Below are positions 1 through 64,000 of a stretch of DNA of 64,000 nucleotides, piece after piece. Position 1 is the stretch's first letter; each line of letters opens with the position of its first letter. A program made the translations under genes and the position numbers. Where the stretch lies: NCBI GenBank assembly GCA_006384855.1, contig VCJN01003190.1, positions 124,001 through 188,000 on the forward strand, written 5' to 3'. The notes beneath the pieces were generated by a model. That model saw only the letters and a program-made list of their open reading frames with translations. It ran no database searches and had not been told where the DNA came from. Source of the DNA: Tetraselmis striata. Its lineage: Eukaryota > Chlorophyta > Chlorodendrophyceae > Chlorodendrales > Chlorodendraceae.

Positions 1-344
1 TGTAGCTAGTTCAGTCGTCGTTGCAATGCTATTCGGCCGCCGTTGCGCTGCAATTCCTCGCGGCCACCGCCGCGCAGCCGCGCCGCGATGGGGACGACGG
101 AGTATGTATCAAACGACGCACGGGAGCCCCCGCCGGTCGTACGAGTCATATACAGTAGTCGCTAATAAATCTCTCGAGTTTCCTGCAGTACTTTATGACT
201 TCTGTGAAATTCCGGTTTCGTCCGCAGCAGCAGAGCTGCCCAGCAGGGTCTAGATCCGTGCCTACCTACCGGCACTTATAATCCTTTATTTATTATTCGT
301 AACCCTGCTGGCACCCCTCTTTTATTCCCCGCCTTTCCCGCCCC

Positions 345-660
345 TCTTTCCCCGCCCCCGCCCCCGCCCTCTTTCCCCGCCCCCGTCCGGACAGGAGTGG
401 CAACTGTGAAACCGTTGCAGCTTCTCTACCACGACCGTATAGGCAGCGATCCAACTAATATGCGGACACCCCTGGGTACGCGATGCTACGTAGTCAACAA
501 GCAAATAGAAGGATCTTGCAAATTTCAAAAAAAGCACTCTGCAAGTTTAATTGCGGGCGCTAGTGGTCGAATTTCCAACACCGTTGGATCACGGGACTGG
601 GTGCAATATCCTTACAGGGTAGTGAAATTGGTCCAAATACGCTACTGCTCGGAAAATACC
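345..660 (-). mobile_element. LINE 3' end fragment (copy D)
   Basis: Read on the minus strand, this stretch matches the 3' untranslated part of the LINE whose other copies lie at 28246-28633 and 51860-52272. Shared landmarks are a block around 395-450 (equivalent to 28275-28330) and the block around 570-590 containing CACCGTTGGATCAC. It ends at a G/C-rich GGGGCGGG tail near 350, like the other copies. No coding part remains. The match is by eye and diverged, so edges are approximate. Confidence 0.6.
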
Positions 661-1134
661 CATTTTTGAGGGGGTCAAAACGGCGCTAATCACGGCGCAC
701 TCAAATGGTACGTTAAGCGACAATAGCGCAATTACTGCTTCTCCAGCTTCATATTTGACCGGTAGAAATTATATATTCCTATGGTCGAGTCGTGTATCAA
801 TCAAACTCGGTCAGAATGTTTTTTTGTCAGAAGAGTTCCGCGGACTTCGATTTACTGCGCTAGAACTACGGATGCTGCTGGGGTGTCGGGCAGCTCCACC
901 GCCACCCAGCTGCTGCACTGGGCGGCATGGGGGGAGGACTTCGTACTGTGTCGGGGGGCCAAAACTCCTAGAGCGAAGGTGTTGGCCCCCTAGATATTCG
1001 CTGTGTCCAAGATGCCCGTACAGCCTTTGTACGCGCGATGGGACGCCCTGCGCATGCAGCCCCGCACATCCGTGCGTCCCCCCTCGGCCGTCCCTCGCTA
1101 CTCCACTTAGCGAAATACCACCTCCCCTTCAACC
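661..1134. other. No recognisable gene
   Basis: I see no convincing coding region, repeat or RNA in this stretch. Open frames are short, have low-complexity translations and match nothing else in the window. Confidence 0.5.
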
Positions 1135-1138
1135 CTCG

Positions 1139-1296
1139 TGCGACAGTCTCAACAGGATAGAGACCGCAGGGACAAACAAAGGTGGTGTGCAGTGGTGGTG
1201 CAAAGGCGAGAGGCTACAGTGTTTTTCAGCATAGAACAATTGTTTAACACAACGCTTACCACACGGCAGCATTATACAGTACATATAATTGTCACA
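1139..1296 (-). repeat. TRIM LTR (left; 3' LTR in element sense)
   Basis: 158-bp LTR, identical by eye to the right copy at 1424-1581. Its first ~90 bp are closely related to the first ~90 bp of the 482-bp Ty3-type LTRs at 30020 and 36615. After that the two LTR families diverge. Confidence 0.9.
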
Positions 1297-1423
1297 CTAC
1301 ATTCCGCCCCCCCCTGCGAGAATTCAATTCTCGACATCAGCGGGGTTCGAACTGGTGAACCTTACATCAGGATGCTGGCGCCTTGTAACAATTGAGGCGG
1401 TATCAATCCGGCTCCGAAACCAG

Positions 1424-1581
1424 TGCGACAGTCTCAACAGGATAGAGACCGCAGGGACAAACAAAGGTGGTGTGCAGTGGTGGTGCAAAGGCGAGAGGCT
1501 ACAGTGTTTTTCAGCATAGAACAATTGTTTAACACAACGCTTACCACACGGCAGCATTATACAGTACATATAATTGTCACA
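1424..1581 (-). repeat. TRIM LTR (right; 5' LTR in element sense)
   Basis: 158-bp LTR. The primer-binding site lies immediately next to it, in the interior on the left. The flanking CTCG at 1582-1585 matches 1135-1138. Confidence 0.9.
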
Positions 1582-1585
1582 CTCG

Positions 1586-2583
1586 GCGGCAGCGAGTAGG
1601 ATTAAACCCCGGTCTAGCAACGCTACATAATAGCCCAGAATAGTCCCATAAATGGGTTAGGTGCCCAGTTGGGCGGGCTTCGGCGCGTGATCGGGGCGGG
1701 GCATTTCGGTTTACGACGGACGGGCGTTGACCGAAGGTCCGCAAGACGGCCATCATCCCGGCCGTCCCGCCGACTGCACCGATGGAAACTCGTCAAACGA
1801 AGGTGTGGATCCCCAAGACATAGTCATAGGTCGGCTGTAGAGACACTCAAACCCCCGGTGATGGTGCGTGTGTGCAGCCCCACCGATCCGTGTGTCGGTG
1901 AGGGTGTGCGATAAAACACAACTCGACAAGTACTCGTCGCCCTCCCCCCCCCCATACGTACGAATCGGCAACCAGAACCGGAGCAACTCCCGTCATCGTG
2001 TAGCTAGGGCATATATTTCGCATATTCCAGCCCTAGAGACCTTATAATCGAGCGACGCGCCCGCAGAGGTGAGTGCAGTGGGCCGGTGTCTGGACAACTG
2101 TAGAATCTCTACTTTATTTCAGCAACGCGGCAGAATGGGCGACACGGGGCCACATGGCCGCTTGTCCGTCCGCAGGGGCACAGATCTGCCCAAGAACCAC
2201 CCACACTCCCGACCCTAGACCTGTTCGAGTGTGTGGGACCGTTTTTGGTGATCGGTTGGCCCGGATTGGGTTGTAGCTAGCCGTCACATGGTGGTGGGTG
2301 GTTGATTAGCTGTAAAACTACGGGTGGGGAGTGGCGGATCCGTTGGTAATTTGTTACATTCTACAAATTTCGGGATTTATTCGGAAAGCCGTAAATGTCG
2401 CCATTTCGTGGGTCCGCGAGTGCGCCATGTAAAATGGTCGCAACAGGGTTGGACTGCAGTATCTACTGCACTTCAGACTGCAGAAACTGCAGCCTGCAGT
2501 TAAGCTACTGCACTGTAGCATGCAGTACTTCCAGAAAAGGGGCTGCAGTGCAATTACCCAAAGTGCCCCAAATATATGGTCAC
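1586..2583. other. Intergenic; TGCAG-rich stretch at 2450-2560
   Basis: No credible coding region. From about 2450 to 2560 the sequence repeats CTGCAG/TGCAGT words many times. A similar TGCAGCCTGC-rich stretch lies at 7480-7570, on the far side of the PAT-type element. The element may therefore have inserted into, or next to, a CTGCAG-rich repeat. Confidence 0.4.
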
Positions 2584-2753
2584 TGTAGTCATCTAGAGGT
2601 TTACAGTACATTAGCTATGTTGTACTGCGCACGACCCCCGAGGTCGGCGCACGGACTAAGGCCTGCCGGCCCGCACCAGCACTACAACCTGAGGGATCCA
2701 CCATCGGGCACCGGCACTCTCTGCTTTGCGCTCGCTTCAACCGGCTCGCGCAC
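2584..2753 (+). repeat. Split direct repeat A1
   Basis: 170-bp repeat starting TGTAGTCATCTAGAGG and ending GGCTCGCGCAC. It is near-identical to 7124-7293. Similarity stops sharply at both edges. Confidence 0.88.
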
Positions 2754-2783
2754 TAGCTGTCGAGGAGAGTGTCAGCTTACTCT

Positions 2784-3830
2784 ATGCCGACTCGGACCCG
2801 AGCCTCAGCCTCCCGAGACGCTACACCTTCCCCACGCCGCGACAGCAGGATGCCCCCTCGCCCTGTACCGGAAGACGCCTTAGTCGACGACGCCCCGGGC
2901 GGCGCCACAGCGGCATCTGTCGCGGAATTGGAAAAACGCCTGACGGCCCAAGCGGAAGCCATGGAGAAGCGGCTGGCCGGGCAGTTTGAGGCTGCTACAG
3001 CTGCCTTGCTCGCTCGACTCGCCCCCCCCACTAACCCGCCTCCTCCCGAAGGCACCCAGCCAGTCAACCCCGCGGGCACGCCTGCGCCCGAGGGTGGTGA
3101 GCAAGGAGCACGAGAGCCCCTTCCTGCTGAGCTAGACGCACCCGACAACGAGCTCGAGTACGTCGACTTTGCCTACTACGGCCGAGTCATCCCCGCCACC
3201 GGTCTGGAGCGCCCCCCGCGCGACGTCGACGAGGCCCGCCTGTGGACCCTGACCGACGACACCGCCCGCGCCCTCGCGGAGAAGCGGAGTCGGGCAGCGT
3301 ACGACGAATACCTGCACCTACGCTGCTATGCCTTCTTCAGTAGCTGCGCCAACGAGGCGATGCGCGGCGCTCTGGAGTCGCTTTCGGCCGAGTCTGCTAC
3401 GGCGGCAAGCAAAGCTGCGGCTGTTGCCGAGCTCCGAGCCTGCTACCGCACCCACTTGGCGACGGACGAGGCCACCCGTTCCCGGTTGGGCTACCTCCAG
3501 CTCGCCAAGAATGGACCAACGGCTACAGAGGTGGACCGAGTTTTCGCCGAGCTCGCCCACGCAAAGTTCTGCACCCCACGGCGCATCGCCGTGTCCGGGC
3601 AACTCGACCAACTCCGCCGAGCGTTCGACGACAAGACCCTCGAGATCAGCCTTTCCGCAGCGGGCAAGGCCCGTGCCGTGGCCGCGTTCGCCAAGGCTAC
3701 CCCCGACAAGCCCGCCCCCACAGAGTCCGCCGAGAGGTGCAAGCAACGCGAGCAAGCCGCAGCAGCGCGGGAGGCCGCAGCGACGGCGGCCACAGCGGCC
3801 GACAAGGCCAAGGCCAAGGTCACCAAGTGA
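2784..3830 (+). CDS. Gag-like protein of PAT-type element
   Basis: Intact 348-residue ORF from the first in-frame ATG. It follows repeat A1 by 30 bp and precedes the RT region, where gag lies in this element class. It has a proline-rich N-terminal region, an Ala/Glu/Lys-rich helical stretch near residues 45-75 (EKRLTAQAEAMEKRLAGQ, probable coiled coil), a proline-rich linker, an acidic tyrosine-containing segment near 125-140, and a long Ala/Lys-rich helical C-terminus. No zinc knuckle is visible. A role as the particle protein is inferred from position and composition; I recognise no named domain. It is the only unbroken gene of this element. Confidence 0.7.
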   Translation: MPTRTRASASRDATPSPRRDSRMPPRPVPEDALVDDAPGGATAASVAELEKRLTAQAEAMEKRLAGQFEAATAALLARLAPPTNPPPPEGTQPVNPAGTPAPEGGEQGAREPLPAELDAPDNELEYVDFAYYGRVIPATGLERPPRDVDEARLWTLTDDTARALAEKRSRAAYDEYLHLRCYAFFSSCANEAMRGALESLSAESATAASKAAAVAELRACYRTHLATDEATRSRLGYLQLAKNGPTATEVDRVFAELAHAKFCTPRRIAVSGQLDQLRRAFDDKTLEISLSAAGKARAVAAFAKATPDKPAPTESAERCKQREQAAAAREAAATAATAADKAKAKVTK

Positions 3831-3854
3831 CGGTGTGGCCCGCCGCGCCGACTC

Positions 3855-5030
3855 ATGTACGCCTACCTCCCTCTACATGCGACACCGCGTGCGGTGAAGA
3901 TGGCGCGATTGGGAGAGCATCGGCGCGAGCGGACAAGTCTTGAGTTGGATCCGCCAAGGGGTCCGGATACGCTTCAAGAACGGGCAACGCCCTCGCTCCT
4001 ACAACCACGACGTCTCTATGCGCGACGCCACTCAAGCACAACTGGACTTCATGGCGCTACAGAACTGCCCCGCTTCGAGGCGATTGGCGCGTGGGAGCGA
4101 GGACACTGCAACAAGTGGGTATCCAGAATGTTTTTAGTCCCCAAGCCCGGCACCAACAAGTGGCGCCTCATCATCGACCTACGGGAGCTCAACAAGTGGT
4201 GCAAGACTTTCACGATGTCCTACGAAACGCTCAATCACCTGCGGCACCTGGCGCGCGCGGGAGACTAGTTCGTTTCGATGGACCTGGCCGATGGCTACTA
4301 CGCCCTTGGGATTCGGAAGGAGGACCGCGACTTCTTTACCGTGAACTACCGAGGGGAGCTATGGCGACTGGCGCGCCTACCGATGGGTTGGACATGCTCG
4401 TCGTACTACTTTTGCAAGTTGACGGTGGCCTCTACGGACTACATGCGGACGCCCATGAAGCGGCGCGACCAAGCGTTACCTCCCACGGCCCCGTCCAAGC
4501 CTACTCGCCGTTTCCTGCGCAACACTCGCTGGCGGGGCGAGCGGCTCCTACCCTATATGGACGACTTTCTTTTCCTCGCGGACTCCCGCGAGGCAGCCCT
4601 GGAGCTACGCGTCCGGTTAAACACCTCGCTGGACCGCCTGGGCCTGCTGCGCAACCCCAACAAGGGAGTCTGGGAGCCCACCCAAGTCGGCCCTCACCTG
4701 GGGCTGATCGTCGACCTACAGCGCGGCGAGTTCCGCGCCCCCGAGGAGAAGCTCATCGCGCTAGCCAAGGTCGCCCGTTCTCTCCTTGGCCGCGCAGCAT
4801 CGAACAGGCGCTGGCTCCCAGCTCGGCTGGCGTCCTTTGTGGGCAAGGCGAAGTTCCTGTACATGGCAATTACGCCGGCCCGTTTCTTTTTGCGAGAGCT
4901 GCACTGCGTCCTCGCAACCCGGCAGGGCTGGGGCGGGCGCGTCAAGATGACAAACCAGCTGCGCCGCGATCTGGAGTGGTGGACCCAGGTACCTGCGCAG
5001 CACAACGGTTGCTCTATGTACAAGCCTGGG
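3855..5030 (+). pseudogene. Reverse transcriptase of PAT-type element (one stop, then frameshift)
   Basis: One frame carries the RT domain: SRMFLVPKPGTNKWRLIIDL (fingers), then MDLADGYYALGI (motif A), RLPMGWTCSS (motif B), LLPYMDDFLFLA (motif C, the Y-x-D-D catalytic box) and HLGLIVDLQRGEF downstream. The RT would copy element RNA into DNA. A TAG at 4266-4268 sits between GD and FVSMDLADG, where relatives often have Trp, consistent with a TGG to TAG change. The frame is lost near 5010-5030, before RNase H. Relatedness to DIRS/PAT RT is clear from the motifs and from the neighbouring recombinase. Confidence 0.85.
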
Positions 5031-5870
5031 AAACCGCGTATCTGCACGCGGACTCCAGCTCGCATGGATGGGGGGCTGTGCTGAACAACAACAGCGCTTA
5101 CAAGGCGCGCAGCTTCTGGTACGAGGACGATCGCGCGCATCACATCATGTGGAAGAAGCTTCGCGCGGTACGTCACGCGGTCGAATCGTTCCTGCCGCAG
5201 CTCCGAGGACGGCGCGTCTTGAAGCACGAGGACAACACGGCCGTGGTGGCAGCGCTGGCCAACCATACTTCTCGGCCGCCCGTCATGATGGAGGAGCTCC
5301 GCAAGCTATGGCACCTCATGGATATCCACGACATCTCCATCAGGCCCCGGTACATTCAGTTTTGCCAACGTTTGGGCGGACCGACTCAGCAGGGAGCTGG
5401 ACGACTCCGACTGGCAGCTCAATCCGCGGATATTCGCGTACCTGCAGCGCTTGTGGGGTCCGCACACCGTCAATAGATTTGCGTCGATGGAGAACACGCA
5501 ACTTCCACGGTACAATTCCCGCTGGCGCGACCCACGTTGCGAAGCGGTGGATTCTCTCCATGTGCCGGACGAGTTTTGGCGCAGAGAACGCAATTATTGC
5601 AATCCCCCGTGGGTTTGTTGGACGATTTGGCGGACAAACTGCGACAGTCGGGCGCGGCCGCCACGGTCATCGCGCCGCACTGGCCAGGACGGCGTTGGTA
5701 CCAGCTGCTGCAAGATCTCGCCACCGAGACGATCGTCTACCCGCCTACCCGCGACCTCTTCTTTCCTGGGCGGCGGGGAACGCGCGCGGGGGTCGGACGG
5801 CCCGGCTGGAGCGTCGTGGCCTTTCGGCTGCCACGCCGGCATGGCTGCACCTCCGCCGTGGGTCGCTAGG
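5010..5870 (+). pseudogene. RNase H and post-RNase-H region of PAT-type element (frameshifted)
   Basis: After a frameshift from RT, the frame codes AYLHADSSSHGWGAVL (first catalytic Asp), MWKKLRAVRHAVESF (Glu) and VLKHEDNTAVVAAL (Asp), a retroelement RNase H. A second frameshift near 5360 moves the rest (FANVWADRLSRELD, then DRFASMENTQLP-like text and a Pro-Trp segment) into another frame. A third, near 5600, leads to TVIAPHWPGRRWYQLL. This last part is the conserved stretch that sits between RNase H and recombinase in DIRS-like elements. RNase H removes the RNA template strand. The pieces are recognisable, but the gene is broken at least three times. Confidence 0.8.
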
Positions 5871-7058
5871 CCGGGCTATGGCCGTCGCAACAGTACAGTG
5901 TACAATACCCGGGCCGCCTATCCCACGCTCGACGCGCGCTACCGGCTTGCGGTGCGCCCCGGCTCTGAGGCGCCCTGGACGGCATCAATGGCGGCCGAGC
6001 TCCGGTCTTTGTTGGGGACCGACGACGTTGGTCAAGCGGCGCTCGGGTTGCTTACGGGTTCGCTGGCTTCCGGCACCTACCGCAACTACGACAGCGGCAT
6101 GCGCTCTTTCGCTACGTTCTGCGAGCAGGAGGGCTTGCGCCCGCTGCATGCTACTACCATCACGATCGTCCGCTACACTCCCTGGCTGGGCATGCAAGGT
6201 ACCGTTGGCGCGGAGTCCCTTCAGCAGTACTACTCGTCCATCAACAAGTACTTCCGCGACCATCAGCGCCAGCCCGTCGCCCTCGGCGAAATGGTGGCCG
6301 ACGCGCGCCGCGGCCTGGCCATCCAGCCAGCAAGAGCGTCTTGCGGCGGAAGACGTCCGCGTCGCCCTGCATGCGCCCGTTGCGGCTGACATCCTGGACA
6401 CCGCGGACTTCGGCGGACATAGGTGTGGGAACCCGCTAATATTGCGGACATCCGCGCTTTCAGAGCAGCGCTCGCGACGATTACGGCGTACGTCTTCGTA
6501 TGCCGCGCGGAGTCCGGCATTAGCTGCGAGACCGGTGATTTAGTGGTCGACCGACCATCCGGGAGCATTCTGTTGTACGTCCGCAAACAGAAAGGCGACC
6601 AGCGTACGAGGGTTTCCGCTAAGCCCTTGATAAATCTGCCAATCGCCGCCGTTCCGGACTTCGCTGACCTGCTGGACTGGTACACCATCAGTCGCGACGC
6701 CTACTGCCGCTGTTTCTACGGCGCCAGCCCGCCGCCCAAGTTTTGGAGCATCTCCCCGTTGGAGTCTTCCGCCACTTGGTCGGTTTCAGCCACTCTTACC
6801 GAGTGGTTGCGGGAAGCCTACCTGGCGGCAGGCGCCCGACCTCCCACCGGTTTCAAGTGGACATCGCACAGTTTACGCAAGTGCGCCGCTTCCGCAGCAA
6901 GCTGCGTCGGCGTCCCCTTGCCGGCCATCACACACATGGGCGATTGGTCGAAGAACAGCGACGTGGTCACAGGGAAGTACACCGACCCGACCATGCGCCC
7001 GACTCATGCGGCCTGGTGGTTCTTCGGCTGGCTCGTCCCCGTCCGGCCGCCGGCCTAA
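5840..7058 (+). pseudogene. Tyrosine recombinase of PAT-type element (frameshifted)
   Basis: The N-terminal SAM-like half reads from about 5840 to 6310 (for example SGTYRNYDSGMRSFATFC). The catalytic half reads from 6423 to 7058. Catalytic features are an Arg in FVCRAESGIS, the H-x-x-R box in SHSLRKCAA, the HMGDWSKNSD segment and the nucleophile Tyr in GKYTDPTM. The protein would insert a circular DNA copy into the genome. A short piece near 6310-6400 (QQERLAAEDVRVALHAP) lies in another frame, so two frameshifts separate the halves. The catalytic half alone is intact. Confidence 0.82.
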
Positions 7059-7089
7059 GCTACCTGTGCTAGCCTTTGGCTTTCGTCTC

Positions 7090-7117
7090 TGGCAAACAAT
7101 GCCTCCTTGGGTAAATG
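7090..7117 (+). repeat. Split direct repeat B1
   Basis: 28-bp TGGCAAACAATGCCTCCTTG-type repeat. It recurs at 7389-7416 with one mismatch and lies just before A2. Confidence 0.75.
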
Positions 7118-7123
7118 ATTAGA

Positions 7124-7293
7124 TGTAGTCATCTAGAGGTTTACAATACATTAGCTATGTTGTACTGCGCACGACCCCCGAGGTCGGCGCACGGACTAAG
7201 GCCTGCCGGCCCGCACCAGCACTACGACCTGAGGGATCCACCCTCGGGCACCGGCACTCTCTGCTTTGCGCTCGCCTCAACCGGCTCGCGCAC
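7124..7293 (+). repeat. Split direct repeat A2
   Basis: 170 bp, near-identical to A1 at 2584-2753, with four differences by eye. Confidence 0.88.
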
Positions 7294-7388
7294 CCACCCA
7301 CTCTCAGCCATCTTTTTGCGCTAAGAGACACCCAGGCCAAGCCTGTGGTTCTTGTCTTAGCCTTCGATGTAAGCGAGCTGACATTCTT

Positions 7389-7416
7389 TGGCAAACAGTG
7401 CCTCCTTGGGTAAATG
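7389..7416 (+). repeat. Split direct repeat B2 (right end of element)
   Basis: Second copy of the 28-bp B repeat. About 95 bp of unmatched sequence separates it from A2. Confidence 0.72.
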
Positions 7417-8390
7417 TCCTTCACTGTCCCGCCCTTCCCTATAATCAACAGTTTCAGTGCTACTACAACCTGCACTCCGGCATGCATGCACTCCAGCATG
7501 TTGACTGCAGCCTGCTTGCAGCCGGCAATACTGCAGCCTGCACTACAGCCTGCATGCAGCCTGCAGTAATGGAAAGTGGATTGCAGCCTAACCCTGGCCG
7601 CTCGCAACACCTTTGGCGAGTGAAATTTGTATTTGTACGAATGTACGGAAAAACTACCGCTTTCGTCAAAAAGAGGGCGTTGTACATATCTGACTGTACG
7701 AATGTATTAACATGTGACGCTGTAGTCTGTACGATATACTACGTTCGGCATGAGCTCACCGTAGATTCTGCCTTTGCGCCGCCTTCTTGCAGCGACAGTG
7801 GAAGACGCGTCCGTCCCTGTGGGCCCATCTACCATGTTTGTGTGGCACAACCTTGCCTACTTGCCAGTTGCCACATGCCGGCCCTTTCGTCGCGCCCTCT
7901 TGACTGAAAACATTAACAGAACATACTGGATCTTCGGGTCACATGTGCCTATGCGAGGCGGCAAGCGACTGCAGCCTCGGCCGTTGTGCCGTCGATCTTG
8001 GTCCCGCCTTCCGCCCAACGACGGGCGAGCCGTGCTAGGCGGGCCAAGCAACCGATTTACGACCCAACAAGAGCATTGCTGGTGGCGCGACGCCCTTACC
8101 GTGATAGGATTGCCCCCGAGCATGCCGACAACCTAGTAGTGCGAGAGGCGGTGGGGAAATCTTCCGAAGTTGTTGTAGATGTGAGTTGCCCGACTGTGCG
8201 CGTTTCGTTTGCCCCATGCTATGTTGGAGTGCGTGCCCTGTTTGTGCATGACCTTTGCCCGGCATGGAGATAACGAGCTAGACGCAGCCGTCGAGTACCA
8301 TCCCAAGTGTGGTACCGAAGCGTTTCCGCCCGAGTATCACGACTATATGATTGAAGACGACTAAGTCACGGAAGATTTCCGACAGGTAAC

Positions 8391-8421
<31 letters not shown>

Positions 8422-9000
8422 GCGGAGCATGCCCTCCCTCGAACTTCCACCCGTCTTGCTTTAAGAAACCCGTAGAAGGCTTACTACACTTATGGCACCG
8501 GATTGTAGTCCGTGGGGGAGGCGCGGCCATCTCTTCCTTCACCTCCACGATCTAGCCGTCACCCACAGGTGAGAGTGCCATCAATTTGGAGGTTAATAAC
8601 CTCTTGGCATTTCTGTCGCAACCTTTGAGTTTGAAGCGGGGCGACGTTGCGCCGCCACTTGCCATTTCTTAGGGCTATAATCTAACGGTGGAAGTGCCAG
8701 ATGTAGAGGTGTCCCCACCTCCGGCGACTTGGAGGAAAGCCGCCGCTGCCGACCTCGTCCACGACCCGCGGTAAGGCGATCTTGTGTATGTTGCCTCTCG
8801 CATCTGTGAAAGTTATAGCCATTATTTGATGTTTTCATGTGTTGCCGCCTCCGCGGCGTCCTTGGGACACCCCGCGTGCATCACAGCCTCCCTTGAAACG
8901 TGCACTTGCCACGGAGATTGAGTCCATCAGCAAGCATCTTTATGTGAGTGCCTCGCATAGGGGGGGGGGGGTCCTCGCCCGTATTGCTCTTGTGTTACAT
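7417..9000. other. No gene recognised; includes a C29 run at 8393-8421
   Basis: The stretch 7480-7570 is TGCAGCCTGC-rich. The remainder has only short open frames without recognisable domains. A pure run of 29 C lies at 8393-8421. Confidence 0.4.
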
Positions 9001-9008
9001 GTCGTATC

Positions 9009-9594
9009 TCATAGGCAGTCAAACGGGATAGTGCCACTTTGTAGTATACGCAACTTTCTACTACCATGTGAACCGCCTACTGCGTACCATGCTCCACGTT
9101 GCCGTCCCGCTGCCCCGGCCGCGGCGCGTTGCCGCCCCGTTGCCCCGCTGCCGATGGCGTACGCCGCAGTCGCCGCGCCTCTGCGGAGAGAGTGTAACAT
9201 CCACACAAACCCGGGAGGCGGGTGCTCCTCCAACATATGTGCCACTAGCTGCAACCAGTCTGTAACGGTGGCCGACGTCCACGATGCCGCCGGCCCGTCG
9301 TGGGTCACCACCCAACGGGCTGCTAGCAGTCGGCGCTGACCGCAATTGACCGCGCGTGCGGCATCAAAATAGAGCAGCATGGACGCAATCCGGGGCTGCG
9401 CGCGCGCCGGAATCTGGCACTGTAACTTGCGGTAACGGTGTTGCAATCTTGTTCCTTTTCGATCTCGATGGTACAGTAGGATTGTGCCATCTGTAGTCAC
9501 CGTCAAATAGTCCGTTTGGCAACCTACGCCGGCCTTGGCGCCAACGCGCGTAGAATACGTACATGGCAACGATTGCCATCGTGGCGGGGAACAA
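9009..9594 (-). pseudogene. Tyrosine recombinase catalytic half (truncated)
   Basis: Codes a segment like TVTTDGTILLYHRDRKGTRL followed by WMLHSLRRGAATAAYAIG, the H-x-x-R box of tyrosine recombinases. After this box the sequence runs into a GC-rich repeated stretch (9100-9170), and the expected second His/Trp and the nucleophile Tyr segment is not seen. The gene therefore lacks its catalytic end. The N-terminal half lies upstream in other frames (about 9930-10200). Confidence 0.7.
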
Positions 9595-10625
9595 GAGGAT
9601 ACGAGGATTATGTACTACTTTGTCTATTGGGTCCTAACTCCTCGCGCATGGTCTCCGCCAACCGTAATATCCGTGTGATCAACCGGGCGGGCACGTCGGT
9701 GCGGACCTAGGCGTGTCTTGCTAAGCCCGCGATGCCGCGAGGCCATTTCTCACCTTGCTGATGAGGTCGCCTTGCGCCACCGGCTCCGGGCCGTGGTTGC
9801 GGTAGAGCCCGTTGATCGCGTAAAGGTAAGGCTGGAGACTGACCGCCTTGATAGCCCCCCGCAAACCGTGTCATGCGATGTTGCGCGCGACGGTTGCTGT
9901 CGTTGCACCCATGGGGGATACACTTGCTCAACGCAGAGCTGTAGGAACGGGTGGATGACACCGCCGTTCGTACTGGCGGTAGGCTGCCCACGCCGACGCG
10001 TACAAATGATGAAGCGCCGTTTTTCCGAGTTGGTCGCTGCCTAGTATTGAACGCATGTACGGACGCATTGTAGCCGCCCACGGGTTCGTGCCGCCCGTAT
10101 GGATGTCCAACGGATATTTTGCCGGCGGTGCGCATGGCGCGCACGCGGGCCTGATGATAGGCGTAGCACCTCGTACGGGGAACAACGCCAAGGTTGCGCT
10201 CACTGAGCCACAGCGCAGATGCAGCCAGGTTGGAATGGCATTCGGAAGATACTTTCTGCCGAGCGCGGCGCTCCGGGGATATCGCGCCCTGCCCGCCGCT
10301 CCAACTTGAAAAGATCGCGGCGAGGCAAGACCACGCGCTCCGCCATCGCCATCTCGGTAAGTGCATGGTGCCACACCTTGCCCTCTCAGCGAGGGGCCAC
10401 GATGGTGACGGCCAAGCCGCTTTGGCGCAGCTTCTTCACCAAGCCCGACAGAAGTGGCCAGGGGGGGTTGCAGTAGTTTTTCTCCCGACGCCATCATTCG
10501 TCGGACATGTGCAAGGAGTCCACCGCCTCGCAGCCGGGGTCCAACCACGCAGCGCTGTAGCGTGGTAGCATCGCGTTCGGGGCCGACGCGACCCGGTCCA
10601 CAGAGTGCGCGCCCCGCATGGTCTC

Positions 10626-11126
10626 CTATTGTGCAAATATGACGGGGTCATGTTGCCAGTCATCGTTGTCGAGGTGTCGGCTCAGTCGATCCGCCCAGAC
10701 GTTCGCGGCCGACCGGATGTAGCGGGCTGTGATGTGTATGCCGTTGTTGTCTAGCATGTACCATAGCTTGCGGAGTTCTGCCATCATCTCCGGAGAACGG
10801 GAGGTGAGGTCGGCAAGGTCGCTGCACACCGACTGGTTGTCCTCGTGTAGCAGCACGCGGCGACCGGCAAGGTGCGGCAAGAAAGACTCCACTGCCAGCC
10901 GGACGGCTTTCAATTCTTTCCACGTGATGTGCCGGCGCTCGTTGGCTGCCCACCATATCCCCCGCGTTTCCAGCCTGCCATTGAGCACCGCACCCCAGCC
11001 GTAGCCGGAGCTGTCGCAGTGCACATAGGCCGTCTCCACGTGGCGATGGATAGGGCGGCCGTTGGACTGAGTCGGGACGGCAGTACACCACCGCAGGTCG
11101 CGCCGTAGCTGGTGCATCACGCGCAC
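10626..11126 (-). pseudogene. RNase H region of the second DIRS/PAT-like element
   Basis: 166-residue frame with AYVHCDSSGYGWGAVL (Asp), TWKELKAVRLAVESFLPH (Glu), VLLHEDNQSVCSDLAD (Asp) and SAANVWADRLSRHLD (final Asp). All four RNase H acidic positions are present. It aligns residue by residue with the RNase H at 5010-5400. It is part of the broken pol region rather than a free gene. Confidence 0.8.
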
Positions 11127-11589
11127 TCGGCCGCCTCACTTGGAGCCCACCAGCACGTCGTGGAGCTCCCGCATGTAGAAGCGCGCGGCCGGGATCGCCA
11201 AGTACAGGAATTGAGCCCGCCCCGCGAGCGATTGCCGCTCCCGCACGGGTAGCTAACGGGCGTCGCGGGCCGCGCGTTGCAGCAGCTGCTTGGCTTGGCG
11301 CGCGAGCCGTTGCAGTATTTCCGCCGGGGCAGCATAGAAATATCCCGTGGCCGTATCGATGTCCACCCCCAGGTAATGGCCGTACTGGACCGGCTCTCAC
11401 AGCCCTTTGGCGGGGTTGCGCTGCAGCCCCAGGCTGTCTAGCAGGTCGGCGACGTGCTAGCAAAGTTCCAACGCCTCCGGCTGCGGAGAGGCAAACAACA
11501 AGAACTCGTCGACGTATGGTAAGATGCGCGCTTCCCTCCACCGCCCGCGGCGCAACCAGCGGCGCGACCGAGGGACGTTGCCCGGCGCG

Positions 11590-12207
11590 GCGGGGATTAA
11601 ACGATTTCCGAGACCTCATGGCCTCGGTTGTCAACTTCATGTTCTTTGCCAAGGGACTTACTTGCCGAGTGCGGGACGTGCATGTCGACGACTACAACAT
11701 GACCCTGCAAGTGTACCGCGAGAAGGGGCGCGCCGGTCGACCTACGCGTACTGCTCCTTTAGTGTCGGAGCACCTCCGCATCGCGTGTCTTGCACCACTT
11801 CATCGGCCACGTACAATCTGCCCCCTTGGTCCCGTTGCCTTGGCCGAGAGAAACTTCTGGGGGCTCACTCCAAGCGAGCATTCCAAGTCTTGGATTGCCG
11901 CTACAATGTCGGACTGGCTCTCTACGGCCGTTCGTCTTGTCGGTGCTACCCCCCCCCCCCCCCTCCCCGCCACCCCCGCCCCCACGCCGGCACTTCCTGG
12001 AGCTCGCACAGCCTTCGCAGCAAAGGTGCGGCATTTGCCGGTAACGCCGTTGGAGCCCCGCTGTCCCACACCCGCTACCAAGGCGGGTGGACCACCAACT
12101 CCGACGTTGTTCTCGACTACATCGACCCCGACGTCCTTCCTTCGCATGGCGCGTGGTTCTTCTTCGGTCACATCGCGCCCCTCCGCCACTTCCAAGTTCA
12201 AAATTGA
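11590..12207 (+). pseudogene. Third tyrosine recombinase, split by a C15 run
   Basis: The first frame (11590-11950) codes DLMASVVNFMFFAKGLTCRV and a DYNMTLQVYREKG segment, matching the central part of the other recombinases. It runs into a run of 15 C at 11949-11963 and continues in a different frame with SHSLRSKGAAFAG (H-x-x-R box), YQGGWTTNSDVV and LDYIDPDVLPSHGAW (nucleophile Tyr). A length change in the C run alone would explain the frame loss. The N-terminal half and all other genes of this element are missing; its left edge abuts the minus-strand RT near 11585. Confidence 0.78.
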
Positions 12208-12448
12208 AATTGAAATTGATTTACAACGTGCTGACTTGCTGCTCTCCACTGCCCAAGCCGAGTTGCTTTTAGGACCTGCTTTATCCCACCGTTGTGGGAA
12301 CCCTAGGGATTACGGATGCAGCTTCCGGCCTTTCTCATTGTCGCCCGCGCCCCTCCTCCTTCCAGGCCGTTCGGTAGTGTCCCCCCCCCCCCCCCCCCTG
12401 CCTTGGCGGGGGTGTCGTGTACGGTGATGGTATGCGGAAGCGTGTATG
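12208..12448. other. Spacer with an AATTGAAATTG run and a C17-18 run near 12380
   Basis: No coding sequence is seen between the third recombinase and the 3' end of the LINE. A pure C run lies at about 12381-12398. Confidence 0.4.
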
Positions 12449-13537
12449 TTAACGGTGGGTGTGCGTGCGGGGTTTGTGGGAGGTGCTGGGGTTGGACATG
12501 GCAGGTTTGAGGGACTGTCGGGATATGCGGAGGAGAGTATGTAGCCATCTGATTGAGTGTCGTTGGAGTTTTCCTGCTACAGAGGCGGATTGCGGCGGCG
12601 CTTGGAGGCGGAGGGGGTTGTCCGGGGGCTGCTTCTTGGGGCGGAGGACCGTGAGGCTATGGATGGCTTCTAGTGTGAGTTTGTGCACGGTGCCGCTGCA
12701 GCTGAGGGTGACGCGAATGATTTCAATCGGACACTGCCAGCCGCCTTGTTGACGTAAGGCGCTCACCATATGTTGGTATTTTTCGCGGATGAGAGCGTGC
12801 ACGGTGGCATGATTGAGATCAGTACAGTATTTGAATTCGATTATTTGTATTTTTTGGACTGCTCTGGGATCGGTGCTGGGAGATGTGGTTTCGGTGGCCG
12901 GGTCCCTGTCGAATCCGACGATGCGTACTGCGTCCGGCTTGCAGTGTTTAGGGCGGAGGTGAGGGGGTAGCATGGTCGTGGGGAGCAAGGTGGGTCCTTG
13001 GGCGGTGCTGAGACCTTCGGTTTCCCCTTCTCGGGCGTCCGCTAGGTGATCGAGGATGTTGATGCACGGGACCGTGTGTGTGATTCTGTCGATTAGGTCG
13101 GAGATCATGGTGTCTCTGTTGGGGGAGGAGAAATCAGCCACATGTTTGTTGCCCGCGTCCGTGGATAGTACGTGCCAGCGACCGCCGTTTAGGACTTCCA
13201 GCTCGTTGAGGAGGAGTTTAAGCGTGCTATTGTGTCGGTCTATCTTTAGGCCGGCCATGGAGGGGCAATTGCATGCCATGTGACCGTCGCTGAGGTGATG
13301 TCCGCATTTCCCGCATGTGAAGGACGGCTGGCGTTTGCGTCTCATTCGGCTTGGGTGTGTTCCCCACATGAATTCCAGCATGTGGATTCTTTCCGAGGTG
13401 GTGATGTCCGAGGGAGTGACGAGGTCCGGCATTACACATGTGGCCAACGCCTGGTCTATGAGGTGGGAGTGCATGGTTTCGTCGGAGGCGTCGCAGCCTA
13501 CTGTAGCGTTGGCGTGTTTCCGAAGAGCGGCTTATAA
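12449..13537 (-). pseudogene. LINE zinc knuckle plus PD-(D/E)XK endonuclease-like domain
   Basis: A 341-residue open frame (13474-12449), in frame with a short upstream part beyond a stop near 13538. Residues 54-70 form a knuckle, CGKCGHHLSDGHMACNC, as seen behind RNase H in many LINEs. Residues 178-215 hold KPDAVRIVGFD and, after a loop, QIIEFKYCTD, giving P180-D181 and E213-x-K215, the PD-(D/E)XK core. The helix after it (REKYQHMVSALRQQGGW) matches the K-x-x-K-Y...GW pattern of restriction-like endonucleases in non-LTR elements. It would nick target DNA for target-primed reverse transcription. Confidence 0.65.
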
Positions 13538-13634
13538 GTTGTGGGGGGTGTGAGTGGTGGCCGGCGCGCCTTGGCATGGGTTCAGCCACACGTCATCGAT
13601 TGGTTCGGGAGTTGCGCCTACGCTTACGATAGTG

Positions 13635-14180
13635 TCATGTGGGATTTTCCCGTTGGCTACTTCGCCGGCGGTGGTAGGTGTCGGCTTGTTCGTTGCCTTT
13701 GACCCCAATACGGGCTTTGACTTTCTGGAGGATGGTTCGGAGTCCCAAATCCGCTCGGTGTCGGAGTTCGCGTACTATATGTTCGACTAGTATTTTGTGA
13801 GCGTGGCGTCGTCGGGTGACCGGCCGGTACATCATGCGCTCTATTAGGTGAAGGGAGACTGCGCTATCTGAGAGGATGTGCTTCGGTAGGTCAGACTCGA
13901 GTGCCAATATGGCGGCCAGTTCGGCTCTGGTGATGTTGCGGCGAATATTATCCGTGTCCACTCCTACTGCGATGGGTTTATTGCCCGGCGTGTAGACCCC
14001 GGCGCCGATTCCCACCGCTCCGCCGCGGTGGATGCGGGAGCCGTCGGTGTATGTAAAGCGTTTCGGGTCGTGGCGTCGTTCTAACGGTTGTATGGACGGG
14101 ATTGGTGACGTCAGTGGGCGGAGTTCCTGTGCGGCGGGTGGTATCCGCCAGTCGCGAGGCGGTGTCAGAAGACGGGGCAT
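13635..14180 (-). pseudogene. LINE RNase H domain
   Basis: 181-residue frame with the RNase HI signature. KRFTYTDGSRI carries the first catalytic Asp (residue 46), ITRAELAAILAL the Glu (87), HILSDSAVSLHLI the second Asp (105) and VKARIGVKGNEQAD the last Asp (167). The His usual in the last motif is replaced (KARIG). The frame is lost right after NEQAD, and coding continues in the next frame toward the zinc knuckle, so RNase H and nuclease were once one polyprotein. Confidence 0.85.
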
Positions 14181-14539
14181 GATGTTGCTGCTCTTGCTGC
14201 GTCCGAGCCTTATATTGGTCGTTGGGTGGTGTAAAGGTGGAAGTGCGGCGTGCGGCAGGGGTACAAGATCCTAAGGGCAGCCGACATCTTGGTCGAAGCT
14301 TCCGCTGCGTTGACGTTTGCGAGGTAGGGGGCGGAAGCCACCAAGTACACTTCCACCGGCCATTTGGTGCCGATGTCCTTGTTCGGGACTGTCTCGGTGT
14401 GTTGGTATGGGGACCGGAATTTGATGAGGTCCGCGGGGAGCTCGCATCATTTCTGCATGTAGGGATGGTTGAGGAGATGAGCTTTCATGTAGGGTGCGTC
14501 TATCCACTCGGGGAGGAGTGCACGCTACGGAGAACGTGT

Positions 14540-15000
14540 TGCACCGCTTTTAGCATCCATTTGTCATCGTATTCGGGGTTGGCGAGAAACGTTTCAGCCC
14601 ACAAGTACATGTCGTTGGGGGGTCTCGCGCCGAAAACTACATCTTCGGGGTACAGACTATGATACTGGGAGGTGTAGATCGACTTGTTGAGGGGGTCGCT
14701 GAAAAGTTATGTGCGGGCATGGAGGGCGGTCATGATTGCCAGTGCAAAGCAATCATCCGTGGCCCATATGTTTCTTGGGATTTGGTGTTTGGAATTGTCG
14801 TCGGCACTCGTAAGGGTGCCCACTCTGCCCAGGAGCGCATAAACCTCCTCTGCAAACGCACGTCTTATTTGCTTGCTCGGTCCGGTATGAAGAGAAAGTG
14901 GAGGTGTTCGACCCTTCAGCGGTCGAGGGTATGGAAGGCTATGCAGTCCGGCTTGTGGAGCACTAGTTGGTGTGTGTCCAGGACGCTGAAGTAGATTTCC
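14540..15000 (-). pseudogene. Possible cysteine-protease-like segment of the LINE
   Basis: The minus strand codes GEIYFSVLDTHQLVLH, then NIWATDDCFALAIMTALHAR, then YHSLYPEDVVFGARPPND. The D-D-C-F-A-x-A-I-x-x-A-L pattern resembles the nucleophile Cys helix of OTU-type cysteine proteases, and Dualen/RandI elements are known to encode a cysteine protease. The catalytic His cannot be fixed, and frameshifts break the segment. Treat as a candidate only. Confidence 0.35.
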
Positions 15001-15016
15001 CCCGTAGGCAGGGAGT

Positions 15017-15427
15017 CTAGGTCCGGATTGATTGTGGCGAGTCTGATTTCCACTTGGTGTTTGGGGGGGTGCCACGCGGCCGGTTGAGCGGGGGGGATTC
15101 CGGGGTTTCGAGTCTGTTTCGAATGCGACGACTTGCATTAAGTGCGCGCGGTCCGGATTTCGTATCCATAATGGATTCGGCTAGTTGCCAGGCTGGTTGC
15201 CATTGGATCTCGAATAGGTGGGTGGTGTCGTCGTGGTTGTTTTTAAGGACGCATTTGGCACACATGGCATCCGTGGCGAGGACGCAAGCGAGGTGGACCA
15301 CATTATGGCACCCTGTGACCGGGCAGTTCCAGACTATGCCTGCAGCGGGGAGGTTGTCATGCGCAACCTCCACGCAACCGACGTGCTGGTCCATGTCGCC
15401 CGCTGGGGTTGGGAGGCGGAAGCCCAT
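15017..15427 (-). pseudogene. Cysteine-rich (PHD/RING-like) finger segment within the LINE
   Basis: The frame contains NCPVTGCHNVVHLACVLATD followed by AMCAKCVLKNN. The C-x4-C-x4-H-x2-C-x(n)-C-x2-C spacing resembles the second half of a PHD or related zinc finger. It lies between the RT and RNase H parts, inside a region that also carries one copy of the 270-bp duplication. PHD fingers occur in several non-LTR elements. The zinc ligands are visible; the function is inference. Confidence 0.45.
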
Positions 15428-15624
15428 AGCCGGGAGAGTGTCTGGTTACTGAGAAGTGAGCAGGCCCGGTGCGCCGAACGCCTATATGGCGGGCGCGATG
15501 CGGTGTCCGCGGCGCGTGCGTAGCGCGGTGCTCGTACCACTCAGATATGTGCTAAAGTACTAATACGCCTACCCTAGCTACATTGTCTGGTGTACAGCAG
15601 TGGCAGCAGCACTGGTGTCAACAT
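15356..15624. repeat. Direct repeat, copy 1 (partner at 16168-16447)
   Basis: About 270 bp, closely matched to 16168-16447, starting GTCATGCGCAACCTCC and ending CACTGGTGTCAACAT. Copy 2 carries a short extra block (near 16211-16224). Both copies lie inside the decayed LINE. Confidence 0.8.
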
Positions 15625-16167
15625 GCCCTCCCAATGTCGCAAGGGAATGCGCCAAGCAGGGGTTTCCGCTGCTAACGCTAGTCGCTAGCCTAGCGAGGCA
15701 GCCCGCCTTGCCCTGACCTTGGCACGGATCGGGGCAGGTCCTCTAGGGAGTCAGACGGCGCCTACTGTCGAGCGGATAAACGTCGCGGGTGGCCACTTGT
15801 CCTTGGCGCTGATGTGCCGAGCTTCGCATGCGACTTCATACTAGTCGACAAGCGTTGCCCGAATTTTCCAGTCGGCCGAGCCGAGAATCTCTTCGGGCGG
15901 GAATTGCGGTACGCGGTAGTCGCTGGCGTCGTGGTAGCTGGTGAGGGAGCCCGTACATGGCGGTCGCTGGCGTCATGGTAGCCAGCGTCCGGGTGTGCGC
16001 TTTAGATATAGGTGCGCAAACAACATGTCGAGTGTCGAAGCCCCTTTCCGGCTGCGGTGGTCTCGGTTTTACGTCCGGGCTTCTCGCCCAGACGGACTTC
16101 CTGCGAGATCTAGCGTCAGACCATTCTCACTAGTGTCCGACATAGGTTGTAGAGGGCCCATAACCTG
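15625..16167. other. Spacer between the two direct repeats, no gene seen
   Basis: The ~540 bp between the two copies has no recognisable coding content and is not part of the LINE coding frames. Together with one repeat copy it could be an insertion or part of a local duplication. Confidence 0.35.
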
Positions 16168-16447
16168 TCATGCGCAACCTCCCCGCAACCGACGTGCTGG
16201 TCCATGTCGCAGGTCCCGGCATGAGCCGGGGTTGGGAGGCGGAAGCCCACAACCGGGAGAGTGTCTGGTTACTGAGAAGTGAGCATGCCCGGTGCGCCGA
16301 ATGCCTATATGGCGGTTGCGATGCGGTGCCCGCGGCGCGTGCGTAGCGCGGTGTTCGTACCACTCAGATATGTGCTAAAGTACTAATACGCCTACCCTAG
16401 CTACATCGTCTGGTTTACAGCTGTGGCAGCAACACTGGTGTCAACAT
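16168..16447. repeat. Direct repeat, copy 2 (partner at 15356-15624)
   Basis: Second copy of the ~270-bp repeat, with about a dozen substitutions and one short insertion relative to copy 1. Confidence 0.8.
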
Positions 16448-17758
16448 AGGTGGCAGTGGGTGCAGTGACGTCGACCGGCGTTTTTTACTTCTCGTGGCGG
16501 AAGTCAGTCTTGTGTGATGGGTGTGCACGATGCCAAGATGAAACCCATGTGCTTTTGGGCGTTGATTTCCGCAAGATTGAAGATTTCCGGGGCCCAGTGG
16601 ACGAGGTATTGGTTGACGCCATCTGGTCCTCGGGCTGTGGAGGTGATGCGGGTCACGTCGCTTGCTGACAGGGGGGTTGCGTGGACTGTGAGGGGTTGCG
16701 TGCGGAATTAGGCTGGGGCGCGCTAGGGGTGTAGGACCGGCGGGGCGAGTTGTGGGCGGCATGCGGTGCGCAGAAGGACAGATAACCATGTGTTGTGCAC
16801 GGGGAGCCGACGCGTGTAGGAAATGGAGTGGTAGCGCGGCGGGGTACGGTAACTCTTGGTAGGGTGAGAATTTGCGATAGGGTATGTAATGCCTTCGGAA
16901 GGGCGGATCGGATGGCGGCTGGGGTGTGGGTAGGGCCGGCTCTGGTAAGCTCTGCGACCGTTTTGAGGCGGTATACGGGGCCGTCATTTCGTCGGTGGGT
17001 TGCCTGGGCGTCCCCCCAGGTCTCAAGGCCGACTGCCCAAAGCGGGGCCATCCTGCGCATTATGGCCGCGGTTTTAGGTTTGGCCTTGTATTGCTTGTAC
17101 GTGGCGGTCCTATCAGCGGGGGTTAGGTGTTCCGAAAGTTTGGTCCGTGCTGCTGCCTTCGCGGCCTCGTGCCGGTAGTTGAAGGCCTCGCGAATGGAGG
17201 TGGCGAGGTGTGTGTCGTCGGCGAAGGCGTACGAGTACCCCGTGACGTGGAAGTGCAGATCGCGGTGAATATGTGCGTGAGGCTTCGCAATGCCGGGCAG
17301 GAGTGGGAGGATGCGGTGCATTCCTCCGGCCACTTGGCGTACCTAGCGACCGTGTCTTTGATGTGGGCCCTGTACATGTCCCCCCTTAGGCCGGGTACGG
17401 TTGGTGTGTTCCTTACGTGTTCCGCTGCCATTGAGGCTGCTTTGGCCCGGATGGAGGGGAAGCCGAGGCCAAGTTGGTCTAGGGGGCGCTGCAAGGCTTG
17501 TCGCGCAAGGGACTTCGTGGCGGACACAGCGTTGCGGTAACCCGTGCCGAGGGCGGCATCGAATTGGCAATTGTTCCGTGGAGAAGAGGCCTACTTGTAG
17601 TGAGAATAGCTTCTCCTTCATGAGTGACTTGACTATACGGGTCTTCCTGGTGGAGGAGAGGCGCATTGCGGAGATAGCCGCCCGGCCTATGGGTCGGAGT
17701 TCACGGAGCAGAGCGGAGTGGTGTGCCGTAAAGTTAAGTGTCATTGTGGTGGGGACCC

Positions 17759-18630
17759 CTAGGATTTTACCGGGCGGAGGCGGTCTATGGGTTCGAGATG
17801 GCCTGATCCTCCGAGGAGGCGCAGTTGGGAAAGTTGTTGGGAGAGGGCCGCCCGGTTCGCGGGGGAGAGGGGTTTTGGTCTACTCCATAGGGCTCCAGTG
17901 GCCTTGCATTTGGAGGCTTCCACCGACATTGTTGTGTATTCGCTGAATTCGGAGAGTTTGGTAATTTGGAGTTTCGCTATTGTGGAAGTGGTAATGCTTA
18001 TGTCGTCCGCAAAGCCGTAGCCGGCGTATGTTCGTCGATTGGGATGGGTGTCCCCCCGCATGCAGTGGCGCATGCAGTGGAGAGGGTAGCCCCGGCTACC
18101 GACCTGGAGCCATTGCATGAGGGGTTCTAGGAAAAAGGTGAATAAGAAGGGGGATAGAGAGTCTCCTTGTAGGGTGCTTCTATTCACTTGGACCTTTGCT
18201 GTTTCCCCCATGGGGTGTGATATGAGGTGGTCGTTTTGGAATATATGTTCCTACACACAGCGATGTACTCCGTGGGCATGCCCATGTTCGTTATGGTTTT
18301 GAAGAGTATCTCGTGGTCGGTGATGTCAAAGGCGCCTTTGAAGTCAATATTTACCGTGTATATGTCCTCGTGGTGTTCCTTTGCATATGCGGTCATGATT
18401 GTGGTGAGACCATCGTGCAACTACATGCATGGGACGAAGCCATCGTTCGTGCCGCATCGAATGCCGTGTTCCCCGGCGTACGCAGCCCCAATCTTTTGTA
18501 GGCAGGCTGTCCACAGCTTCAACACGCATTTCATGAGGGCAATGGGTCGATAGTTGCCGCATTCAGCCGGGGAGCCCCGTTTGTATAGAAGACATGTGAC
18601 GCTAGTGCACCATGTTGAGGGGGTGTACAA
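17759..18630 (-). pseudogene. LINE reverse transcriptase domain (frameshifted)
   Basis: Successive frames carry LLYKRGSPAECGNYRPIALM (fingers), YTVNIDFKGAFDITDHEIL (motif A), STLQGDSLSPFLFTFFLEPL (motif B) and GYGFADDISITTSTI (motif C, FADD box). This is the full set of non-LTR RT landmarks. Frameshifts near 18420 and 18200 split the domain. Confidence 0.85.
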
Positions 18631-18649
18631 ATGGCTAGCTCCTGCTGGA

Positions 18650-19850
18650 CCGCTGCTTGGCGGTGGGCGCCCCTAGGGCGTAGCTTCTATCATGTATAGC
18701 AGTGCATGGTCGTATGCGCGAAGCGCGCCGTTGTGAGCCGAGTGGCATAATAGTTTCTTGCGCTTTAATTACTGCGTTGATTTAGGTGCAAATATAATTA
18801 TGTGAAAATAAGGGCCAGCAGAAACTCGTCAGGAGTCGGCTCGATGATTCAATATACACTCGTCCACCTAAGTCTTTGGACATAGAAACCCGCACGTATC
18901 CTCGCCTCGGTGCCCAAGGCATGGGGGCACGGGGCCATGGAGCCTTGTAATTTAGTGTATGCAAGCCTCCTAAGCCAAGAAGGCAGCCGTTTCTCCCGGC
19001 TGTCGCACTTCTAAAAGAATTGTTCTTAGGCAATGGCATTGCTTGGCACATGGCTAAAACCGCAGAAAAACGGGCGATGAATAGGGGGCAACTTGTTGGC
19101 GGCGTAGCTACCATCCTTCGCATATGCCCGCGCGCTGCCGGTGGTGGGTGGACATATGCATGCGTTGTAAGACGACCAAGATTGAGCCCAATCCATGCAC
19201 GCTACCGATGCAATGCATGACATTTCCATGAGAGTGTGCCAGTAATCCCCTCGTCGTGATGGGGCCAATCATCCCACAAATTTCCAAGCTGCAAGATAAG
19301 CGCCGTGGGCCGCCCCTCGCTGCGTGAAAGTAGCACACATAAAGTGCCTTCGATTCCATAGGTGCATGCTTATACCGCCCGCACCGTAGGCTAAGCGCGG
19401 GTTGGCCCCTCGACGGCAATGTCGCCACTGCTGCATAGGTCTGCGCGCATGTTGTCACACATGTCACCCATCATCCAAGGGGAAAAGCCAAAATGATGAC
19501 GGGGTCCGCGCGATGTGGAGACCTATCCAAGGGGTCCTCGCGCATGGGAGCCTGCTTGCGTGGAAGGGCACATTACATGCCCCCATCATGCGCCCCCACC
19601 CACAGTGAGTGGGCTGGCTGGCATACCAGAATAACATGGGGTAACTTTGGCTGGCCATAAAATTTCAGCGTTGTATAAGATTGCTGGGCTGAAAATGAAT
19701 GCGTTGGAAAGCGCAGATCGACCGCTAGCTGACCGTAGACTCCAAACCATGCGCCGCGCGGCATAAGGTAGGTGGCCAACACGTGTATCTCGGCGACCAT
19801 GGGAGAAAAAACACGGTTCATTATGTCCAAATGTCGGCGTGCCGTGCGCT
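18650..19850. other. No gene recognised
   Basis: Short open frames only. The segment 18680-18790 is loosely similar to 20825-20940 (shared TATAGCAGTGCATG and GAGCCNAGTGG words), suggesting an old dispersed repeat. Nothing else is supported. Confidence 0.35.
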
Positions 19851-19855
19851 CAAAC

Positions 19856-20363
19856 CGTTCACAGCTTGGCCGTGCAGCACAAACTCCTTAGCTGGAAAAA
19901 ATTCCCATTCCCAGTAAAGTCCAGGGTGCCGTGAGGGGAGGGGGTTCCGCCCAAAATAAAAGCAGTTAAGTCAAGTGTTGACGATATAACCCGACTACTA
20001 ATAAAATCCTTGATGAACTCCGGAACTAACAACCCCAAATTATGACGGTGATACCTCCACCGTGGGCATTCCATCAACATATGTTCGATAGTCTCATATT
20101 CACCTCCGCCACATGCATGGCGGTCTTCAAGGAACCGCTCAGGCAAGGCACGAATCCGGGCCAATCGGCGGGCAGTGGGGAATACTCGGGTGCGTAATTG
20201 CATATCATAATGTGCAGCCCGGCCACAACCCCCGCGGGGATACCCACACTGTACTGTGGCAACGGGTTTGACGTATATGACGCATGGACATATATACCCC
20301 AGGTTTTAGTGCGTGCTAACGATGCCGACGATTCGTAACGCACCCACACCGATGCCTTTACTA
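19856..20363 (-). mobile_element. LINE copy C, 3' part
   Basis: The minus strand codes the C-terminus of a LINE ORF2. A zinc-knuckle frame (20203-19859) contains CGGGEYETIEHMLMECPRW, the C-x(n)-H-x4-C pattern typical of LINE C-termini, followed by GLLVPEFIKDFISS. The upstream frame (20376 onward) has VWVRYESSASLARTKT. The same text appears in copy A (30019-29673, 37101-37280) and copy B (51380-51850). At 20363 the copy is interrupted by the 1.35-kb TA-flanked element and resumes at 21711. Confidence 0.8.
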
Positions 20364-21710
20364 TACCCCTCCACATAAGTATGGGGTTAATTTGCGAATT
20401 TGATCCACATGCCCATGCACGGCTGCACTGAGGCCGTGCGCGCGTGCATGCGGGTTACTCAGGGTCGTACGGATGGGGGGAAATGCCGCGATAGCGCGAT
20501 ACATTCCATATTGCCACGCGGGGGCCGTTGCCGTCAACGCTTTCATTCATGCAAAACCTTTAGGCGCTAGCGCTTCAAAACCACAAATTGCGCCACTCGT
20601 GCATACAAATAGGCATGGGGCACACAGCCCCCGTACTCATACCACATCACCCTTGGTATGATCACTATCCACCATACACGTAGGGCATTGAAAGTAGGCC
20701 ATTCACGACCTGGACCAAGCCCTACGTGTCGATGATGATGGTTCATGGCCAAAATCATGGACAAAATGCGGCTGTGATTGTTGCACGCGCAGGCGGGAGA
20801 GGGTTCTTGCGGCCTCCTTGCCATAGGTCAAAGCTTTTCTATAGCAGTGCATGACCGCATGCTCGTAGCGCGCCATGGTGAGCCCAGTGGGGCGGCAATG
20901 GCGTGCGCCTTAATGCGTCGATGCTGGCGGAATAATAACGATGTGAAAGGGGGGATCCGGCATGGCGGCCGTGGGCATCGCTCAAGGGGGTTATGTGCCA
21001 AGTATGAGTAGTCCGTGCACAAGTACATACAACACACTGTCCCGCCACCGTGTATCAGGTTTTGTGATCCCCGTGGCGTACAGTTTCACGCCAACATGTT
21101 GACCACACGCTAACAGGGACGTCAGATTTCGCCATATTATTTCCAAAAAATCGAATAAGTGCCTAAATGGCCTCGGACGACCGTGCTGTAGGCGTGGAAT
21201 TTGTAGCCATGTTTGCGTAGTTTTTATTGGTATTTAATCCTTATATGAAAATTTTCTGACATTTCCTCGCGCAACGCACTGAGCGATACCGCGAGTTTGA
21301 GAGCTGCACCACAAGGCGGCACTGTAGCGGCGATGGTCTCACGCCGCATCGTGCACGGGCGCACGCCACTATGGCCCCACCCAAAACAAAAACACCCTAG
21401 CCTCTTTGCTGACATGTTTCCTCGCCCACCCATGGCCATGCAATGGTCTATACATGCGCGGCGGGACGTGCGGGGCACCAACCCCCGTTGTTGTGGGGGT
21501 ACTGCTGGAAACGCTCAGTGTGGCGCAAGTGCCACTCGTGTAGGGCACGTCTTAGAGCCAAAGGGGTTGCGTACACGCTATGGTGGTAAAGGCTGAGCAT
21601 AAATATGCAATATTCCAGGATATCAGGTCATAAAACATAGATTCAGCTGCCCTACTATTTGTACGGTCGGATTCGGCGAGAAAGGGGCCTGGGACTTATA
21701 TGCAGGGGTG
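20364..21710. mobile_element. 1.35-kb non-coding DNA element inserted in LINE copy C (TA target)
   Basis: LINE copy C reads CCTTTACTA up to 20363 and continues GTTTAGTGGCATC from 21713. The undisturbed copy A has the joined form at 37275-37290 (TTTACTAGTTTAGCGGCATC). The insert starts TACCCCTCCACATAAGT and ends ACTTATATGCAGGGGTG, which are imperfect inverted repeats, and TA flanks it at 20362-20363 and 21711-21712. No transposase frame is visible inside, so it is a non-autonomous DNA transposon candidate. Confidence 0.72.
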
Positions 21711-21776
21711 TAGTTTAGTGGCATCACGCGTGGCTAGTGACCTCCACTCAAGTGGAAGGTGCGCCCCCTCCGCTAT
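21711..21776 (-). mobile_element. LINE copy C, continuation
   Basis: 66 bp closely matching 37281-37345 of copy A (landmark CTCCACTCAAGTGGAAGGTG). Similarity ends at about 21776, the 5' truncation point of this copy. Confidence 0.7.
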
Positions 21777-21806
21777 AGGTTCTCAGCCGTTCTATCAATC
21801 AAACCA

Positions 21807-21811
21807 TTACA
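21807..21811 (-). promoter_or_regulatory. Candidate TGTAA polyadenylation signal for the J-domain gene
   Basis: Minus-strand TGTAA about 265 nt after the stop codon at 22075. TGTAA is the usual polyadenylation signal of chlorophyte nuclear genes. Assigned by position only. Confidence 0.35.
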
Positions 21812-22074
21812 AGCAAGGAAGGGGAGGGCGAGGGTGCGTGGATCCTATGCCATGCTATGTCTCACCACAGCCCTTTTAACATTTTCTGGGTGCTAGGGTC
21901 TGCTCTAGCTGAAGTGTCCACATCGTGATGATAATCAAGAGCACTGCCGGCAATCAGATGCTGCCAAGTGAGCAGCTATGTCTACTGCTAGGACAGCATC
22001 TTGATACGATTTGGCCCACGTATATGCAGTGGGCATGTGTACTATATGCTGAAGGAGAGGCTACAACAAAGGCC

Positions 22075-25000
22075 TCACTTGGGCCCTGCTCGCAGCGGGT
22101 TGTACTTGGGACGAGCAGCAGCTGCACTGCCAAACGGCTTGCCAGTTGTAGCTCTACCGGCGGGATTGGGTGCAGCGTTGTCTTCTGTCAATGCCACAGC
22201 AGCTGACGTCTGCAGCTGCGAATCCCCGGATGAGGTGTCCTGGATGCTGTTCAGGAACGCCTCGGCGTTCAGAGCTGCACTGTGCTCTTCTTGCTGCATG
22301 TCGGAAGCATCGCCAGCTAATCCATTGGACGTCCCCATTCCGCCCATGCTGTGAACGCCAAAGTCCATCCCAGGAAAGGATGCAGCCGACGACACCGGAG
22401 CAAACACTGAGTGTGTTGACGGGAACGACTGCGGGAACTGGGGTGACACGGACATGAAGGAGCCTGAAGTTGGCGGCGGCGCTGCTGGAGCGGAGTTTGT
22501 AGAACCACCGCCGCCAGGCGCAGGAAACAGCATGGAGAGAGGTGCGGACGAGGGCACAGGAGGCTGCGAAGCCGGGGATTCTCCCTGGGGTAGCATGGAG
22601 AAGCCCGGACCTTGACCGTACATATATGGCGGAAGCACGGCGGTCTGTATTCGTGCCTGCATGTTGAGCGCCGCAGGCGAAACGCTGCCAGGTGCCATCT
22701 GTGTAGACGTCAGCTCCTGTCCCTGCCCGGGCAACGGCTTCCCTGCAGCAGGGCCTCCAATGGTGTCTGGCGGAGCTGGGATCTGCTGGAAATTGACCAC
22801 CGGCGGCTGGTGCCCTGGCTGGAACTTTGAGGAATGTACCATATCCTGCTGGCCCAGTTCATGCATCATTACCGACTGAGCTGTTTGTTGAGACATCCCA
22901 GCGATATGCGGAGGATTGCCGAGAGCTCCTGTGCTCTGAGACGGCACTGCATGCGCTCCGTTTGGCATTGGCCGGCTGTCGCATCTCATGTTGGCTGGCT
23001 TGTCATGCGAAAATTTGCACTGGTTCCCAAATCGGCATCCCTGTTAACACAACAGTGCATGTTTTGTCATGTCAAGCACCTCACTATATGGAGGGCCAGC
23101 GAGCGCTAATGGCCAAAGGGTGCAGCGATCTCCCCGCCGCTGTGCCCTCTGCAGAATTCAATCAATGCGCATGCCGCAGTCGGTATAAGCACTACCCATA
23201 TGCCTGTAGTCCTGCCTGCCCACATGCACACTGCTGTTCCCTATGCAAACACACTTGCATAAACTATGAGAGCGCATATCCCAGGGAGGGGGGGGGGGGG
23301 AGCAGTATACCTGTTGGGATATGAAATGCGTGCACGTACTGTTTGGGCTTGCCAGAGGCAAATTGCCGTCGCCTGCACGGGTGTCCGCAGTACGTGGGGG
23401 CGGAGGCGCTGGTGGCGCTCCCTTGTTATACCTGCTGTTGAGCGCAATGGTTGTGCACCCAAGCAGAGTGTGAACAGTGTGTTTCGTGGCCGAGGGGAGC
23501 ACAGCCACCCCCAGTAGCCAAAAATCAGGTCGGAATGCATTGCATGCACTTGACCGCCCGCTCCTCACCTGTTGCTGCTGCGATCGAGATGCTGAAACTT
23601 GCAGTTGAGACCCCATTTACAACCCTGCAAAAACCTTTCCATCAGACAACGCCGTGCATCTGCATAAAGACAAGGGGACATACTCGGTGGAGGGTGCTGC
23701 ACCTGGTCAGTGTTGAAGAACTTGCATATGGTTGATACTTTTGGTTGGTGGATTCTGGCCATGGTACGTGGGGACATTTTCTCTTGCTTGGCATGAGCAG
23801 CCTCCGGCGTCACCCAAGAGGTGTCAACCTGTTGCAATGCTTGCTAAAATAGACAATAACGCATACAGCATTCAACACGAAATTCAATGGATGACCTCAC
23901 CCATGAAGAATGCCGCAGGGGAGATGTGCGCACCGGCAAGCTTGCCTTTCGGTTGTGCTCTCCTTGATGAGTATGTGTGACGCTGTCCGCAGCCTTTGCT
24001 GACGTTCTGCAAGAAAACATTGCAAAGACTGGATAATTTAGAAGCTACCCCAGAAGAGATCCAAAAAGTGCATGCCGGTCGGGTATGCATGAAGCGGGGG
24101 GGGGGGAGGAGGGAGAGAGAGAGAGAGAGGGGGGGGGGGGGGGGGGGGGGATGAGGACCTGATTTTTGTGCCGGGGGTTTCCGGCGCATCAGCCCTATCC
24201 CATGTATGCTGGGGTCCCAACGCTGCCTCCACAGCCTGCAGAACACATACTGCTCGGCCGGAAGCAGGACGTTGGCAGCTGGGAGGGCGGTTCGAATAAC
24301 GGGCCACCCACCTTTTTGGCTGTCATGGTATCATTATAGATGGCCAGACTCTCTTCAATAGCCCTTGCAAGCGCTTCGCTCTCAGATAAGCCCTCCTGGA
24401 ACGGCTCTGGACTTGGCTGTGTAGTCGAGTTGCTCTTGACAGGCTTGGAAGTGGGAGCAGAAGCGTGTTGGGGGGCTTTCGGTGGTGGCGGTGCTGGTAG
24501 CGGCGGCATTTCAGGTTCCGTTGTATGCTCATGCACCTTGGTCTCAGCCTGCGGCTGGTTCACAGACACGCACAGCATCACGGTCTGCGGCTCAACCGGC
24601 AGAGGATAGGCCTAAGCAAAACGACACTGCATCACCATCAGCGGCCCTGCCCCCACCAGGGATCCAACCACCTCGCACACCTTTACTTTCTTCTTTTTCT
24701 TCTTCTTCTTGCTCGACTCCTCCGGGGTCTTGAAGCTCATTTCGCTGAATTCATAGTCGGCAGCAGCCTCGGCAAGGGCCTGCAGGGCGGCAAACAGCAG
24801 TCAGGGTGTGATTGCAAGCAGCGTATCGAGTGCATGGCGTACGGGAGGCCGCAGAGGGTTGCACGTGACAGCAGCACAACACAAGCCAGGCCGGCAAGTA
24901 TTATCACTTTCTGTATCGCCCGCTCCTTCTCCTCCTGCCGAGCCTTTTCCTCCTCAGCAGCCTTGTCATGGGTCTCCTGGGCTGCATCTCCCGCCGCGTG

Positions 25001-26664
25001 ATGGCTCGCTGTGGAGTGGGTGGCGCGAATCGGTTTCCCCCCTATTGAGTTCCGGCCCTTGCGATGACGGTCGCCGCCTGACGGGTCGCTGTGAGCCGAG
25101 GCAGTCGTCTTGCCCGTCGTGGCGTATCTAGACTCCACAGACCAATCGCCCCACTCTTCATTACCACCGTTCCCCCGTTGACCTGTTCAGCAGCACGTCC
25201 CTCAGGCAACGCTCGTTATTAAAGCAGGTGATGCTCACGCTGCAAAGTGGGTGGTAGGTTGCCTGCTCACCGCCACAGACACGGAAGAAGTAGTTGGTTC
25301 CTGGCTCGAGAGGCTGGAACGTGTACTTGCTGGTGTCCTGCACATAGTCAAAAACGAGCAGTGATTAGCCCCCCCCCCCCCCCCCCCCCTCCTTCCTTCT
25401 GCTTCCCACCCCCAAACAGACAGTGCTACAATATGGAGTGTATGGCCCCTGGTCATCCCGGAGCCCGGCCCATACCTTGTCCACCTCCATGGCCATCCAG
25501 TTTGGCTCCCCATTTTTGCGCATCTCCAGCTTTGTTATGCAGGTCGATGGCAACTACAGCATGGTGTATGTGTAATGTCAGCTTTCATGCTTGATTGAAA
25601 TGTCAGGGGGGCGCCCTGGGTGGGAATTTGCGGAGGTCGAAAGCTGGGCAGTACCTCAGAGGTATTTACTCCCCTCCGTACAAGCACGAGCTCAATGCTA
25701 CTGTCTGTCCGCGACGCCATTGTCGGACGCGGCATCTGGCGCATCCAAGCACGGATATTGCGCTCCTGAGCCACGGACCGTGCAGCCTTTGCTGCGTTGG
25801 CTGCCCTTATATTCTCACGCTGCAGACCAGCAGAGACATGGGTGTGTGAGCACACCAGCTCACGCAGATGCCGCGCCCAAAATCTCTCACAGTAGCACAT
25901 ATAATCGCCATATGCCACAGCCAGCGATGCCCACCTCTGCCATCTCCATCTCCTTGCGCCACATCTTTTCCAATTTCTGCTCTTCACGCTCACGGTGGCG
26001 CCGCTCCTCCCTGCTTTCATATGCGTACGAGCGATCATAGTATGGATCTGCCTCTTGCTCCCTATACTGGGAGGAGTGGCCATGACTGTGCCCATGGGGG
26101 TGACTGTGCCCGCCAAACATGCCACCGGGTTGAAATGGGAACGGCGGAAATCCCTTTCCATTGCACTGCCCTGACTCCATAGCAGCAAACCTGTAAGCGG
26201 GATACACAATACACCAAGCACTCAGGTTGCAGCAACGGCACAGGTGGAAGTATCATCAAGCGTGAGCCTGCAGAACACAGTCATGGCATTGCGTACAGCT
26301 GCTCAAAGAATTCCCACGGAGGTATCCCGCCATGGAAGAAACAGTCACAATCGTAGTCATCCTCATCGTCCTCGTCGTCATAGTAGTCATCATAGTAATC
26401 ATCTTCACTCTCATCCGAGTACTCCCCGCAGAACTCACGCGTCAGCTTCGCGTATGCTGCCTGGATCCGCTGAAACTGCTCCGTGCATTCCGGGCTGTTT
26501 GAATTCTTGTCCGGATGCCTGGAATGTCAAGCCGAAATGCAGGTCAGGTAAGATCACACAGCTGCATGCATCACGGTCCAATGAGCAGCCCCTCGCATGT
26601 TGTGGATATCCCCAGCGATGTGCTTATAAAAAGTGCATACATGCAACCCCCCCCCCCCCCCCCC

Positions 26665-26709
<45 letters not shown>

Positions 26710-26978
26710 GCGCATACTGCCCAGAAAGACGCACCACTTCAACGCCTGCTGCCGGAAGGCTTTTCGCATGTCATCACTGTCGCAGCCGGGCTGCAGAACG
26801 CACACAGGGAGGAAGGGCTTGGCGCTCAACCGACAGACATCTCAGATTGTTAGTCAGAGTTTAGTTCAATGCACCCAACATCCAGTCCGCTGTTGTCGGT
26901 GTCAGCGAACATCAATGCCGGGCATGGGCTGCTGGGTACCTGGAGCCCGAGTATTGTATATGCTTCATCTAGCTTCAT
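22075..26978 (-). CDS. J-domain / FN3 / UIM / double CCCH zinc-finger protein, 14 exons
   Basis: Spliced model; every intron is GT-AG and phases agree: 26978-26940, 26790-26735, 26518-26297, 26190-25935, 25819-25655, 25553-25476, 25337-25271, 25182-24908, 24779-24681, 24611-24312, 23843-23703, 23624-23569, 23431-23311, 23040-22075. Total 2841 nt, 946 residues. Residues 1-65 are a J domain with the HPD tripeptide at 33-35, which would stimulate an Hsp70. Then come an acidic Asp/Tyr run, a His-rich stretch and a charged coiled coil; FN3 near 205-295 (LEPGTNYFFRVCG); a Lys-rich run; a ubiquitin-interacting motif (SESEALARAIEESLAIY, ~495-511); two C-x8-C-x5-C-x3-H zinc fingers (559-578, 618-637), each split by an intron between its first and second Cys; and a Gln/Pro/Ser-rich tail. 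CCCH fingers usually bind RNA. An RNA- and ubiquitin-linked co-chaperone is inference. A small exon could be missing in the 468-bp intron 10. Confidence 0.82.
24096..24150. repeat. G11, (GA)n, G22 low-complexity block inside intron 10
   Basis: G11 at 24096-24106, a GA-rich stretch, then G22 at 24129-24150. It lies wholly within intron 10 of the J-domain gene. Comparable runs sit in introns 2 (C19, 26647-26665, followed by (CA)n to 26708), 6 (C21, 25369-25389) and 13 (G13, 23288-23300). Confidence 0.9.
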
Positions 26979-27217
26979 GCTGATGATTGTTCCGAACCTT
27001 GCAGGCACCCCACAAGCAATCACTGTCAGACTTTCGGCACGTTACGATCTCGTCGGGTATGGGCAGGAAGAGAGGGGGCGGGTGGGTGAGGTGCTCTAGC
27101 TCTTCAGGGCAGGTACGGGGGGGGGGGGGGGATTGGATATATAAGAAGCAGCCTGGGGTTGTGGAAGCCCATGCAACACGCACATTGCCATGCGGGATGC
27201 ATCGCACAGACCCTGTA

Positions 27218-27680
27218 TCACAACACGCTGGCAAAGCGCCCGAGTTGACGCTTATGGCAAAAAACGTTCCCAGCTGCTTGCTGGTCGATCACCTGATTCA
27301 GGCACATATACGTGTCGATGCACTCCCAGTCCACAGCGTGGCACACTCTGACAGTCTCGTATTGCAGGATCCACCTGGTGTGCGAGGTATAGTGCAAGCA
27401 ATTCAGGTCCCACCGCGCCATGTCTCCCAAGATGTCACCATAAGTGATGGTTTCCGCCACTACCAGCCGATCAGAGTGCGTACACATGGGTGAAAGTACA
27501 GCAAATGAGTGGAGAAGGAAGACAGGAGCGCTGAGGTGGTAGTTATCCGCCAGAGCGTGGAGACCTGGGGCGATATACAGTGTCATATCACGGTAAATCA
27601 TATAGACCTGGGGCACGACCACCCAGGCTTGCCATTGGAGGCTGCAAATGCAGCCATTGGCGTGCAGGACCCCGGGTATG
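27218..27680 (-). CDS. Unrecognised open frame, possibly the last exon of an upstream gene
   Basis: An uninterrupted minus-strand frame of about 155 codons ending at a stop at 27218, some 240 bp upstream of the J-domain gene start and in the same direction. It has a protein-like composition with aromatic and hydrophobic segments (WVVVPQVYMIYRDMTLYIAP, then SAPVFLLHSFAVLSP) and a polar Cys/His/Trp-rich part (HTRWILQYETVRVCHAVDWE). I do not recognise a domain. A possible donor lies after MCLNQ (27290), so coding might instead be spliced onward. A competing plus-strand frame covers 27509-28132. Confidence 0.3.
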
Positions 27681-28245
27681 TTGTCCTTGCATGTCCCAGG
27701 CGCAACACGTATTTTAAGCTCTACATAGTGCCCCGCCTAAACACCAATAGAGCGAGCGCCTCAACGCACAGCTCGCACACCGCCAGTGCGGCCAGGACAC
27801 CTCCAGCATGGCTAGAGGGGAGATCACAACGCGAAGTACAATGCAACCTGGGCCAGCGCCTGTTGTGGGCATGGACACACCGCAATACAGCCGGCTGGCT
27901 CCCAGGTTTTACCACGGTCAGTGAGTTGAAAGGCGTTGCAGTCACGCACGCAGTAGCAGGGGCACCATGCGCTACCGCCTACCAGCAGCGGGGAGCAGGT
28001 GCGTTCCTGTGCCACAAAAGCGCCACAGAGTGCTCTGGCACACCAGTAACTGCCTTCTGCTCACCTATCAGCGCCTGCTCTCGTCACGTGTCCTGCGAGG
28101 CGGCGGGGTATGGCACCCCCTTCTACGGGTAGGTGCAGCACTTCGGAAGCAGCAGGCGGCAGCAGCAGGCCTGCGCACCGCGCGAATTATAACTAATATA
28201 GCAGGAGTTGCCAGTATTGATACGTGTACGAGTACGGGTAGATTT

Positions 28246-28633
28246 TTCCCGCCGCCCCGCCGGCGACTGGCGGCACCAGTGAAACCCTTACAGCGTCTCT
28301 ACGACTACAGCCGTTTTGGCAGCGATCCAGTTACAGTAGCCTGATACGGAAAGCCTGATGATGGGTTGGCGACGCTCGTTATGGTGAAGAGGCAAATTGC
28401 CGAAGCAATCTGCAAAAAACTAGTGCTAATTAGAGGCCAGTCACGTAATTTTCAACACTGTTGGATAATTACATGAGCTAGCACTGTTGGATATATTTAC
28501 ATGAGCTAGCAGCAGAAGGCGATATCGGAAATCACCACTGTTGGATCACCGTTTAAAACACTGCCATGAAAATACCCGGCGCTACCGACCACGAAAGGTC
28601 CGGCCTACCCGTTTGGGCGTCGGCCCATTCGAG
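28246..28633 (-). mobile_element. LINE copy A, 3' untranslated end
   Basis: On the minus strand this is the distal 3' end of LINE copy A. It aligns with copy B at about 51975-52272 (blocks around 28264-28330, 28380-28420 and 28545-28633) and ends in a GGGGCGGGAAAAA-type tail near 28250. Two short extra inserts occur at 28477-28545. The MITE at 28634-29548 separates it from the rest of the copy. Confidence 0.7.
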
Positions 28634-29548
28634 TACAGTGACACTACCTCTATAGTGAATATTCGCCCCCCCCCGCCCCCCCTCGTTCACTATAGAGGTA
28701 GGTTCACTATGGAGGTATTCACTGTAGCCTCCGGCAGCCTACCTCTGCAGTGAATGCGTTCACTATAGGGGTAGGGTTTTCACTATAGGGGTAGTGTCAG
28801 ACGGTTATCGCTGTGGCGGGGCGAGCGATTGACCTTTAGACAGGTGGGAATCGTTTCTTGCACTAATCCTTACATGAAACAGCACCCCAGCCCTGAGAGG
28901 GATGGGGGTTGTCATCTGTGGGCTGCACCCTTTCTACAGCGGTGAAATAAGAGCCCACAGCCCTTTGCCGATCTTGCTAGGCAAAAGATGCACAGGTGGG
29001 CCATTGGCACGTCACTGTATTTCTCGGGAAACTTGGCCTCGTACTCCCCCTGGCACACGTGGTGCAACAGTGCGGTGCAAACCGCTACACCACACTCTTT
29101 CAGCTATGGCCCGACGGGCTCTCCCATGGCGGCAACTACGCAGTGCATGCCATAGAAGCAGCGCTGAGCGGGTTCCGCCATGGCGGCGAGGCTTGCGTTG
29201 CTGTGATGGCAGCACCGATTGTGCTTGCATCGATTATATATGCCCCCATAACACGGTTACAGTGCAGTACACTATAGAGCCGCCGCGCACGCCGCCACCG
29301 CAGCCGGCGCTATACTTTACGGCGAGTTAAGTACTGGAGGTTCACTATAGAGGTAGGAACCCCCCGTTCGGGACCCCCCCCCCCCCCCCCCGTTTACTAT
29401 AGGGGTAGGTTCACTATAGCAGTGTGTTCACTATAGGGGTAGCTAACACGGTGTTAAGCGTTCCGCGCCCCCCCCCCCCCCCCCCCCGCGTTTACTAAAG
29501 GGGTAGGTTCACTATAGAGGTATTCACTATAGAGGTAGTGTCACTGTA
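28634..29548. mobile_element. 915-bp MITE with perfect 28-bp terminal inverted repeats
   Basis: The first 28 bp (28634-28661, starting TACAGTGACACTACC) are the exact reverse complement of the last 28 bp (29521-29548). The outermost base pairs are TA, and the related uninterrupted sequence in LINE copy B (near 51978-51990) has one TA at this spot, so TA is the target. The interior carries about ten direct or inverted copies of TTCACTATAGRGGTAG, two long C runs (29369-29390, 29467-29487) and no transposase. 28634-28798 itself has inverted ends and may be a smaller element nested at the left edge. Confidence 0.85.
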
Positions 29549-30019
29549 ATGCGAGTTGGGGCAAGCCTCAACCCCCGGAATTAAGCATTTCGGGAGTGCG
29601 ATACATGTGCAACAAAAAAGGCAATGTGAGGGAGGGCCCGACTCCATAGCAGGAAAATTTTCCTATTCCCTGTTAAATATAATTACATGAGCTAGCAGCA
29701 GAAGGTGATATCAAGGAATCACCACAAAAAGGGGAAATCCAGTAAAATCCAGGGCGCCGTGAAGGCGGGGGGGGGGGGGGGGGGTCCAAAATAAAGGCAG
29801 TTAAGTCAGGCGTTGACGCTATAATCTGACTACTAATAAAATCCCTGATGAACTCCGGAACTAACAACCCCAAATTATGACGGTGATACCCCCACCGTGG
29901 GCACTCCATCAACATATGTTCGATAGTCTCATATTCACCTCCGCCACATGCACGGCGGTGTTCATAGAACCGCTCAGGCATGCCACGAATCCGGGTCAAT
30001 CGGCGGGCAGTGGGGAACA
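29549..30019 (-). mobile_element. LINE copy A, ORF2 C-terminus and proximal 3' UTR
   Basis: The minus-strand frame 30020-29673 carries FPTARRLTRIRGMPERF and the knuckle CGGGEYETIEHMLMECPRW, then LLVPEFIRDFISS, as in copies B and C. A short insert at about 29672-29745 (with GAGCTAGCAGCAGAAGG) is absent from copies B and C. The Ty3-type element splits the copy after 30019; coding resumes at 37101. Confidence 0.8.
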
Positions 30020-30501
30020 TGCGACAGTCTCAGCCGTATAGAGACTCAAAGACAAACAAAGGTGGTGTGCAGTGGTGGTGCAAAGGCGAGAGGCTACAGT
30101 GTTTTGAGAATACAACAATAATTGGTTACATGGTTGTCACCACCCGCCGCTATATATACTATGGTTGGTGCCGGTACTGGTCGTCAGACCATGTCGACCT
30201 ATAGCAGCACGCTCACTGCGAAGAGCGTCACCTTGGAGAGACGAACAGAAGACTAAACGTCTGCCTCGTTCTGGTATGGCATTGCTTAGTATATTGCCTG
30301 GTACTGACAAATACCGAGCAGACATATACGGACCTCGGGTAGTCGATACCCGGTACGAGTACTAGTGCGCGCGTCGTGCGCGCCCTCGTACTAGTACCTG
30401 TTGTACCCGTAGAATGTTACACCACTCTGCGGTACTGGTACTTGTACAGTATTATGCCAAAGATAGTGCAGGACAAGTTACACAATAGTATAACTGTCAC
30501 A
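30020..30501 (-). repeat. Ty3-type 3' LTR
   Basis: 482 bp, plus-strand TGCGACAG...CTGTCACA (TG...CA ends). It is near-identical to 36615-37096. A purine-rich tract (minus strand GGGGGGAGAGATGTAG, 30502-30520) borders it on the inner side. Confidence 0.93.
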
Positions 30502-30537
30502 CTACATCTCTCCCCCCGTGGACAACATAAGGCAGTA

Positions 30538-31149
30538 TTAATTTGCAGTTGGAATTCTAGCCGGATATTTAGCCGCATGCTGCAGAAACAGATCTGACTC
30601 AGCAAATTGCAGCCACATTGGCGTATCCATAAAATTCTGCAAAGCGACAGTCCGTTTTACATCAAACAGACGATGCCACACAGGTGCGATCGCATGATCT
30701 GCGAAATGCACCAAAAATTGCAATTGTGATCCTTTGCGGCCAGGCATCAAGCCAATCTTGACTGCGGATATCTTTTCAATTTCAAACTCTTGGCTTTCAG
30801 GATCTTCCTCAGAACCCGTGACCAATGGCACAACCGGTCGAATAGGTGCAGTCGGACATGGCCGCAAACTATTCACATGAAAAACCGGATGCAACTTCAT
30901 CCCCGGAGGCAACTGCAACCGGAAACTATAATTGCCAATCTTCTCAATTATCGGAAAAGGACCCAACTGCCTATCCATTAACTTCTGGTTAGGTTGGCCT
31001 TTGATTTTCAGAAAGCGAGTTACAATACTCATTTTATCTCCAACATTGAAAACGGGAACATCCCTCTGTTGCCTTTCCGTAGGACGAACAGTCAACTCAT
31101 CCTTATGAATTGCCAAAATCGATTTGACTAAGTCATGGATGTCTTTCAT
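30538..31149 (-). pseudogene. Integrase C-terminus and chromodomain-like tail of the Ty3-type element
   Basis: 203-residue open frame. FNVGDKMSIVTRFLKIKGQP and LGPFPIIEKIGNYSFRLQLP form the GPF/Y module, and HPVFHVNSLRPC is the usual end of it. Further on, FEIEKISAVKIG and LQFLVHFADHAIAPVWHRL resemble a chromodomain (E-K-I start, L-V-x-F/W, and W where TWEP is usual), which in chromoviruses directs insertion to marked chromatin. The chromodomain assignment is by pattern. Confidence 0.68.
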
Positions 31150-31152
31150 ATT

Positions 31153-31997
31153 CTAGATTATCTGTTGAGCACTGACTGACACAGGTATTGTGGGCCTCAT
31201 GGCAAACAATAAGTCAGGAGGTGTTTCAGGATTAAATCCGTAATTAACCTCAAACGGTGTATGCTCAATACCAAGTGCACGATTAGAATTATACGAAAAT
31301 TCCATCAACGGCAATTGATCAACCCAATTGGTGCCATCAAAGCAACAAAACGCTCGAGCCAGTTCACAGACAATGGCATTGATCCTTTCAGTCAGACCAT
31401 CCGTTTCAGGATGTTGGCCACTAGACATGTTTAACTTAGTGCCTAGGCGACGCCACAAAGTCTGCCAAAAAGACGACATAAATCTCGGATCACGGTCCGA
31501 AATTATAGCCCTTGGTAAACCATGCAGCCTGTATACTTCCCTCAGAAATAACTCAGCTGAATATTCACCAGTCACAGTTTTAATCGTAGGAATAAAATGT
31601 GCTTGACGGGTTAGATGGCATACAACAACCAACATTGCATCAAAACCATTACTCACAGGTAAATCGGTAATGGAATCCAAACCAACCGAGTGCCATGGAC
31701 GTGGCGGCACTGGAAGCGGCTGCGTCGGTGCTGCCGGCTGCGGACGAGAACGTACCCGCCTACAGGTTGGACAATTATCACAATAGGCTTTCACGTCATG
31801 ACGTATACGTGTCCACCGAAACGATCCAAGGCACGTGCCAAGGTACTCTGAACAGCCCGGTGCCCAGTAGTATCATGTAACTCACACAATATTTTGTTAA
31901 TGAGCTGACGGTTATTAGGGATGCATAGGCATTTATGTCTCCAAAACAATCCGTCGCGTTTGGACACATGTCCCGACTTCATCCACCCCCCCCCCAT
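31153..31997 (-). pseudogene. Integrase of the Ty3-type element
   Basis: The zinc-binding domain is split between two frames (ELHDTTGHRAVQSTLARALD for the H-x3-H part, AYCDNCPTCRRVRS for C-x2-C). The catalytic core is open from 31794: VGLDSITDLP (first Asp), AIISDRDPRFMSSFW (second Asp) and GQHPETDGLTERINAI (Glu), the D,D-35-E triad. It would join element cDNA to the target. Confidence 0.88.
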
Positions 31998-32570
31998 TCG
32001 GAATAGAAGTCGTCTGCCACATACCCCGTTTTTGTCATGTCGAGTATGTCATCACTAAGCTTTAGAGCACTCACACTCATAGAAGCTATGGCAGAAAACA
32101 GTGGGGTGTGTACACCTTCAAGTGTCTCAACCGCGTCCGGCACATCCCCGGTCCAATAAAGGCCACCGAAACTTAACGGTTTCAAATCCGGTCTACGAGA
32201 CAACGGATCTGCCTTATTCCACTTGCCTTTTCTGTACGCAAGGGACATCGAACCAACATAAGGCTTAAGTCGCGAACATAGCGAGCTTAGCGCTTATTCA
32301 TCCGTTCTGTAGGTTGCCTGAGCAAATGCCGTAGGGTGTCATTGTCTGAAACAAAGGAATCGACGGCAACCTTCAAGGTAACACATCCAATGCTTAATAG
32401 ACCCACAGATGGCTAATGCCTCTAGGTCATAAGCAGAGTAAGTATTCCCACGCTCAGCTGTATTCAGCTTCCGCGCCCAGAATGCCACTGGTTGAGAGCC
32501 TCCTCCCTAGTCCTGCAATACTACTGCAGCTAGCCCTACGTTGGACGCATCTGTCGCTGCGGTAGAACGT
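31979..32570 (-). pseudogene. RNase H region of the Ty3-type element (decayed)
   Basis: Fragments on the minus strand read ASNVGLAAVVLQD, PVAFWARKLNTAERG, AYDLEALAICGSIKHW and GKWNKADPLSRRPD, the expected Ty3 RNase H strands and the conserved A-D-x-L-S-R-R end. Several stops interrupt it. Annotated mainly by position between RT and integrase. Confidence 0.7.
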
Positions 32571-33590
32571 CACATCAATGCCCACTTCCACAGTATGGTC
32601 AGACAAGGTGCCGAAATCAACGGCAGACGAAGAGTCTCAAAAGCTTCCTCACAGTCAGGACTCCAGTCTACAACGGCTGGTTTTGTTTTACGTAACAAAT
32701 CTGTCAAAGGAGTGGTTAGATCACTGAAAAGGTGAATAAACCCTAGAGTAAAATTTGCAAAATTGTACAAAACTTCGCACTTCGCTCTGAGTTTTTGGCA
32801 CATGCCAACTTTTACCACCGATACAATACATCCCCATAGTTAATACTCCATAGATGTCATACCAAAGAAACATTTCTTTAGTTGCAAACATAGGTTATGT
32901 TCAGATAATTTCGCCACTACCATACGAATATATGTTCAAAGTGGTCAACATAATTTTCTGAATATATATACAAATATCATCAAGATATACCACAACAAAT
33001 TTACGCAAAAAGGGACATAAGATAGCATTCATCATACGTTAGAAAATTGCAGGGGCATTGCATAACCCAAATGGCATAACAGTCCATTTTAATAATCCAT
33101 CAGATGTTTGAAATGCAGTTTTATGTATATCCTCCTCAGCTATAGCTACTTGCCAATAACCAGAGGCTAAATCTAAATGGGTATAGCATCGAGCTTTCCT
33201 CAACTCATCAAGAGTTTCATCAATACGCGGTAAGGGATACGCATCCTTCCGGGTAACATCATTGAGACCACGAAAGTCTACACATAACCGGAGAGATCCA
33301 TCCGCCTTCCTAACAAAAAGAATAGGCGAGCCAAACTCAGATTGACTAGGACGTACAAGCCCGGCTTCAATAGCTGATTTTAATTGGCGATCTAACTCGG
33401 CACGCTCAGCCGGGGACAACCGATTGAGACGTTTCTTCATAGTACCAGTAAGATCAATCTTATGGTCCCATGGTCGATGCTGCGGAGCACTATCAACCGG
33501 TCGTAACACATCCGGAAATTCATCACAAAGAATTTTACGAACAGCCTCCTTATGCTCAGGTAGCATTGCATCATCCAAATGCGACTAGGG
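32570..33590 (-). pseudogene. Reverse transcriptase of the Ty3-type element
   Basis: The frame 33578-33039 contains SEFGSPILFVRKADGSLRLC, VDFRGLNDVTRKDAYPLPRI, YTHLDLASGYWQVAI (motif A) and VMPFGLCNAPAIF (motif B). It stops at TAA right after AIF, where Ty3 elements usually have Gln (CAA to TAA fits). Motif C (VVVYLDDI) follows beyond the stop near 33000. The connection (FADLTTPLTDLLRK-like text) lies near 32730. Confidence 0.85.
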
Positions 33591-34321
33591 TCATCCTTAA
33601 TCACACTTATTTGGACAGAATAGAACTCAGCCACACGGGGCTTTGCTTTCCCTCCCCTCGCCGTTTTCCACATTAATTTCATCACTTTAATTGCAGAAAC
33701 CGAACTACATGCGGGTCGGCGTTCTATTGTTTCAAACTGGATTTCTGTACCATCAATTAGGGTTAAGATACGATTCTCCCCATATTGTACAGATACTTGC
33801 GCTTCATCAAGCCAAGTTAATCCTAATATAACATCAGCCATATTGAGTTCTCGAAGAACATAAAATACTCGGTTCTCAAAACAATGTCCTGCTATATCAA
33901 ATGTAATGGTAACGATCTGTGTACAACTCACACGTTGACCATTAGCAAGACGAACCGGAATTTTCTTCTGTAGTTTCTCAATCTGAATATTATTTTTACG
34001 GACAAAGTCCTCAGAAATAAAATTCAGCGATGCTGCATTATCTACTAATGCATCTACATGAGCACCAGTACTTAAGCTGATTTCAACCTTTAATAGTGGC
34101 CTGGGATCATCCCATTTACTTAATGAAGCCCCAGTAGCTGGTTGTGATACATTATCAACATTATCAGCCGACACATTAACGATTTCAGAGTTAAAAATAT
34201 TTTGGTTAACATTTTCTGACTCTACGTTAAAATCCTGAGTGTCCGCAGACACCTCCCCACCAACATTAGGTGAGCAGGATTCATCCATAATATCATCAGG
34301 TATACTACATTCATTGTCCAC
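33437..34321 (-). pseudogene. Aspartic protease region of the Ty3-type element
   Basis: The frame codes GAHVDALVDNAASLNFISED, the retropepsin active-site strand with D-N-A where D-S/T-G is usual, followed by the flap-side segment FYVLRELNMADVILGLTWLD (I-L-G-x-x-W-L). The protease would cut the gag-pol precursor. The altered active-site triad suggests reduced or lost function unless DNA is tolerated in this family. A frameshift near 33590 separates it from RT. Confidence 0.75.
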
Positions 34322-34720
34322 CAGCCATATACGAATGGGCCACGGCGCAGGGCGGACATCATATGGACAGTAGCATTATCTGGTGATAAACGGGTAAACA
34401 TAGGCGTTCTAGCCGGGAACTCTTGGATTAGTTTCCAATGCTTTGTAATAGCATCAAACCTATCCCAAGCCGGTAGTATAAAAACACCCAGAGTATCATT
34501 ACGATTAGCTTTACGACACTGTTCAAAGTGTGCAGCAATTTGTTCTACTCTGTTCCATGGTGGATGTATATATACTCGTTCACCAGCTAAAACTGGTTCA
34601 TTGACAGAACAGAAGGGCAGATCCTCATGGGTATTCAATCCCTCATAATCTGCACATCCCTCTAAAGTAAACTTGTACTTATCATAGAGGGGGTCAAAGA
34701 TACGATCCACCAGTCTCCAG
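34310..34720 (-). pseudogene. DNA N6-adenine methyltransferase-like domain in the Ty3-type element
   Basis: The minus-strand frame from 34720 codes a segment with RIFDPLYDKYKFTLEGCADY, GERVYIHPPWNRVEQIAAHF, DTLGVFILPAWDRF and TPMFTRLSPDN. This order (a D-F/L-x start, an acidic strand, a [DN]-P-P-[WY]-like box here HPPW, a hydrophobic L-P-x-W strand, and a [FM]-T-R strand) resembles the Dam-like N6-adenine methyltransferase folds carried by several eukaryotic retroelements. The usual Asp/Asn before PPW is His, so catalysis may be lost. A frameshift near 34360 moves the end into the protease frame. Function is inference. Confidence 0.5.
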
Positions 34721-35234
34721 GTAACACCAGTATGTGTACTAGAAGTCTGGACATATTTACGACGGATAGCTTTTACTCGACGACGACCCGACAGTTTCGA
34801 GTTGCTGGAACGAGTATGCTTTTCGTATCTATATCAGATGCTTTACTACCAGTACACGTATCAATAGGTGCATCTACAGGGGCACGAGTAGAATCTGACG
34901 GTACATCATCATAATCTAAAGTGCGTAAAGTGCGTACTGACCTTGGATGTGCCGAGGCAACTTGCCGAGGGAGCGGTCGCCACTGAAAAGACCATAGCAA
35001 AGGTCGTCGATCAGCGCGTCGACACGTCGACTCCTCCGCGCTTCTCCTCGGTTAGCAAAGCAGCGATGCGTCGATCTCCGCGGCTCCGGATGACAAAGGT
35101 CCGCCATCCACTCGACGTCGTCGGCTCGTTGCTCAGCTCCTGCCGAGTTATCGGAAGTACTTCGTAATATTCTTGGCGCGTACTCGGCAGAAGTCGCGGT
35201 TGCTCCAGCACGCCATGCGATCACCACCTGCAGG

Positions 35235-35320
35235 CTATAGATGCAGATGCAGATGCAGATGCATATGAGTCTGTAGATGCATCGATGCATATGCATATGA
35301 GGCTATAGATGCAGTCTTCT
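35235..35320. repeat. ATGCAG/ATGCAT hexamer-rich microsatellite
   Basis: Repeated AGATGC and ATGCAT words between gag and pol of the Ty3-type element. It may have expanded after insertion and disrupts the coding link between gag and pol. Confidence 0.7.
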
Positions 35321-35360
35321 CGTTGAAGGTCATGTACTTGAGCCGATATACGAACGGCTA

Positions 35361-36542
35361 CTATGACGAACTCGGTCGAAGTAGCAGGTCGTTGAACATC
35401 AGTAACGAATTAAACTTGATGCACGCCTCTCGCTGAAGATCAGGTACTTGGGCTGATTTGCGTAACGCTGTAACAAACGCGGTAGCAGTAGCAGGACGTT
35501 CTGCTTCAGGTTTATTTTCATACGACTGCCACCAGCGTTGCAGTCGTCCTTTCAGCTGCTGCACGACAAACATAAGTCCAACAGGTGAATCACACTTTAA
35601 ACCGACTTGGCTCAGCCTCTCGGGTATACTATGAAGCCAAATGTCGAGAGCATTGATGTCGTCGTCGTCGATCCTAGGCTGCTGCTGTGCCGACTTTCGC
35701 TGCGACTCAGTAAGCTTCGCCTCAGGTTTTTCATACCACGGTACAGGTTGCGATACCTCCAGCCGATCGAACTCAGTCGTTATGTCGACAGACATATAGT
35801 CATTGACGACCTCCCACAAAGGTGACTCGTCGAAGCCAAAACGGAACGGTACAGTAACAGGTACGCCAGGGTAACTCTTGTTGGTCCATATACCAGAAGT
35901 CGACACGGCCTTATACACGTTCGACCACTTATCGACGACTGCCGAGTGTATAACTTGCGCTGCGACATAGGGAACGGCACGACACCATTTACCCCGCAGG
36001 TGCGCAGCTATCTCGGTAGTGTATGACGGGCGACCATTGCCAGGTTCGACAGTGATTCGATCAGGGAAACGAGGACCATTATCAGCAGGCGGGTCGACCG
36101 CTACTTGAGGTCCAACAAACGGTATCAGACTATCGTTCACCAGCTGCTCAGCACGGTATGGCCAACGAGTATCATTCTTCAGCTCATAATAATTCACTCG
36201 AGCCTCGTACAGAAAGCAGTCGGTTCCATCGATAGTCACACAGTCGAAGAGATTCAGGTCAGCCGGATTCATCGTGATCCCGGTTTCAGTTTGCAGCATA
36301 CGTACTGCGAGTTCGCGAACTGACAGGTCGATAAGTGTCGAGGTCCCACAGGGCAGAAAAGCAGTGTTATTATGATTCGGTTCAACAGTCATCATAATGT
36401 CACGCTCAGCACCAGCTCTAGTGCCTGAAGTAACTATCACAGATGCTGTGACACCGCAGTCGAAAGGTAGCTTGGAATCTGCGTCCCGCTCACGAGCCGC
36501 CAGTTGCGCGCGCGAAAACTTGCGCCTCATAACGTCACTCAT
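35361..36542 (-). CDS. Gag protein of the Ty3-type element
   Basis: Open frame of 393 residues from the ATG at 36542 (MSDVMRRKFSRAQ), about 73 bp inside the 5' LTR. The frame is also open upstream into the LTR, but this ATG is the first sensible one. The N-terminal two thirds are unrecognised. The C-terminal part (ALDIWLHSIPERLSQVGLKC, then QQLKGRLQRWWQSYE and FVTALRKSAQ) has the helical pattern of Ty3 capsid proteins. No zinc knuckle is visible within the frame. It would build the virus-like particle. Confidence 0.72.
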   Translation of the reverse strand: MSDVMRRKFSRAQLAARERDADSKLPFDCGVTASVIVTSGTRAGAERDIMMTVEPNHNNTAFLPCGTSTLIDLSVRELAVRMLQTETGITMNPADLNLFDCVTIDGTDCFLYEARVNYYELKNDTRWPYRAEQLVNDSLIPFVGPQVAVDPPADNGPRFPDRITVEPGNGRPSYTTEIAAHLRGKWCRAVPYVAAQVIHSAVVDKWSNVYKAVSTSGIWTNKSYPGVPVTVPFRFGFDESPLWEVVNDYMSVDITTEFDRLEVSQPVPWYEKPEAKLTESQRKSAQQQPRIDDDDINALDIWLHSIPERLSQVGLKCDSPVGLMFVVQQLKGRLQRWWQSYENKPEAERPATATAFVTALRKSAQVPDLQREACIKFNSLLMFNDLLLRPSSS

Positions 36543-36601
36543 TATACAACAAACGAGGAGTACCTGCAGTGGAAAACTTGAAGAATCTGGAGCTAACACT
36601 C

Positions 36602-36613
36602 GCTCCGAAACCA
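36602..36613 (-). promoter_or_regulatory. Primer-binding site of the Ty3-type element
   Basis: Minus-strand TGGTTTCGGAGC directly inside the 5' LTR. It differs at two positions from TGGTATCAGAGC, the usual complement of the initiator-tRNA-Met 3' end. The same sequence stands at the same place in the TRIM element (1412-1423). Confidence 0.65.
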
Positions 36614-36614
36614 G

Positions 36615-37096
36615 TGCGACAGTCTCAGCCGTATAGAGACTCAAAGACAAACAAAGGTGGTGTGCAGTGGTGGTGCAAAGGCGAGAGGCTACAGTGTTTT
36701 GAGAATACAACAATAATTGGTTACATGGTTGTCACCACCCGCCGCTATATATGCTATGGTTGGTGCCGGTACTGGTCGTCAGACCATGTCGACCTATAGC
36801 AGCACGCTCACTGCGAAGAGCGTCACCTTGGAGAGACGAACAGAAGACTAAACGTCTGCCTCGTTCTGGTATGGCATTGCTTAGTATATTGCCTGGTACT
36901 GACAAATACCGAGCAGACGTATACGGACCTCGGGTAGTCGATACCCGGTACGAGTACTAGTGCGCGCGTCGTGCGCGCCCTCGTACTAGTACCTGTTGTA
37001 CCCGTAGAATGTTACACCACTCTGCGGTACTGGTACTTGGACAGTATTATGCCAAAGATAGTGCAGGACAAGTTACACAATAGTATAACTGTCACA
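36615..37096 (-). repeat. Ty3-type 5' LTR
   Basis: 482 bp. A 5' LTR by orientation of the genes. It is followed (minus strand, from 36614) by the candidate primer site. Confidence 0.93.
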
Positions 37097-37100
37097 AACA

Positions 37101-38640
37101 CCCGGGCGCGTAATTGTATATCATAATGTGTAGCCCTGCCACAACCCCCGCGGGGACACCCACACCGTACTGTGGCAACGGGGTTGAGGCATAAGACGCA
37201 TGGACATATATACCCCAGGTTTTATTAGTACATACTAACTACGCCGACGATTCGTAACGCGCCCACACCGATGCCTTTACTAGTTTAGCGGCATCGCGCG
37301 CGGCTAGTGATCTCCACTCAAGTGGAAGGTGCGCCCCCTCAGCTAGCCCTACGTTCGCCCTAGCTAGTCGATCTAACCACCGCACGGTCCCCGACGTCCA
37401 CGTGTGAGGGCGCGCCCGACTCGGCTGATCTACTACTAAATGGGTTATACATGTATTCAAGTCGGATGCTTTCACGAACGCCCGAGTCCGCGCCGCAGCG
37501 GCCATAGCCTCTATGGGCGCAATATCCAATGCCGCATCATCGGTGCAGTGGCCACCCCATGGGAGTTTTTACCCACCCCAATAAGGTACCGCAAGCACTG
37601 ATTGAGTACGGTTTCTACTTAAATTTCGCCGCTAGTTCTATCTATACCCCATACTTCACACCCCTAAGTTAAAAGCGGTAGAACACGGGCTTTAAAGACA
37701 AACACGCGCACATTAATAGGAATCATGTCTCGTCCACCGACTGATACCGAGTCGAGCGCCTCAATAATGGTGTGGTTACCCTTCTTAACCCGGTCGTCTA
37801 CTATGTGCCGCACACCTAAATCCGAGTTAATGACCGTCCTTAAATACCTATATTCATGTACAACGGGTACCCGTCCTCCCCCAAGCTGCCATCGGGCAGC
37901 TTGTTCGCGTAACGCGTTCTTGTCGGAATGTCGGCCTAATGCCATCACCCCACACGAAGTACCCCAAACCCCATAAAATGGTCCTCCGCAGATTGCGAGC
38001 AGTGGGGGAACATGGCATGCAGGTTCTCGAACGAGCCGGTGATAACAACAGCGTCGTCCGCGCGTATAACTGACTTGGCACTATCCTAGTTGCCTTGCCG
38101 CTAATGTGTCGGTGCACCCTGTTACATCACACCCGAGATGTTCTACCCCATCGAATGTATCGTTTATAAATATGACAAATAGGATGGGGGGAGCGGGACA
38201 CCCTTGTCGGAGGTCACGCTATATGAATATGGGGTATGTTAGTGTTCCCGGGGCCAACCCTGTAATAACCCGTACCATACTATCCATGTATAGAGTGTTA
38301 ATGAAGGCAAGCATATGACCCGTGACTCCTATGGCCTGTAGTTATAGGAACAAAAGCTCACGAGGTTTGGTGTCATACGCCTGCCCAAAGTTAATAAATC
38401 CCGCGTACGTGGGTAGACCTAACGCATGGCGACGAGCCACGATATCGAACAAGCTAACGACTTGCATGCCCTCGGTATTCCGCATAAAATCCGCTTGCCA
38501 AACGGCGGATTATCCCTTTAACTTGGCAGACGTCTTGCAAGCGTTGGGTGATTATGGTCATAAGGAGTTTAGCGAGCGTTGCTACAACAACCAAAAGGCA
38601 TGCGCGCTAGCATATGGCTTGATGTGCTAAGGAAGTTCAA
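37101..38640 (-). mobile_element. LINE copy A, RT and central part
   Basis: Decayed minus-strand ORF2 of the same LINE as copies B and C. Pieces: QADFMRNTEGMQVV, GFINFGQAYDTKPRELLFL (motif A), LRQGCPAPPILFVIFINDTF (motif B), RADDAVVITG (motif C), VVHEYRYLRTVINSDLGVRH (thumb), then a frame at 37529-37239 (RPHTWTSGTVRWLDRLARAN). Many stops. The 5' side ends near 38640, where a pogo-like remnant begins. Confidence 0.78.
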
Positions 38641-39583
38641 CGTCTACTGCTATATTCACGGAGCAACGGTGGCACTAATCGTTTTGTGCTGCTCACGGAC
38701 AACGCGCCGTCACAATCCATTCCGCCTAGTGGAAGTCCGGGGATCTCCAAGGGTCCCGGGATGACCAACGCGCCGGTGATCTTCCTGCCCAACTGCGCGT
38801 AAATGGTATAGCCGCTGGACGCAGGGTGCATCAAAACTGACAAGGCCATGTTCCGGAAGCGCCACATGCAATGGATTCTTGATTAGCTGGAGCGCAACTT
38901 GCAACATCATCTAGCGAGCCGCCAATGGTGAACTGCAACGACATCCGCCATGCAATGGAGTGGCTCATGTCGGCCATAGCTAACATGTCATTTACCATTG
39001 TTTCGAATTGCTGCATCTCCAGGAAAATTCTGTCCGTGGTCTAGATTGAGGAGTTGCACACCGGTGTGCGCCACAATGGGCGCGTTGCCCTCGATGAGAT
39101 GCCGAACAGCTATGTTGATGTGCCGCCTGCTGTCATCGACGAGCTCAACAAGTTGATATGCCAATTGGGCAAGTCACTAGCGAGCGACAAGAGCAACCTT
39201 GTGAGGATGGCGGAGGCTGCGGAGATTGTTGACCTGCCTATGGAGCGTCGGATCGACGAACTTGAGGATGGCGAGCCCTCAGAGGATGAGGACGGCTCAG
39301 CTACTGCGGGTAGTGAACGCCCTGTCGATGCATTAGATTCGAATGAGGACGGTGACATAACAGGTGGAGAGATGATCGATGTGCGGGAGGTGGGAGGGGA
39401 AGTCTCCGACTTCGAGCCGGAGACGGTCATCGGCAGTTTGGAGGAGGTCAGACGTTTCTCAGAGAAATTGTTTGATTTAATCTCAGAGAGTAGCCAACAT
39501 GTAGACTCTGCAGCCATGATGATGCATTTCAACATTGTCACTGCGATGGATATACGTTGCAGTCTGCGTTGCCGCGCATGATG
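38640..39583 (+). pseudogene. Pogo/Tigger-like DDE transposase, C-terminal remnant
   Basis: The plus strand codes RFVLLTDNAPSQS (second catalytic Asp of the DDE fold), NAPVIFLPNCA, then PLDAGCIKTDKAMFRKRHMQ. These match the L-L-D-N-A-P-S, V-x-F-L-P-P-N, Q-P-L-D-x-G-I-I and F-K-x-x-Y-R order of pogo-type transposases. NCNDIRHAMEWLMSAIANMS is the following helix pair. Stops interrupt up to about 39040. From there a clean frame to 39581 encodes a Glu/Asp-rich tail (ELEDGEPSEDEDGS). The N-terminal half is missing. Confidence 0.65.
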
Positions 39584-40496
39584 TGCACGCGTTCTACACG
39601 GCAAGCAAGCGTGACGACTTTTTCCGGCCTCAGCCCCGCTCTCTCCTTGCTCCTGAGGAGGACAAGTAGGATGATGATATGTAACATAGCAATGCGGCAA
39701 GTCACAAACGCTGCCTCTGATTGCCACTGGAAACCCCAAATTATGATACGGCAGGATTAAAGGCCCGCTAAATACCTGTGTTTTGAATACATAACCTCTG
39801 CAGTGAAACATTTCAATATAGGGGGTGTAGTTGTAGTGAAAACCCTCCAGTAAATCTACCCCCGTAGTGAAAGGGGAGAGGGGCGTGATATTCACTACAT
39901 CAGGGGTAATGTCACTGTACTGATAAAATCCTTAACCTTCGCAACTAACAACCCAACATGTAGTAGTACCCGGTATCTGGAGGTCACCAATCCGGTGGTC
40001 ACTTGGTGCCGGACGCAGTAGAGCTCTCCCTCACGGCGTTCAACGTCGTGACCGGGAGCTATGATCCCCCGAGCTTGAAGTCCACATTGCTGTAGTTCAA
40101 GACTATGAAGTACGGGGTCAAGTACACTGCGGTGCCCCGGGCCACGGCTGTGGATCGGTTTGAGCGCTCCTTGCTGGGCGACATAAAATGGGGGTTGGCA
40201 GTGCGGTATGCGGCGTGGCACAACACGGAGCCGGGACAGAAGGGCCCTCTTAGAGACATCTTGGATAATTATGTCGGAGTGCACGGGCATGGTCTTATTC
40301 GGCAAAGTGGGTGAGGTGAGCAAGGGGGTGCGCCGCATTGTGCGCGGTGTCGCATGCATGGCCGCGGATCGGGGTGCCCTCTCATCGCGGGGCAAGCACT
40401 TGGTGACCACCCGGGTTCACCATGAGGCCTCACTCGCACGAGATTTCCTCGGGGTCCTGAGCTTGGTGCCGGCTCGAGAGGGTACATGGCACATTT
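39584..40496. other. Unclassified stretch; end of a MITE-like sequence at 39790-39925
   Basis: 39790-39925 contains GTAGTGAAA words and ends TATTCACTACATCAGGGGTA then ATGTCACTGTA, a diverged match to the right end of the 28634-29548 MITE. 40020-40320 has a short plus frame (DRFERSLLGDIKWGLAVRYA) that I cannot identify. No other feature is supported. Confidence 0.4.
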
Positions 40497-41870
40497 TTGA
40501 GTCAAAACGGTCCAATTCCTGGACTCAAGAATGTGCCCCCCACATGATCGCTTAGGCTGGGATATGTACCCGTTTTTCGGTCACATTTCAGGTGCAATGC
40601 AATACTATACGAGAGTACTAAAAATGGCACATCGGCGTGTCCTCTTCGCGCCCTCAGTCGCGTAAAGTACTATCCGCCTCACCTTGGAAGATTGCGGACG
40701 CGAGGGCGTGGCGACTGGCGTTTAAAGCCTGGAAATCGAGCCTCACTCGCGCAGAGAAGACGCCCCGGGCCTACGAGTCTATCGCCGACCTCAGAGATTG
40801 TGTTCGTCGCAACGAGATGCTACCTTTGAACCCTGCTGACAGCGACGCGGCGTTGGGGCGAGATGTCGGCGCAGGCGGCGGTGCGGGCTTCGCGTCCCGA
40901 GATGAGGGCTCCTTAGGCGGAGATGCGGGTCGGGGAGGCGGAGATGCGGCACCGCCACGTGAAGATGTGGCCATGCGACTCCCACAAGCGGCACCCGAAG
41001 GCGCCTGGCGGCTTGACGTGGCTTCGGGTATCGGCTTAGGCGCATGGAAGGGGTCGTCGTCCTCCAGCTCTATCGCCATCTTGAAGGAGGACTCGGCCCG
41101 CGCTTATTGGAATGAGTTTTATGGAATTCTTACGCAGCTTAATGGGCCACAAGCTGCTCTTTCCTCCCGTGCTCAACGCACCGTGCGGGCGCTTCGTCGC
41201 ACTCGAAGGTTGAGGCTCACTCGGCGGCTTGGCAGTCTCCAAGAGACCAAGCCTGCTCGGGGGAGGGGCGGAGCTGCTCGAAGCTCTATCAAGAGACCTG
41301 ATGCAACGACGTTTTGGGAGCCATCGCCGCCGGACTCCGCTAGCGGTGGTTGAGATGCGGGCTTGGAGGACCCGCCAGCCTGACGCGACGCCGCTACGAC
41401 CTGGTAGTAGCGGTCGTCGACCAAGACGGTGGGGGGTAAAGAGCCGGCTCGGCAACCTTTCAGTATAAGGATTTATATGACAAAAGGGGATTTAATTGCC
41501 CATATGCTTTACAATACGATACAGATTGCAAGGCAGTACGGCTAATGCCTGATATTTCCTCGCGGCACGCCGCAGATTAGTGCAGCGCTGCACCGCAGAT
41601 GCTGCCTTTAGGCATGCTTTGATTGCCTAGATGGCTGCAAACCATTTCGTATGCGGGGTTGCATGGCATAGAAGGGATGTGAACACGCACCGGCTTGACG
41701 ACACCATACAGATTGCAAGGCAGTAGGGCTAATACCTAATATTTGCTGGCGGCACGCCGCAGATTGCTGCAGCGCTGTACCACAGATGCTGCCTTTAAGC
41801 ATACTTTGATTGCCTAGATGACTGCAAACCAATAAGTATGCGGGGTTGCATGAATCACCAACATGCCCCG
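40497..41870 (+). mobile_element. Internally deleted derivative of the MULE-like element
   Basis: 40505-40680 matches 60597-60760 (5' part of the MULE-like element). The match then jumps to sequence equivalent to 61682-61850 (GATTGCGGACGCGAGGGCGT), so about 0.9 kb of transposase gene is missing. 40765-41560 matches the G-rich tails at 62586-62960 and 62985-63545. From about 41490 it runs into satellite units (period about 187 bp). No functional ORF remains. Confidence 0.7.
41490..41860. repeat. ~190-bp satellite, about two units
   Basis: Units begin with GCAAGGCAGTA (41528 and 41715, spacing 187 bp) and contain CGGCACGCCGCAGATT and TTGATTGCCTAGATGRCTGC. The same satellite occurs at 63550-64000 with 190-bp spacing. 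Confidence 0.85.
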
Positions 41871-42046
41871 GCCGTGGCGCGTTGGCGCCCCGCCGCCCCG
41901 GCCGCGGCGCGTTGGCGCCCCGCCGCCCCGGGCGCGCTAGCAAGGAAGTGCGGTTTGTGAAATCGACGGACAGGAGTCGATTCAACTCTTATCTGCGGTC
42001 GAAAATGATTTGTTATGACCGTTGATTATGATTAATGAGGTATTGC
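41871..42046. other. Spacer with a short tandem GCGCGTTGGCGCCCCGCC repeat
   Basis: At about 41866-41935 the phrase CCCCGGCCGYGGCGCGTTGG is tandemly repeated 2-3 times. Otherwise nothing is recognised. Confidence 0.5.
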
Positions 42047-43400
42047 CTAGGGAGCTATGGCAGCGAAGCTCAAGCTGCAGGAATCCCATGTCACGGACCA
42101 TACACAAACCCACGTTGCTTGCCAAGGTGCTCCGAGAGATGCGCCCTTAAAGTCGCCGAATCTCTTCCGACGACCAACCACAAGGCGCGTCCGTTGGTGT
42201 CGGGGTTTCTTGGGTGCTTTGACGCGATGAGAAGTACACGACCCGCTGTCAACAGACTGTGGAGGTAGTCCATTAGCGGGAGGGGCCCTTGCGTCAAGTA
42301 GGTGCTCGGAATCTGCACGCGATAGATTTCCGCCTTGGAGGCCGCCAGCCGCGGTAGGAGCAAATTCATGTGAGTGAACCAAGGCGACATGACAACGACA
42401 AAGGGCTCCTTGCCTAGGGCAGCGTTACAAGAGCTAGCGGAGACAGTACACGGGTTTGTACGCGAGAGATGCGGGCGTTCATATGCACCCACTGCGGAGA
42501 GGCGGGTATAATCCCACCCTTTACGGTTAATTCGATATCTCCACCCTCCGCATCTCTTGCTCGTCAGTCTTGCCAGCGGTGGCCTCAGCCACCGCTGCTT
42601 TGACGTCCGCGAGGACGTACCCGTCGTCCCCCATGTGGGCCTCCGGGTTCCAGTGCCGCATCTCTTTCGCCGCCGTCATGGTTCTCGTTGTGTCGCATAC
42701 ACGAACCCACGTTGCTTGCCGAGGTGCTCCGAGAGATGCGCCCTTAAAGTCGCCGAATCTCTTCCGACGACCAACCACAAGGCGCGTCTGTTGGTGTTGG
42801 GGTTTCTTGGGTGCTTTGACGCGATGATAAGTACACGACCCGCTTTCAACAGACTGTCGAGGTAGTCCATTAGCGGGAGGGGCCCTTGCGTCAAGTAGGT
42901 GCTCGGAATCTGCCCGCAACAGATTTCCGCCTTGGAGGCCGCCAGCCGCGGTAGGAGCAAATACATGAGTGAACCAAGGTGACGTGACAACGTCAAAGGG
43001 ATCCTTGCCTAGGGCAGCGTTACAAGAGCTAGAAGCGACAGTACACGGGTTTGTACGCGAGAGATGCGAGCGTTCATGTGCCCCCACTGCGGAGATGCGG
43101 GTAATCCCACCCTCTACCTTTAAATTCTCTCCACCCTCCGCATCTCTTGCTCGTCAGTCTTGCCAGCAGTGGCCTCAGCCACCGCTGCTTTGACGTCCGG
43201 GCGGAGGACGTACTCGTCGTCCCCAATGTGGGCCTCCGGGTTCCAGTGCCGCATCTCTCGCCGCCGCCATGGTTCTCGCTGTGTCGCATACACGAACCCA
43301 CGTTGGTTGCCGAGGTGCTCCGAGAGATACGCCCTTACACTCATCGCCGAATCTCGTCCGACGACCAACTTCAAGGCGTCGACAATTGTCACATCTCGCC
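42047..43400. repeat. Tandem repeat of a ~590-bp unit (about 2.3 copies)
   Basis: CCACCCTCCGCATCTCTTGC recurs at 42541 and 43131 (spacing 590 bp), and CACGTTGCTTGCC/GGTTGCC recurs near 42111, 42708 and 43300. The units share a minus-strand protein-like frame (PFVVVMSPWFTHMNLLLPRL in unit 1, GRDSATLRAHLSEHLGKQRG in units 1 and 2, a variant in unit 3). The coding family is not recognised. Units differ by substitutions and small indels. Confidence 0.75.
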
Positions 43401-44460
43401 CCCTCCTGACGGCAGTGAGTGGCGCGCAGGAATTGAGAAAAATGATGAGGAGTACCCCCCCCCCCCCGGCCACGCCATCGACATGGGTAGGACCCCAGCC
43501 GCAGTCCGGGTCTGCCATGACGAGTGCTTTTGCCGGGCCATTCTACCTTGGACGAGATTCGCATCTGCCGGTGAGCTTCTTGGACATACTCGTTGCAAAT
43601 CCCCCGCAGCTCGTTGTACACAAGCCGGTGGTCTTCAGAGGCCAAGAAGGCCCGCATGTACACCGTGCTCTCGTCACTGCCCCTCCCCTGCAGTCTGAGG
43701 TCACCGGGTACTGCGGATCGTGCATGAGGTGTTAGAGGTCGTTGGCAGACAAGGATGAAAACACGAAACGGGTGGGAAACGGGGCGGGTGTCACCACTCA
43801 TGTCGAGATATACGCGACGGCGAGGTGCGCTTAACGCAGCCCACGGCGCCATGATGAGAGATGCGAGCGAAGATGCGAGTCCGCGTACCGTTGGAGTCGC
43901 TCCTGGGAGAGGGTCCAAAGGCGGCACACCTACCTTGAGGCTTGGGGGGTCAGGCTGAAGCTCGCGGTGAGGCGAAGGCTGCCAATCTCCGGCCCAAGGC
44001 CATGGCGGTCCGCTTCGATGTTGCCCACCGCTCGGCTGCAGGGGCCTGGTGGGCCGAGTCGTGGGTAATGGCGCATGGGACGCCCTCCTGCCCGAACGCG
44101 AGTGCATCTGCGGAGAATCTTGCGCCATGGGGTCACTAGGAGTGTGTCGAGAGCCCCCGTTGGTTCAAAACCAAGTGCAGCCGCAGATGCCCCGCCACAT
44201 GACTCTGCAAGCGGGCAGAGGTGCGTTTTGCTCTGCGAGGACGGTCTGCCATGCTTTTGTGCACCGAGAAGCGTTAAGATACCTGAAATAACACAAGCGC
44301 GAGGGAGCCTACGAGTGGTAGATGAGTGAGAAGCGCAGTGGCGGCGTGGCATTCGAGGCAAGAGAAACGGTTGGCATGGAAGGGTAGCGACGCATCTAGT
44401 CAAAGGGCGGTGGGTTCATTTCACTAGCTATGTGAATAGTACCTCGTACGGTGTTGGCAA
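43401..44460 (-). pseudogene. Unrecognised minus-strand coding remnant upstream of the tandem units
   Basis: The frame 44128-43175 includes STVYMRAFLASEDHRLVYNE and LRGICNEYVQEAHRQMRISS, which read like genuine protein and lie directly upstream (minus sense) of the tandem unit. A C11 run at 43457-43467 breaks the frame. I cannot name a family. It probably belongs to the same repeated gene or element. Confidence 0.35.
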
Positions 44461-44516
44461 GAAGAGGAACTTGTCACAGCCAAGTTTCACAGTACATTCG
44501 TATAGTATTAGGCGTA

Positions 44517-44577
44517 ACTCAAATTTGCACCCCCAAAAGGGGTACAATTTTGAGTTAAGGGGGTGCAATTTTGAGTC
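44517..44577. other. Hairpin-forming inverted repeat
   Basis: ACTCAAATTTGCACCCCC is followed about 24 bp later by GGGGGTGCAATTTTGAGT, an 18-bp stem with one mismatch. It could be a snap-back relic or a transcript hairpin; no gene is attached. Confidence 0.6.
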
Positions 44578-44775
44578 CAGAAATGTGCCCATTTTGACTC
44601 AATAACTGCCCTTTTTCCGGCTCGAGAGCGTGCTTGCTGCCTCATGAGATGGCGCAAATTTGTCCGCCATCCCGTTGCCGAAGATGCACAACACGTCCGA
44701 TCGAAGATCACCCTCGCACAAACGTGCGCATGGCCCGGACTCTCAACCGTGCGCGCATCACTCATCCATCCCGCC

Positions 44776-44890
44776 TCGGAGTGCGGGATGCGGGCCGCGG
44801 TTAGGGGACTTGCTGTGTTGATCTTTTAGTACTGCTTTTAGCGGTAGGTGGAGATATTTCTGGAATTTTTTATAATTCACACCATTAGCA
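44776..44890. mobile_element. End fragment of the inverted-repeat element family of 59903-60215
   Basis: GTGCGGGATGCGGGCCGC at 44780 and ACTGCTTTTAGCGGTAGG near 44831 match the left part of 59903-60215. The rest of the element is missing. Confidence 0.55.
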
Positions 44891-44920
44891 TTACCCGTAA
44901 CCTGGTATCGCAAATACATT

Positions 44921-45038
44921 ACAAACCGTACTACTCAATCAGTGCTTGTGGTACCTTATTGGGGTGGGTAAAAACTCCCATGGGGTGGCCACTGCACCGA
45001 TGATGCGGGCATTGGATATTGCGCCCATAAAGGCTACG
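44921..45038 (+). mobile_element. LINE copy B, upstream piece
   Basis: Plus-oriented match to the reverse complement of 37520-37640 of copy A (landmark CCCATGGGGTGGCCACTGCA). The copia element interrupts it at 45038; it resumes at 51139. Confidence 0.78.
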
Positions 45039-45337
45039 TGTCATGCGCATGATATGGTGCGTCTTGCCTGAGTCGCAGGTGGTGGTGCACCGGGTGCCGG
45101 AGGCTCTGCTAGGTGAGACCGAAGAAGTGATTACAAGGCTAGCAGCCCCTCATTGATGAGGGCTGAGCAGCCGGAGCTGGAGGACTACTGGAGCTACTAT
45201 CTAGTGGTGCGTACAGCACGCACATGGTCTTGATGTAGTCCTCGTACGCGCGCGCCATCGCGCGCTTCTCCGCAGCGGCTAAGCGCAGTAGCATTGTAAT
45301 ATCAAACACACTGACTGTCAGACCTCAGTTGTCAACA
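45039..45337 (-). repeat. Copia 3' LTR
   Basis: 299 bp, ending in TGTCAACA on the plus strand (TGTTGACA on the element strand). A purine tract GAGTGGGGG (minus) borders it at 45338-45346. Confidence 0.92.
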
Positions 45338-45735
45338 CCCCCACTCAATGCTGCAGCGCCCCAACCCAGAGCCTTGCGCGCATGTGTGTGCACGGCCTCC
45401 CTAGGAAGTGGTTTGGTGAGCATGTCTGCAACCATCTCAGATGTGGGCAGGTATCCGATCTGGATTGTGCCCCAGAGAATTCTTTCCTTGACAAAATGAT
45501 ATCTGATGTCGATGTGCTTAGTCCTGTCACTGACGATGGAATTGTGACAGTATGTGATGGTGCTCTGATTGTCTTGATGGATGTAGACCGGCTCGGCTGA
45601 CACGCTGGTTGTATCCCGATCAAGCAGCTCTCCCACCAGTTGGCGGAGATGCAGGGCATCCTCCACAGAGACGCTGAGAGAGTAATACTCTGCCTCACAA
45701 GTAGAGGTGGACACGACTGGCCGAACTCTGGATTT
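45325..45735 (-). pseudogene. RNase H of the copia element
   Basis: VVSTSTCEAEYYSLSVSVED (Glu position and the conserved S-T-x-E-A-E-Y motif), VYIHQDNQSTITYCHN (Asp), HIDIRYHFVKERI and EMVADMLTKPLPREAV (A-D-x-L-T-K end). Typical length and C-terminus for copia RNase H. Confidence 0.88.
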
Positions 45736-46881
45736 CTAGCTAACAGCGCCGTGATCACCTAGAAAGAAGAGGTAGCCACACCGGGAGCGGCGAGATTCCA
45801 AATCCCCAGCATGGTCAGCATCTGCATAGCATGTGAGCTGCAGACTGGCCGGTGACCCCCCCAAGGCGAGGCCCTGTGAATGCGTGCCTTTGAGATAACG
45901 GAGGACCTTTTTCAGAGCAGTCATGTGCATCTGACATGGTGCTTTCTGCACCTGGCCCAGAATGCTGAGAGCAGCATTGATGTCAGGTCTGGTGCTGCAA
46001 CCGACATACAAGAGGCTGCCCATCAAGGACCGGTAAGTTTCACGACCCTCCACTCCAAGTGCAGGTGACGGCGGCGCTAAATCAGGAAGGTGATTCTTGT
46101 AGTCAGTGTCCATGGGGAGTGCAGAGGGGTAGCAGTCCTCCATTCCAAACTGACGAAGAATGTCGCCAATGTATTTCGACTGATCCATGGTGATAGTCCG
46201 GTTGGCTCTGTCCCTAGCAGTGTGCATGCCCAGAAGCCACTGCAAATTCGTGACGGTAATCTGGAAGCGCTGACTGATCTGCTGCTTGAAGTGGGTAGCC
46301 CACTCCACAGAGGTCGACGCAAAGGGCATATCATCCACGTACAACCCCAACATAGAAAATACCCCATCTTGATAGCAGTAGTACATGCATGGATCTTTAC
46401 TGCACTGCTTCCACCCGGCCTGTAGCAGCCACCCACTGATCAGTTTGTTCCAATTCCGAGGGGATTGCTTGAGGCCATACAGCGACTTTCTCAGTCTGAG
46501 TACCCGCTTTGTGCCATCATGAAATCCCTCAGGTTGGCGCATGTATACCTCTTCATCCAAATCGGAATGGAGGAACGCCGTGTCCACATCTAGTTGGTAT
46601 AGTTCCATGTCTAGGGCTGCAGCGATGGTGAGCATAACCCGGAGACTGGCCTGTCGAATCACAGGTGAGAATGTCTCTGTGAAGTCAATACCGGCCTTCT
46701 GACTGCAACCCTTAGCCACAAGTCTGACTTTGAATTTTGCAACCTCGCCATTAGAGTCAGGTTTGACTTTAAACACCCACTTGCAGTTGACCGCTTTTCT
46801 GTCTGGTGGAAGTGCCACCATATCTACGTCCCATGTGCCATTAGCCACTTGAGCACTGTACTCTTTGGCTATGCTTTGCAT
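45736..46881 (-). pseudogene. Reverse transcriptase of the copia element
   Basis: 381-residue open frame. CKWVFKVKPDSNGEVAKFKV, FTETFSPVIRQASLRVML, YQLDVDTAFLHSDLDEEVYM (motif A), SLYGLKQSPRNWNKLI (motif B) and MLGLYVDDMPFAS (motif C). It is in frame with integrase upstream (separated by TGA at AKE-stop-MQS, where relatives have Trp) and with RNase H downstream (TAG at GAVS-stop-KSR, again a Trp position). Confidence 0.92.
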
Positions 46882-48732
46882 TCACTCCTTGGCGTTGGGA
46901 CCACTGACTGCCTCTTTGTAGGTGGCTGGTTCAGGGACGTCACTGGCGGCCAAGAGTGCAACCACATTGCCATTTGACATGTGTGCCTCAGCAATCACTG
47001 CTCCGTCGTCCCCAGCATCAGATAGCATAGCTTGAAACTGATCGCAGAATCGCGTAGGCGGGCGTCGATCTCGCACCGGTCTGTCAGGTGCAGCATCTCC
47101 AGATGCCCTCCGAAGTGTTGGCTCCGTATCCCCCACTGAATCGAACTCATCTAGGGATGCATCCGAGCGCACTGGCACATCGGATCCCCCATCGGAGTCC
47201 TCTTCAGATTCCAGACGCACCGCCGCAAATGGTACGGACCCCCCAAATCCAGGTGTGTGCTCGTCAAAACGCACATGTACCGTGTTGATGATGCTGCCAG
47301 TGGTGGGATTGTACACCTTGTACCCAATTGAGTCCTCAGCATAGCCGACTATGACCCCCGTGAATGCCTTAACATCCATTTTGCTGCGCTGATCATCCGG
47401 AATTTTCACAAATGCCGCGCATCCAAATACTCTGGCAGCACTAGAATCGGCTGCCTGTCCCGCCTGTAGTTGACATGGGATGCCGCCTCCAGGTCCAGCC
47501 CCTCGGGAGTAGGTGCGCTCATGCACCCAGTTGGCGGCGGAGAATGCCAAAGTCCACATCCAAGTGGGCACATTCATTGCATGCATCATGGTACATGCTG
47601 CCTCTCTGAGAGTCTTGAAAGGCCGCTCCGCCTTTCCCAACATGTTATGTTGATGCGGTGCTGTCCATTGTACCCCAAACCCCATGGCGGTGACCATGTT
47701 CTGCAGGCTTTCAGCGCAGAAAGTGGGATCTTGATCAAATTTCATCATCGGGGCAAACGGTAAGTGCCCATGATGGCGCTGATGAGTGAACTTAATTTTG
47801 CGTGAGGTCACTGCCAGCTGCTTGCCCACCTCCTATGCATTCTTGTTTTTCATGTATCTGAGCCACCGTTTGTTGGTGTAGTGGTCAGTGACAAGAAGAG
47901 CGTACTGCAGGCCATGAGGTGAAGCCACTCGCATTGGACCCCAAAGATCGACTGAAAAATTCTGGAGTGGGCCATCATGTGGTTTAGCTGGTAGTCTGTT
48001 CTGAGGTGCCGCACATGCCTTATTGAGTAGGCAGTCATGACAGAGTTGAATGCGGATGCGAGACGGAAAATTAGGCACGCCAGCGACCCCGTGGCCATGT
48101 TGCATCTGAACACCGCCCATATGTAAGTGACCGAGTCTCTTGTGCCACAGTGCCGCCTCTGCATTGGCTTCGGACAGCATCGTCACAGGGTCAACATTAC
48201 TTACATTGCTACCAATATCAGGTGCATTGGCATCACTAGCATCAGCACTAGTGCCGGAATTGGCAGCTGTTGTCACGGCTGTAGCAGCAGCTGCTGCCCC
48301 ACTCACTGCCTCTTCATGGTCGAGAAAGCGGTCCTCTGTGCCAGGTAGGATGTAGAGGCCATTGTCCACTTTCAGACCTACCATTCCTGCATCCATAACC
48401 ACCATACCATAATCCTTAGATCCAGGGTATATGAAGTCACAGCCACGGTGGCGTTGCATCCATGACTGGCTGAGTAATCTGTCACAGCCACTCTTGGACA
48501 ACAGAGCAGGAGTGTAGAGTGTGGTGATATCCAAAAATGCATATATAAGCTCATGTGGTAAGGGGGAATGCCACTTCAACAACACCAATGCCATGGATAG
48601 GCACATCAACCCCTCCAACAGTGCCGGAACGGTTGAGCTTCCGTAGGGATTTGAACTCAGATCGGTATGCATTGCAACTGATATTGCAACCCCCATCCAC
48701 AATGCCCCAACGACCATGTCGTGGTGACGCAA
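46882..48732 (-). pseudogene. Integrase of the copia element (one internal stop)
   Basis: ALWHKRLGHLHMGG and IQLCHDCLLNKAC are the H-x4-H and C-x2-C zinc-binding halves. FSVDLWGPMRVASPHG carries the first catalytic Asp, MKFDQDPTFCAESLQ the second, and NMLGKAERPFKTLREA the Glu. YSRGAGPGGGIP, VFGCAAFVKIP and FTGVIVGYAEDSIGYKVYNP are conserved copia segments. A TAG separates 47833 from 47829, in the same frame on both sides. Confidence 0.88.
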
Positions 48733-50279
48733 AACAAACCGATGCCATTAGAGCGGTCGGTCCAGATGCCACAGATTTAGTACTAGCGGTGGAAGGCTGA
48801 TCGTTGCCCCCCACTAGATTGCTGCCGACAGTAGGGGTAGATGCGCTAGAGGTTCGTACCTCGTCGAGGTCTGATCCCTCAATCGGATCGTCCTCCTCGT
48901 CAGTTGTAGGCTCGGTGGAACCCTCGGCCAGAGCGGTGAGATGAGCCGTTGCGCCACCGGTGGGAAGCTTCGACTTGATGTTAAGGATACTCTTCCTCTC
49001 CTTGTTCCATGCCAACTGTTCTCCATCTGACGCCTTGCAGTCGGGACCTCGGTGGTTCTTAGAACCACACCAGGAACATCTACCGGCGAAGGGGCTAACA
49101 CGCCTCCGAAACTTGTTAGCCAAAAATGCTTTTGGTTGGGCTGGCTCCATGGTCGGACGCGAGCCCGATCGCTGATGTCGACCCGTATGATCAAAGCCGG
49201 AATTGTCTATCTGAACCAACAGTTGCTCTTCGACTACGCGAGACTCGAGTAGTAGTGTCCGAACGCCATCAGCCCCGGTGAGCACTGCGCGTTTGCACAT
49301 GCCTAGCTAATACTGGGTGGTCACTCGGTAGGCACCCAAGCAATATAATCCCGAGAAAATGATCGGAAATACAGTGTTGGCCGGGTGGCATCAGACCGGC
49401 AACTGACTCGTTGAGCTTGTGCCACAGTTGGCGTTTGCCTTGGATGAAGTCCCCGACGCTTTGACCTGCGGTCGGATCATACTTGTCGGTAAGTCGACTG
49501 CCAATGTCAATGCTGCGAGCCACCGAGTATCTGTCCAGCTTTTCGTGCAGTGCTTGCCATGCCAGCGCTCCTCGGTTAGGCGCATTCACATCGACTAGTG
49601 CAAGTGCATCCATGCCCTGCGTAGACGAGCTCATGCTCAACATGAGTAGGTTAAAGAGCTCATCCTGCAGTAAACCATCGACTTCATGATGTCCGGACGA
49701 GAGAGTAGCCTGGTAAAGCAACTCTGGTGCTTTGATACCGAACCACGAGATAGCGAGGGATGTCCAAGACGACATCGGCAGGGCCTTAGTCAGTTTGGGA
49801 AACTCCAGTTTCTCGCGAGAGAGGGCTGAAGTGTCACCTCGGGCTCGCCGCACTGAAGCCCGGCGCGCCGACTCCACCTGAGCGGGTGTTAAAAGTCTGA
49901 CGCCCGCTACCGCCAGTGGTCGCTCGGAGCAACTCGGTGAGTTGCTGCAGGTGACTCGAGCTGACCGCACTTGTCGTCGACACAGGTGCGATGCCATTGG
50001 ACCTCTTCCCTAAGTCGTGACTTATCCTCGCCAATGCTTGCCATTCCGACTTGGAGTTCCTTTATCGCTGTCAAGATTCTATCCACCCCCCCCCCCCCTC
50101 CCCGGCTCGTCGCCGGTGTTATCGGCACTACTACGGCTACCACGTCTTCCGCTGCGTCCACTGCTCCTCACACCAAGCCCTCCTCCTTTGGTAGTCCGCA
50201 GGAGGGGAGTACCGCCAGGTGAGTGCATACCAGGAGGTAAGGGCGACACCGCCCTCGATTCACTGTCGGACATGTTGGC
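48551..50279 (-). pseudogene. Gag and protease of the copia element
   Basis: The N-terminus reads MSDSESRAVSPLPPGMHSPG in one frame, is broken at a C run (50087-50099), continues DRILTAIKELQVGMASIGED, then after another shift a capsid-like region (YDPTAGQSVGDFIQGKRQLW). The zinc knuckle is CSWCGSKNHRGPDC near 49080. The protease active site reads GRWGIVDGGCNISC, with D-G-G in place of D-S/T-G. At least three frameshifts. Confidence 0.75.
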
Positions 50280-50826
50280 GACCAATATGTACCCAGGGAT
50301 GCCTGATGTCACCAGTGCCGAAAGCACTCGTCAACCGTGCAGCACGCGGGATATCGTGAGCGGTGGCCTCTCGGGGACCACACCGCCAGACCCTTCTCCC
50401 TGCTGAGGGAAGCCAGGCTCTCACGGACCCTTTTCGTACGTGGTCGATGCACAGTTGGACGACAGGCGTGACACCCGGCGCTGACGGAACAACAGCCAGG
50501 CGTTGAGGCGTTGCGACTGACGTGCAGAATATGAATGCCGCACGCGCCAACCCCCCCGATGCTCCCACCTGCTCCGGTTGGGTACATGTAATGCGACCTG
50601 TGTGCAGCTGATCCAAGGCGGCTGTCCCATGGCTGATGGTTGGTAACCAGTAGGTGGTGGAGGTGTCGACGGCCTGTCGTGGTTGCGCTAAAATATATAA
50701 CGCTTAAGGAAAAAAAAACGCTTCCATACTCCGAGACTCCAGCTCCGAGCTCTGTTTAACGTCGCCGTTGCACGACGGACTCTTGTCTACAAGGTCTCCA
50801 GAGCGAGGCAAAAGCAACGTGTGGAA

Positions 50827-50839
50827 CTAGCCCATAACC
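50827..50839 (-). promoter_or_regulatory. Half-tRNA-Met type primer-binding site of the copia element
   Basis: Directly inside the 5' LTR the minus strand reads GGTTATGGGCTAG. This is complementary to the anticodon stem-loop of a Met tRNA (CCCATAACC with the CAT anticodon) rather than to a tRNA 3' end. Drosophila copia is known to prime from such a cleaved initiator tRNA-Met. Confidence 0.6.
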
Positions 50840-51138
50840 CGTCATGCGCATAATATGGTGCGTCCTGCATGAGTCGCAGGTGCTGGTGCACCAGGTGCCG
50901 GAGGCTCTGCTAGGTGAGACCGAAGAAGTGATTACAAGGCTAGCAGCCCCTCACTGATGAGGGTTGAGCAGCCGGAGCTGGAGGACTACTGGAGCTACTA
51001 TCTAGTGGTGCGTACAACACGCACATGGTCTTGATGTAGTCCTCGTGCGCGCGCGCCAGCGCGCGCTTCTCCGCAGCGGCTAAGCGCAGTAGCATTGTAA
51101 TATCAAACACACTGACTGTCAGACCTCAGTTGTCAACA
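50840..51138 (-). repeat. Copia 5' LTR
   Basis: 299 bp. Its terminal base at 50840 is C where the other LTR has T. Confidence 0.92.
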
Positions 51139-52272
51139 CTACGGCCGCTGCGGCGCGGGCGCAGCGCGTTCCTTAAAGCATCAGACTTGAATACATGTAT
51201 TATAACCCATTTAGTAGATCAGCCAAGTCGTGCGCGCCCTAACACGTGGATGACGTTGGAGACTGTGCACTGGTTATACTGACTAGCTAGGGCGAACGTA
51301 GGGCTAGTTGAGGGGGCGCACCTTCCAACCAAGTGCAGGTAACTAGCCGCGGGCTATGCCGCTTTACTAGTAAAGGCATCGGTGTGGGCGTGTTACGAAT
51401 CGTCGGCATCGTTAGCACGCACTAAAACAAATGGAGTATATATGTCCATGCGTCTTATGCGTCAAACCCGTGCGTTGCCACAGTACGGTGTGGGTGTCCC
51501 CGCGGGGGTTGTGGCCGGGCTGCACATTGTGATACAAGCAATAATTGAGCACCTGAGTACTTCCCAATGCCCGGCGATTGGCCCGGATTCGTGCAATGCC
51601 CGAGCGGTTCCTTGAACACCGCCCTGCATGTGGCGGAGGTAAATATATGAGACTATCGAACATATGTGGGTGGAGTGCCCGCGGTGAGGGTATCACCGTC
51701 ATAATTTGGGGTTGTTAGTTCCGGAGTCCATGGATTTTATTAGTAGTCAGGTTATTGCGCCAACATCTGGCTTAACTGCCTTTATTTTGGGCGGAACCCC
51801 TCTGCCTCCCTTCACGGCGCTCTGGATTTTACGACTGGGAATGGGAAGTTTTTCCAGCTATGGCGTCGGGCCCTCCCTCACATTGCCTTTTTTGCTGCAC
51901 ATGTATTGCACTCCCGAAATGCTTTTCTCCGCGGGTTGCTCCGAAATGCTTGCCCCAACTCGCTTGCCCCGATTACTCGAATGGGCCGACGCCCAAACGG
52001 GTAGGGTGGACCTTTCGTGGTCAGTGCCGGGTAATTTGATGGAAGTACTTGATGGAAGTAAACGTGTTTTAGACGGCGATCCAACAGTGTTGGGAATTCC
52101 GTCACTGGCCCACACTTAGTCTTCCAGATTGCTTCGGCAATTTGCCTCTTGACTATAACGGAGCGTCGCCTACCAAAGCTTTCCGTAACGGGATCGCTGG
52201 CTAAACGACCGTCGTGGAGACGCTGCAAGGGTGTCACTGGTGCCAGTCCTGTCCCGGGGGCGGGGAAAAACC
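51139..52272 (+). mobile_element. LINE copy B, ORF2 C-terminus and 3' UTR
   Basis: The plus strand codes VKASVWACYESSASLARTKT, GVGVPAGVVAGLHIVI and LLVPESMDFISSQVIAPTSG with frameshifts, matching copies A and C. The 3' UTR (51860-52272) holds the region that in copy A is interrupted by the MITE, including TACTCGAATGGGCCGACGCC near 51976 and a G/C-rich end near 52270 followed by AAAAA. It confirms the common 3' end. Confidence 0.78.
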
Positions 52273-53180
52273 TGGCATCCTTTAGGAAGAAGTTACGCTC
52301 GGCAAACGAAAGGGGCGCGGGGCGTGCGCCCATCGGAGGAATGTATGAGATCTCCGACCATTCAGGCCGATTTGCTGGAGGAAGTTGCGCCGGTATTCGC
52401 GCCAAGTTACGATCGTCAAACGATACGGGCGGGCGGCGCGCGCTTGTCAGCCGAATTCGAACGGGCGCGCGGGGCGCGGGATGGCGGGATGTGGGCGGCG
52501 GCGGCTTTGCGGGAAACCTCCATTGTGCCACGATCCACATGGCTCAGCGAGCCTCCGCCCACTCCCGCTCTGCCCCAACCACACCCCGCCGCGGCGTATA
52601 GCACGACATGTTCGCCCAGTCCGCCGACTCAGATGCGGAATCGGACGAGATGGGGGTTTTGGGTCCGGTCACGATCGCGCAAACAGTCGCCGAAGAGAAG
52701 TAGGCTACCAATGATCTTTCTCGGCGCCTCTGCATGTTCGCCCACTCCGGCGCGCCAATATGGTTGGCAAAGAGGGGTACCCTACGCTAGCTTGGAATGT
52801 GAATGTGGGTCACCAGAATTGAGCCCCCCCCCCCTTCCCCTCTCCGCCCCAAATCATCGCAACTCTTGCTGGTTCAGGCGCCTCAGCCGTCCTTGTATCT
52901 CCCTCAAATGCCTCAAATCCCTCAAATGATGTTATGTAGCTCTGCTGTGCATGTGGATCTTTTTTGTCCACGGTCCCTTTGCTGGGGGTCATATTGACAA
53001 AACCATAGTGAGAGATGACCCGTTCATGAGTGAGGTGCGTGTTGGCGGATTTATTCTTCCCGCTTGCTATGTTGGTTCCCTCATGCCAAGGAAATGCTGA
53101 AGTTGTTTTCAACTGCAAGTTAGAGAGAACAAACTGTCAACTGGCGCCACCTGGCAGACGTATAGGTCTGATGGCAGCCT
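52273..53180. other. No gene recognised; dispersed CGTTTGACGATCGTAACTT motif
   Basis: The reverse complement of CGTTTGMCGAKCGTAACTT occurs at 52291-52310 and 52404-52422. Forward copies are at 55600-55618 and 55695-55713, with similar CCTCCGAC/TCTCCGAC text around. This suggests pieces of one old dispersed element in opposite orientations. No coding domain seen. Confidence 0.4.
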
Positions 53181-53184
53181 GCGC

Positions 53185-53282
53185 GAACATAAGGGTGTAC
53201 ATGCCATCAGTGACGGGGGCTACCACATCAGATGAACATAAGGGTGTACATGCCATCAGTGACGGGGGCTACCACATCAGAT
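53185..53282. repeat. 49-bp tandem duplication
   Basis: GAACATAAGGGTGTACATGC begins at 53185 and again at 53234. The two 49-bp copies are identical by eye. Confidence 0.9.
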
Positions 53283-53467
53283 GGAGAGAGACACTGGCGG
53301 GACAGAAGCCGGATGAGGCCAGATGACACTTGCCCGGGCGGTTGCTGGCGCTCTCAGTAGCGAAAGGACTCGGAATGTGTTATTTGGGATCAAGAAGAAA
53401 AGATGGCATGTTCTGAAGGTGTGACATACTGACGGGCCACGCGCGCGGCTGGCAGCGCCCTATTATG

Positions 53468-53647
53468 ACACACACACATGTGTGTGTGTGTGAGTGTGAT
53501 GCGTCGGTGATGGCAGCCCGTATGCATATGTACATATGCCGCTCACTACGCTGTGCTGTGCGGCGAATGATAATATGTACATGTGTGCGCTGCTCAGCGT
53601 TTGGCTACACAGTGACATGTGCTGCCTCCGGCTGGCAGCGCTGTTAT

Positions 53648-53684
<37 letters not shown>

Positions 53685-53690
53685 TGTGCA
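53468..53690. repeat. (TG)n/(CA)n microsatellites within a duplicated block
   Basis: CACACACATGTGTGTG at 53470 and a longer (GT)n at about 53652-53682. Blocks around 53521-53580 and 53696-53750 resemble each other (GTACATATGCCGSTCAC), indicating a local duplication of the microsatellite-bearing unit. Confidence 0.75.
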
Positions 53691-53785
53691 GCATGTATAC
53701 ATATATGTACATATGCCGGTCACGCTGTGTTGTGCGCCGTATGATGAAGTTATATGCTTTGCTAAATCCGGGCATGTGCTCATAG

Positions 53786-54130
53786 GTCCACTCGAATGTG
53801 TCAACCAAAGAACGACTGGACGACATGTTCCGGTCGTGCTCAACACTACACATGTTGCCGCAGTACGATGGCGGCCTCAACACTATAAGGGAGCGTGATG
53901 ATGAATGGGAGCCTCTGGAGATGGACGCCATTGGGGGGACAACATCTGCAGCGGTGGAAATGATCAAGGAGCAAATGCGGATGGACGCCAACCAAGAGGG
54001 TCTGCCAAACATCCTCGTCGATTCGGATGTAGGTGTCATTGACGTGCGCACCAAATTTATTGTAGCTGAGCAGCTCATCAGGTGGACATATCGCGTAAAC
54101 CTGTCCACGTTGGTACATGCCTCAGTATAG
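53786..54130 (+). CDS. Unrecognised short open frame
   Basis: An open frame after a TAG at 53783, ending at 54130 (about 114 codons). It has no in-frame ATG at its start, so it may be an exon or a remnant. Composition is protein-like and acidic (MLPQYDGGLNTIRERDDEWE, AAVEMIKEQMRMDANQEGLP, KFIVAEQLIRWTYRVNLST). No domain recognised. Confidence 0.35.
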   Translation, partial: VHSNVSTKERLDDMFRSCSTLHMLPQYDGGLNTIRERDDEWEPLEMDAIGGTTSAAVEMIKEQMRMDANQEGLPNILVDSDVGVIDVRTKFIVAEQLIRWTYRVNLSTLVHASV

Positions 54131-54398
54131 TAGGTCGACATCCAGCATCAGCAGAGGAGGCATAGCAGGATGACGACCACACCGATCTGCACGAGGCCAT
54201 AGCTGAGCATATCAGCTACATGATCAGAAAGATGATGTTGTGTAAGCTGAAGCATGCCGGCTTCTGCATGTTAGTGTGTGATATGCATGTGAATGGCTGC
54301 CCATGGCCATGACATGATACTCTGTGAAAAGTGTCTATAAATAGTTAGGGTAGGGATGTTGTAATGGATGGTGCCTCTTGTGACATTATTTCCTACTT

Positions 54399-54426
54399 GG
54401 GGGGGGGGGGGGGGGGGGGGGGGGGG
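54399..54426. repeat. G28 run
   Basis: A pure run of 28 G followed by GC-rich sequence. Among the longest homopolymers in the window. Confidence 0.95.
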
Positions 54427-54451
54427 CGGGGGCGGGCAGGGCGGCGCTATG

Positions 54452-55640
54452 CTATCCCAGAAACATAGTTGGCGGCCCGGCAGCAGCCTTGTCATGCAAC
54501 ATCTGCCCCACAGTGGTAGGGTTGTAGTCAGAGGGAGCAGGAAAGCTGTCATCCACATGGGCCGGGTTGGCTTGGGGGGCGGGAGGAGCCTCATCCTCTT
54601 CTTCCAAATTCTTTATGAGGATATGCATAGCCGTGTCCCTCTGCTGCTCATTGCCATGCTTCAGTAGGAGTTGTACAGTCATATCTTGTTCTTGGAAAGT
54701 GCGGAGGCTGTAGAGTTGCTGTAGAGATAGTGCTCCCCGAAATGCTGTGCCATGAGGTTGTGAGCGGCCTTAGTCCTCCCCCCCTCACGACGAGTCCTCT
54801 TGCGGTTGATCTCAAGCTCGCGTTGAGTGGCGCGGCCTGTGGCTGGACCTGCGCCGGTGGGGGGTGTACCACTGAGGCGAAACTCGCCAATGTTCTTGCC
54901 GTTGGGCAGTTGGCCGAATAGAACAAAGCACTCACATGCGGGCTCGGTCCAAGCTGTAGTGATCGGCTTGCCCCGCACGCGGGCCATGGCCATCACCGAT
55001 GCCGTCTTCACACGCAGCTTCAGCTTCGGGGGAGACAAGGGTTGGTGAGGCATCGGTGTTGGCGACGTCAGCGTCGGTCACGCCCTTGTCCCACGTCATC
55101 GTCGTCCCAGAAGGCATCTTCAGCAGCATCACGGGCAGCATCTCGCGCAGCGACTGCATGAGGCGACTCGACCATCCGCGCACAAACCTTGTCGACCAGG
55201 GCAATGAAGGAGGAAGGAGCAGTGGCGGGTTCGGTGGTGTGTGGTGCTGGCATACTGGGAGCTGCGTGACGCCTCGTTGACCTGACTGCGCGCAGGAGAC
55301 GTGTCAGGACCTTGACCGAGGCGGGGGGGGGGGGGGGATAAGCCGGTGCGTCGCCTTCACCGCGAAAGGCGGACGTGTTGGCACGCTTTGGGACGTATGG
55401 CGGTGGTACAGAAGCTGCGAGGGGGGCGGGGGGGGGGGGGGGGGGGGGAGGGAGTCGCGATGGCGCCTGATAGGCTCGCCTGATGTCTTTCGTCTGAGGA
55501 AATGGCTTTCGTCGGAGATCTCCGACGAAACGGCTGACGGCTGGAGGAAATGACTCCTCCGACCATTCTCCGACGAAATTACAGGGCGCGAGGCCTCTTC
55601 GTCTGACGATGGTAACTTGGGGGGTCGCGCGTCCCATTTC
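54452..55640 (-). pseudogene. Unrecognised coding remnant in three frames
   Basis: Minus-strand pieces read ATAPSSFIALVDKVCARMVE (around 55200), FVLFGQLPNGKNIGEFRLSG and RKRTRREGGRTKAAHNLMAQ (55053-54679) and TVQLLLKHGNEQQRDTAMHI (54682-54452). They look like one protein split by frameshifts, with G runs at 55322-55337 and 55424-55449 inside. The basic R-K-R-T-R-R-E-G-G-R-T-K stretch suggests nucleic-acid binding. I cannot assign a family; a transposon accessory protein is possible. Confidence 0.4.
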
Positions 55641-56006
55641 CTACAGCCGGGCTATCCGGGCGTGTCCGGTGCGATTCTATGATCCCGGACCTTTCGTTTG
55701 ACGATCGTAACTTCTGCCGCCTGTCTACAGGGTATCTCCATACTGTACAATCCTGCTGGCATCGTCCGGCGGATTCGCTCGCGTTCCGCGATAAAGCAGC
55801 GGGCGCCCGATTGAGCAGCACATTTTCTGTTCAGTACAGGTAGCTGGCACACCAGTCTGGAGACCAGACCCTCACGCGTGCCAATACAGCGTCGCCACCT
55901 GTGTCGCGAGAACTATTAGTGTGTCAGCAGCTGCTGGCTGGAAGCAGCACCGTGTGGCCGAGCTACAGCTTTGCAGTGTCAGGCTTCCGACGAACACTCG
56001 CACAGG

Positions 56007-57517
56007 ATGTTCCCGACCAGAATGTCTCTGCACGTTCTAGCTGTGGTTGGCTTGGCTTGGGTTGGTGAAATCAATGCTAGCTTCCAGGAGGGAGAATATG
56101 TCCCGACTGCACGCCGAGCACAATATCAGGCGGTATGTGTGTGTTCTGTCCCCTTGCTGAGCGACGCGATCTTGTTAACCAGAGGCCTGTGCCTGTGCGC
56201 CCTGTCCGTGTGGGGGCTGTGGTACTGACGGAGAGGGAGGAGGAGAGGAGATATGTCAGTAAAACCTTGGGAATGCCTATGCCCCCTTTCATGTTGTGTG
56301 TCACAGAAACGTACGCACTGGCACGATCTATTGGGGCGGCACTGCCCTCGATTCGGCATGGACAAAGTGGTGCGTAGGCTATCTCTGTATAGTACCTTCA
56401 CCCCCCCCCCCCCCCCCCCCCTCCCAGACATATATGACTATTGCGCGATATGTCTGTCTTAAGGATCAACATATGCACAAGACTGAGCAGCACCATGTAT
56501 GGTGCATTTTCTAGACTGCTACCTATCAGACTGCTACCTCGACGGTGTATATAGCGATGACTAATTGCTGTGATGTTGAACCTCTACAGGTCGCTGTCCC
56601 GCTGCCAAAGCCTGTAGACATGTGGCCCGATGCAAGCCTCGAAAACTTTGAATACAAGTTATCGCTTTCATTTGATGGTGAGCATGTGCCCATTAATGCG
56701 TCTCCATCCCCTGTGGTCAAGAAGGGGCGTTACAGAGCGTGTTTTGAACATGCTGTGGCTGCTGGGTTCGATGAAGGGGAGCGGTATCACACACCATGGC
56801 TTTACATCCTGGGCAAGAAACAGACAGGCGTGCCGCTGGTCGAAGTTGAGCTCGTCCGCAGTGGCACGCATCTGCAGGCTGTTAAGGCAAAGGTGCGGGT
56901 GGCCATGGATCCAGCGATGCAGCGATGCAGCATGAACGTTTGTTATCTTTCTCATATCCAAATGGACACGGCGCGAAGATTTGTCACCAAGCATGGATTC
57001 AAGTCGCATTTTGATATGTCCCGCTCAGGTTGTCACTGCCCCCAGGTCGGCTGGTGATACGCATAAGCAGCTCATTGAGGAGTTTGGAGACATCAACACA
57101 TGGCCCAAACATCTTCTCATACAGTACAAATGGACAACAATTAACGAGGTTCGCCTAGTTGCATGTTCTTGCATCCAACGTAGTGGCCGCCGCTGATGGG
57201 CATGGCTGTGACCTGCGCTGCCTGCAGATTGACGTGGATCGTGGGTTGTACGTGCTGTTCGGAAGCAGCCTGCTACTCAGCGCTATCGCAGCCTTCAGCG
57301 TCATGCGTGCATACCAGGTATGCCCACCATCCACGCCTAGCACCGCGCCGCAGTGTGACACATGACGATTGCAGTAACGTGAACGCCATTCGCTCCCCAA
57401 TTGCAGGCAAAGCTCACACATTTTCTGAATGACATGGCAGCAGAGGACTTTATGTCAGAGGTGATTTCTCGGACAAGCGTTCCGACTGTTTCATTTGGGA
57501 CTGGAAAAGCTGACTGA
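56007..57517 (+). CDS. Single-pass membrane protein of unknown function, six exons, 270 residues
   Basis: Spliced model: 56007-56132, 56307-56369, 56590-56892, 57029-57148, 57228-57317, 57407-57517. All introns are GT-AG and all phase 0. An N-terminal signal peptide (MSLHVLAVVGLAWVGEINAS from residue 6) is followed by a lumenal part with YVPTARRAQYQ, THWHDLLGRHCPRFGMDK, VAVPLPKPVDMWPD and YHTPWLYILGKKQTGVP, then NTWPKHLLIQYKW. One transmembrane helix is near residues 211-230 (LYVLFGSSLLLSAIAAF) with a short cytosolic tail. The residue order resembles an uncharacterised membrane protein of land plants and algae, recalled from memory and not searched. Residue 1 could instead be the second ATG at 56022. 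Function unknown; secretory-pathway location inferred. Confidence 0.82.
56401..56421. repeat. C21 run in intron 2 of the membrane-protein gene
   Basis: Pure run of 21 C between exons 2 and 3. Confidence 0.95.
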
Positions 57518-57519
57518 AG

Positions 57520-58206
57520 CGACGGATTTGTGAATGTAACGTTTTCCTCCCAAGGTTTCCGGTCAGCGTCCATCGAGTGTTGCTCACTTGCTGCATCCTC
57601 CTCTGGAATCTAACGGCCACATAGACCTACACTGTAGTACAAGTAGCGATTAGTGGACAGGCACCATGTCTTGGTGAAGAGATGACAACTACATGATGCT
57701 TGAGCAAGTAACGCCATTTTTCCGGGGGGGGGCTTGAGATGCTTTACTTTCGCTACTCAAGAGCACAACTATGGAGATTAGAAAATGTGGTAGTATTTTT
57801 TAGCCGTGTCATGTCGATCGTCATCAGCTCACTCATTCCCCCAATCTCGTCTCCATCACAGACCAGTCGCCCCGCTACTGCCAGCTGCTGCAGACACAGG
57901 TAACGTCCAGTTCGCGCCAGCGCCGCTGTGGCAGTAGCCAGATTCTGCGTTTGTTTGTCGTATCTCATTTAGAATTCTATCTAAATTTAGAATTCAAATT
58001 CTTTCTCCGTCATAATTGGGCTTATATTCATTAATTATATAACATCCCCTCGCTTTCCTGTGCTGTATACTTTTGCTACAGGTGGTCGCTAGTCGTTGTA
58101 TGGTGTCAGGAAATTTACAGTAGCGTTATTGCCATTCATCTCGACAGTACCAGGATCGAACGGTGTATTCAGTAACATTTCCGATTTAAAGTCATTTTTT
58201 ATATAT
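57520..58206. other. No gene recognised
   Basis: Downstream region of the membrane-protein gene. A/T-rich from about 57960 to 58060 (ATTTAGAATTC repeated twice). No supported feature. Confidence 0.4.
57535..57539 (+). promoter_or_regulatory. TGTAA motif after the membrane-protein gene
   Basis: TGTAA 18 nt downstream of the stop codon. It could be the polyadenylation signal, although that would make a very short 3' UTR. Confidence 0.35.
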
Positions 58207-59119
58207 GGCTGCATTTCATTTTCGGCCGTATCCGCAAATAATCGTACTAGTAAGGATTCCCCGGTACGAATTTACGGTTGCGGCTCGCGAGTAGTCGTAA
58301 TCGCTTAACACCGGGTTGTATGTATTATTGAGCCGTAACCGTAAACTGTGGAATTTGCGGCTCGAGGATTTGCGGCTGGCCTCGCTGGTCGCAAATATCG
58401 CAATATTTACGACCGCCCTAAATATGGCTCACTGAGCCGTAAATCGAAGGAATACTTTACGCAGAATATACATGTTCAGCGCAATGTACAAGCCGGCCGC
58501 AAAGGGTCATAGGGGCCAGGCGGCGCCCTACTTGCTGCTCGCTTCTCGGCCCGGCACCACCCCGGGCGCCATGGCGTGCTGATGCCGGGCCCGTTTGAAC
58601 TCACCGGACTGAGGGATTGCGGTCAAACGTCACTAATCTAGCTCATTTGCCATCGCCCGCCCACATCGTGCCGTGTTGGGTGCTCATGCTACAACACTCC
58701 CAAGCGACTACTCGCGATGGCCACCAACCCCCCTCCCCCCCCCCCCCCCCCCGCCCGTGCCGCCGCGGCCGCAAGCCCCGCTTCTAGGCGCTACGGGCAT
58801 GGATGACGACGATTTCTGGGCGGAGAGGAGAACGAAGAGCAAGTTGGGCCTGGAGGTGCGTTGGCTGACCGCGCCGTGCGAGGTAACAACGAGAGCACGG
58901 AGGACAGCGATGAGGAGGAGGAGGAGGAGGACGGCGATGCGGACGAAGGGGATGAGGACGAGGGCGAGGGCCACGAGGAAAACGGCGGATAATGGGATGT
59001 CACATTTAACGGTGCCGGCGCCGCAGCCGTAGACATGCCAAATTTGCCGTTCCTACGAGCATTTTAGTACCCGTACGAATATTTGCGACTACGGTTACGG
59101 CCGAAAATGAAATGCAGCC
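58207..59119. mobile_element. ~0.9-kb inverted-repeat DNA element, non-coding
   Basis: 58207-58250 (GGCTGCATTTCATTTTCGGC, then CGTAWCC...CGCAAATA and TCGTAC) is repeated in inverted form at 59065-59119, with a small internal gap. The interior has palindromic TTTACGGCTCA-type words, a C run at 58734-58752 and no transposase. The ends and interior suggest a non-autonomous DNA transposon. No clear target duplication is seen. Confidence 0.6.
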
Positions 59120-59902
59120 TAATAGTCGCTAATTCCCCTACCTCTTGGGTTGAGCGGAGGAAAAGGAGAGCCGCGTCCGAAATCGCCTGGAATACGAGAG
59201 AATCGCTCTCGATACCGGTCGCAATACGGTTTCATGACGAATTTTTAGGCGTCCTCCGTCCTCCGTCCGTCCGTCCTCCGTCCTCGTGTGCTGCGTCTTC
59301 GTGAATGAACCGTCATACGTTCGATCTTGGCTCGTTTGATTTCTAGGCACTCCTACTACAGTCCGTAAAAATCCTGCGACTAAGACGAATCTATCGTGAA
59401 TTATACCGGAAACATACTGCAAAAATCACGAATGTCCTCCGTCCGTCCTGTCACATACGCGCTTCGCGTATGAACCGTCATACGTTCGGTGATCGGTCGT
59501 TTGATTTCACGGTACAGGTACGAGGACGGTAAGGTTCTGAATGGATGCTCGTGTATTCTAGCCCAGGCAAGTCATATATTCGTCTGATACGCCAGCAAAA
59601 TAACGCGGTACCGCAGCGCGTTTTTACTGCTGAATCAGCAAGCGAGACTCGCCCTCTTTATTTATTCAGCGACTAGCGACTACATATACGGTGGTCCGAG
59701 GATATGCTGTAAAATGATGCTGTAAAATGGGGTCGCCGCGGTGCGGGGGCAGTCCGCCGACCCGGGGCCCGGCGTCCGTCGACGGACGGGCGACGGTCGA
59801 ACGACGGCGTCCGGCGTCCGGTGCCGGTACAGGCGGCGGGCATGGCGATTCGCGCCGTGCCCGCCCCGTAGACCTGACGACCGGCCCGACCTGCGCGGCC
59901 TC
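59120..59902. other. Spacer with a repeated ATGAACCGTCATACGTTCG block and CCGTCCGT words
   Basis: ATGAACCGTCATACGTTCGRT with flanking CGTTTGATTTC occurs at about 59304-59345 and 59469-59505, each after a CCTCCGTCCGTCC-rich stretch. Probably a short duplicated unit. No gene. Confidence 0.5.
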
Positions 59903-60215
59903 GTGCGGGATGCGGGCCGCCTGTAGGCGGCTTGTACTGTATTGATGATCTTGCAGTGCTGCTTTTTTTTTTTTTTTTTGGTACAGTAATACAACTTTTA
60001 GCGGTGGGTTGGGTACCGGCCTTTTTGTAATGCACACCAGTAGTCAGCGGCCCGCTTTTACGCGGCTTGCAGATTTAATCTGTTTTACAAAATAATACGT
60101 CTCTTTTGAAAAATAAATTACTGACAAATCTAACGCTAAAAGCATTATTACCCGGAAACAACAGTATTACAAGATCAACACTACAAGCCGGCTAAAAGCG
60201 GCCCGCATCCCGCAC
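59903..60215. mobile_element. 313-bp inverted-repeat element (MITE-like)
   Basis: The left end GTGCGGGATGCGGGCCGC, then GGCGGCTTGTA and TTGATGATCTTG, is mirrored at the right end (CAAGCCGGCTAAAAGCGGCC, then CGCATCCCGCAC) with imperfect ends of about 50 bp. A T16-17 run lies near 59963-59979. A related end fragment is at 44776-44890. No coding capacity, no clear target duplication. Confidence 0.6.
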
Positions 60216-60596
60216 CAGGCTCAACCCAAGAGGTAGGGGCACCTCCACAAATCCCCTGCGCGAAGCGCCGCTTAGTACATAATACCGAAAATTATGCACA
60301 GATCCTGACCCCGTGACTATTTCCCGTTGCTAACCGATATCGCGATGTGCTGAATCACAAAAGGCCAGTATTAACAAATCAACCGCTAAAAGCAGTACAC
60401 GCCTTTCGATACGGATGGACGAGATGGCGGACGGGTTCTAATCCCCCGGGAACCTACCGTACGGATTTAATTCATTCCGTACACCTCATTTTGCGGGCTA
60501 TGCTTACGATTCGGGTGGACGTCTCAGATGAAATGCGGGCTTGTACGACGAGGTACAGGGGGCAATATCGAGTCAAATTGGGCACATTTACGGACT

Positions 60597-62583
60597 CGAA
60601 AATGTGCCCCCCACGTGATCGCTTAGGCTGGGATATGTACCCACTTTTTGGGTGCATTTCAGGTGCATTCTATAACTATACGAGAGTACGAACCACGTCA
60701 ATTTGCCGTGTCCTCTTCACGCCCTCTGCAACGTAAAGTACTACCCGCCTCAACCTAGGTGGCGGCGCTCTTTTGCGCCCCGTGGTGACCCACCCCGTTG
60801 GAGATTTCACTCCTCGCCCCACTCTCGAGTCCACACCACTGCAATGCACTCCACTCTCCTTGACATACTTCTGTTGCCGTCATGGCCGACCGTTCTTCTG
60901 CCCCGCAGGCCAGCGAAGCCTTTCGCCAGGCCCAAGAGCAAATTCAGCCTTACATCTCCTTCCTAGACAGTTTGCCCCTTCAACCGGATCTCAGAGACAA
61001 GCTTTTCAAAGAGGGTGTGAATGCCGTTGTTGGACAGTTGCTACATGGGCTCGCCCCTTCTCCGTGTCTGCCTTCGGAGGTAGGTGGACCGTTGTACACC
61101 GCGCCTCCATGCGGTACGGGTCCGGAACGGGCCGGTAACGGCCCGCGGAGCCAGCAAAGCAAGCGCCCAACACCCTCGCCAAGCTCCCGCGAGCGGGGGA
61201 GCGCTTCTTGTCAAGGGGCGGAGAAGCGTGTGAGATTCGACTGGAGGAAGGTTGGCGATGCAACCTTTCTCACAAGGCAAGCCGCAGTGAAGGAGTTGAC
61301 CTGGATGATGGACGAATGGAGGCACCAATATACCAGCAAGGGCGCGTATGTGAGCGCTCCTCACTCGTGTTGTCTGAAGCACAGGCATATAGTACCAACA
61401 TCTTGGCATGTTCCACGATTGTATTCACTAACAAGGCTTAGCTATCGGCAGGTGTATAACTGCGCCTCCCACGTTAATTGCCCCGCGCATCTCCGCATCT
61501 GTCATGATCCGGTGAGCAAGCGTTGGGAGATGCAGCGCGACCACCGCCTCCACTCGCAGCATGAGGTTGACGTCGTCGTGGACGGCAAAGTTCGCATTCT
61601 TCAGCGAGTTAAAGCCCAGATGAAGGAGCACAACGACGACGCGCCAATGCGACTTGTGGAGAAACTTAACAAAGAAGACATGAAGATTGCGGACGCGAGG
61701 GCGTGGCGAGTGGCGTTTAAAGCCTGGAAAAAGAGCCTCACCCGCGCAGAAAAGGGGCCCCGGGCCTACGAGTCTATTGCCGATCTCAGAGATTGGGCTC
61801 GTCGCAACGAGATGCCACCTCTGAACTCCGGTGACAGCAACGCGCCGTTGGAAGACGACAAGTTGGTTGTCCTACAGTTCAGCGAGGAGGCCAAAGGAGT
61901 GGTGTTCACAACGATGGGCCTTTTTAGAACCTTGCGCCTCGCCGAAACGGGAAGTCTCCCACTCTGCCTCGTCACGGACGGCACGCACAAGATTCACTAC
62001 GGCAAGTGGGTCCTCTTGACCCTGGGCACCCACTCAATCGAGTATGACATGGAGAAGTACGACCTCGTTCACAGCTTCCGCCCAATCTCGTTCTGCTTCG
62101 CGCAAGAGGAGGATGGGGCACCGATGACCCTCCTGTTCCAGACGACGATGGACACGCACAAGATGTTGTATGGCAGTTCGCCCAACGTGCGCGGGCTCTT
62201 GAGCGACAAAGGGGGCGGAATTCGCGTCGCCAAACGAAACGTTTTCCCTACTGCGAGGGTGCGCCCCCCCCCCCCCTCCCCCCGTTTGGCGCTTCTCGGT
62301 GGAATCTCGTGACAATAGGTACGAATCTCCCCCGCTGAGGCGGTCACGCTGTGCATCTCTTGCAGGCCATTGGGTGTTGGATACATGTCCTTCACAAGTT
62401 CCAGTTCAAGAAGGGCACGACGAGCGTCAATAGTCGAGGTGTCTAGGTATGCCGAGGGGAGCACGAGTGGAAGGTGTGCGAATTGTGTGTGAAGGTGATT
62501 CATTCTTGCCGCTCCGAGGAACAGGCACAGGCAGTCGGGACCAAGTTGTTGCAAGTGATGGCCAGGTCAGCCCCCGGCCCAGT
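60597..62583 (+). mobile_element. MULE-like DNA transposon, 3' side decayed
   Basis: Carries the transposase gene below. Its 5' part matches the deleted derivative at 40505. Downstream of the second exon the gene is broken, and at about 62583 the sequence switches to the G-rich tail of a deleted derivative (a second copy of the CCCCGGGCCTACGAGTCTAT segment present at 61757). No terminal inverted repeats could be defined. Confidence 0.6.
60882..62430 (+). pseudogene. MULE-like transposase with FLYWCH/WRKY-type zinc finger; spliced, 3' truncated
   Basis: Exon 1, 60882-62258, 459 codons from ATG (MADRSSAPQ). An intron at 62259-62365 (GT-AG, contains C13) joins in frame to GCC at 62366. N-terminal region: helical, then a Ser/Pro/Arg linker. 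Residues ~185-235 hold NCASHVNCPAHLRI and DHRLHSQH, a Cys2-His2-like FLYWCH/WRKY-GCM1 type finger for DNA binding. The DDE core begins near 340: FTTMGLFRTLRLAET, LPLCLVTDGTHKIHYGKWVL (first catalytic Asp in D-G-T-x-K) and FCFAQEEDGAPMTLLFQTTM. Across the splice FPTAR/AIGCWIHVLHKF gives the C-W-x-H-V motif typical of MULEs. A stop follows at about 62430; the last catalytic Glu region is not found. Confidence 0.7.
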
Positions 62584-62585
62584 CG

Positions 62586-63545
62586 CCCCGGGCCTACGAG
62601 TCTATCGCCGACCTCAGAGATTGTGTTCGTCGCAACGAGATGCTACCTCTGAACCCTGCTGACAGCGACGCGGCGTTGGGGTGAGATGTCGGCGCAGGCG
62701 GCGGTGCGGGCTTCGCGTCCGGAGATGAGGGCTCCTTGGGCGGAGATGCGGGTCGGGGAGGCGGAGATGCGGCACCGCCACGTGAAGATGTGGCCCTGCG
62801 ACTCCCACTAGCGGCACCCGAAGGCGCCTCACGGCTTGACGTGGCTTCGCGTTTCGGCTTAGGCGCCTGGAAGGGGTCGTCGTCCTCCATCTCTTTCGCC
62901 ATCTTAAAGGAGGAGTCGGCCCACGCTTCTTGGAATGCTTCTTGCGCAGTTTAATGGGCGACAAGCTGCTACTGCTCTTGCCTCCATAGGCGGAGATGCG
63001 GGGTCGGGGAGGCGGATATGCGGCACCGCCATGGGAAGATGTGGCCCTGCGACTCCCACTAGCGGCACCCGAAGGCGCCTGACGGCTTGACGTGGCTTCG
63101 GGTTTCGGCTTGTTAGGCGCCTGGAAGGGTCGTCGTCCTCCAACTCTATCGCCGTCTTGAAGGAAGACTCGGCCCGCGCTTCTTGGAATGCTTCTTGCGC
63201 AGCTTAATGGGCGACAAGCTGCTCTTGCCTCCCGTGCTCAACGAACCGTGCGAGCGCTTCGTCGCACTCGAAGGTTGAGGCTCACTCGGCGGCTTGGCAG
63301 TCTCCGAGGGACCAAACCTGCTCGGGGGAGGGGCGGAGCTGCTCGAAGCTCTGTCAAGAGACATGCAGCAGCGCTGTTTTGGTAGCCATCTCCGCCGGAC
63401 CCCGGTGGCGGTGGTTGAGATGCGGGCTTGGAGGACCCGCCAGCCTGGCGCGGCGCCGCTACGACCTGGTAGTAGCGGTCGTCGACCAAGACGGTGGGGG
63501 GTAAAGAGCAGGCTCGGCAACCTTTCAGTATCAGGATTTATATGA
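62586..63545. repeat. Two tandem copies of the MULE-derivative G-rich tail
   Basis: 62586-62985 and 62985-63545 each match the tail at 40765-41470 (GGCGGAGATGCGGSxCGG words, GGCACCCGAAGGCGCCTSRC, GGCGACAAGCTGCT). The second copy runs on into satellite. They look like stacked derivatives of one element. Confidence 0.75.
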
Positions 63546-63549
63546 CAAA

Positions 63550-64000
63550 AGGGGATTTAATCGCCCATATGCTTTACCATACTATACATATATTGCAAGG
63601 CAATACCACTAATGCCTGATATTTGCTCGCGGCACACCGCAGATTGCTGCAGCGCTGCACCGCACATGCTGCCTTAAGGCATGCTTTAATTGCCTAGATG
63701 GCTGCAAACCATTTATTAGTATGCGGGGCTGCATGGCATAGAAGGGATATGAACACGCACCGGCTTGACGATACTATACGGACTGCAAGGCAGTAGGGCT
63801 AATACTTGATATTTGCTGGCGGCACGCCGCAGATTGCTGCAGCGCTGCACCGCAGATGCTGCCTTAAGGCATGCTTTAATTGCCTAGATGGCTGCAAACC
63901 ATTTATTAGTATGCGGGGCTGCATGGCATAGAAGGGATATGAACACGCACCGGCTTGACGATACTATACGGACTGCAAGGCAGTAGGGCTAATACTTGAT
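63550..64000. repeat. 190-bp satellite array, open at the window edge
   Basis: Units start with GCAAGGC at 63595, 63785 and 63975, spacing exactly 190 bp. Each holds CGGCACRCCGCAGATTGCTG and TAATTGCCTAGATGGCTGC. The visible part of the third unit (63975-64000) is identical to the second. Confidence 0.9.

Follow-up and report, generated by a model that had tools for sequence, protein, structure and literature searches.

A transcribed gene of Tetraselmis striata joins a J domain, an FN3-like domain, a UIM-like helix and two intron-split CCCH zinc fingers in one open reading frame

Results

Gene structure and transcript support

The window, that is, the whole analysed stretch of 64,000 nucleotides from the genome of T. 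striata, a member of the Chlorodendrophyceae, carries on its minus strand a gene whose coding region (22075..26978) is assembled from 16 exons into 978 codons and a stop. The product of this splice (minus strand, 26978-22075) is identical at 978/978 residues to the protein P0001, which is labelled complete by MMETSP and has the sources 'jgi' and 'mmetsp'. The contigs behind P0001 (at most 3368 bases) are shorter than the genomic span of 4904 bases, so the protein must derive from spliced RNA. The earlier note had proposed a structure of 14 exons and 946 codons. This model was reproduced exactly on re-splicing, with GT-AG at every intron, a single open frame and 946 codons plus stop, but it departs from the P0001 splice at three places. 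The acceptor of exon 10 lies 57 nt downstream (24554, not 24611), two exons are added between the UIM and the CCCH parts (exon 11, 24159..24235, and exon 12, 23934..24006; 150 nt together), and the penultimate exon 15 is shifted by a 3-nt NAGNAG (23434, not 23431). Every difference is in frame (plus 150, minus 57 and plus 3 bases), and the 946-codon form could therefore exist as a splice variant.

The view that the J, FN3 and CCCH parts belong to a single gene and a single protein is borne out by P0001. The 14-exon model contained 468 exon-free bases (24311-23844) between UIM and CCCH, as might be expected if two adjacent genes had been wrongly fused, and transcripts ending between 24312 and 23843 had been named as the sign of such a fusion. 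P0001, however, spans this gap by means of two additional exons bounded by exact GT-AG sites, and the same domain order is found again at a second locus. Barring a chimeric contig, the correctly spliced crossing of this junction removes the two-gene reading, which we regard as extremely improbable.

All exons lie on the minus strand and are given in their P0001 form. Exon 1 (26940..26978) encodes the start of the J domain (MKLDEAYTILGLQ), exon 2 (26735..26790) its helix II, and exon 3 (26297..26518) the HPD (26517-26509), the remaining J domain, an acidic stretch and a PPWEFFEQL segment. Exon 4 (25935..26190) holds a His/Gly/Phe-rich stretch and the start of a long charged helix (166-219 in the predicted model), which continues in exon 5 (25655..25819) together with the first FN3 strand (PRPTMASRTDSSIELVL). 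FN3, which spans 25112..25732 including introns, continues through exons 6 (25476..25553) and 7 (25271..25337) and ends with WGDWSVES in exon 8 (24908..25182), where a linker follows. Exon 9 (24681..24779) ends with a Lys-rich stretch, and exon 10 (24312..24554) encodes the UIM-like helix (ESEALARAIEESLAIYN, 24333..24383). The first half of CCCH finger 1 (23726-23703) closes exon 13 (23703..23843) and its second half lies in exon 14 (23569..23624), while finger 2 is divided between the end of exon 15 (23311..23434) and exon 16 (22075..23040). The last exon also encodes a Pro/Gln/Ser-rich tail, for which the predicted model gives no confident structure, and the stop.

A DNA search of the T. striata genome returned the gene in full only once, the other 21 matches being pieces of 33-61 bases, and a second copy or allele was thus rejected. 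Among the J-domain matches in the genome, a number are paired, with equal scores on two contigs, as if both haplotypes or duplicates were present in part of the assembly; the window gene has a single full match. It forms an island amid mobile elements, with retrotransposon pieces on both sides of it (30541-34375 and 45739-48747 on the minus strand, 4269-5081 on the plus strand). Their parts include an aspartyl protease, an integrase and an RVT_2 reverse transcriptase with gag-pre-integrase; RVT_1 scored just below its cut-off. Long C or G runs and a GT repeat occur in introns of the gene (near 26650, 25380 and 24150) and in those of the second locus. A tandem repeat (63594-64000; period 190, 2.1 copies, 95% matches) reaches the window end, and the Rfam search gave no match across the window at the gathering score.

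J domain

The J domain of the HPD type stood as described. Pfam DnaJ reaches 60.9 bits (cut-off 27.8), the HPD in exon 3 is intact, and the helices of the predicted model fall at residues 3-10, 18-32 and 43-64. The NCBIfam search returned J-domain matches and, in the same region, a weak adenylosuccinate-lyase match. Neither a class A Cys-rich centre nor an A/B C-terminal substrate domain was found among the ten Pfam matches at E up to 1. With a J domain and none of these substrate domains found, P0001 is a predicted class C J-protein, one that has a Gly/Phe-rich stretch, so that class B-like features are not wholly missing. Following the acidic stretch, the segment DCDCFFHGGIPPWEFFEQLFAAMESG (26352-26297 and 26190-26169, exons 3 and 4) is identical in Tetraselmis sp. 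GSL018, and may be a conserved motif of unassigned role.

FN3-like domain and UIM-like helix

The FN3 domain claimed in the earlier note held up by structure but not by Pfam, where fn3 scored 19.4 bits for the whole protein and 23.4 for the isolated block against a cut-off of 25. Evidence for it comes from a profile search against solved structures and from the fold predicted for a relative from Tetraselmis sp. GSL018, for which FN3 fills all 50 matches listed in the VIA table. In the corresponding blocks of this relative and of a Trebouxia protein, Pur_ac_phosph_N, also below threshold, outscores fn3. On this structural evidence, P0001 is assigned a seven-stranded FN3-like sandwich. The full-length model, which was built from 3 sequences, has a mean pLDDT of 44.7, and its Foldseek matches are mostly J domains with some FN3; the CCCH part reaches a pLDDT of about 30, and owing to this low confidence the model was left out of the evidence on the fingers.

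A ubiquitin-interacting motif is a helix of the pattern hydrophobic-x-x-Ala-hydrophobic-x-x-Ser preceded by an acidic patch. A motif of this kind is present in P0001 within the predicted helix 478-505, and its position is conserved, but it is weaker than had been claimed. UIM_2 reaches 13.4 bits (cut-off 21), with a match only on the isolated piece, and no acidic residue stands three positions past the core Ser. The core pattern turns up in 14% of P0001 shuffles (13-14% of shuffled proteins for the relaxed core), and a stricter pattern also matches an unrelated site of P0001, EQLFAAMES. These values, along with the absence of a Pfam match in the corresponding Trebouxia segment, are what would be expected of an ordinary helix, in which case the ubiquitin link would be unreal and the protein a J-FN3 co-chaperone with RNA-binding fingers only. 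We consider this somewhat unlikely. Against it, a similar motif follows a Lys-rich stretch in P0001, in the Trebouxia protein and at the second locus, despite the poor conservation of the surrounding sequence. The UIM-like helix may bind ubiquitin.

CCCH fingers and a paralogue with a finger array

Two CCCH fingers are confirmed, since both C-x8-C-x5-C-x3-H motifs were recovered by the motif scan and two Pfam families exceed their cut-offs, namely zf-CCCH_4 (43.3, cut-off 24.6; two stretches, with matches in exons 14 and 16) and zf-CCCH (22.7, cut-off 20.5). Such fingers may bind RNA. Each is split, as claimed, by a phase-0 intron immediately before Gly-Cys.

A weak protein-level match (E 3.8e-4) pointed to a paralogue in the same genome, on contig C508 (L021 3235-9501 and L022 900-1220), and this stretch itself was found in full once in the own-genome DNA search. 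As in the window gene, an HPD-bearing J domain, FN3 with WMRQMPRPTM and WGEWSVESRYMTTG, UIM-like GLSESAALRKAIEHSLA and CCCH fingers follow one another in one order. Read by eye, exons 1, 2, 3 and 5 end where they do in the window gene and the fingers are split at the same places; the exon 5 counterpart seems to start differently. The paralogue has four fingers instead of two, and its J exon contains an in-frame TAG. The copy may be a pseudogene on account of this TAG, a reading that has no complete gene model behind it. In six hand-chosen conserved blocks (112 codons), dN was 0.20 and dS 1.20, the choice of conserved blocks lowering dN.

The four second-half finger exons of C508 lie at 46637, 47237, 48077 and 48626. 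Three first halves with a GT donor were found by script, whereas that of finger 1 (CNYFNMKK), read by eye, is followed by GC. The finger units are linked by DNA matches of 69-87%, with one 167-base copy pair 89% alike, and the 3' ends of the in-finger introns are nearly the same. This sharing of DNA and intron ends identifies the array, to judge from its sequence, as a product of exon-intron duplication. Every one of the six fingers at the two loci is interrupted directly ahead of Gly-Cys; this follows from the P0001 splice for two of them and from the script for three, and the remaining one was read by eye.

The proposal that the fingers arose by exon duplication is clear for the four split fingers of C508 but invisible between the two fingers of the window gene. 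The similarity of their in-finger introns is no better than chance (363/1000 shuffles as good), and for the exons 102/1000 shuffles were as good, so that duplication between these two was rejected for lack of sequence support. The score of finger 1 is 42 against finger 2 but 81-99 against the four fingers of C508, with which it thus seems to form a single lineage that was multiplied at C508. Finger 2, with scores of 38-45 against all five others, looks like an old or separate lineage. Its intron could go back to an old duplication, or the two introns could be insertions at the same CAG|GG site; such a putative shared proto-splice site is an alternative cause of their common position. A search of the genome with PF00642 returned 32 matches, of which 29 start at or before profile position 5 and end at or after position 25, that is, lie whole within an exon. 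Splitting is accordingly no genome-wide rule, although rarity does not follow from these numbers, because split fingers fall below the threshold of this search and the window's own two are unlisted.

Relatives in other algae

The P0001 protein search, in which the 7991 candidates sharing most words were scored, and the searches around it yielded a family of at least three proteins. The Trebouxia sp. C0005 protein WJX79_003871 (P0002; 974 aa) is collinear with P0001 through the UIM-like motif in a MAFFT alignment, and shares with it the J domain, the charged helix, the PRPTMASRTD-FN3-WGDYSVES block, the Lys-rich stretch and the UIM-like motif. Unlike P0001, it lacks a CCCH motif, with 3 Cys among its 974 residues, and its C-terminal half has no clear similarity. 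BLASTP between the two finds the J domain alone (E 1e-14), the next best match reaching E 0.80, and the evidence for the FN3 and UIM links therefore comes from shuffle tests of hand-cut pieces. The FN3 block scored 169, whereas none of 1000 shuffles exceeded 46; the score of the J-FN3 linker (83) was reached by 1/500 shuffles, and that of the part after FN3 (122) by 0/500 (maximum 118).

The third member, A0A061QQV6 of Tetraselmis sp. GSL018 (P0012; 448 aa), is 54% identical overall and shares the J domain, the PPWEFFEQLFAAMESG segment, the charged helix and FN3; like the Trebouxia protein, it conserves the exon 5 part. It diverges just past the exon 8/9 boundary and shows neither UIM nor CCCH, and this short form may be an isoform, a frameshift or a fragment. 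The motif scan found no CCCH motif in either relative. Known members are missed by such searches: residues 225-365 of the Trebouxia protein (7998 candidates scored) returned that protein alone and missed even P0001, and residues 205-318 of P0001 (26 candidates) returned P0001 and A0A061QQV6 but missed the Trebouxia protein. The count of three is hence a lower bound, and an absence of CCCH beyond these proteins does not follow.

The other nine matches of the P0001 search are non-algal and cover 6-8% of the query. A DNAJC21-type Pfam set occurs in 8/9 and the name DNAJC21 in 6/9; their Pfam accessions presumably denote C2H2-type fingers. FN3, UIM and CCCH are not among the Pfam families given for the DNAJC21-type matches, whose similarity to P0001 is confined to the J domain. 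In P0001, no C2H2 family, the finger type of DNAJC21/Jjj1, was found among the ten Pfam matches at E up to 1.

Discussion

An HPD J domain and an FN3-like sandwich are combined with a UIM-like helix and two CCCH fingers within a single transcribed open reading frame. To our knowledge, DNAJB2/HSJ1 has neither FN3 nor CCCH fingers. That protein has an N-terminal J domain with an adjoining G/F region and, further on, two UIMs, and binds polyubiquitylated proteins (PMC7073051); P0001 differs in having one UIM-like core motif. DNAJC21/Jjj1 combines a J domain with zinc fingers, and Jjj1 recruits Hsp70 on pre-60S particles (PMC5425277). DNAJB2 sets the precedent for J with UIM; that for a J-protein working on an RNA-protein particle is Jjj1. 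The earlier note knew of no described protein with the whole set. None was found among the titles and abstract starts listed by full-text literature searches, whose scope leaves out most subscription papers. Proteins with J and UIM, or J and zinc finger, are known kinds, and the J-FN3-UIM-CCCH set appears to be a new combination.

Recruitment of Hsp70 by the J domain is established for the J-protein family. We see about an even chance that P0001 serves Hsp70 as a class C co-chaperone and carries an aiming part that directs it to RNA. The CCCH fingers would bind RNA or RNA-protein complexes, the UIM would bind ubiquitin on proteins within these complexes, and FN3 would bind a partner or client. 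The J domain would then load and activate Hsp70, and the ubiquitylated protein could be extracted, refolded or handed on for degradation. The long charged helix may hold the J domain at a distance from the aiming parts. The low-complexity tail, for its part, may favour condensates. The protein would thus act as an adaptor through which Hsp70 reaches ubiquitylated proteins inside RNA-protein complexes.

Judged by sequence, the second locus in this genome has the domain order in common with the window gene, and Trebouxia has J-FN3-UIM in common with it; the CCCH fingers look like a gain onto, or a loss from, this core. The Trebouxia protein without a CCCH motif and the variable finger number (two in the window gene, four at C508) also agree with a core role in J-FN3-UIM protein quality control, the fingers being a lineage-specific extra, perhaps protein-binding or merely structural. 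This we think rather improbable; the C-x8-C-x5-C-x3-H spacing has been kept in the fingers of both loci of the genome, which speaks against it. We tentatively propose, with less than even confidence, a chlorophyte family of ubiquitin-reading, RNA-directed J-proteins. It would have an ancient J-FN3-UIM core, joined in Tetraselmis to an array of intron-split CCCH fingers whose number changes by exon-intron duplication, and a single polypeptide would direct Hsp70 to ubiquitylated RNA-protein complexes.

Summarizing, J-proteins decide where Hsp70 works, and the union of J, ubiquitin-binding and RNA-binding parts in one protein would, if true, connect chaperones in a testable way with ubiquitin and with the RNA granules or stalled ribosomes of algae. 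The split-finger arrays, in turn, offer a clean case of domain growth via exon duplication.
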